34,465 nt of DNA. Origin: an uncultured bacterium (GTDB taxonomy: Bacteria > Verrucomicrobiota > Kiritimatiellia > CAIKKV01 > CAIJXV01). Positions 1 through 34,465 of this stretch are shown here, piece by piece (the first letter of the stretch is position 1; the number at the start of each line of letters is the position of its first letter). The notes under the pieces were generated by a model. The model saw nothing but the letters and a program-made list of their open reading frames with translations. It was not told the DNA's origin and made no database searches. The stretch spans positions 1 to 34,465 of the forward strand of contig CAIJXV010000057.1 of NCBI GenBank assembly GCA_903824675.1. The letters are read 5' to 3'. The translations under genes were made by a program, and so were the position numbers.

Positions 1-1
1 A

Positions 2-520
2 ACCGAGGGGGCGTTAATCCGAGTGGCGACGTATATCGATTTGAATCCGGTCCGGGCGGGATTGGTGAAGGATCCCAAGGATTACCGGCACAGTGGGTAT
101 GGCGAGGCGGTGGCGGGGAGACAACTCGCTCGCAAAGGCTTGTGCGACCTGATGGGGTCGGGAAAAGACTGGGAGCAGGCGGCCTCGAAATACCGATGTG
201 TGTTGTATGTGCAGGGCGAAGTCGAAGAAACGGGGGCTCGTCCGGGATTTGATTCGGAAACGGTCCGGACGGAGTTGGATCGGGATGGAGTATTATCCAC
301 GGCGACCCTGTTGCGCTGCCGGGTCCGGTATTTCAGTGATGGGGTGGTGTTGGGGAGTCGGGCCTTTGTTGAAGCCACGTTTCAAAGATATCGGGAGTCG
401 TTTGGGGCCAAGCGTCAGGATGGAGCGCGACCGATGCGGCATGGGGCTTGGGAAGGGCTGTGCACTCTGCGCGATTTGCGGTTGGATGTGATTACCGTGT
501 CGACTCCAGTCGGCAGATAG
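2..520 (+). CDS. RAYT (REP-associated tyrosine transposase), C-terminal part
   Basis: This is the C-terminal part of a Y1/HUH-type transposase of the RAYT (TnpA-REP) group, single-strand DNA transposases that act on short palindromes. The reading frame is open to the left window edge, so the catalytic HUH and Tyr region lies outside or is lost. The family hallmark is plain near the start: YIDLNPVRAGLV followed by a Y-x-HSGYGE-like motif, which in RAYTs sits just after the catalytic helix. The remaining 130 or so residues form the variable C-terminal extension. A GTG at 23 could be read as a start, but the hallmark would then begin at residue 4 of a headless protein, so it is internal. No partner genes are expected; RAYTs are solitary. 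Family assignment is firm, intactness unknown. Confidence 0.85.
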   Translation, partial: TEGALIRVATYIDLNPVRAGLVKDPKDYRHSGYGEAVAGRQLARKGLCDLMGSGKDWEQAASKYRCVLYVQGEVEETGARPGFDSETVRTELDRDGVLSTATLLRCRVRYFSDGVVLGSRAFVEATFQRYRESFGAKRQDGARPMRHGAWEGLCTLRDLRLDVITVSTPVGR

Positions 521-722
521 CCTGCTGGGGAGTTTTAATTCGATTCTGCCTGGTCAATCGGAGGCCGGATTCTGCCTACGTATGGGGATAGGGGTCTGAT
601 TGTTGCCGCAACGAGCTGTTGCGACTAATTTCTTATGAACCGGATCCCCTTTTATTGTCCTTGCGAACTGTTATATAACGGTCTTTGAACTTTAAGCCCG
701 AAAGCGCGGTTGTTTACAGTAA

Positions 723-956
723 CAGACACTGACTAATAACCTGACCCTAAGATCCAACCTGTTCACGACGTGGGCGCTTTTCCAATTGTCCGGCGAAGTG
801 AAATATCTCGAAGACAACTATCCGTTCCTTCAGTTCCTGGTCAATCGGGAAGGGAATTTCCCCTGGGGCGGAAACGATGTACAATTTTATCTGGGCGAGT
901 TGGATCGGCGGGGAGTTCTGGAGCGATTCTGTACCCAGATTTCACGCGGCGGGTGA
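723..956 (+). pseudogene. possible gene fragment, unrecognised
   Basis: An open frame of 77 codons lies between a TAA at 720-722 and a TGA at 954-956. It has no ATG and no ribosome site. Its translation is protein-like rather than random, with segments such as FTTWALFQLSGEVKYLEDNY and NREGNFPWGGNDVQFYLGEL, balanced composition and codon use like the neighbouring genes. I do not recognise the family. It may be the 3' end of a decayed gene; it could equally be a chance open frame in GC-rich DNA. Confidence 0.25.
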
Positions 957-973
957 TCCCCTGCGTGCGGGGA

Positions 974-1204
974 TTACGGATCCGGGTTAAAATACGACTT
1001 CGTTTGGATGATAAACCGCTCGGCCAGGCGACGGTACCCTTCTTCGTCGGGATGAAGATGATCAGGCATGAACGGATCGAACGCAGGGCCAAATAATTTC
1101 AAGCCATCCCGATAATATAAATTTTTGGCGCCTGCGGTTTGAAGTTGTTTCACCGCTTCCGAAATAGTTTTTCGCATATCGGTCAACGATATCCGGGGTA
1201 AACA
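974..1204 (-). pseudogene. SGNH/GDSL hydrolase C-terminal remnant
   Basis: The minus-strand frame reads LTDMRKTISEAVKQL, then AGAKNLYYRDGLKLFGP, then MPDHLHPDEEGYRRLAERF. The last segment is block V of SGNH/GDSL esterases, which carries the catalytic Asp and His as DxxH (here D-H-L-H) followed by P-x-x-E-G-Y. Only about 70 residues remain of an expected 200 or more. The N-terminal nucleophile (GDS) and the Gly and Asn blocks are missing, and upstream the frame runs straight into the stop codon of the ABC exporter at 1205. The only possible start is a TTG at 1186 with no clear ribosome site. It is best read as the tail of a hydrolase gene truncated by a rearrangement whose break lies at the ABC gene end. 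Confidence 0.6.
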
Positions 1205-3037
1205 TTAAACCGATTCCTGTTGGTGAAATACGCGCTGATAGAAGCCGGGCTGGGCAATGAGTGTATCGTGATGGCCATCCTGGGTCAGAGTTCCATTTTC
1301 CAGAACGAGGATCCGGTCGCAATGGCGGGCGGTGGCGATGCGTTGGGTGATGATCAGCGTGGTGTGACCGGGCAGAACTTTTTCGAGGGTGGCGCGGATT
1401 TTCGCCTCGGTTTCTGCATCGAGGGCACTGGTGGTATCATCGAGCAGCAGGATTTCAGGATTGGTCAGGAGCGCGGTGGCCAGGGCGAGGCGTTGTTTTT
1501 GTCCACCCGAGAGACTCATGCCGTGTTCGCCGACGGGGGTTTCGTATTTCTCGGGCAGGCTCATGATGAAGTCGTGAAGTTCCGCCTGTTGGGCGGCGGT
1601 GCGAATTTCGTCCGGCGTGGCATCCGGCTGACCATACATGAGATTTTCAGCCAGGGTCCCGGAAAAAATGAAAGGCTCCTGCTGGACCATGCGCACATGG
1701 CGGCGAAGGGAGGCGATATTGGCTTCGGCCAGATCAACTCCGCCCACCCGAATGACGCCTGAACCCGGATCATAAAACCGCAATAACAATTGGAAGAGGG
1801 TTGTTTTTCCGGCGCCAGAGGGGCCCATGAGGGCGATCCGCTCTCCGGGTTTGATTTTGAAGGCGACATTTTTAAGGGCGGGATCAAGCTGGCGGGGATA
1901 GGCAAAGGTGATCTTGTCGAACTCGATTTTGCCCTTGATGCCGCGAAGACGGACCTGGCCGGAATGCACGTCTTCGGGTTCGTCCATCAGGGCCAGCACC
2001 CGGCGTAAGACAACGCCGACATATTGGAAATAGGTGGCCAGGTTGGCGATGTGACCGATGGGACCGAAGAACCGGGACATGGCTCCGAGATAGGCCAGGA
2101 CAGAGCCCAGGGACATGTGCCCGGACTGAATCTGACGGGCGCCGACATAGATGACGATGCCGGTGAGTCCGGCGGTCAGGATGGCGACGAACAGATCGAG
2201 CGACAGTTTATAGACGGCACTCCGGACCTGCAAGCGGACGGCATCGTGGATCAAGTTGGCGAACCGGGAGAATTCGCGACGTTCGGCATTGAAGGCCTGG
2301 AGGACGCGGATGGCGGCGATACGTTCCTCGGTGTGGCCGATGGTGCGCGAGTTCATGCGGCTGATGGCGATATTGGTCCGGCGGATACGGGGACGCAGGT
2401 AGAGGAACAAGCCGATGTAAAAGGGGAGAACCAGCGTGAGGGCCAGGGAGAGTTGCCAATTCAGCCAATACATGACGATGGCGGCGCCCAGGAATTTGGA
2501 GAATTGACCGACGAGTTGGGCCAGATGATTGGAGGCGGCCTGTTGCAGGACGTTCACATCGTCCAGCAATCGGCTCATCAGACGTCCGGTTTGAGTCCGG
2601 TCGAAAAAACCAATATGGAGTCGCTGGAGTTTTTCGTATAAATCCTTACGTAGCGCGTAGGTGATCCGTTGACTGACCGCCAGGGCGGATGACTGCTGGG
2701 CCCAATGGAAAAAGAAGAAGAGGCCATAGATCAGGAGGTTCCAAAGGACGGCCCAGCCCAGCAACGGCAGTCGTTCTGCCCACTGGGCAGGGTCCACCAA
2801 TGCCGCGCCGCCCCGGAGGACGTCATCGATCACAAATTTGTGGACCAGGGGAATGGCCAGCGGCAAAGGTCCCCAGGCGGCCATGATAGCCAACAACAGA
2901 AAAAGAACCCCGAGGTGGGGTTTCAGATAGGTCTGCCACAAACGCCGCCAGGCGCCAGCCGACGTTCCGGTGGGTTCCTGGGAATCGTCCAGTACGCGAC
3001 GGATGATCAATTCCACTCGATCCTGGGGAAGGGTCAC
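1205..3037 (-). CDS. ABC exporter, half-transporter with degenerate ATPase site
   Basis: A 610-residue fused membrane/ATPase half-transporter of the type I exporter fold (MsbA/TM287 group) in the inner membrane. An N-terminal region with about six hydrophobic helices (residues 40-330) precedes the nucleotide-binding domain: Walker A GPSGAGKTT at 405, Q-loop VQQEPF, signature LSGGQ at 509, Walker B ILLLD ending at 533. The catalytic Glu after Walker B is Asp534 (DDTTSALD), and the switch-loop His is Gln565 (IITQR). Both are the changes seen in the non-hydrolysing subunit of heterodimeric exporters. The GTG start overlaps the stop of the upstream partner by 4 bases (GTGA), so the two are translationally coupled. 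Substrate cannot be read from sequence; lipid, drug or peptide export are all possible. Confidence 0.92.
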   Translation of the reverse strand: MTLPQDRVELIIRRVLDDSQEPTGTSAGAWRRLWQTYLKPHLGVLFLLLAIMAAWGPLPLAIPLVHKFVIDDVLRGGAALVDPAQWAERLPLLGWAVLWNLLIYGLFFFFHWAQQSSALAVSQRITYALRKDLYEKLQRLHIGFFDRTQTGRLMSRLLDDVNVLQQAASNHLAQLVGQFSKFLGAAIVMYWLNWQLSLALTLVLPFYIGLFLYLRPRIRRTNIAISRMNSRTIGHTEERIAAIRVLQAFNAERREFSRFANLIHDAVRLQVRSAVYKLSLDLFVAILTAGLTGIVIYVGARQIQSGHMSLGSVLAYLGAMSRFFGPIGHIANLATYFQYVGVVLRRVLALMDEPEDVHSGQVRLRGIKGKIEFDKITFAYPRQLDPALKNVAFKIKPGERIALMGPSGAGKTTLFQLLLRFYDPGSGVIRVGGVDLAEANIASLRRHVRMVQQEPFIFSGTLAENLMYGQPDATPDEIRTAAQQAELHDFIMSLPEKYETPVGEHGMSLSGGQKQRLALATALLTNPEILLLDDTTSALDAETEAKIRATLEKVLPGHTTLIITQRIATARHCDRILVLENGTLTQDGHHDTLIAQPGFYQRVFHQQESV

Positions 3038-4779
3038 AAGATCCCCTCCTTGCGGCCGGCCCTGCGGATTTCTTCATAGAGCGCGGCGTAATGACCGCCC
3101 GGCCGGGAGAGCAGGTCGGCGTGTGTTCCGCTTTCGAGGATGCGGCCGTGATCCATGACAATGATCCGGTCGGCGTGGGTAATGGTGGACAGGCGGTGGG
3201 CGATGACAATACTGGTGCGTCCCGCGAAAAGGCGCTGAAGGGCTTTTTGAATGAGGGCTTCCGATTCACTGTCGAGCGCAGCGGTGGCTTCGTCGAGGAT
3301 GAAGATGGAGGGATTCTTGAGCAGGGCGCGGGCGATGGCGACCCGCTGTTTTTCGCCCACCGAGAGTCGCACGCCATACGTCCCCAGTATCGTTGCGAGG
3401 CCCTCGGGCAATTCAGCCAGCAAGTCGCCCAATTCGGCCGCGCGGGCGGCGGCTTCGATGTCTGCGGCGGGGGCGCCCGGCCAGCCGTAGGCGATATTAT
3501 CGGCGAGGGATCCCTCGAAGATGACGGGATCCTGAAGAATAATGCCGAAACGTTGACGGAGGCTGGAGAGGGCCACGCTCCGGATATCGACCCCATCGAT
3601 ATAAACCCCGCCCGATTGAACATCCCAAAAGCGGGAGAGGAGCGAAACGAGCGAGGTTTTTCCGCAACCGGTATGGCCGACGAGAGCGACCAGCGAGCCG
3701 GGTGCCAGATCGAGATTGAAGTTCTGGAAGAGAGGGGTTTCGGGGGTATAGGCGAAAGTGACCTGGCGGAATTCAATCCGGCCGGGTCCGGAGGGCAGAG
3801 GGGGGGCTCCCGGGGGCGAGGTGATATCGAGGGGTTCATCGAGGACCTCGAAGATGCGCTGAACGGCGACCTGGGTTTCGGTGAGGGTTCCAGCGAGCAT
3901 GGTCAGGCGCAAGGCGGGTTCAAGAGCGAGGGTGACATAGCTGGTGAGAGCCAGCAGATCGCCGAGTGAAAGGGCACCCTTCAGACACAAATAGGCGCCA
4001 TAACAAAAAACAGCCACAGACCCGAGATGGGAAACCAGACTGCAGGTTGCGCTGAGCATGGCGGAACTCATCCCGCTCTCAACTGCTTTTTCCAAGCCGG
4101 CGGTGGTCAGGTCCAGGAAGGCATCGGTTTCGACGGATTCCTTATTGTAAATCCGAACCTGACGGACGCCCGCCAGGGTTTCCTGGAGCCGGGCGGCGAT
4201 ACGGTCATTGATTTTGCGATACGAGAGCGTGGCGGCGCGGATACGTTTGGCGAACAGGCGGAAAACCCCGACGTAAAGCACCAAGGTTAAAATACAAATC
4301 AGAGCCAGTTTGAACGAAAGGGTAAAGGCGACGATCAATGAAAAGGCGAAAATGATCATATCTCCCAGGATTTGAATCACTTCGCCTCCGACGAGGGACT
4401 GGACTTGTCCGGCATCGCTCATCAGGCGTTGAATCAGGGAACCTGCGGAATGGTGACCGTGATAACGCAAACTGAGATTCAAAAACCGTTCATAGAGGGT
4501 TAAGCGGAGATCGGCGACAAAGCGTTGGGCGATCCGGGCGATGAGGAAGAAATTAACGAAACGGATTCCGGCGAACGCCATGGGAACAAAAGTAATGGCG
4601 AAGACGGCGGGGAGGATCAATCCCCAGGCGCCGGGGCGAATGACGTGGTCGATCAAATACCGCATGAGAAGCGGGGGGAGCAAACTGAGCAGGGTAAAGA
4701 GGGTGGTGGCAAGCAATGCCACCATCAGCCGGCCGCGGTAGGGGCGGATCAATGGAGCCATCTGGCGGAACAAGGTCAT
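3034..4779 (-). CDS. ABC exporter, half-transporter with canonical catalytic residues
   Basis: A 581-residue half-transporter, the first gene of the exporter operon. An N-terminal transmembrane domain (about residues 15-300) precedes an ATPase domain with Walker A GHTGCGKTS at 368, Q-loop ILQDPV, Walker B IFILD-E with catalytic Glu497, and switch-loop His528 (IAHR). Its signature is LSVGEKQR instead of LSGGQ. It therefore gives the working Walker A/B side of one ATP site (completed by the partner's LSGGQ) and the weak signature of the other. The ATG start at 4779 has only a weak ribosome site (ggatgg about 12 bases upstream). An inverted repeat lies 49-77 bases upstream of the start. Confidence 0.92.
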   Translation of the reverse strand: MTLFRQMAPLIRPYRGRLMVALLATTLFTLLSLLPPLLMRYLIDHVIRPGAWGLILPAVFAITFVPMAFAGIRFVNFFLIARIAQRFVADLRLTLYERFLNLSLRYHGHHSAGSLIQRLMSDAGQVQSLVGGEVIQILGDMIIFAFSLIVAFTLSFKLALICILTLVLYVGVFRLFAKRIRAATLSYRKINDRIAARLQETLAGVRQVRIYNKESVETDAFLDLTTAGLEKAVESGMSSAMLSATCSLVSHLGSVAVFCYGAYLCLKGALSLGDLLALTSYVTLALEPALRLTMLAGTLTETQVAVQRIFEVLDEPLDITSPPGAPPLPSGPGRIEFRQVTFAYTPETPLFQNFNLDLAPGSLVALVGHTGCGKTSLVSLLSRFWDVQSGGVYIDGVDIRSVALSSLRQRFGIILQDPVIFEGSLADNIAYGWPGAPAADIEAAARAAELGDLLAELPEGLATILGTYGVRLSVGEKQRVAIARALLKNPSIFILDEATAALDSESEALIQKALQRLFAGRTSIVIAHRLSTITHADRIIVMDHGRILESGTHADLLSRPGGHYAALYEEIRRAGRKEGIL

Positions 4780-4827
4780 GATCGACTAATCCATCCGTTC
4801 AATATCCCAGCGTCCCCGAAAACAGGG

Positions 4828-4856
4828 GAATGATGCGGAAATAGGAACCATCATTC
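4828..4856. promoter_or_regulatory. inverted repeat upstream of ABC exporter operon
   Basis: A perfect 8-base inverted repeat, gaatgatg at 4828-4835 and catcattc at 4849-4856, is separated by 13 bases, so the half-site centres lie 21 bases (two helical turns) apart. A second small palindrome, tcccc-N7-gggga, lies beside it at 4813-4829. The position 49-77 bases before the exporter start codon suits an operator or activator site. No regulator gene adjoins it, and no convincing -35/-10 pair was found. Confidence 0.35.
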
Positions 4857-4991
4857 TCAGGGCCATTGGACGCCGAATGAATCGTTTTCTTTACCAAAAG
4901 GAGGAGGGGAATCCAATAATTTCGTGAGAACGGGGAGGCGGCCTCCGTCCGTTTCGTGGGCGGTGCGGGATTTCCGCGCGGGTCTGCCGCA

Positions 4992-5630
4992 CTAACTTAC
5001 CAACTGGTTTTCGAAGGCATAATGCATTAATTCAGCACTATTTTTCAGTCCCATTTTTTGCAGGATCCGGGACCGGTAGGTGCTGATGGTTTTCGGGCTG
5101 AGTCCCAGCGTTTTGGAAATCTCGGCGACCGAAAAGCCTTTGGCGATTCGTTCCAACACTTCGAATTCTCGGTCGGACAATTGTTCATGGGGGAGTTGAG
5201 TATCCGACCGGCGGTTCTGAAAGTTTTCCGCCAGTTTTTCCGCAACAACCGGGGTGATGTATTTACTGCCCTGGCCGGTTCGACGCACGGCATCCAGCAA
5301 TTCATGGGCGGCGGCGGCTTTCATAAGATAGCCTGCCGCCCCGGCGCGAAAAGCCCGAATCGCATATTGGTCTTCGGGATATACACTCAGAATCAGAACC
5401 GGTAAATGAGGCCGCAGGGCGTGAACATCCTTGAGCACTTCTAGTCCATTCCGGTCCGGCAGGGAGATATCCAGCAGGAGGAGAGAGCAGGAGACGGTGG
5501 CGATTAATTTCATGGTTTCCTGCCCGGTTCCGGCTTCACCGACCACTTCAATATCCGGGGCATCCTCCAATAGGCGGCGCAAGCCCTGGCGGACGAGCAT
5601 GTGATCATCGGCTACAATGACTCGAATCAC
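4992..5630 (-). CDS. NarL/FixJ-family response regulator
   Basis: A 212-residue two-domain regulator. The receiver domain (residues 1-120) has the acidic pair Asp8/Asp9, the phospho-acceptor Asp54 in LLLLDISLPD, Ser82 in the switch position and the invariant Lys104 in YLMKAAA. A LuxR-type helix-turn-helix follows (about 147-212), with LSDREFEVLERIAKG and the recognition helix SPKTISTYRSRILQKMGL. The GTG start overlaps the kinase stop by 4 bases (GTGA), so the pair is one operon and almost certainly one phosphorelay. The target genes are not shown by sequence. A transcriptional regulator of DNA-binding NarL type is certain; the signal is not. Confidence 0.95.
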   Translation of the reverse strand: MIRVIVADDHMLVRQGLRRLLEDAPDIEVVGEAGTGQETMKLIATVSCSLLLLDISLPDRNGLEVLKDVHALRPHLPVLILSVYPEDQYAIRAFRAGAAGYLMKAAAAHELLDAVRRTGQGSKYITPVVAEKLAENFQNRRSDTQLPHEQLSDREFEVLERIAKGFSVAEISKTLGLSPKTISTYRSRILQKMGLKNSAELMHYAFENQLVS

Positions 5631-7222
5631 GAGACGGCTCCTTTCGAGCAGGGAGGGGGGTGAGGAATCTGGATCTGGATCCGGGTTCCCCCGCCCGGAC
5701 GTGATTCGATATCCACCCGCCCATTGAGCGTCCGGGCGCGCTCACGGATCTGGATCAACCCAAAGGCCGAGGGCGAAGAGAGCCGTTCCGGAGGGATACC
5801 TTTGCCATCATCCTCGATCAACAGCCGATACCCCGCGTCATTGCCGGACAAATGGATGACCAAAGTCGAGGCTTCGGCATGGCGCAGGGTATTGATAACG
5901 GCTTCCTGGAGAATGCGGAAAAGTGACAAGGTGATGGCGGGCGGCACCGTCAGATCCGGCGGATCGACCGTTTGGGAGAGGCACACCTCGGTATGGGGCT
6001 GCATCTGTTGGACATACCATTCGATGGCCGGCGCGAGGCCGAGGTCATCGAGAATGCCGGGATGCAGGTCCATGGCAATGCGTTGGGTGGTAAAGAGCGC
6101 ACGGTCGATCATTTCAAGCATGGCGGTCGTGATATTTTGCAAGTCGGGCTGGGAGACTTCCATCCGCCGATGCAGACGGACGGTATCCATTTTGAGGACC
6201 GAAAGGGATTGCCCGAGGTCGTCATGGATCACCCGCGAAATCCGGGTGCTTTCATCTTCGCGGATGGTTTGGAGCCGCCGACTCAGCTGGCGGTATTGTT
6301 CTTCGCTTTCCTGCAAAAGGAGTTGAGCATTTTTACGATCGGTAATATCGACCAGGAGTCCTTCGATATGGGTGGGGTGGCCCTGTTGATCGCGGATGAC
6401 CCGGGATCGGTCTTCAAACCAACGAAGGTCGCCGGAATGCGCGATCAGGCGATATTGCAAAACGAATTCATCGTTCCCGTTTTGAAGGAAAGCCTGGCAT
6501 TCCAGTGCTCTACGGGGCAGGTCGGGAGGGTAAATCAGCGAGGGCCAGCGTACCCGGCCCTCCAGCAGATCGGCAGCCGAATAGCCGAGTTGGGAGACAT
6601 TTTCGGTGACAAATTCTACGGTTTCCGCTTCATCCCGGTGCCAGCGAAAAACCATGGTCGGGCTTTTTTCAATGATGCTTTCCAGGAAGCGGAGACGATC
6701 GAAGGTTTGCGTTAAAGCGGATTCCGCCTCCTGAAGGGAGGTAATGTCATAAAGAATACCCTGGAGAAAGATGGGCCGGCCCTGGGCATCGCGGACAATG
6801 AAGGCTTCATCGCGAATGGTGCGGATTTCGCCGGTTCCGGTGAGCATGCGATAACGGAGACGGATGGGGCGTTCGGACTCTTGTTGGCGGGTGATTTCGG
6901 ACATGACGAAATCCCGGTCATCGGGGTGAAGGTGGTTGAACCAGAAATTAGGATCGGAAATCGATTCGTTGGGCTTAAGGTCTAACAATCGGTCGATTTC
7001 GGGGCTGACAAAAAGATTGGATGCCGTCGTATCGAGGCGTGCCACGTACGTGGCAGAGGGTGCGGAGTGGGTCAGCGCTTGGCGCAGAATGATTTCATCC
7101 TGCGCAAGAGGGTCTGGCGTCGGTTTGGCACCCGCAGGCGAACGGGTAATCTGTTGATCCGTCATAAGCGGTCCATTGGTATATGGTAAGGTAAAGTTAA
7201 CCACCGGTGTCATCTTATCCAC
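5627..7222 (-). CDS. PAS-PAS sensor histidine kinase (HisKA_3 type)
   Basis: A soluble sensor kinase of 531 residues from the GTG at 7222; an ATG at 7165 would give 512. Two PAS/PAC modules occupy roughly residues 45-170 and 175-300, each ending in a PAC-like run (FLQGILYDITSLQEAE, HIEGLLVDITDRKNAQ). The dimerisation/phosphoacceptor helix follows with His333 in RVIHDDLGQSL, the HisKA_3 form that pairs with NarL regulators. The ATPase domain shows the N box (LQEAVINTLRHA), G1 (EDDGKGIP) and G2 (FGLIQIRERA). No membrane helix or signal peptide is seen, so it probably senses a cytoplasmic cue such as redox state or a small ligand. It is the first gene of the pair with the regulator at 4992-5630. 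Neither start has a good ribosome site. Confidence 0.93.
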   Translation of the reverse strand: MDKMTPVVNFTLPYTNGPLMTDQQITRSPAGAKPTPDPLAQDEIILRQALTHSAPSATYVARLDTTASNLFVSPEIDRLLDLKPNESISDPNFWFNHLHPDDRDFVMSEITRQQESERPIRLRYRMLTGTGEIRTIRDEAFIVRDAQGRPIFLQGILYDITSLQEAESALTQTFDRLRFLESIIEKSPTMVFRWHRDEAETVEFVTENVSQLGYSAADLLEGRVRWPSLIYPPDLPRRALECQAFLQNGNDEFVLQYRLIAHSGDLRWFEDRSRVIRDQQGHPTHIEGLLVDITDRKNAQLLLQESEEQYRQLSRRLQTIREDESTRISRVIHDDLGQSLSVLKMDTVRLHRRMEVSQPDLQNITTAMLEMIDRALFTTQRIAMDLHPGILDDLGLAPAIEWYVQQMQPHTEVCLSQTVDPPDLTVPPAITLSLFRILQEAVINTLRHAEASTLVIHLSGNDAGYRLLIEDDGKGIPPERLSSPSAFGLIQIRERARTLNGRVDIESRPGGGTRIQIQIPHPPPCSKGAVS

Positions 7223-7241
7223 TTTTCAGACGGGGTACAGC

Positions 7242-7270
7242 ATTATTTCGCAGAGGAGTGCTAAATTAAA
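7242..7270 (-). promoter_or_regulatory. possible promoter for kinase/regulator operon
   Basis: On the minus strand a -10-like AATAAT (7242-7247) follows a weak -35-like TTTAAT (7265-7270) at 17-base spacing, which would start transcription about 14 bases before the GTG at 7222 or about 70 before the ATG at 7165. The -35 match is poor. Confidence 0.25.
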
Positions 7271-7276
7271 GCTGTA

Positions 7277-7305
7277 TTGATTTTCCTTCCGCATTCGGGC
7301 ATAAC
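7277..7305 (+). promoter_or_regulatory. possible sigma70-type promoter for pyrE operon
   Basis: TTGATT (7277-7282) and CATAAC (7300-7305) are separated by 17 bases, each matching four of six consensus bases, and lie in the divergent gap about 57 bases before the pyrE start. The placement is right for the operon; the match is moderate. Confidence 0.35.
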
Positions 7306-7361
7306 AGATGCGGTTCAGGCGGCGCTGAGTGCTGTCTCATCATCAACCAAGGGATGGACCT

Positions 7362-7940
7362 ATGCAGGATTCCGAAGTATTGGCCGTTTTCCATAAAACC
7401 GAGGCCTTGTTGGAGGGCCATTTTGAACTCCGGTCCGGTTTGCACAGCGACCGGTTTTTCCAATGCGCCATGGTCCTCCGCTATCCGCGTCAGGCGGAAC
7501 GGTTGAGCATTGCGCTGGTGGAAGGAATCCGGCGGACGTTGGGTGCTGAGGTGCAGTTTGATGGTGTGATCGCGCCCGCCATGGGGGGCTTATTTGTGGG
7601 ACACGAAGTGGCCAAGGCGCTGGACGTCAAATCGATTTTTGCTGAAAAGCAGGATGGCAAGCTGGTTTTGCGCCGGGGATTCATCATCCGGCCCGGTGAA
7701 CGGTACCTGGTGGCCGAGGATGTGATTACCCGTGGGGGACGCGTCCAGGAAACGATCGACATTGTCCGGGCGTTGGGGGGCGAAGTGCCGGCGGTGGGGG
7801 TATTGGTCGATCGCAGCGATGGGAAGGCCAAATTTGAATGCCCGGTGATCAGCCTGTTGAAATTGGCGCCGGTGACCTATGACCCGGCCCACTGTCCCCT
7901 GTGTAAGCAGGGAATTCCGATGGTGCATCCCGGTTCCTGA
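7362..7940 (+). CDS. pyrE: orotate phosphoribosyltransferase
   Basis: A 192-residue enzyme that joins orotate to PRPP to give orotidine 5'-phosphate, the fifth step of pyrimidine synthesis, in the cytoplasm. The orotate-side motif FELRSGLHSDRFFQ is at residues 21-34. The PRPP-binding loop YLVAEDVITRGGRVQE, with the acidic pair Glu119-Asp120, is at 115-130. It ends in CPLCKQGIPMVHPGS, a tail found in the OPRT branch of several deep-rooting bacteria. The ATG at 7362 is chosen over an in-frame GTG at 7329 because aaggga lies upstream and the protein then matches family length. It heads a tightly packed four-gene run with membrane proteins, an unusual setting for a pyr gene; no other pyrimidine gene is nearby. 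Confidence 0.93.
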   Translation: MQDSEVLAVFHKTEALLEGHFELRSGLHSDRFFQCAMVLRYPRQAERLSIALVEGIRRTLGAEVQFDGVIAPAMGGLFVGHEVAKALDVKSIFAEKQDGKLVLRRGFIIRPGERYLVAEDVITRGGRVQETIDIVRALGGEVPAVGVLVDRSDGKAKFECPVISLLKLAPVTYDPAHCPLCKQGIPMVHPGS

Positions 7941-7953
7941 AAGGACATTGTCC

Positions 7954-9510
7954 ATGCGCGGATCCCTCCGGACGGGTCTTTGGATTCTGGCGGCGGTGAC
8001 CGCCATGGGGTTGGCTGCGGCAAATCTCTGGTTGGGCGAATTAAACCAGGATGAAGGCTGGTATTTGTATGCGGCCGGCAGGGTTGCGCAGGGCGAGATG
8101 CCGTTCATCGATTTTGCTTTTACCCAAGGTCCGGTTTTTCCGCTGTTCTATGCGTTGGGTCATCCACTAGTGGAGATTTGGGGGGTGGCCGGGGGTCGAT
8201 TTTTCACCGCGGTATTGGGGCTTTGCACGGCTTTGGTGGCGGCGGGTTGTGTTCGACGCCTGGTTCGGCCGGAAGCGTCTTCCGTGGCCATGTTGTCAGT
8301 TTTCAGTCTGATCACCCTTAACACCTATCACAGTTATTTTACGACGGTGGTTAAAACCTATGCCTTGGGCGGGCTTTGGCTGGCCCTGGCTTTTTGGTTG
8401 TTAACCTTTCGAGAGGGGCGGCGCGGATTATGGGCGGCAGCCGGGGCCGGGGTGGCGTTCAGTCTGGCGGCCGGGACCCGGATTTCGGCGGTCGTCTTTT
8501 TACCCTTGGGACTGATCTGGCTGGTGGTCAACCGGGCTTCGCGTCCGGGGGCCTGGCTGGCGTTTGGCATAGCGTCCGGACTGGCCTGCGGGTCTATTTT
8601 CCTGCCATTTCTCTGGGCTAATCCGGAAGCGGTTTGGTTTGGGTTATGGGACTATCACACCGCCCGGGCCGTCGGGGGAAATGCCTTCACCTGGTGGATT
8701 TACCGGGGGGCTTTTTTATCGCGAGTGGCCCAGGGATACCTGGTCCTTCTGGCCTTATGGATCTGGGTATTGGCGGTTGGACGAACCCGGGCGACCGGAT
8801 GGACGGAACCCGCGGCTGAACGGTGGGGTTTGCCGGTGCTCTTATGGGCCGGAGTATTGACTCTCACGGCTGTGCATGGGTTGACGCCGGTTCCCTATGA
8901 CGATTACCAGGCGGTTCTGGCTCCGGTGTTGGCCGTGGTGCTTACGGTCGCCGCCTGTCGCAGGATCGAAACCGAAACCGGACTCCAGCGATTGGCGGTT
9001 ACCGTGGTGTTGGTATCCATCCTGGTTGCGGGCGCTTCACCGATCAACCAGGAATGGTTCAGCGGCGGCCGGGATCGGATCTGGTGGAAGATCAAGGAGC
9101 GAACACCCCTGCAGGGTTTGCGGATCGCCGCCTCAGCGATTTTACCCCGTGCGGGAGCGGATGAACTGCTGCTGACTCAGGATACCTATCTGGCGGTGGA
9201 AACCGGATTGACGGTGCCGCGGGGCATGGAACTCGGACCTTTTTGTTATTATCCCGACTGGTCGGATGAACGGGCCCGGCGCTGTCATGTTTTAAATCGG
9301 AGCGGAATGGAAAACCTGTTGCGGACGACATCCGCCAGCGTGGCTGCGTTCAGTGGGTATGGCCTGGCCATCCGGTCCCCCGAGATTCTGCCCCTGGCGG
9401 ATGAGGAGCAGACCCGGTTACGCGCCTTATTGCAGGAGCGCTTCCGGCCCGTCTGGAGATTGGCTGATTTTGGACAGGCTTCGACTGAATTGACGATTTA
9501 TGAACACTGA
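7954..9510 (+). CDS. GT-C-type membrane glycosyltransferase
   Basis: A 518-residue polytopic membrane protein with some ten or more hydrophobic helices. After the first helix (residues 8-27) comes the first extracytoplasmic loop, with NQDEGWYLYAAG at 31-42, whose Asp33-Glu34 is the typical acidic catalytic pair of GT39/GT83/PMT-2-like enzymes. These transfer sugars from a polyprenyl-phosphate donor outside the inner membrane. A GPVFPLFYALG segment follows, as in that family. The C-terminal 130 residues form a soluble, probably periplasmic domain. The ATG at 7954, preceded by gaaagga, is preferred over a longer frame overlapping pyrE. Acceptor and donor are unknown; lipid, glycan or protein could be the target. 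Confidence 0.75.
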   Translation: MRGSLRTGLWILAAVTAMGLAAANLWLGELNQDEGWYLYAAGRVAQGEMPFIDFAFTQGPVFPLFYALGHPLVEIWGVAGGRFFTAVLGLCTALVAAGCVRRLVRPEASSVAMLSVFSLITLNTYHSYFTTVVKTYALGGLWLALAFWLLTFREGRRGLWAAAGAGVAFSLAAGTRISAVVFLPLGLIWLVVNRASRPGAWLAFGIASGLACGSIFLPFLWANPEAVWFGLWDYHTARAVGGNAFTWWIYRGAFLSRVAQGYLVLLALWIWVLAVGRTRATGWTEPAAERWGLPVLLWAGVLTLTAVHGLTPVPYDDYQAVLAPVLAVVLTVAACRRIETETGLQRLAVTVVLVSILVAGASPINQEWFSGGRDRIWWKIKERTPLQGLRIAASAILPRAGADELLLTQDTYLAVETGLTVPRGMELGPFCYYPDWSDERARRCHVLNRSGMENLLRTTSASVAAFSGYGLAIRSPEILPLADEEQTRLRALLQERFRPVWRLADFGQASTELTIYEH

Positions 9511-10309
9511 GGACAAGGGCGGGCGATGGGCGGCTGTGATTCTGATCCTCTGTCTGGTCGGGATCGGGGGCTGGATGATTCTGGCCCAACGCAGCAGTCG
9601 ACCTTGGGCGCCTTTGCGTCATACCGCAGCCGACTACGAGGGATTCAACCTGGCGATGGGAGAATGGGTATGGCGGGTGGTTGCCGTCGGGAATGATGAT
9701 CCCACGGCACCCAATCTGGTTGCCCGGGTGGGCACGTCCCAGGACGGTGCGGCGCCGAAGGTTTTGGTTCGCCTGGTTCACGGGTACAACATGCCGATGT
9801 GTATGAGGATCAAGGGGTATCGGGTTGAACTGGTACGAGACGAACGGAATACGGCCGGGGAACAGATTTGGCGTTTGATTTCAGAATTGAATGAGTCGAA
9901 TATCTGGATCACCCGCATGATACGGGCGGATGATTTGGTGGATACCGGGAGCGATATTTGCAATCTGGCATTTCCGCGGGTGGGTATTCCGGACGATCCG
10001 CACTGGGCGCCCAAAGGGTTGACTTGGGAGGCGGTACGACATCCTTGGACAAATCTGCGGCTGATGTTGCGGTCCCGCTGGAATGGATCCCGGACCGACT
10101 GGCGGACCTTCTTCAAATTCCGCCAACCGGCGTGGGTCAGCGATGAAGAATTGACCGTGGTATCAACCAGTATGAAGCCCGTTGCGCCCGACGAGGAAGA
10201 GCGAGAGATTGTGCGGATCCGTTCGGCCCAAAATGAATTTTTAGAGGCGCTCCGAATTTTTCAGCGGGCAAAGCGGCCCGACGATGAGGGAAAAAGGGTG
10301 GCGCCGTGA
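9500..10309 (+). CDS. membrane-anchored protein, weakly EpsI-like
   Basis: A 269-residue protein with one N-terminal anchor (residues 11-28, WAAVILILCLVGIGGWMIL) and a large domain presumably outside the membrane. The layout of a short anchor, then FNLAMGEWVWRVVAVGNDDP, then a V-x-V-x-L-V-x-G-Y strand leading to a Cys-containing M-C-M-x-I-K-G-Y-R-V segment recalls the EpsI/exosortase-associated domain (DUF3485). In that family a conserved P-x-x-C-x-x-x-x-G-W/Y segment occupies this place. The similarity is by eye and partial; the C-terminal 130 residues, rich in Trp and Arg, match nothing I know. Its start overlaps the upstream GT-C gene by 11 bases, and its end overlaps the rhomboid-like gene by 4. 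No exosortase or PEP-CTERM protein is in the window. Confidence 0.55.
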   Translation: MNTEDKGGRWAAVILILCLVGIGGWMILAQRSSRPWAPLRHTAADYEGFNLAMGEWVWRVVAVGNDDPTAPNLVARVGTSQDGAAPKVLVRLVHGYNMPMCMRIKGYRVELVRDERNTAGEQIWRLISELNESNIWITRMIRADDLVDTGSDICNLAFPRVGIPDDPHWAPKGLTWEAVRHPWTNLRLMLRSRWNGSRTDWRTFFKFRQPAWVSDEELTVVSTSMKPVAPDEEEREIVRIRSAQNEFLEALRIFQRAKRPDDEGKRVAP

Positions 10310-11148
10310 GTCGATGGAATCGGGTGGAACGGGCCTTGGAGGCATGGGCCTTTCCGCATTTGACCCTGTTACTGATTGCCGGGCAACTACTGGTTTACTT
10401 GTTGGAGGCGGCGCATCTGCCGGCGATTCGCGCAATCGAACTGGTTCCCGCACGCGTTTTGGATGGCGGCGAAGTCTGGCGGCTGGTCACCTTCCTGATG
10501 ACTCCGCCCCAATGTAATCCTTTTTTTGCATTTTTTGGTTGGTACTTGTTTTTCATCATGGGGAACGCCTTGAATGCGCATTGGGGCGCGCTTCGGTACA
10601 ATCTCTTCATCCTATTGGGCTGGTTGCTGACGGCGGGGATGGCGTTCGCAGTTCCGCATCAGAGTGCGCCGAACCTGTTTATCGGCGGATCTGTTTTTCT
10701 AGCCTTTGCCTGGATGTATCCAGATTTTGAAATTTATATCCTGTTTATTTTGCCGCTTAAAATAAAGTGGCTGGCCTTGCTGACCTGGGTCCTCTATGGC
10801 TGGACCCTGTTGTTCGGAACGATGCTGGAACGATTGATGATCCTCGCCTCGATGGGGAATGTCCTGATGTTTTTTGGGCGGGATATGTTTTGGGCGATAC
10901 GAAGGGGACAGCGGCGAGTGGGGGTGAAAGTGCGGTCAGCCGTCGCGGAAAAAGAGGACCCGAAGCATTGCTGTGTCGTGTGTGGACGGACCCTGCAAAG
11001 CCATCCTGAAATGGAATTCCGGTATTGCCGAACCTGCGTCCCGACGGCCTGTTATTGTCGGGAACATCTAAATCCTCATGTGCATCGATCGCTAGCACCG
11101 GCAAAGAAAAACCCTAAAATGCCGCCCCGGGATGGCGGATCCGGCTAA
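10306..11148 (+). CDS. rhomboid-like membrane protein with Cys/His C-terminal tail
   Basis: A 280-residue protein with about six membrane helices in residues 18-195 arranged as in rhomboid/derlin-like proteins: an amphipathic start, GGEVWRLVTFLMTP at 54-67 (the W-R motif before helix 1-2), and a helix with NLFIGGSVFLAF. There Ser129 in G-G-S-V sits where rhomboid proteases have G-x-S-G. The His expected in the last helix is missing (ILASMGNVLMFF at 179-190), so proteolysis is unlikely. The soluble tail has CVVC (223-226), CRTC (241-244), then Cys249, Cys251, His254, His258 and His260, enough for one or two zinc sites. The GTG start overlaps the upstream gene by 4 bases. It is last in the pyrE operon. 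A chaperone or scaffold role in the membrane is inference. Confidence 0.7.
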   Translation: MSRWNRVERALEAWAFPHLTLLLIAGQLLVYLLEAAHLPAIRAIELVPARVLDGGEVWRLVTFLMTPPQCNPFFAFFGWYLFFIMGNALNAHWGALRYNLFILLGWLLTAGMAFAVPHQSAPNLFIGGSVFLAFAWMYPDFEIYILFILPLKIKWLALLTWVLYGWTLLFGTMLERLMILASMGNVLMFFGRDMFWAIRRGQRRVGVKVRSAVAEKEDPKHCCVVCGRTLQSHPEMEFRYCRTCVPTACYCREHLNPHVHRSLAPAKKNPKMPPRDGGSG

Positions 11149-11185
11149 AAGTTTTCATGAGAGATCGGGAAGCCGCCCGACCGTA

Positions 11186-11602
11186 TTACACCGCGGAGGC
11201 CGGAGCGAATCCGGGGAAGGAATCGGGCTGGGCAATCAGGGTTTCCAAGGTGGATCCAACCTTGTCGAGATCAACCGCCTTATCCAGAAACGCTTGCGCG
11301 CCAATACGCCGACAATGCATGCGATATTGGTCATAAGAATAATTGGTGAGCATGATAATGATCGAAGTTTTATTCGATTCGCGAATTTTACGGAGCAAAT
11401 CGATCCCGCTCATATCCGGCAGGCGGATGTCGAGATAGATGATATCAAATGATTTTTCTGCCAGAGCGGCCAGGGCGCGGGAGGCGGTATCGACTTCCAG
11501 GAAATTGGCTATAACACCCAACCGCTCCAGTGAATGAAAAATCCACCGCCGGACGGGTTCAAAATCGTCGACCACCAACACATTAAATTTCTGGTTAATC
11601 AT
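11186..11602 (-). CDS. stand-alone receiver-domain response regulator
   Basis: A 138-residue protein that is essentially one CheY-like receiver domain. The acidic pair Asp12-Asp13 is in VLVVDDFEP. The phosphoacceptor is the Asp of IIYLDIRLPDMSG (about residue 57). The switch Thr is in IIIMLTNYS and the invariant Lys in FLDKAVD. The last 15 residues, SFPGFAPASAV-like, form a short disordered tail with no output domain. It is preceded by a strong ribosome site, AGGAGG, 5 bases before the ATG (11607-11612 on the plus strand). It has no kinase beside it and faces away from the carbamoyltransferase gene. It may act by protein contact, as CheY and Spo0F do, or be one hop of a phosphorelay; the partner is not visible. 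Confidence 0.9.
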   Translation of the reverse strand: MINQKFNVLVVDDFEPVRRWIFHSLERLGVIANFLEVDTASRALAALAEKSFDIIYLDIRLPDMSGIDLLRKIRESNKTSIIIMLTNYSYDQYRMHCRRIGAQAFLDKAVDLDKVGSTLETLIAQPDSFPGFAPASAV

Positions 11603-11742
11603 AGATCCTCCTGCTATCTAGAGAAAAGATACTCCGTACCCGGTAGGTGGACAAGAGGTGTTTGGCTGAAAAATCTGTCGGCTTTTGTCCTACATTATCC
11701 TTTAAGCCGGAACGCCAGGAAGCGGAAATGCCGATTTCAAGC

Positions 11743-11771
11743 TTGTTTTCGGAGGGTTTTTGGGATATTAA
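11743..11771 (+). promoter_or_regulatory. possible promoter for the glycan locus
   Basis: TTGTTT (11743-11748) and TATTAA (11766-11771) at 17-base spacing lie about 48 bases before the carbamoyltransferase ATG at 11820. Both hexamers are moderate matches to the sigma70 consensus. It is the only gap in which a promoter for the genes from 11820 to 14734 could lie. Confidence 0.3.
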
Positions 11772-11819
11772 GTCCCATTGTTATTCCTGCGTTCCAAATC
11801 GTCCACAAGGTCGGCCTTC

Positions 11820-13574
11820 ATGTATGTTTTAGGCTTTAATTTTGGGCACAATGCCACGGCTTGTTTACTGAAAGACGGCGCCATTGTGGCCTGTTTGAGT
11901 GAGGAACGGCTATCGGGCGTTAAAAATCATTCCGGGTTTCCTTTCCGCGCGGTCGAGTGGATGTTCAAAAGGGAAGGCATTTCGGCCCAAGACATTGATT
12001 TGGTGGTTTTCCCGGGAGCGGTCGGGCCGATTGCTGTGGCGGGGGATGCCGGACGCGGTTTGACGGCAGGCGCACGATTATTTAATTGGCTTTATGGGAA
12101 TATCGGGAGTGCTTTTTTGCCGCTACCAGGCGGGAATGCCCTCTATCGGGGACTGTACGACGGAGTTTATTGGCCCTTAAAGAAAAAATTTCAACGCCCC
12201 TACATCGAAGATTTCGATCGCTATGGATATCGCCCGAAATGGATGGGGCCCGATCATCATTTGATGCATGCCTACTCGGCCCTCGGCTCCGTGGCGCCCC
12301 GGGGCGCGGATGGATGGCCGGCGGAGTGCCTGGTCCTGACGTGTGATGGCGAAGGCGATTTGATGTCGGCCACGGTGGGAGTTTGGCGAAACCGGCGATA
12401 TGAACGGTTGGCGGTCAGTTCCAGTCATGATTCGATCGGGTTGCTCTATAGCGCGGTGACCGCCTACATGGGGATGAAACCTCTGGAGCACGAATATAAA
12501 ATCATGGGGTTGGCGCCGTATGTCAGCGAGGAATGGACTGAAAAAGGCGCGCGGTTGTATCGTGATTTTTTAAGAGTAGAAGGGTTGCAGTTCAAAGGAC
12601 GCGTGCCCAGCCGGTGTTATCTGGCCCAGCTCGATCAAACGTTGCACCACGTCCGGTTTGATACGATTGCGGGCGGACTTCAACGCGTAACCGAGCAATG
12701 GTTGCTGGAGTGGGTTCGGAATGCCTGTGCCGCGACCGGATTGCGGACCGTGGTGGCGGCCGGGGGCGTCATGATGAATGTCAAGGCCAACGGGGAAATC
12801 GCCCGGCTTCCGATGGTCGACTATCTGGCCGTTTGTCCCAGCGCGGCGGATGAATCCGTGGCGATCGGGTGTGCGTATTATGGCTATTCGCAACTTAAGC
12901 CGGACCAGCCATTTCAAATTTTGGACTCGATTTATCAAGGTCTGGAGTGTGGCCGTGCCGAAGCCGACGAAGTGTTGCAGAAAGCGAAGAGCAGTGGCTA
13001 TCGGGTTCAGGACCTCGAAGGGCGGGAGGCCGAGGTGGTGGCGGACCTTCTCACAGCCGGAAAAATTGTAGGGCGCTGTGTGGGCCGTTGTGAATTTGGG
13101 GCCCGGGCGCTGGGGAACCGAACGATCCTGGCCCGTCCGGACCGGCCCGATCTGGTTCGCACCTTGAATGAGCAGATCAAAAATCGTGATTTTTGGATGC
13201 CCTTTGCGGGATCGATTTTGCAAAAGAGTGCGGATGAATATCTGGAAGGCACCGCGAAAAGTTATGGCGCGCACATGATGATCGCCTATCCGACCCGGGC
13301 AACCCATCGCTCCAAATTATTGGCGGCTGTTCACCCGTATGACTATACCATGCGACCCCAGGTCATCGGCGCGGGGCAAAATCCCGCGTATGAGGCCATT
13401 CTGGAGGCCTGCGCCCAAAGAATGGGAACACCCGCGGTTTTAAACACCTCCTTAAATCTTCACGGTAAACCCATGGCCGGCGGAGCTGAAGCGGCCTTTG
13501 AGACCTTCCGGGATTCCGGGCTTCAACATATTGTGATCGGGCCGTATTGGTTGTCCAAGGAAGCCCCCGCCTGA
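11820..13574 (+). CDS. carbamoyltransferase (NodU/CmcH family)
   Basis: A 584-residue enzyme that transfers carbamoyl from carbamoyl phosphate, via carbamoyl-AMP, to a hydroxyl of a sugar or natural product. The N-terminal Kae1-like part begins FNFGHNATACLLKDG and has LSEERLSGVKNHSGFP. The metal-binding histidines are in DHHLMHAYSA (about residues 142-151), and DGEGDLMSATVGVW is the ASKHA-type phosphate segment. The C-terminal YrdC-like half has GRCEFGARALGNRTILA, FWMPFAGSIL and TPAVLNTSLNLHGKPM. Length is normal for the family. The ATG at 11820 is chosen because homologues start at this MYVLGFNFGHN; the ribosome site is aaggtcgg. The next gene starts within its stop codon (TGATG), so this enzyme probably carbamoylates a residue of the glycan built by the genes downstream. 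Confidence 0.93.
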   Translation: MYVLGFNFGHNATACLLKDGAIVACLSEERLSGVKNHSGFPFRAVEWMFKREGISAQDIDLVVFPGAVGPIAVAGDAGRGLTAGARLFNWLYGNIGSAFLPLPGGNALYRGLYDGVYWPLKKKFQRPYIEDFDRYGYRPKWMGPDHHLMHAYSALGSVAPRGADGWPAECLVLTCDGEGDLMSATVGVWRNRRYERLAVSSSHDSIGLLYSAVTAYMGMKPLEHEYKIMGLAPYVSEEWTEKGARLYRDFLRVEGLQFKGRVPSRCYLAQLDQTLHHVRFDTIAGGLQRVTEQWLLEWVRNACAATGLRTVVAAGGVMMNVKANGEIARLPMVDYLAVCPSAADESVAIGCAYYGYSQLKPDQPFQILDSIYQGLECGRAEADEVLQKAKSSGYRVQDLEGREAEVVADLLTAGKIVGRCVGRCEFGARALGNRTILARPDRPDLVRTLNEQIKNRDFWMPFAGSILQKSADEYLEGTAKSYGAHMMIAYPTRATHRSKLLAAVHPYDYTMRPQVIGAGQNPAYEAILEACAQRMGTPAVLNTSLNLHGKPMAGGAEAAFETFRDSGLQHIVIGPYWLSKEAPA

Positions 13575-14734
13575 TGAGTACGCCGTCTGTTCTGGTTTTA
13601 TCCAATTGTTTTGCGCCGAATGTGGGGGGGGTTGAAACCCACTTGACGGATCTAACCACGGCCCTGGCCCAACGGGGTTGGCAGGTGAAAGTTTTGGCTT
13701 TTTATCCGCATACCACCCGGGTCGCCTGGAAACGGTATGAAGAACAGGCCGGGGGAGGCATTCAGATTTGGCGGCTTTGGTGGTTTGGTCATAATTGGTT
13801 TCATGTTCTAGAAAAATACCCACCCCTTCAGTTCCTCTATTTAGTTCCCCGTCTTTTCGTGGGGACACTGGTTTGGCTGATCCAACGCCACCGATCAATC
13901 ACGGTTATTCATGCGCATGGGCTGGCGGCTGGATTTTGCGCGCGTATCCTCGGACGCTGGTTCAACAAGCGCATCGTGTTGAGTTCCCATGCGGTTTACA
14001 ATTTCCAGACCGGCAGTGGATTGTCCCGGATGGTGCGTTGGATTTTATCCGGCATGGATGCCACCTTGACTTTATCGGAACAGTCGCGTGAAGAACTGAT
14101 CCGGATCGGCCTGGCCCCGGAGCGAGTGAAGACCTACCAACACTGGATTGATTTCGAAACGTTTTCGCCGGGGGACCGGGTGACTGCCCGGACCCGCTTG
14201 GGAGTCCGCGGATCTGACCCGGTCTGCCTTTTTGTCGGGCGACTGATCGCTCCCAAAGGGGTTCGGTTATTCCTGGAGTTGGCGCGCGACCCTCGGTTTC
14301 AAACGGCCCAATTTTGGGTGGCAGGGGTCGGCCCCTTGGAGAATGAAGTTCAGGCGGAAGCCGCGTCCAATCCCAAAGTGCGGTTTTTGGGAAATATCAA
14401 TAATGCTGACCTGCCCGATTATTACCGGGCGGCAGATATTTTGTGTGTGCCTTCACAATATCAGGAAGGTTTCGGGCGGGTGATCCTGGAGGCGATGGCC
14501 TGTGGGACACCGGTACTGGCTTCGGATTGCCCGGGGATACGGGAAGCCTTGGCGGGGGAGGGCGGGTGGCTGGTTCCCGCAACCCGGGAGGGTTTTGCCG
14601 AGCAACTACGGGAATTGTTCGCGCGACCGGAAGATCTGGCGGGGCGCCGCAGGGCCTGTCGGCGATTGACCGAGGAACGATATTCGATCCAAAATGTTGA
14701 GGTCATCGAAAAGGCTCTGAAAGGGGACGCATAG
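13574..14734 (+). CDS. GT4 family glycosyltransferase
   Basis: A 386-residue GT-B-fold retaining glycosyltransferase that uses a nucleotide sugar in the cytoplasm. The N-terminal domain opens with the Gly-rich NCFAPNVGGVETHLTDL (residues 10-26). The C-terminal domain starts at VCLFVGRLIAPKG and has the E-x7-E donor-binding motif in QEGFGRVILEAMACGTPVLA, as well as FLGNINNADLPDYYRAADI. No membrane helix is predicted, although residues 80-100 are hydrophobic and may dock at the membrane. The ATG overlaps the stop of the carbamoyltransferase gene (TGATG), so the two genes are co-translated. The sugar transferred cannot be read from the sequence. Confidence 0.92.
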   Translation: MSTPSVLVLSNCFAPNVGGVETHLTDLTTALAQRGWQVKVLAFYPHTTRVAWKRYEEQAGGGIQIWRLWWFGHNWFHVLEKYPPLQFLYLVPRLFVGTLVWLIQRHRSITVIHAHGLAAGFCARILGRWFNKRIVLSSHAVYNFQTGSGLSRMVRWILSGMDATLTLSEQSREELIRIGLAPERVKTYQHWIDFETFSPGDRVTARTRLGVRGSDPVCLFVGRLIAPKGVRLFLELARDPRFQTAQFWVAGVGPLENEVQAEAASNPKVRFLGNINNADLPDYYRAADILCVPSQYQEGFGRVILEAMACGTPVLASDCPGIREALAGEGGWLVPATREGFAEQLRELFARPEDLAGRRRACRRLTEERYSIQNVEVIEKALKGDA

Positions 14735-14851
14735 GGCATGGGGCGAGTGCTTCAGTCAGAACGATTTCTCGCCCGAGCAGGGATGCGGCGCGGCGTAATC
14801 AGCATATTTTTGCGTGTATCAGCAGTGAAAATACGATAAAATCAAAAAGCC

Positions 14852-15919
14852 ATGACAGCCCCCGCAGAACCCTTCAAAATCAGCATCGTCATTCCGAACT
14901 GGAATGGGCGGAAGCTTTTGGAGCAATTCATGCCGTCGGTGGTGGGGCAGAATTATCCCTCGTTCGAAGTGGTCATTTTGGACAATGCGTCGAGCGATGA
15001 GAGCGTTAAATTCCTGGAAGAACAGTATCCGCAGGTCCGAATCGTTCGGAATGACCGGAACGATGGAACCGCCGAAGGCAGTAATGTCGGGGCTCGCGCG
15101 GCACGCGGAGAGTATCTGTTTTTCATCAGTAACGACATGTGGCTTGAGCCGAACGTACTGACTTTGATGGTGCGGCATCTGGAGACGGATCCCCAGGTCG
15201 GGATTTGCACCTTGAAAATGCGCCGGATAACAGCGGATGGACAACGCCTGATGATGCTCGACAGCGTGGGCGGTATCATCGATGTATTTGGGTTTGGCTA
15301 TCCGCGGGGTATTAACGAAGAAGATCACGGGCAGTGGGATACGCCGGCGGAAATCGGGTTTTCATTTGGCGGCGCACTCATGATTCGGCGAGCTTTGTAT
15401 GAAAAGCTGGGCGGATATGATCCGGCTTTTTTCACCCTGACCGACGATATTGATTTGAGTTGGCGGGTGCGACTTCTGGGTTACAAGGTGATGGCGGAAC
15501 CCGGAGCGGTTTTATATCACCGGGTCTCGGCGACATTAAATACACCGGCCTTTAAACGAGCCTACCGACGATTTTTATCCGAACGCAACAACACGCGCAT
15601 GTTGTTGAAGAATTACCAATGGATGAATTTGTTGTGGGTTTTTCCCGGACACTTGCTGTTATTGCTGGCCGAAGGATTATTTTTCCTGGCGGCCGGGCAG
15701 TGGGCCTTGGCGGGGGCCGGTCCCCGGGCGATGATGTGGAACCTTCGGATGGGGCGGGACACTCTTCGTAAACGACGCGAGATTCAAGGGCTGAGGACCG
15801 TTGGCGATGGCGTCCTATTAAAACTGCGATGGCGGCATATCGGAAAACTTTGGATGCTATGGGAAATCTGGAAACGACGGAAGCATCCTGATGTAAAAAG
15901 CTTTTTTGGAAAGGGTTAA
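14852..15919 (+). CDS. GT2 family glycosyltransferase (WbbL-like)
   Basis: A 355-residue inverting glycosyltransferase with GT-A fold. Motifs in order: ISIVIPNWNG (about 10-19), VVILDNASSDES (about 40-51), the donor/metal site region GEYLFFISNDMWLEP (N-D in place of D-x-D, as is usual in the rhamnosyltransferase-like branch), GALMIRRALYEKLGGYDPAFF, and the ED-like TDDIDLSWRVRLLGY catalytic segment. One hydrophobic stretch near 270-300 (LLWVFPGHLLLLLAEGLFFL) with a basic tail suggests membrane attachment. It lies 117 bases after the GT4 gene, a gap with a gggcgag/ctcgccc inverted repeat at about 14742-14776. The dehydrogenase start lies 8 bases past its stop, so those two form a transcription unit. 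Confidence 0.92.
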   Translation: MTAPAEPFKISIVIPNWNGRKLLEQFMPSVVGQNYPSFEVVILDNASSDESVKFLEEQYPQVRIVRNDRNDGTAEGSNVGARAARGEYLFFISNDMWLEPNVLTLMVRHLETDPQVGICTLKMRRITADGQRLMMLDSVGGIIDVFGFGYPRGINEEDHGQWDTPAEIGFSFGGALMIRRALYEKLGGYDPAFFTLTDDIDLSWRVRLLGYKVMAEPGAVLYHRVSATLNTPAFKRAYRRFLSERNNTRMLLKNYQWMNLLWVFPGHLLLLLAEGLFFLAAGQWALAGAGPRAMMWNLRMGRDTLRKRREIQGLRTVGDGVLLKLRWRHIGKLWMLWEIWKRRKHPDVKSFFGKG

Positions 15920-15926
15920 GGTGGCC

Positions 15927-17252
15927 ATGAAGACGACCAAGGTTTCCATTATCGGCATGGGTAAGCTGGGAACGTCGATGGCGGTGGCCATGGCCAAGCG
16001 GGGTTGCCAGGTCATCGGTGTGGACATCAATCCCGAAGCCATCCGTAAAATCAATGCGGGCGAATCCCCGGTGGAAGAGACCGGACTCCAGGATTTGCTG
16101 ACCCAATTTGGCCGGAAAATCACCGCGACGGCGGATGTGGCCGAGGCGGTGCTTAAAAGCGACGTGACCTTTGTTGTCGTGGCCACTCCCAGTCAGGCCG
16201 ATGGGGCTTTTTCCAATCATCAGGTATTGCCGGCCGTGGATCGGATTGGGCGCGCCTTACGTCACAAAAAAGGCTATCCCATTGTCGTCATCACCTGCAC
16301 GGTCATGCCGGGAACGACCGACACGATCATTCGTTCGCTTCTTGAAAAACGATCAGGTAAAAAATGCGGCCGTGGTTTCGGTCTGGTTTATAATCCGGAG
16401 TTCATTGCGCTGGGCAGCGTGATCCGGGATTTTCTCAATCCCGATTTCGTGCTCATGGGTACCCGCGAGAGAAAAACCCAAAAATGGATGGAAGCTTTTT
16501 ACGGACGGATTTGTGAAAATAAGGCCCCGGTGCAAACCTTGACGCCGCTCGAGGCGGAAATCGGCAAGATCTCGCTGAATTGCTTTTGCACCATGAAAAT
16601 CACGTTTGCCAATATGATTGCCGAGGTGGCCGAAGCGCTTCCGGGCGTTGATGCCGCGCAAATTAATCGGGCCATCGGATTGGACACCCGAATTGGCCAA
16701 CGGTATCTGGCTCCCGGATTGGGTTTTGGCGGACCCTGTTTTCCACGAGATAACGTGGCGTTTAGAGTATTTGCGGAGCGGCTGAAAATCACGGCGTTTC
16801 TTCCTGAAGCCGTTCACACTTCGAATCGTCGACAGGCGGCACGGGTGGTGAACCGGGTTCGGGCGATTTTGCCGAAGGGCGGAAGAGTGGCCGTATTGGG
16901 TTTGTCCTATAAACCGTTTACCCCGGTCATTGAGGAATCCCAAGCCTTGCAGGTGGCCCGACAGCTGGCTGAAACGCAAGGATTTCGGGTGGCGGTTTAT
17001 GATCCCCAAGCCTTGGATGCGGCGCGCAAAGTATTACCGAAAGCCGTTGCTTTTGCCCCCTCTTCCGCAGCCTGCCTGGCGGGGGCCGACTTGGTGATCC
17101 TGGCTACACCTTGGCCTGAATTTAAGACGCTTAGCCCGACCTTGCTGGAGAAAACGATGCGGCATCCGGTGATGATCGATTGTTGGCGATGCTGGAGTCC
17201 GAAAATGGGGCGGGGCAAAGTTCGCTATTGGGCCACTGGCTTGGGGAAATGA
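15927..17252 (+). CDS. UDP-glucose/UDP-hexose 6-dehydrogenase family enzyme
   Basis: A 441-residue NAD-dependent enzyme that oxidises C6 of a nucleotide sugar in two steps to a uronic acid. The Rossmann motif IGMGKLGTSMAVAMAKRG is at residues 9-26, followed by GVDINPEAI. The middle part has ATPSQADG, TVMPGTTD and VYNPEFIALGSVIRDF. Lys214 in EIGKISLN and the nucleophile Cys271 in GLGFGGPCFPRDN are present. The C-terminal domain has VLGLSYKPFTPVIEES. The ATG at 15927 follows aaggtgg and matches family N-termini; an in-frame TTG at 15906 would overlap the GT2 gene. Whether the substrate is UDP-glucose, UDP-GlcNAc/ManNAc or GDP-mannose cannot be settled by eye. It supplies an acidic sugar to the surface glycan. 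Confidence 0.9.
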   Translation: MKTTKVSIIGMGKLGTSMAVAMAKRGCQVIGVDINPEAIRKINAGESPVEETGLQDLLTQFGRKITATADVAEAVLKSDVTFVVVATPSQADGAFSNHQVLPAVDRIGRALRHKKGYPIVVITCTVMPGTTDTIIRSLLEKRSGKKCGRGFGLVYNPEFIALGSVIRDFLNPDFVLMGTRERKTQKWMEAFYGRICENKAPVQTLTPLEAEIGKISLNCFCTMKITFANMIAEVAEALPGVDAAQINRAIGLDTRIGQRYLAPGLGFGGPCFPRDNVAFRVFAERLKITAFLPEAVHTSNRRQAARVVNRVRAILPKGGRVAVLGLSYKPFTPVIEESQALQVARQLAETQGFRVAVYDPQALDAARKVLPKAVAFAPSSAACLAGADLVILATPWPEFKTLSPTLLEKTMRHPVMIDCWRCWSPKMGRGKVRYWATGLGK

Positions 17253-17296
17253 GGGGCGATAGGTGGATCGTCCTTTAGAGCGAGGACATCGGGCGT

Positions 17297-17353
17297 GGCT
17301 CAAGTGAGCCGGTAGCCGCGGTCGTCGAGGATCTGGGCGGCCAACGGCCGCCC
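17297..17353 (+). promoter_or_regulatory. two perfect hairpins before the GT4 gene
   Basis: The 117-base gap holds two inverted repeats: ggctca-ag-tgagcc at 17297-17310, and an 8-base stem gggcggcc-aac-ggccgccc at 17335-17353. The second ends 16 bases before the ATG at 17370 and almost abuts the ribosome site ggtaaggat. No T-run follows either, so they are not ordinary terminators. They could slow or gate translation, stop RNA decay, or be short repeat insertions. Confidence 0.4.
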
Positions 17354-17369
17354 CCACAACGGTAAGGAT

Positions 17370-18575
17370 ATGAACGAAAAGTCCACGATACCGATTGAAC
17401 ACTTGAATGTTCTGATCTCCGGGTTGGTGTTAACCAGCCGAACCGAGACCATTGAGGATTATCTGCGTACCCGGGTTGCCCGGTTGGGGGTCGTGGGGTT
17501 GGCTGGTCCCTTTCAAAAAGGAGCCCAAGGCCGCTATACGGAATATACCCACGGGCAAAAAAAAGAAGAGATTCAATTGTCGGGGCAGCATGTGCCCAAC
17601 GCGAATTCGGTGGCGGGATCTTGCCAATTGATCCTGGCGTTTGGATGGTATGTGTGGAATATTTTCCGGCAGGGATGGCGACACCGGCCTTGGGATGTCT
17701 TTATTGGCATTTCCTGTTTTTCAGCCTTAGTCGGTGTGGTGTTGAAAAAAATGGGAGCCACCCGCCAATTAATTTATTATAGCATCGACTACTATCCCAC
17801 CCCAACTAAATGGGGGTTTGCCCGGATGATGGTGTGGGCTTTTCGCTGGGCGGATCGAATCTGCGCACGGAATTCGGATCGGGTTTGGCACATCACCAAC
17901 CGGATTATTGAGGCCCGGGCTACGCTGGGTGGATTGAAGGCCGATCGATATCTCCATGTTGAAATGCCCCTGTCCTATCGGCAAAGTCTGATGCGACGAT
18001 ATCCGGTTGGATCCATGGAGCGCTGGACCATCGGTTTTGTCGGGTCATTAACCGAATCACAAGGGGTTCAGCTCTTAATCGCTGCGTTGCCGGAATTGGC
18101 CCGGCGGTTTCCTGAGCTTAAAGTGCGGATTATCGGGCGGGGTCCCTATGCGCGTGAGCTTGAGGCGCTGGTTGAGAAGTCCGGACAGAGTAACCGGGTC
18201 ATTTTTCATGGATTCATCAGGGATGAAGAAGAGGTGTTGGATATTATCGCCCATTGTGCGGTTGCGGTGGCGCCGTGGACCCAGACCTCGGACAATAATA
18301 TTCTCTATGCCGATCCAGGCAAGCCGAAGTTATATATGTGTTTGGGGGTGCCGTGTGTGATCACGCGGGGGCCGGATATTGCAACGATGGTGGAAGGGCA
18401 TGGGGCTGGTCGGGCCATTGACTATACCGTGAGCGAATTGGTAACCGCGCTGGATTCATTGATGTCGGATGATGGCATTTTGCAACAGGCTCGGGATCAG
18501 GCCTACGAATTGGGCCATGAGTTTGTGTCCGAAAAAATCATTCGAGATGCGCTCGCAAAAACATTTCCACGCTAA
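17370..18575 (+). CDS. GT4-like glycosyltransferase (GT-B fold)
   Basis: A 401-residue glycosyltransferase group 1 protein. The N-terminal half is divergent, with VLISGLVLTSRTETIEDYL, a hydrophobic stretch near 95-130 that may contact the membrane, and LIYYSIDYYP. The C-terminal half is recognisable by WTIGFVGSLTESQGVQLLI, LKVRIIGRGPYARELEAL, VIFHGFIRDEEEVLDIIAHCAVAVAPW and a donor-site region KPKLYMCLGVPCVITRGPDI. There the first Glu of the usual E-x7-E is missing; Lys-Leu-Tyr replaces it, a variant known in GT4-like enzymes that select on K-x-x-x-Y. The ATG has a good ribosome site (ggtaaggat). It ends 45 bases before a convergent methyltransferase gene. Confidence 0.85.
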   Translation: MNEKSTIPIEHLNVLISGLVLTSRTETIEDYLRTRVARLGVVGLAGPFQKGAQGRYTEYTHGQKKEEIQLSGQHVPNANSVAGSCQLILAFGWYVWNIFRQGWRHRPWDVFIGISCFSALVGVVLKKMGATRQLIYYSIDYYPTPTKWGFARMMVWAFRWADRICARNSDRVWHITNRIIEARATLGGLKADRYLHVEMPLSYRQSLMRRYPVGSMERWTIGFVGSLTESQGVQLLIAALPELARRFPELKVRIIGRGPYARELEALVEKSGQSNRVIFHGFIRDEEEVLDIIAHCAVAVAPWTQTSDNNILYADPGKPKLYMCLGVPCVITRGPDIATMVEGHGAGRAIDYTVSELVTALDSLMSDDGILQQARDQAYELGHEFVSEKIIRDALAKTFPR

Positions 18576-18620
18576 GGAAAGAATCCCGACCGACCTGATC
18601 CAATTTTCACAGACGGCGGA

Positions 18621-19262
18621 TTAGCATTTCTGCGCGGCGACGAGTTGACCTTGAGGGATGAAGCCCAGGTAGGTCAGATTCTTTTGATAAGCAACCGGCT
18701 TGAATTTCTTTCTGATTAAAAGATCCGCCAGATTCCAGCGGGAGAAATAACGAATATGCGGAGTGGTCGGGTAAAAAAACCGATGAAACGCAACCATCAA
18801 AATCAGCATCATTTTTAAACGGGTGAATTCACTGGTCGCGATCAAAAAATAACCCCCGGGCTTCAGCGTGCGATGAATTTCTTCCAGAGTGGTTTCAAGG
18901 TCGAGAATGTGTTCGAGGACATCCACCGAAATGATGGTGTCAAAATAATTATCCGGGAATGGAATTTTTGAGTCAGACAGGAGTTTAAAGTCGATTTCGG
19001 GACTGGTTTGACGCGCCAGTTGAATGGCTTTTTCGGAGACATCAACGCCATGGATGGAAGACCCATACGGTTTCAATAAATGGGTAAAATCTCCGCGCCC
19101 ACAACCGTAATCCAAGATAACGCCTTGGGCATAAGGTTTAAAAAAATTCCAATGATACTGGAAGTTGTCTTGGGACCAATTTGCCGGAGGATGATCAAAG
19201 GGATTGATCTTGATATGGGCATCCGACCAATACCGTTCATAAAACTGTTTATCTTGTCCCAT
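18621..19262 (-). CDS. class I SAM-dependent methyltransferase
   Basis: A 213-residue soluble methyltransferase of the Methyltransf_11 type. Motif I is VILDYGCGRGDFTHLL (about residues 48-63), motif II is IHGVDVSEKAI, and the post-II strand is YFDTIISVDVLEHI, followed by LKPGGYFLIATSEF. The N-terminal QFYERYWSD is a signature often seen in methyltransferases of polysaccharide loci. A clear ribosome site (gaggg) lies 5 bases before the ATG. It is transcribed alone, divergent from the epimerase at 19359. It probably O-methylates a nucleotide sugar or a glycan residue; substrate unknown. Confidence 0.9.
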   Translation of the reverse strand: MGQDKQFYERYWSDAHIKINPFDHPPANWSQDNFQYHWNFFKPYAQGVILDYGCGRGDFTHLLKPYGSSIHGVDVSEKAIQLARQTSPEIDFKLLSDSKIPFPDNYFDTIISVDVLEHILDLETTLEEIHRTLKPGGYFLIATSEFTRLKMMLILMVAFHRFFYPTTPHIRYFSRWNLADLLIRKKFKPVAYQKNLTYLGFIPQGQLVAAQKC

Positions 19263-19288
19263 AATACCCTCGTTAGAGACGCTTTAGC

Positions 19289-19317
19289 TTGATCTTTCCG
19301 ACAAGATCTCAAATAAT
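19289..19317 (+). promoter_or_regulatory. probable sigma70-type promoter for SDR/methyltransferase operon
   Basis: TTGATC (19289-19294) and AATAAT (19312-19317, five of six consensus bases) are 17 bases apart in the 96-base divergent gap, giving a leader of about 35 bases before the ATG at 19359, which is preceded by gggag. Confidence 0.42.
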
Positions 19318-19358
19318 ACTCAAAAGGGCACAAAATACAACCATCACCTGGGAGTGGT

Positions 19359-20288
19359 ATGAAAATCTTGGTCACCGGCGGTGCGGGATATGTTGGATCA
19401 GTGTTGGTGCCGATGTTGCTGGCTCGGAATTATCAGGTCCGGGTGCTGGATAATCTGATGTATGGGGGGCGGGGTCTGTTGCCTTGTTTTGCCAGTCGGA
19501 ATCTGGAATTCATGAAAGGCGATGTTCGGGACGAAGCCGCCTATGCCCGGGCGCTGGAAGGTGCGGAGGTGATTGTCAATCTGGCGGCGATCGTGGGCTA
19601 TCCAGCCTGTAAAAAGGATGCGCGTCAAGCCGAAGAGATCAATGTCGGGGGAGTGCGAAACCTGGTCCGCCTTCGTAAAAAAGACCAGTTGATTCTTCAA
19701 GCCTCGACAGGGAGTAATTATGGGGCGGTTTTAGGCGATCTCTGCACGGAGGAAACTCCGCTTAGCCCCTTAACCGTCTACGGTCGGACTAAAACCGAAG
19801 CTGAGCAGGTATTGCGGAGTGCGGGCAATGTGGTTATGTACCGGTTTGCGACGGCATTTGGGGTTTCGAATCGGATGCGGCTTGATCTGCTGATTAACGA
19901 TTTTGTGCATCAGGCCGTCAAAATTCGCAATCTGGTGGTTTATGAAAAAACCTTTAAGCGCACCTTTTTGAATGTCCGCGATCTGGCCGCCAGTTTCCTG
20001 TTCGCGATTGATCATGCCGATACCATGCGCGATCAAACTTACAATGTCGGGCATGAGAGTATGAATGCCAGCAAGGAAGAGATTGCCCAGTTGATCCGCA
20101 AGAAATTTGATTTCTATCTGCATTTTGCCGAAGTGGGGGAAGATGAGGATAAGCGGAATTATGAGGTTTCCTACGAGAAGATTCGTAAAACCGGCTATCA
20201 ACCGACGGTTTCATTGGACGAGGGGATCGACGAATTGATCCGCTCCATGGCGGTGGTGGAAATTCGCAACGAATTTAATAATGTATGA
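19359..20288 (+). CDS. NAD-dependent sugar-nucleotide epimerase/dehydratase (extended SDR)
   Basis: A 309-residue extended short-chain dehydrogenase that acts on a nucleotide sugar. The NAD motif GGAGYVGS is at residues 7-14, followed by DNLMYGG (31-37), GDVRDE, a substrate-side STGSNYG, and the catalytic Tyr141-x3-Lys145 in VYGRTK. Characteristic later blocks are MRLDLLINDFV, FKRTFLNVRDLA and KRNYEVSYEKI. It belongs to the same subgroup as the gene at 24338-25273, with which it shares these blocks. The exact reaction (4-epimerase, 4,6-dehydratase, decarboxylase or reductase) is not fixed by sequence alone. Its stop overlaps the next start by 4 bases (ATGA), tying it to the methyltransferase that follows. 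Confidence 0.88.
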   Translation: MKILVTGGAGYVGSVLVPMLLARNYQVRVLDNLMYGGRGLLPCFASRNLEFMKGDVRDEAAYARALEGAEVIVNLAAIVGYPACKKDARQAEEINVGGVRNLVRLRKKDQLILQASTGSNYGAVLGDLCTEETPLSPLTVYGRTKTEAEQVLRSAGNVVMYRFATAFGVSNRMRLDLLINDFVHQAVKIRNLVVYEKTFKRTFLNVRDLAASFLFAIDHADTMRDQTYNVGHESMNASKEEIAQLIRKKFDFYLHFAEVGEDEDKRNYEVSYEKIRKTGYQPTVSLDEGIDELIRSMAVVEIRNEFNNV

Positions 20289-21037
20289 GCTCAAGCCTTC
20301 GACACAGCCAGTTTTATTCGGATTACTTTTCACGAAACAAGGTTGTCGGCCAATGGACTCCCACCGCTAAAGAAAAGATCATTATAGACTATTTATGCCG
20401 GATCAAAACCGAATGGGGTACCGTTCTGGATATCGGATGCATGAATTCGCCCTTCATGTATGAGTTCCGGAAACGAGCGGTTATTCGAGACTATTATGGA
20501 ATGGATCTATTGCCGGAGGAAGAAGGGCAGGCGCTGTTAAAAGAGGGCCATTATCGGCGGGTTAATATCGACGATGGAATTCCCGATTGCGGCGTCAAAT
20601 TTGAAGTGATTGTTTGTAGTGAAGTCATTGAGCATTTGTTTTCACCGGATAATGTATTCCGGTTTGCTCAAGAGAATTTGGCGCCCGGTGGCCTGTTGGT
20701 TATTACGACGCCGAATTTGGGCGTATGGTATAACCGGTTCCTTTTATTTGCCGGATATCAGCCCTGTTCGACAGAAGTTTCCGACCAATATAATGATCTG
20801 GGAAAGATTTGGACGGATTGCCTTCATGTGGGGGGGCACTTGCGTGTTTTTACCTGTCGCGCACTGCTCGCCATGGCCGATCGATATAATTTCAGAGTCA
20901 GGAAAATTGGCGCTTTCACCGATCCTACGAATTTACTAGGGCACATTACCCTGTGGATTGGGAATATTCGGCCATCCCTCGGGAAAAACCTGATATGCTT
21001 TTTTGAATTAAAAGATAGAATTAGCAAAGATCCTTAA
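20285..21037 (+). CDS. class I SAM-dependent methyltransferase
   Basis: A 250-residue methyltransferase. SAM motif I is TVLDIGCMNSPFM (about residues 46-58), a slightly unusual G-C-M-N-S in place of G-C-G-x-G. It is followed by YYGMDLLPEEEG, FEVIVCSEVIEHLFSPD and LAPGGLLVITTPN, the latter two typical of Methyltransf_23-type sugar and ubiquinone methyltransferases. It is translationally coupled to the SDR upstream through ATGA. The pairing suggests that it methylates the sugar that the SDR makes. It is not closely similar to the methyltransferase at 18621-19262. A strong terminator lies about 250 bases further on. Confidence 0.88.
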   Translation: MSSSLRHSQFYSDYFSRNKVVGQWTPTAKEKIIIDYLCRIKTEWGTVLDIGCMNSPFMYEFRKRAVIRDYYGMDLLPEEEGQALLKEGHYRRVNIDDGIPDCGVKFEVIVCSEVIEHLFSPDNVFRFAQENLAPGGLLVITTPNLGVWYNRFLLFAGYQPCSTEVSDQYNDLGKIWTDCLHVGGHLRVFTCRALLAMADRYNFRVRKIGAFTDPTNLLGHITLWIGNIRPSLGKNLICFFELKDRISKDP

Positions 21038-21157
21038 AAGATTTAAGTATTAGCTTGACCCGTTTTTTAAAATATGATTAAAGGCTAAATATTCAACGGG
21101 CAATGGGTGATAAGGGAAGGGAAGAGTGAAAAATGTTGCGCGTGATATTCACGGACA

Positions 21158-21265
21158 ATGTTATTTTATACAGGGCATCCCTTCTTATTTCTTGGACTCC
21201 TTTATGTTTTCCCCGCCGCAATCCTCGCAATCGGAGGGCATTTTAATCTGAATTGGCGGCGGTGA
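21158..21265 (+). CDS. possible small membrane peptide, unrecognised
   Basis: An ATG-to-TGA frame of 35 residues beginning MLFYTGHPFLFLGLLYVFP and ending NLNWRR. Residues 8-27 are strongly hydrophobic and could span the membrane once, with the basic tail inside the cell. The ribosome site is poor (cacgga). It is placed between the end of a methyltransferase operon and a strong terminator 26 bases past its stop, so it would be transcribed. There is nothing to compare it with by eye; it may be chance. Confidence 0.22.
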   Translation: MLFYTGHPFLFLGLLYVFPAAILAIGGHFNLNWRR

Positions 21266-21290
21266 TATTTTACCTAAAAGCTAACTATTT

Positions 21291-21337
21291 GGTCCCTGGG
21301 GGGGAGGGGTAGAGGGCCCCCCTGGGGACCTTTTTTA
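21291..21337 (+). terminator. strong intrinsic terminator
   Basis: A 14-base-pair stem, ggtccctggggggg at 21291-21304 with cccccctggggacc at 21317-21330 (two central G-U pairs in RNA), a 12-base loop, and six T at 21331-21336. It has the correct polarity only on the plus strand. It ends the operon starting at 19359, or a short transcript from within the gap. Confidence 0.85.
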
Positions 21338-21499
21338 TTAGGGCAAAGAGCAATCCCAATCGCGCGAGCGTGACATTCGGGCGATAAGCCAACTAGGCCC
21401 ATACGACTTGCGCCATGGTTTCCTGGATAATGAAAGAGATGCACCGGTATTCCGATCAAACCGGCGAATTAATGACCTGTGGCCGCCGCCTGCCATTAA

Positions 21500-22453
21500 T
21501 TACTCTCGAGCGTCGGCTTCCGCTTTATTTTGCTCATACCAACGAATTGTTTTCGTCAGACCGACGTGGAGCGTCGTGGGTGCCGACCAACCTAAAGCCT
21601 CGTGCATGCGGCTGATATTTAAAATCTTCTTCAATTGCCCATCCGGCTTGGAACTGTTCCAGGTCAGATGGCCTTTAAAACCCGAAATCTCATGAATGGC
21701 TTCGGCCAGTTCTCGGATGGACGTGCCGATCCCGGTACCGATATTAAGCGGAGTCACATCATCATAAACCTCAGCCGCGCGAATAATGGCATCAGCACAG
21801 TCCTGAACAAACAGGAATTCGCGAATGGGTTTACCGGTTCCCCAGATTTCAACGGATGGAGCCTGTGCCAGTTGAGCTTCGACAAATTTTCGAATCAAAG
21901 CGGCGACGACATGGGACCGATCCGGATTATAGGAATCCCGGGGGCCATAGAGATTGGTTAAAATCAAGTGGATGGCGTTGAAATTGTACTGTTTTTTATA
22001 CGCCCAGCCTTGGACCGACATCATTTTCTTGGTCAACCCATAATTAACCACCGTTTCATGGGGGATCCCATCCCAGAGCTGGCTTTCACTCAATTCTCCC
22101 TGCAGGTAGCCGGGATAGGAACAAGCGGTGCCAATCCCAATAAATTTATCGACGTGCGCCAACCGCGCAGCTTCCATCATATTCGCGCCCATGACCAGAT
22201 TTTCGTAATAAATGCGCCCAGGATAGAGCTGATTAATCCAGATACCACCGTAAAAAGCAGCGCTATGGATAACCAGATGAGGCTTAAATTGAGTCAGGCA
22301 CTGAGTGCAGGACTCCAGCGAGATGAAATTGAAATCCTTTTTCCGCGGGACAAAGACTTCTGCGCCCAATGTTCGCAAGGAATCGACCACATGGCTTCCC
22401 AGAAAACCCGCCCCGCCCGTCACCACCACTTTTTTATCGTTCCAGAATTGCAT
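21500..22453 (-). CDS. GDP-L-fucose synthase-like epimerase/reductase (SDR)
   Basis: A 317-residue extended SDR resembling GDP-4-keto-6-deoxy-mannose 3,5-epimerase/4-reductase. The NADP motif is VTGGAGFLGSHVV. HSAAFYGGIWIN and YYENLVMGANM match the fucose-synthase layout. The epimerase Cys is in GTACSYPGYLQGELSES, the Tyr-x3-Lys pair in NYGLTKKMM, and the second epimerase residue His in SHVVAALIRKF. Near the end, LTWNSSKPDGQLKKILNISR is also typical. The ATG at 22453 has ggag 9 bases upstream; a TTG at 22480 is less likely. No GDP-mannose 4,6-dehydratase gene is in the window, so the substrate may be another GDP-4-keto sugar, for example a heptose. It is a paralogue of the gene at 25270-26220. 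Confidence 0.85.
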   Translation of the reverse strand: MQFWNDKKVVVTGGAGFLGSHVVDSLRTLGAEVFVPRKKDFNFISLESCTQCLTQFKPHLVIHSAAFYGGIWINQLYPGRIYYENLVMGANMMEAARLAHVDKFIGIGTACSYPGYLQGELSESQLWDGIPHETVVNYGLTKKMMSVQGWAYKKQYNFNAIHLILTNLYGPRDSYNPDRSHVVAALIRKFVEAQLAQAPSVEIWGTGKPIREFLFVQDCADAIIRAAEVYDDVTPLNIGTGIGTSIRELAEAIHEISGFKGHLTWNSSKPDGQLKKILNISRMHEALGWSAPTTLHVGLTKTIRWYEQNKAEADARE

Positions 22454-22517
22454 GTGTATTTTCTCCGTTTGATCTTTCAAAAGGACATATTCTTTTCGTC
22501 TGACACCAGTGGAAATC

Positions 22518-24104
22518 TTAAATATCGCCCACGTTTTTTAACTCATAATCCGCATGATGTTTGCTGCGGATGGAGGTATTGGATAATCGCTTCCCGATCA
22601 GGGTCCAGAAGAACATGCGCAGGGGAATGGCGGCAAGCTTGAACATGTACCTACAATCTTCCCAGGAACGAAGCTTGAGGAGCGCATTATAATAGGTTCG
22701 GAAGCTGAAAATCTTTGCGATTAAAAATGATCGATAGGCAAAAGCCAAGGTTTCCTGGAGTTCGGCATTCGACATAAACCGGGTTTTAAAGCCATTACAA
22801 TAGGTCAGGCTGATTTTATAACAATCAGGATTATGCGGGTCGAGATAGCCATCCAGATCAATCAACCCCTCCTGTTTCAAGATTTGATAGGCTTCGGTAC
22901 CCGGCTGGGGGGTTAAGAGGTAGATAATCACAAAATCCATTTGAGACGAACAGGCGAAATCGATGGTTTTTTGAATATGGGCCCGGGTTTCATGCGGAAA
23001 CCCGATAATGAATGTCGCGCTGGTCCAAAATCCCAATTGATTGGCAATTTTAATGACCTCACGGGCTTTATCGAGATTCACACGCTTCTTGATAATTTTC
23101 TGGCCTTCGGGATCGCCCGTTTCGAGGCCGAAGCAGAAGCGGTAGAATCCCGCCTTTTTCATTTTCGTCAGCACTTCCCGATCGAGCGTCGCGATGGCGA
23201 TTCCGGTAGGCGTGGCAACTTTAATATCCAGCTTGCGCGCTAGAATCTCATCGCAGATTTCCATCAATCGTTTTTTTGAAACGGAGCTATTGTCGTCGAC
23301 AAAGTGAAACTCCCGGTAGCTGTATTTCTTTTGGAGAAACTCAATTTCGTCGACAACGCTTTTGGCGGAACGCGCCCGCCAGCATTTGGACCAAGTCAGT
23401 TTGACTGAGCAGAAATAACAATCATTGGGGCATCCGCGACTGGATAAAATATGGCCGACCGGCGGCCGCATCAAAAACACATTGTGCTGATTAACCTCTT
23501 TTGACCATTGGATATCTTCCTCGGTCAAATCCCAGGCAGGAAAAGGGAGCGAGTCGAGGTTTTCGATGAACTCTCGGGGTTCTTCACGAATGATCTTGCC
23601 ATCGACCCGGTGGGCGATGCCCTTAACGCCGGTCAGCGGCAAGCGGTTTGATAGGCGCTCCGCTACCTCACAGATCGTTACTTCGCCCTCACCAATGACG
23701 ACAGCGTCAATGCTGTCGTCCTTGAGGACTTGTTCTGGGAAGGTCGAGGCGTGTGCGCCCCCAAAAATAACCGGGATATTGGGGTTCCAGTGCTTGACCA
23801 GACGGGCCAGCCGATGAGAATCCATAAAATAAGAAGTAAACATGCAAGAAATGCCGATGAAATCGGGATTGAAGGCGGCGATTTTCTCGATAATTTCGTC
23901 ATCAGTAAGACCGTATCGACGGAAATCCACGTCAATAGCGGTTCCAGTTTCATCCAGTGCACGACAATTGATGATCCGTACTTCGTGTCCTGCCTGGCGA
24001 AGTACAGCGGCAAGGTAAGCCAAGCCCATAAGAAGACCACGCTGGGCACTACTGACATCCAGCCGGTGCAATGTCAGCGGCGGGAAAATGAGCAATATTT
24101 TCAT
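22518..24104 (-). CDS. B12-binding-type radical SAM protein
   Basis: A 528-residue enzyme of the cobalamin-binding radical SAM class. A Rossmann-like B12-binding domain fills residues 1-150 (MKILLIFPPL, FIGISCMFTSY, VIFGGAHASTFPE, VVIGEGEVTI). The radical SAM domain has the 4Fe-4S motif C-x3-C-x2-C at Cys225, Cys229 and Cys232 (RGCPNDCYFC), then FHFVDDNSSV, FCFGLETGDPEG and TFIIGFPHET. No D-x-H-x-x-G cobalt-ligand motif is seen, as is common in this class. The C-terminal 100 residues are helical, and basic residues close the chain. These enzymes methylate or rearrange unactivated carbons. In a glycan locus it may make a branched or deoxy sugar or modify a lipid carrier; that is inference. It lies 64 bases upstream of the SDR at 21500-22453, on the same strand. 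Confidence 0.88.
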   Translation of the reverse strand: MKILLIFPPLTLHRLDVSSAQRGLLMGLAYLAAVLRQAGHEVRIINCRALDETGTAIDVDFRRYGLTDDEIIEKIAAFNPDFIGISCMFTSYFMDSHRLARLVKHWNPNIPVIFGGAHASTFPEQVLKDDSIDAVVIGEGEVTICEVAERLSNRLPLTGVKGIAHRVDGKIIREEPREFIENLDSLPFPAWDLTEEDIQWSKEVNQHNVFLMRPPVGHILSSRGCPNDCYFCSVKLTWSKCWRARSAKSVVDEIEFLQKKYSYREFHFVDDNSSVSKKRLMEICDEILARKLDIKVATPTGIAIATLDREVLTKMKKAGFYRFCFGLETGDPEGQKIIKKRVNLDKAREVIKIANQLGFWTSATFIIGFPHETRAHIQKTIDFACSSQMDFVIIYLLTPQPGTEAYQILKQEGLIDLDGYLDPHNPDCYKISLTYCNGFKTRFMSNAELQETLAFAYRSFLIAKIFSFRTYYNALLKLRSWEDCRYMFKLAAIPLRMFFWTLIGKRLSNTSIRSKHHADYELKNVGDI

Positions 24105-24218
24105 AAATGCTTTCTGTAGTTAGACCCTTATTAAAGGGGGGCAATTAACCAGAAACAACAGGCCTCACGGTTGATCAAAGACTACAACACTCACAACAAA
24201 GTTGAAGAATGTTAGCAT

Positions 24219-24237
24219 TCGACAGACCCGATGTCGA
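24219..24237. promoter_or_regulatory. inverted repeat in divergent promoter region
   Basis: A perfect 6-base inverted repeat, tcgaca-N7-tgtcga, lies in the 233-base gap between the radical SAM gene (minus) and the SDR gene (plus). It could be an operator serving either side. No good -35/-10 pair stands out nearby. Confidence 0.25.
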
Positions 24238-24337
24238 GTTTTTGCTCTTATCCCTGATGGGACTGAGGGGGTACTGGCATTTTTTAAATGACAAAGCTAC
24301 GGGTATAACCTAAAATGACCGAAAAACGAGGTATTTT

Positions 24338-25273
24338 GTGAAAATACTCATCACGGGCGCGGGAGGGTACATAGGGTCTATTCTGGTGCCGGAGTTGTTG
24401 AAAACCGGACATGAAGTCATGGCTGTTGATAACTTTATCTATCAACAGACCTCGCTGCTGGATTGTTGTTCTTTTCCGACGTTTTCCATTGTTCGTGGCG
24501 ATGTTCGTGATGAAAGAGTCATGAAGCCACTCGTCGCGAAAGCGGATGTGATTATCCCCCTGGCCTGTTTAGTGGGGGCGCCAGTGTGTGAGCAAAAACC
24601 CTTTGACGCCAAAACGATTAATTTTGATGCGGTAAAACTTTTGATTGATTTAAGCAGTCCTCGGCAGTGGCTCCTTTTCCCCACCACCAACAGCGGGTAT
24701 GGCATTGGGCAGGACGGAGTGTTTTGTACTGAAGAAACACCGGTAAACCCGATTTCTTTGTATGGCCGGCTCAAAGTTGATGCGGAAAAGCTCATTTTGG
24801 ATTCGGGCAGGGGAATTTCGTTCCGGTTGGCGACGGTCTTTGGTGTAAGCCCTCGAATGCGGCTTGATTTGCTCGTTAACGATTTCACTTACCGTGCCTT
24901 ATATGACAAAAGCATCGTTTTATTTGAGTCTCATTTCAAACGAAATTATATCCACGTACGCGATGTGGCACGTGTTTTCTTGCATGGTTTAAACCAGTTT
25001 TCGCGCTTGAAGAACCAATGCTATAACGTGGGATTAAGCTCGGCCAATCTCTCTAAGCGAGAACTGTGTGAAGTGATTAAAACGCGGCTCCCCGATTTCA
25101 CGATTATTGATTCCGAGTATGGAAAAGATCCCGACCAGAGGAATTATATTGTCAGCAATGAGAAAATTGAACGCACCGGATACCAGCCGGAAGTCTCGAT
25201 CGAACAGGGGATCGAGGAATTGATCAAAGCCTATCAGGTCGTTCGTCGCAACAATTACTCAAACACCATATGA
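24338..25273 (+). CDS. NAD-dependent sugar-nucleotide epimerase/dehydratase (extended SDR)
   Basis: A 311-residue extended SDR with GAGGYIGS at residues 7-14, VDNFIY (30-35), GDVRDE, the Ser/Thr block FPTTNSGYG and Tyr142-x3-Lys146 in LYGRLK. It shares with the protein at 19359-20288 the blocks RMRLDLL-NDF, FKR followed by VRD, CYNVG, RNY and RTGYQP with a similar C-terminus, so the two are clear paralogues. The start is GTG, 6 bases after a good gagg ribosome site. It opens a four-gene operon: the next gene begins inside its stop (ATGA), with two more after that. Two copies in one locus suggest two sugars or two steps of one pathway. Confidence 0.88.
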   Translation: MKILITGAGGYIGSILVPELLKTGHEVMAVDNFIYQQTSLLDCCSFPTFSIVRGDVRDERVMKPLVAKADVIIPLACLVGAPVCEQKPFDAKTINFDAVKLLIDLSSPRQWLLFPTTNSGYGIGQDGVFCTEETPVNPISLYGRLKVDAEKLILDSGRGISFRLATVFGVSPRMRLDLLVNDFTYRALYDKSIVLFESHFKRNYIHVRDVARVFLHGLNQFSRLKNQCYNVGLSSANLSKRELCEVIKTRLPDFTIIDSEYGKDPDQRNYIVSNEKIERTGYQPEVSIEQGIEELIKAYQVVRRNNYSNTI

Positions 25274-26220
25274 ATAATTATCGCCGTATTTTAGTGACTG
25301 GAGCGCACGGTTTTCTGGGACATCACATAGTGCCCCAATTGAGTAGAGTCTTTTCATGTGCTGAAATAGTACCGGTGGGTAGCAAAGAATATAATCTAAT
25401 GGATAGGGTATCGGTAAAAAAAATGTTTTCCGATATTCAGCCCGATGCTGTTGTTCACCTAGCGGCCAAGTCAGGAGGCATATTAGACAACCGATCATAT
25501 CCGGCAGACTATTTCTATGACAACCTGACCATAAATCTGGCAGTATTTGACGAAGCTTTTAAATCAAAGGTTAGCAAGTTTCTCTCACTCATGGGGGGGT
25601 GTTCTTATCCTGCCAATGCGTCCTCGCCAATTGATGAATCACAAATGTGGCAAGGTTTTCCACAAGCTGAAAGCGCAGGGTATTCGGTTGCAAAGAAAGT
25701 TATGTTGGTGCAATCATGGGCGTATCGTAAACAACATGGCTTCAATTCCGTTATTCTCATTCCTGGCAATGTATATGGCGAATGGGATAACTTTAATTTG
25801 GAACAAGCCCATGTGATTCCAGCTCTACTGCGTCGATTTATAGATGCTCAGCAAAACGGTCAGACGGAAATCGTGGCATTTGGTAGCGGTCACCCCACAC
25901 GTGACTTTGTATACGCTGGGGATGTTGCCAAAACTATTCCTTGGTTTCTAGCGAATTATGACAGTAGTGATCCCGTCAATATTTCGACCGGATCAAAAAT
26001 CAGCATCCGAGAACTTGCTGAAATCATTAAAAGAATCACGGATTTTAAAGGAGGTATTGTATGGGACGCCTCGCACCCTGACGGGCAGATGAATAAGATA
26101 TATGATGTCAGTCGGCTAAATCATCTTGGGCTAAGTTGTTCGACGCCCATACATCAAGGACTCTTAACGACTTTGCAATGGTTCAGAAAAGCTAGAGAAA
26201 CGGGTGAAGTCCGTTTGTGA
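25270..26220 (+). CDS. GDP-L-fucose synthase-like epimerase/reductase (SDR)
   Basis: A 316-residue extended SDR, paralogue of the gene at 21500-22453. The NAD(P) motif is VTGAHGFLGHHIV. HLAAKSGGILDNRSYPADY and YDNLTINLAVFDEA follow. The epimerase Cys is in MGGCSYPANASSPIDES, the catalytic Tyr-x3-Lys in GYSVAKKVM and the epimerase His in AHVIPALLRRF. The end has GGIVWDASHPDGQMNKIYD, as in fucose synthases. Both the Cys and the His needed for 3,5-epimerisation in that family are kept, so a combined epimerase/reductase is plausible. It is joined to the upstream SDR by an ATGA overlap. Codon use from here to about 28 kb is more AT-rich than in the genes to the left. Confidence 0.85.
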   Translation: MNNYRRILVTGAHGFLGHHIVPQLSRVFSCAEIVPVGSKEYNLMDRVSVKKMFSDIQPDAVVHLAAKSGGILDNRSYPADYFYDNLTINLAVFDEAFKSKVSKFLSLMGGCSYPANASSPIDESQMWQGFPQAESAGYSVAKKVMLVQSWAYRKQHGFNSVILIPGNVYGEWDNFNLEQAHVIPALLRRFIDAQQNGQTEIVAFGSGHPTRDFVYAGDVAKTIPWFLANYDSSDPVNISTGSKISIRELAEIIKRITDFKGGIVWDASHPDGQMNKIYDVSRLNHLGLSCSTPIHQGLLTTLQWFRKARETGEVRL

Positions 26221-26263
26221 ACAACGGTCCAATATAATATTCAAAACTCGAATTGATGTAACT

Positions 26264-27073
26264 ATGCCTAGTAGATCAAAATGTCTTATCTTAGGAGGGA
26301 AAGGCTTTATTGGTCGTGCAATCGCATGGGAAGCGCACCGTAGAGAGTATGAGGTTTTGATAGTGGGTAAAGATAATTATAGCGCGATGAAAGGCACCTC
26401 ATGCGACCTGCTGATAAATGCCAATGGTAACTCAAAGAAGTTTATCGCGCGGGAAAATCCAAGCTTAGAATTCGATATGTCTGTTCGCTCGGTGCATCAT
26501 TCTATTCAAGACTTTCCTGCAAATCGTTACGTGTTTCTATCGACAATGGATGTGTATCCGAACGTAGCAGAGCCAAGCCGTAATTCCGAAAGTTCATCGA
26601 TAGATATTTCTCAACAAACACCCTACGGGTTTCACAAGTATCTGGCGGAACAACTCATACGTTTCTACACGGGCGACTGGCTTATTTTTCGAATGGCTGG
26701 GTTTGTCGGCGAAGGACTCTGGAAAAACTCTATCTTTGACCTTCTAAATAATAAGCCACTTAGAGTTCATCCGGATTCAGAATACCAATACCTTAATACG
26801 CACGATCTTGCTTCGGCGGTTTTTACGGTTATTGAGAACCAGGTCACTCGGGAGATATTTAATATTGCAGGGCAAGGGGTAATTTCCTTAAGAGAAATCG
26901 CAGCCATGATTCCGAGATGTGAACTATGTGCGTCATTTAACAGCCTTTGCTGTGAGCGGTACAATATGAACATTAATAAAATAATGCAATACCTTCCAAT
27001 GCCGAGTAGTCGGCAAACCGTTTCTTCATTTATTCAAAAATGGTTAAGCGATTTACAGACACGACATCTATGA
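26264..27073 (+). CDS. divergent NAD-dependent epimerase/dehydratase-like SDR
   Basis: A 269-residue SDR-like protein, shorter than its neighbours. The N-terminal KCLILGGKGFIGRAIAWEA fits the G-x-x-G-x-x-G nucleotide motif. Then LLINANGNSKKF, VFLSTMDVYPN (the catalytic Ser/Thr strand), Tyr-x3-Lys in TPYGFHKYLAEQ and FRMAGFVGEGLW are seen. The C-terminal substrate domain is brief. The start is uncertain: GTG at 26204 would overlap the preceding gene by 17 bases and add 20 residues unlike the family, so the ATG at 26264 is preferred although its ribosome site is weak. Its stop overlaps the kinase start (ATGA). It may be a reductase or epimerase in the same sugar pathway. Confidence 0.78.
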   Translation: MPSRSKCLILGGKGFIGRAIAWEAHRREYEVLIVGKDNYSAMKGTSCDLLINANGNSKKFIARENPSLEFDMSVRSVHHSIQDFPANRYVFLSTMDVYPNVAEPSRNSESSSIDISQQTPYGFHKYLAEQLIRFYTGDWLIFRMAGFVGEGLWKNSIFDLLNNKPLRVHPDSEYQYLNTHDLASAVFTVIENQVTREIFNIAGQGVISLREIAAMIPRCELCASFNSLCCERYNMNINKIMQYLPMPSSRQTVSSFIQKWLSDLQTRHL

Positions 27074-28053
27074 TAATTTCAAGGACACCTTTTCGAATTA
27101 GTTTTTTTGGTGGAGGAACCGATTTTCCAGAGTTCTACAAAGAGCATGGGGGAGCGGTGCTGTCGACTACTATTGATAAATATTGTTACATCGCATTGCA
27201 TACGTTAAGTCCCTTTTTTCAGCACAAATTTCGGGCTAGTTATGCCAAAACGGAGAACGTTATCGCGCCAGCCGAATTTGAGCATCCCCTAATACGCGAA
27301 ACGCTTTTATATCTAAATGTAACACAGGGACTAGAAATAGCGCATGTAGCAGATTTACCGGCTCGTACTGGACTGGGTAGTTCTTCCTCTTTTACTGTGG
27401 GATTGCTTCATGCTCTCCATGCGTTCCATGCCCACCGTTTTACTGTAGCCGATTTGGCTAAAGAAGCCATTGTGATTGAACGCGAAAAAGTTGGTGATAT
27501 TGGCGGACATCAGGATCAGTACGCTGCTGCTTATGGCGGATTGATACGGCTAGACTTCTTCAAAAACAAAAAAGTTTCGGTCAAACAATTGACGTTGGGT
27601 TCGTCGCGTCTTGCTGAATTTGAACGTCACCTGATGCTTTTTTATACGGGACTGGAACAATCATCTGGGGTGATCTTACGGAAACAACAACAACGAACTT
27701 GGGAAAACACAGCAACTCTGATTCAAATAAAGAAAATGGTTGGAAATGCCGAAAATATTCTGACCGGAAAACAATCTTTAGAAAAATTCGGCCGCCTTAT
27801 GCATGAAGCCTGGTGCCTTAAAAAAAGTCTTTCATGTGGGATTTCCAATACGGCCATTGATCTGGCCTACGAAGCAGCCTTAAAGTCAGGTGCGTGGGGT
27901 GGAAAACTGCTTGGGGCTGGGGGGCGCGGTTTCTTGCTAGTTTTTGCAAATCCCGCGCGGCATGCAGACATTCGGTTGGCATTAGCGACCCTTCGAGAGG
28001 TAACTTTTAAATGTAACTCTGCGGGAAGTGAAATCATTTTTCATGCACCATAA
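27070..28053 (+). CDS. hddA: GHMP sugar kinase, D-glycero-D-manno-heptose 7-phosphate kinase-like
   Basis: A 327-residue GHMP-superfamily kinase. It opens with RTPFRISFFGGGTDFPEFY, the N-terminal signature of the HddA branch, followed by GGAVLSTTIDKYCYI. The ATP-binding motif is ARTGLGSSSSFTVGLLHAL (GHMP motif 2), a second block is EREKVGDIGGHQDQYAAAYGG, and motif 3 is GGKLLGAGGRGFLL. HddA phosphorylates C1 of D-glycero-D-manno-heptose 7-phosphate on the way to GDP-heptose; related members act on other sugars such as fucose, so the symbol is tentative. The ATG at 27070 lies in the stop codon of the SDR before it. The expected partner nucleotidyltransferase is at 30969-31700; gmhA and gmhB are not seen. 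Confidence 0.8.
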   Translation: MIISRTPFRISFFGGGTDFPEFYKEHGGAVLSTTIDKYCYIALHTLSPFFQHKFRASYAKTENVIAPAEFEHPLIRETLLYLNVTQGLEIAHVADLPARTGLGSSSSFTVGLLHALHAFHAHRFTVADLAKEAIVIEREKVGDIGGHQDQYAAAYGGLIRLDFFKNKKVSVKQLTLGSSRLAEFERHLMLFYTGLEQSSGVILRKQQQRTWENTATLIQIKKMVGNAENILTGKQSLEKFGRLMHEAWCLKKSLSCGISNTAIDLAYEAALKSGAWGGKLLGAGGRGFLLVFANPARHADIRLALATLREVTFKCNSAGSEIIFHAP

Positions 28054-28141
28054 AATCTGACAGCAGGCATCTTGTTAAATAAGAAATCGCAATATTATCA
28101 AGATTCTTCAACTTTAAAAAACGTAAGCTCGCAGAGGACTT

Positions 28142-28936
28142 TTAGTGAAGGCGATATATGGGCGCTGATTTCAAATCACTTTTAAGTTGTATAAGGCCCC
28201 TAAGTGCCCCCCAACTTTCCTTAACATAAGTTGCCGCTGGTAGCCCTTTGCTTGTTCCTTCAAGCCGGGGACGATGATCAATATCGATTTCCTTAATTTT
28301 GAAACCGCCGGCATAAAGACGCAAGAGAAGCTCAGCATTGAGCAACACCCGCATCCTGCAAATATGCGGTAAAATCTGAATAACAACTTCGCGTTTAATT
28401 AGTCGATGCGCTGAATTGATGTCACGAAAAGAATGATGAAATAAGATCTGTGACACCTTATTAAAGATAAACGACGCCCAGATTCGGTATCCGGGGTCAT
28501 TTCGATGGGTTTTTACGCCATGCACCATGTCATAGTCGTTCATATAGGGCACAATTTTCCAGAAATCAGACGGAACATATTGTCCATCCGCATCGCTGAT
28601 GAACACGTAAGGACAACGCGCATTCATGTACAAACGATAGACGGCATTAAAATAACCATCGCGTTGTTCGCGATGGAAAAAACGAACGGCATAGGCTTTA
28701 TGATTTGAAATCCAAATCTGGATCGCCGCGTCGGTTCCATCATCGCTGGCGTCTTCGATAATGAGTTCACTTCCTTGCGGCAGATATTGCAAAACCTGCG
28801 CCTCCCATTCGTTAAGGATTTGGGCCACATTGTTCTTTTCATTGCAAATCGGCAATAAGACAGAGACCGGACTGTTCAATAAAGAAGGCTGAGGGTCGGA
28901 GGGACTCCGATCAAGGGTTTTTGATCTCGAATTCAT
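28142..28936 (-). CDS. GT2 family glycosyltransferase (polyprenyl-phosphate type)
   Basis: A 264-residue GT-A glycosyltransferase related to dolichyl/undecaprenyl-phosphate sugar synthases. Motifs are SVLLPICNEKNNV, ELIIEDASDDGTD and the metal-binding D-A-D in PYVFISDADGQYVPSDF, followed by NSAHRLIKREVV and a short C-terminal end with no membrane helices. Such enzymes load a lipid-phosphate carrier or extend a glycan. The ATG at 28936 lies inside the last codons of the upstream membrane-protein gene (26-base overlap); a longer frame reaching 29086 would overlap that gene by 176 bases and is not credible. The two genes are therefore coupled: this enzyme may make the lipid-linked donor that the membrane protein uses. 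Confidence 0.85.
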   Translation of the reverse strand: MNSRSKTLDRSPSDPQPSLLNSPVSVLLPICNEKNNVAQILNEWEAQVLQYLPQGSELIIEDASDDGTDAAIQIWISNHKAYAVRFFHREQRDGYFNAVYRLYMNARCPYVFISDADGQYVPSDFWKIVPYMNDYDMVHGVKTHRNDPGYRIWASFIFNKVSQILFHHSFRDINSAHRLIKREVVIQILPHICRMRVLLNAELLLRLYAGGFKIKEIDIDHRPRLEGTSKGLPAATYVKESWGALRGLIQLKSDLKSAPIYRLH

Positions 28937-30725
28937 TGAGTAGGGCCCCGAGTTGTTGGTAATACGATTGATGAGGATACTTTTGAAGTTGATTCTGAAT
29001 GATCTGACGGGAGGCATCGCGAACCCGCCGATAGGCCTTGTTGTTACATCGGTCGGTAAATCGGGTACCGTTCCGCCACAGATCAATCACCATATTGGGG
29101 TTGGTTTTGATCGCCTGTTCAAGCGCGGAATAACAGGACTGGTCATTTTTAAATTCAAAGGCCCAGGCAAGATAATATAATTGGTTAAGGCCGTTTTGTT
29201 CCTGGTAGTATCCGCGATCCTGCATGCCCCGCTTAAACACATCCAAGGCCTCAGCTTGCAATTCCGGACGGGCCAATCTCAATCCGACATGCACGTAAGG
29301 GGAAATATCATTGTAGTAAAAGGCTCGTTCTTGGGGCAAGTAGCCCACCAGGCGATCAATCTGACCGTGGCTTTTATGGACCATCATATTGGGCACAAAA
29401 ATGAATAAATTGAAAATAATGAATACAAAGAGATATTTTTTGAGGGGGGGCTGCAACACCATAATCAGGGAGGGAATTACAAAAAATCCCCCCACAGCAC
29501 CTACCTGCGACATAAAGTCAAGCATGCCCAGGTTGGCTTTGGCGCTGACGATTTGAATCACACAATAAGAAATAAAAATAAAAAAACTGCCGTAGTAAAA
29601 AGCGCCCTCGATGGGATGGCTTTCCTTGCCCAAAAAGGGGAACACACTTTTTTTGCTGTAAATGGTAATGCCACACAGCAAGAGATACGTTACTAAAAAT
29701 GAAAGGGGCAGAAGGATCGGATCAACAAGCATCGAAAACCATCCGTCTTTTTGAATGACTCGAGTTGGGAAATAACCCAAAGGTTTAAGCAAATTAACGT
29801 TGCTGAAATGATGAGCAAAGATGATCGTTGCCACCATCATCGCCACAAATACCGCGCAAATAGCGGCCTTTTGAATTCCCTGCGACCAGGATTTCCTTTG
29901 CGCGTAGACGAACACAATCCATAAAAAAAGATATAACCCCATGATAATTGAAAAACTATGCGCGATGAAGGACAAGATGAAGCAACCCACCGTCAGAATT
30001 CCGAAAATCCAGGATTGATTACGGGCACATAAGAAAAACAGCATATTCGCAAGAACCAAAAGTGAAAAGTTAAGCGAATAATTATCATAATAACCCAAAA
30101 AAGTTAAAGACGTCGGCAAGCTCAACCCGAACGCCAATGCCAAGGTTCGGTCTTTGGGAAGATCAGAGATCTTCCGGATACCGAACACCAGGGTGACCAG
30201 AAAGAGAATCCCCATTATTTTCCAGGCGAGACTGACGGTTTTTGGATTATTAAGAATGACCCGGCCGGTATCATAGAGAGGGGTTTGAACTCCATCCAAA
30301 TTGAGCGAACGGGTTAGGAATCCGATTCCGTATTCACGCAAACGTGCTGCATCCCCCACATTTAAAACTCCATCCCCTTCCAAAAACGGATATTTGACGC
30401 TGGAATGGACAAGATAGAAAATAAAAAGACCGATCAATAAGCCCAAATACAACAGCTCAGTGGTTTTTTTGCTGAAATCGCCCAAGTAAGCATCCATTTT
30501 CTTATGAAAAAAAATAGCGGATAAACAGGCGATCAGACCGAGTAGCGCCCAATGCGTAGAAACATACCCGATGGCGCTGAAAGGCCATAACCGGGTATAA
30601 TCCTTGGAGAATCCGATGGCAGCCAGTAAAAGGATGAGACCGGCAATGAGTCCTGGCAAAAAAAACAATCGATCGCGTGTGATCAATGCCGATTGTTTTT
30701 TATTTTGAAGAATCTTTTTTTGCAT
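28911..30725 (-). CDS. large polytopic membrane protein, GT-C-like
   Basis: A 604-residue membrane protein with about eleven to thirteen hydrophobic helices in residues 20-450 and a soluble C-terminal domain of about 140 residues. A long first loop with FLEGDGVLNVGDAARLREYG carries an E-G-D followed by D-A, a plausible acidic site of a GT-C-type transferase that uses a lipid-phosphate sugar. The tail (EALDVFKRGMQDRGYYQEQ, YSALEQAIKTNPNMVIDLWR) looks like two or three helical TPR-like repeats. I do not recognise a named family. The ATG at 30725 is preferred over a TTG at 30791. Coupling with the GT2 gene at 28142-28936 supports a glycosyltransferase or polymerase-type function. Confidence 0.65.
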   Translation of the reverse strand: MQKKILQNKKQSALITRDRLFFLPGLIAGLILLLAAIGFSKDYTRLWPFSAIGYVSTHWALLGLIACLSAIFFHKKMDAYLGDFSKKTTELLYLGLLIGLFIFYLVHSSVKYPFLEGDGVLNVGDAARLREYGIGFLTRSLNLDGVQTPLYDTGRVILNNPKTVSLAWKIMGILFLVTLVFGIRKISDLPKDRTLALAFGLSLPTSLTFLGYYDNYSLNFSLLVLANMLFFLCARNQSWIFGILTVGCFILSFIAHSFSIIMGLYLFLWIVFVYAQRKSWSQGIQKAAICAVFVAMMVATIIFAHHFSNVNLLKPLGYFPTRVIQKDGWFSMLVDPILLPLSFLVTYLLLCGITIYSKKSVFPFLGKESHPIEGAFYYGSFFIFISYCVIQIVSAKANLGMLDFMSQVGAVGGFFVIPSLIMVLQPPLKKYLFVFIIFNLFIFVPNMMVHKSHGQIDRLVGYLPQERAFYYNDISPYVHVGLRLARPELQAEALDVFKRGMQDRGYYQEQNGLNQLYYLAWAFEFKNDQSCYSALEQAIKTNPNMVIDLWRNGTRFTDRCNNKAYRRVRDASRQIIQNQLQKYPHQSYYQQLGALLNEFEIKNP

Positions 30726-30842
30726 GATTAGCTCAGCGCAGCGTTCGATTTTCGCATAAACAAGAATAGCCATTAACAACACGGATTGCAAAATAAAGCA
30801 TCAGGATATTCCTAACAAGAGTTGTTAAGTCTAGTATAAATA

Positions 30843-30871
30843 TTGCGTTAATTTACAAACTGAATTATTAT
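30843..30871 (+). promoter_or_regulatory. probable promoter for the nucleotidyltransferase gene
   Basis: TTGCGT (30843-30848) and TATTAT (30866-30871, five of six consensus bases) are spaced by 17 bases in the divergent gap 30726-30968. The leader would be about 90 bases long and begins with a small hairpin, cacc-gaa-ggtg (30873-30883), followed by a T-rich run. Confidence 0.4.
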
Positions 30872-30968
30872 CACCGAAGGTGTTTTCTTTCAAGTCTTTT
30901 AAGCGAGATGATCAGGAATCGAAAAGCGCAAAAAACACGATCGGGCAGGATTTAAGTCAGGTCACCAT

Positions 30969-31700
30969 ATGACGACGGTTTTCATTTTAGCGGGGGGGAG
31001 AGGGACCCGATTGGGGTCGGCTTGCGATAAATGTCCCAAACCGTTACTGCCGGTTTCCGGGCGCCCATTTATTGAGCAAGTCGTTCGGTTTCTGCAGGCG
31101 GAAGGACTCTCGCAGTTTGTATTTTTAACCGGATACTTGGGAGATCAGTTTCCACTTCATTTTCGCAAAGTTGACCTTCCCCATGCGGAATTTCAATTTA
31201 TTAAAGAGGATGTTCCGCTCGGAACCGGCGGTGCTCTGGTTTCTGCGATTTCACGGTATCCGCAAGATCGCCCATTCCTGGTATTAAATGCGGATTCATT
31301 TGTTCCCTTCTCTCCTCAAGGACTGATGGAAACAACACAAGATCAGGATGGAGGAGTGGTGGCTGTTCATATGCGAAACGGCTCCCGGTTTGGATCCCTC
31401 GAAATCAATGCCGATCAACAATTGGTTGGTTTTAAGGAAAAGCAGAGTGATTCACAAAATGCGCTGATCAATGCAGGCATTTATGTCTTATCGCCGAAGC
31501 TATTTAAAGATTTTAACAAGGGGCACTACTACTCATTGGAAAAAGATCTTTTTCCCCATTGGATCCGCCAAAAGGGTCGGTTTCGGGTATTTCCGGTGGA
31601 CGGCCCTTTTTTGGATATCGGAACACCGGAAACATTAGCGGTAGCCGCCGACTTTATTCAATCGCTTATCCATTTGCAGCGAGCTAAAGGAACGGAATAA
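30969..31700 (+). CDS. hddC: sugar-1-phosphate nucleotidyltransferase, HddC-like
   Basis: A 243-residue nucleotidyltransferase (NTP_transferase fold). The nucleotide motif is LAGGRGTRLGSACDKCPKPL (residues 7-26), with G-x-G-T-R-L and the P-K-P lysine. Others are KEDVPLGTGGALV, the metal-binding Asp in FLVLNADSF, LINAGIYVLSP and FLDIGTPETL. The size and the G-R-P-F-I-E-Q-V motif fit the group of heptose-1-phosphate guanylyltransferases (HddC, WcbM) and related mannose/glucose-type enzymes. With the HddA-like kinase at 27070 it would complete the activation of heptose to GDP-heptose; the symbol is tentative for that reason. A GT2 gene follows after 54 bases. Confidence 0.78.
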   Translation: MTTVFILAGGRGTRLGSACDKCPKPLLPVSGRPFIEQVVRFLQAEGLSQFVFLTGYLGDQFPLHFRKVDLPHAEFQFIKEDVPLGTGGALVSAISRYPQDRPFLVLNADSFVPFSPQGLMETTQDQDGGVVAVHMRNGSRFGSLEINADQQLVGFKEKQSDSQNALINAGIYVLSPKLFKDFNKGHYYSLEKDLFPHWIRQKGRFRVFPVDGPFLDIGTPETLAVAADFIQSLIHLQRAKGTE

Positions 31701-31754
31701 CCCAACCCTCCAGGCGTGCGGCGATCAGATCCCGGGTTGATGTGAAGGTGGAAA

Positions 31755-32579
31755 TTGAACTCCGAAATAATGATTTCAGTCATCGTTACGACAAAAAACG
31801 AGGAACAGAATATAAAGAACTGCCTCGATTCGGTTCAAAGGCAGGAACTTTCTGGCGGTCAGTTTGAAATATTGGTCGTTGACAACTATTCCCAGGATAA
31901 AACCAAGGACATTGCGCGCGGGTATACCGACCAGGTGTTCGACAAGGGGCCGGAACGATCGGCCCAACGCAATTATGGGGCCGAACAGGCCCGGGGGCAG
32001 TATATCCTTTTTTTGGATGCGGATATGATTCTCACGCCCGGGGTGTTGGCCGAATGCCTGGCTCAATGCCAGCGGGAAAACGGTGCGGGTTTATATATCC
32101 CGGAAAAAATCATAGGCGATGGATTCTGGATCAAGGTTAGAAATTTCGAGAGAAGTTTTTATAATGGAACCTGCATTGATGCCGTTCGATTCATGCGCAG
32201 AGACCTCTTTTTAAAAATCGGTGGCTTCGACATTTCTTTTTTTGTGGCGGAAGACTGGGATTTGGACCGGCGCCTGGGGACGGAAGGTCCCTTGTCCATA
32301 AGCCGGCTTCCGCTCTTGCATAATGAGGGTCAATTTCGAGTGGGCACGTACATCCGAAAAAAAATCCATTACATCAAGTCGTTTGACGGATACATCACCA
32401 AGTGGGGGCCACGGGATCCTGTGGTAGCAAAACAATTAGGCGTAAGTTATCGCCTTTGGGGAGTTTTCGTTGAAAAGGGGAAATGGAAAGTTCTTTTCAG
32501 CCATCCCCTACTGGCTTTCTCGATGTATTTTCTGCGAATTTGCGTCGGAATGTCTTTTATTCTGTATCAAAAACGATGA
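31755..32579 (+). CDS. GT2 family glycosyltransferase
   Basis: A 274-residue GT-A glycosyltransferase. Motifs in order are ISVIVTTKNEEQNI, EILVVDNYSQDKTKD, the donor/metal site D-A-D in YILFLDADMILTPG, MRRDLFLKIGGFD, and the catalytic E-D-W-D in VAEDWDLDRRL. The end has a hydrophobic segment, LLAFSMYFLRICVGMSFIL, that may bind the membrane. The start is TTG at 31755, preceded by a good gaaggtgg ribosome site; an ATG at 31770 is an alternative and would keep all motifs. It is downstream of the nucleotidyltransferase, suggesting that it uses that activated sugar. Confidence 0.88.
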   Translation: MNSEIMISVIVTTKNEEQNIKNCLDSVQRQELSGGQFEILVVDNYSQDKTKDIARGYTDQVFDKGPERSAQRNYGAEQARGQYILFLDADMILTPGVLAECLAQCQRENGAGLYIPEKIIGDGFWIKVRNFERSFYNGTCIDAVRFMRRDLFLKIGGFDISFFVAEDWDLDRRLGTEGPLSISRLPLLHNEGQFRVGTYIRKKIHYIKSFDGYITKWGPRDPVVAKQLGVSYRLWGVFVEKGKWKVLFSHPLLAFSMYFLRICVGMSFILYQKR

Positions 32580-32635
32580 ACGAAGCAATCGCAAGATCGC
32601 AGGCGTTAATGGCCGGAAGCCCGCCCACAAGCCGC

Positions 32636-34018
32636 TTATGACAGGTTAAATAATAACCTGAAAGCGTAAACAATATTGATATCTCCGCCGACTAATCGTC
32701 GAAAGAAGTGAATCAGGTTTTTGTAGAAGATCAGTCGCAACAATTTGATAATCCATTTACGATACGTTACTTGAGATAGCGTTTTATTCGTCCAGACCTC
32801 TGGAATCTTCAAATTCCGCGTGAAAATTAATTGAGATACTTTGTAGGGAAGCCCGGAATAAAAAGTTGAGAAATCGCTCAGTTTCTGGGCGTGGAATGGT
32901 TTTAATTCGTCATATAGGGCTGTCCCGGGATAGGGAATCAGGATATATAATGCGGGATTATCGATGGCGGAGTTTTTGATGAAATCATACGTCTGCTGGA
33001 TGTCGTGCTCCGTTTCTCCCGGCACGCCCACAATAAAACCCGAAAATGTTTTCAAGCCAACTTTCTTGCAGATCAAAAGACCTTGATAGTTGGCATCGAC
33101 CGATGAGCGCTTATTAACATAATCGAGATTTCTCTGGCTCCCGAACTCGATTCCCAGGCAGATGGTTTCAAAATTCATCGCTTTTAATTGATGGGCGGTT
33201 TCCTCCGTAATGGCATCACATCGCAGGAAGCACCGTAATGAACACATGGTATTATACCGCTTTTCCATGGCGCGGTTATAAATCTCCAGAAAGCGACTGC
33301 GCGGCAAAGTAAAATAATCATCAACAATCGATATTCGCGTAACGCCCAATTCGATGAGTTTCTCCATATTCCGAATCACGTAATCCGATGAAAAGAAGCG
33401 CATCTTCCCCCAAAAGTGGGTCGATGCACAAAACTTGCATTTAAAACAACACCCCCGTGAGGTCGACAAGGGAAGCGTTAGCTTCTTGCCGGTAGGGCCA
33501 TCGGACGGCTGAATGCGATCAATGATCAAATCATACGCGGGCAAAGGCAACAGATCCAAATCCTGTATCGCGGGTTGCGGCTCATTCACCACCACTTTTC
33601 CCGTCGCATCCCGATAGGCAATGCCCAAGGTCGACAGATGATTGATTTTCCCCGAGTCTTTAAATTCCTTGAGAAGGTTGCAAAAAGTGATTTCACCTTC
33701 CCCGATGACCGCCAAGTCGGCTTCCAAAGGCAACGATTCGGGTAACGCGGTGATGTGATGCCCCCCGAGAATCACCAAAGTATGGGGTAAGAAGGATTTG
33801 ATATCTTTACAGAGCTTAATCACCTGGTCATAAGCGAAAGAATACGTTGTGATTCCAACCACATCGGGGCGGGTTGTTTTAATCGATGAAAACGGGTCGA
33901 CTTCTTCCAGGATCTGGAATTCCACATCGGAAATGCTGTTTCGTACAAAAGCGGCCAAAGACAGCAATGACAGGTTATTCTGACTGTCTTCTTGGATGCT
34001 GACTAATGCTATTTTCAT
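32636..34018 (-). CDS. B12-binding-type radical SAM protein
   Basis: A 460-residue protein of the same class as the one at 22518-24104, but only distantly related. The B12-binding-type domain covers residues 1-120 (MKIALVSIQE, VVGITTYSFAYDQ, VILGGHHITALPE, LAVIGEGEITF). The radical SAM cluster motif is RGCCFKCKFC, with Cys190, Cys194 and Cys197. RISIVDDYFTLPR, ICLGIEFGSQRN and FSGFIVGVPGET follow. Basic and aromatic residues fill the C-terminal 60 residues, as if it binds membrane lipids. Reaction unknown: methylation or carbon rearrangement of a sugar, lipid or hopanoid-like molecule is possible. The ATG at 34018 follows a TTG codon and has no strong ribosome site. It is convergent to the GT2 gene. 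Confidence 0.87.
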   Translation of the reverse strand: MKIALVSIQEDSQNNLSLLSLAAFVRNSISDVEFQILEEVDPFSSIKTTRPDVVGITTYSFAYDQVIKLCKDIKSFLPHTLVILGGHHITALPESLPLEADLAVIGEGEITFCNLLKEFKDSGKINHLSTLGIAYRDATGKVVVNEPQPAIQDLDLLPLPAYDLIIDRIQPSDGPTGKKLTLPLSTSRGCCFKCKFCASTHFWGKMRFFSSDYVIRNMEKLIELGVTRISIVDDYFTLPRSRFLEIYNRAMEKRYNTMCSLRCFLRCDAITEETAHQLKAMNFETICLGIEFGSQRNLDYVNKRSSVDANYQGLLICKKVGLKTFSGFIVGVPGETEHDIQQTYDFIKNSAIDNPALYILIPYPGTALYDELKPFHAQKLSDFSTFYSGLPYKVSQLIFTRNLKIPEVWTNKTLSQVTYRKWIIKLLRLIFYKNLIHFFRRLVGGDINIVYAFRLLFNLS

Positions 34019-34021
34019 CAA

Positions 34022-34465
34022 ATTATTTTAGCGAAATATAGGGGTAAAAACAAGCGTGAATAAGCAAAGCCGGGGGCAGGCGGGTGTAAGACAAATTTCG
34101 GAGAAACAGGGAAAAGCCACATTATTTGGCCTCGAGTATATTCAAATGATCAGCTGGACAGGCGTAAATCGGAAGGCATCGGATTCTCCAATCCAGGTCG
34201 GATGTTTTTCACGCAAAGTCGTAAAGGGCGCGGAGGAGGCGCAGGGGAAAAGCCAAGCCGCGGGGTGAGCGCTCACGGGGCGTGATCGTGCACCCCGCGG
34301 CTGAGCCCGTTTAATGAGGCACGATTCCGAGCTAGCAGCCGCGCGAGGCACCCGCTGGCCTGGCGGCGGGCTCGTCGCGCGGCGATCAGGACCTCGGCGA
34401 ACTTTGCGGCTTTGCGTGAGAATAATCGGAGTTCTCACTTCCGCGGTGTTGCCGAAGAAATTTGT
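34022..34465. other. non-coding right edge with inverted-repeat element
   Basis: No gene is supported in this 444-base end. From 34207 to 34421 it is taken up by a structured inverted-repeat element. The first 180 bases show nothing I recognise, and the open frames there have no family resemblance. Confidence 0.6.
34207..34421. repeat. MITE-like element with terminal inverted repeats and two hairpins
   Basis: Ends are inverted copies of one another: tttcacgcaaagtcgtaaag at 34207-34226 against ctttgcggctttgcgtgaga at 34402-34421 (17 of 20 bases match after reverse complement), with weaker matching inward. Between them are a perfect 12-base stem (agccgcggggtg at 34256-34267 with caccccgcggct at 34291-34302) enclosing a smaller tcacg-ggg-cgtga hairpin, and a perfect 9-base stem (gccgcgcga at 34338-34346 with tcgcgcggc at 34375-34383). 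Motifs of the cacgcaaagncgcaaag kind recur in many bacterial genomes. This is probably a non-autonomous repeat, not a gene. Confidence 0.6.

Follow-up and report, generated by a model that had tools for sequence, protein, structure and literature searches.

Gene cluster in the window

The window, a stretch of 34,465 nucleotides from an uncultured bacterium of the class Kiritimatiellia, carries four genes between positions 7362 and 11148 (Table 1). The gene coordinates confirm the description in the earlier note of four tightly packed genes on the same strand. The start of the P0003 gene lies inside the end of the gene for the GT-C-like protein, with an overlap of 11 bases, and the start of the P0004 gene lies inside the end of the P0003 gene, with an overlap of 4 bases. 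Given these overlaps, the GT-C, P0003 and rhomboid-like genes are probably co-transcribed in the window. The genome to which the window belongs (G000) is a 4.24 Mb bin that is 96% complete.

Table 1. Genes of the four-gene stretch in the window
Gene or product	Positions	Strand	Features
pyrE (P0001), orotate phosphoribosyltransferase	7362..7940	+	TIGR01367 match; first gene of the cluster
GT-C-like multi-spanning membrane protein (P0002)	about 7954..9510	+	11 hydrophobic segments; LNxDEGWYLY motif
P0003, single-pass protein with a periplasmic domain	9500..10309	+	GYNMxxCM motif; co-occurrence with the exosortase-TPR fusion
Rhomboid-like protein (P0004) with a C-terminal Cys/His-rich domain	10306..11148	+	family profile match to 2nr9

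The pyrE product scores 187.9 bits with the equivalog model TIGR01367, above the cut-off of 150.25, and pyrE has no other match in G000. P0002, P0003 and P0004 have no Pfam or NCBIfam matches. Downstream of the four genes, on the same strand, the window carries a glycan cluster (11817-21037) with genes for a NodU-type carbamoyltransferase, GT4 and GT2 glycosyltransferases, a UDP-sugar dehydrogenase, an epimerase and a methyltransferase.

A nine-gene operon in related genomes

The neighbourhoods of P0003 relatives contain a recurrent set of genes. They encode a beta-barrel protein that matches EpsL weakly, an exosortase-TPR protein, a Wza-type exporter, a BY-kinase of the Wzc/Wzz kind, a sugar transferase of the EpsB type and a Wzy_C protein. 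The operon has the order pyrE, GT-C, beta-barrel (OMP), exosortase/TPR fusion, Wza, Wzc/BY-kinase, EpsB, Wzy and P0003 family. All nine genes are found in this order and in one uninterrupted run at locus L214, where they were mapped with profiles and the open reading frames were read directly. Eight of the nine are present at L226, Wzy alone being missing. The first four genes, from pyrE to the exosortase/TPR fusion, are contiguous in six genomes (L214, L226, L231, L232, L146 and L152). At L145 and L158 pyrE accompanies the OMP and exosortase/TPR genes, the GT-C gene having been lost or replaced. The adjacency of pyrE and GT-C recurs across many families; it is seen without the remaining genes at L068, L070, L071, L086 and L090, and G006 shows it at the end of a contig.

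The spread of the nine-gene order across genomes suggests that the order is ancestral. pyrE, the GT-C-like protein and P0003 are probably parts of an exosortase-exopolysaccharide system, and the three genes are likely to represent the ends of a conserved and apparently undescribed gene cluster for the making of exopolysaccharide and the sorting of surface proteins. The earlier note took the pairing with pyrE as a possible sign of a unit, conserved and so far undescribed, that modifies the surface or sorts proteins. This is supported by the recurring pyrE-GT-C adjacency, the contiguity in six genomes and the co-occurrence of P0003 with the fusion, with the correction that the unit is much larger than the one in the note and excludes the rhomboid. 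A search of mainly openly available literature found no paper that links an exosortase with orotate phosphoribosyltransferase, and the fusion may have been described before.

Split arrangement in the genome of the window

The six middle genes of the operon lie on a separate contig in G000 (G000:C25; locus L138), where they retain the order of the operon. The P0003-family gene is absent from L138, and the genome has no P0003, GT-C or pyrE match apart from those in the window. Comparison of the tetranucleotide profile of L138 with that of the window gives a value of 0.937, against at most 0.884 for the other genomes tested. The window is likely to hold both outer ends of what was an ancestral operon, with the middle six genes relocated to another contig of the genome and the rhomboid-like gene a later neighbour. 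On the simplest view, the departure of the middle block brought the two ends together, and therefore pyrE, the GT-C gene and the "EpsI-like" gene now stand side by side. Because the two halves lie on different contigs, linkage gives no support for joint function in G000 itself, which counts against the system there. The Wza-type gene at L138:5830-7126 occupies two overlapping frames, owing to a frameshift or an assembly error.

Co-occurrence of the P0003 family and the fusion

Members of the P0003 family are found in 36 of the 346 genomes of the class, spanning 18 families, and the exosortase-TPR fusion in 47 of the 346; all 36 lie within the 47. The hypergeometric probability of this nesting is 1.7e-39, a value that ignores shared ancestry and overstates independence. 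The neighbourhood search proposed for the EpsI-like and rhomboid-like pair had a divided outcome: the rhomboid-like gene is unlinked, and P0003 occurs with the fusion in 36 of 36 genomes. Among 58 related genomes, 15 have P0003 relatives. The named relatives found with P0003 carry the labels PVC group or uncultured bacteria. Across 388 evenly sampled genomes of the phylum, the P0003 family and the fusion are confined to this class.

The P0003 homologue is situated within 2 kb of an EpsB, Wzy, Wzc or OMP gene, on the same strand, in 27 of the 32 genomes examined; it is unlinked in G004, G008, G015 and G019. It belongs to the same operon as the exosortase at L214, L226, L149, L058, L158 and other loci; such a tie to an exosortase, by fusion or by proximity of the genes, is also a mark of EpsI.

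The exosortase-TPR fusion

The fusion protein is about 1340 residues long and consists of an exosortase followed by TPR repeats. The exosortase part scores 80 bits (L058) and 76.7 bits (G000) with Exosortase_EpsH (PF09721; cut-off 25.7). The catalytic motifs PxxCSG, LNxxRI and HDTxG, which supply the Cys, Arg and His, are present in nearly all of the 31 copies of the fusion. In a genome with the full operon (L214:4182-8201) the Arg motif reads LNILCI, with Cys in place of Arg, and at L150 the catalytic Cys is replaced by Ser; these two copies are possibly inactive. Among the scores shown, the fusion stays below the cut-offs of the named Xrt subfamilies, the best being XrtD at 45.9 bits against 400 in G000 and 56.1 against 400 at L058.

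Hydropathy points to some eight helices followed by a basic loop, and a further helix precedes the TPR part. Because of this helix layout and the basic loop, the TPR domain would be periplasmic according to the positive-inside rule. In all 16 of the 16 members the TPR part is PrsT-like, with scores far below the PrsT cut-off.

A second type of fusion is encoded outside the exopolysaccharide locus, at L141, L144 and L155, where it adjoins proteins whose C-termini consist of a PEP motif, a hydrophobic (TM) helix and a basic tail. There is one such PEP-CTERM-like protein at each of these loci, the one at L141 occupying positions 12554-13255. Pfam misses these neighbours or scores them below the cut-off. 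The PEP-CTERM model PF07589 under-detects, visible PEP-TM-basic tails being unmatched or falling below its cut-off. Each second-type fusion and its PEP-CTERM-like neighbour look like a dedicated pair of enzyme and substrate.

G000 has one PEP-CTERM protein over the cut-off and two exosortases. The second exosortase (L139:9673-11397) is of the ordinary kind and carries, as a fusion, an EpsI domain of the canonical type (DUF3485). Because this enzyme is present, the PEP-CTERM protein of G000 need not belong to the fusion system. The EpsI of the class carries a Cys-rich, zinc-ribbon-like insertion of the form CxxxC...CPxCGG.

The P0003 family

P0003 has one N-terminal transmembrane helix, followed by a periplasmic domain of mixed alpha/beta structure (AF2 model, pLDDT 72.5). 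The motif GYNMxxCM is almost universal in the family. The canonical EpsI domains of the same class carry HRPQxCLPAQG, a motif absent from P0003. The EpsI models (PF11984/TIGR02914) match neither P0003 nor any of 12 relatives. Profile comparisons of P0003 with canonical EpsI of the class, made with hhalign using 13 against 17 and 33 against 36 sequences, gave probabilities of 0.2-0.3%, like those of decoy families. With the AF2 model, Foldseek returned only weak Bet v 1-like matches (E 0.065), and VIA-align returned PsbP/Mog1-like chains, of which the best (PsbP) had a Z of 7.6, within the tool's stated noise range. The label "EpsI-like" draws on the layout and a His/Cys-containing motif only. 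P0003 is accordingly classed as a family of exosortase partners that sits in the place of EpsI and not as a demonstrated EpsI.

The GT-C-like protein

P0002 has the layout of a GT-C protein, with an invariant D35/E36 after the first of its hydrophobic segments, and its N-terminal motif is invariant in the family. No GT-C family model in Pfam and no solved structure in the PDB matched any of 10 members. The family is found in 42 of 58 relatives and is thus wider than the fusion system; it is present in many genomes that lack the fusion and missing from several that have it. The tie between the GT-C-like gene and the operon is one of position only, not of co-occurrence. The gene lies beside pyrE, the OMP-exosortase genes or both, and in other families beside a GT2 gene and a flippase-like gene, the latter labelled by inspection of a sequence that has no Pfam match. 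This neighbourhood of GT2 and flippase-like genes fits a lipid-linked sugar donor. The protein is a probable polyprenyl-phosphate-sugar-dependent glycosyltransferase.

In another family (L104:6856-10884) the GT-C gene is followed by a gene for Lnt, the apolipoprotein N-acyltransferase, fused to TPR repeats. This protein shares with the exosortase fusion the plan of a membrane enzyme with a TPR tail.

The rhomboid-like protein

The family profile of P0004 matches 2nr9, a GlpG homologue, with E=5.5e-4 over residues up to TM4, which indicates a rhomboid fold. Among seven members, the position of the catalytic Ser varies (S/T/G) and no His is conserved in TM6. The AF2 model of P0004 (pLDDT 52.7) is too poor to use. 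The family occurs in 8 of 58 genomes, shows no association with the fusion (P=0.23), and its homologues lie away from the cluster in all seven relatives. The rhomboid was rejected as a member of the system on linkage, co-occurrence and catalytic residues, and the earlier placing of it within the unit has to be given up. P0004 is a putative pseudo-rhomboid with a C-terminal Cys/His-rich domain, present in the transcription unit by chance as a local addition.

Alternative interpretations

In the view of the earlier note, the GT-C-like protein, P0003 and the rhomboid form a membrane system of their own; the overlaps of 11 and 4 bases speak for it. The three genes are never together in relatives, the rhomboid homologues being unlinked in all seven, and the presence of the rhomboid is independent of the fusion, so that a separate three-protein system is very improbable. 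Judged by the refuting condition set in the note, membrane genes scattered in relatives, the three do not make up a unit; the GT-C and P0003 genes, together with pyrE, belong together as ends of a larger one, and the rhomboid drops out of it. Rhombosortases are known sorting enzymes (PMC3237569), and the rhomboid-like sequence of P0004 and its overlap with P0003 could be taken to mean that a processing enzyme of this kind was added to the sorting system of G000. This hardly seems credible: P0004 has no NCBIfam match at E up to 1, the rhombosortase model being TIGR03902 according to the same paper, its catalytic Ser is not invariant, and the AHxxGxxxG of TM6 is absent. A better case can be made for P0003 as a highly diverged true homologue of EpsI (DUF3485). 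Both have one transmembrane helix followed by a small periplasmic domain, both are encoded beside an exosortase/exopolysaccharide locus in the same position, and the His/Cys-containing motif of P0003 follows a strand, with a realigned hhalign pairing that sets Cys to Cys. However, the hhalign comparison is no better than with decoys, the EpsI motif is missing, and canonical EpsI genes coexist with P0003 in many of the same genomes. True homology to EpsI is therefore doubtful.

The part played by pyrE is evenly balanced between two readings. The gene may be a housekeeping gene that keeps its place and has a good promoter, behind which the glycan and sorting genes settled with no metabolic coupling; the cluster would still be real, with pyrE outside its functional members. 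In keeping with this, pyrE occurs almost everywhere and, in many fusion-bearing genomes (G004, G008, G010, G013), away from the cluster, and the P0003 and fusion genes occur together without pyrE at L149 and L143. Against it, the order of pyrE and GT-C is kept over many families, and pyrE still adjoins the OMP-exosortase/TPR genes at the two loci where GT-C has been lost or replaced.

Proposed mechanism and significance

In the proposed scheme, EpsB would use a UDP-sugar to begin a lipid-linked glycan, with UMP set free. The GT-C-like protein, acting at the periplasmic face with a polyprenyl-phosphate donor, would add a sugar, and the Wzy-like protein would polymerise or transfer the glycan, which Wzc, Wza and the beta-barrel protein would export. 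The exosortase domain, with its Cys, Arg and His, would cut the PEP-CTERM-type tails of secreted proteins while the periplasmic TPR domain of the fusion would keep hold of the substrate, of the glycan machinery or of both at once. P0003, with its membrane anchor next to the exosortase, would be an accessory protein comparable to the EpsI of other exosortase systems. PyrE might feed UMP into the supply of UDP-sugars, or pyrE might be just the donor of a housekeeping promoter. The framework of the scheme comes from the observed gene order, co-occurrence and catalytic motifs, and from the PEP-CTERM protein seen in the same genome; the enzymatic steps and physical contacts, all of them, are those that the protein families would predict.

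The cluster bears on the job of EpsI and on the acceptor of exosortase substrates. An exosortase with a fixed set of glycan genes and a small partner never seen without it offers a compact system for the questions of partner and glycan acceptor. The cluster also brings to light three families without a matching Pfam or NCBIfam model, namely the P0003, GT-C-like and pseudo-rhomboid families, and it predicts a place for a nucleotide gene in an operon for surface assembly.

Comparison with known systems

The cluster resembles the PEP-CTERM/exosortase (EpsH/Xrt) systems and their exopolysaccharide loci (Haft 2006, PMC1569441) in having a Cys/Arg/His exosortase in a locus with Wza-, Wzc-, EpsB- and EpsL-like genes, and in the presence of PEP-CTERM proteins. 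It differs in that the exosortase is fused to a TPR domain of about 1000 residues and, in the members with scores shown, reaches no named Xrt cut-off. In addition, the locus has the P0003 family and no DUF3485 EpsI, and pyrE and an unassigned GT-C family lead the operon.

The rhomboid-like protein resembles rhomboid/GlpG and the rhombosortases (PMC3237569) in sequence over the first helices. In contrast to these, its Ser and His are not conserved, it has an extra C-terminal Cys/His-rich domain, and it is unlinked to the cluster.

P0003 is, like EpsI (TIGR02914/DUF3485 PF11984), a membrane-anchored periplasmic protein encoded with an exosortase/exopolysaccharide locus, but the two have no detectable homology and their motifs are different (GYNMxxCM and HRPQxCLPAQG).

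The TPR repeats at the C-terminal end of the fusion recall PrsT (TIGR02917), the TPR lipoprotein of XrtA systems. PrsT is a separate TPR protein according to PMC1569441, whereas the TPR repeats described here lie within the exosortase chain and score far below the PrsT cut-off. Tentatively, the cluster might represent a distinct exosortase class, in which the enzyme carries its own periplasmic TPR scaffold, the GYNMxxCM family does the job of EpsI, and an operon led by pyrE couples pyrimidine supply to a polysaccharide-linked protein coat.
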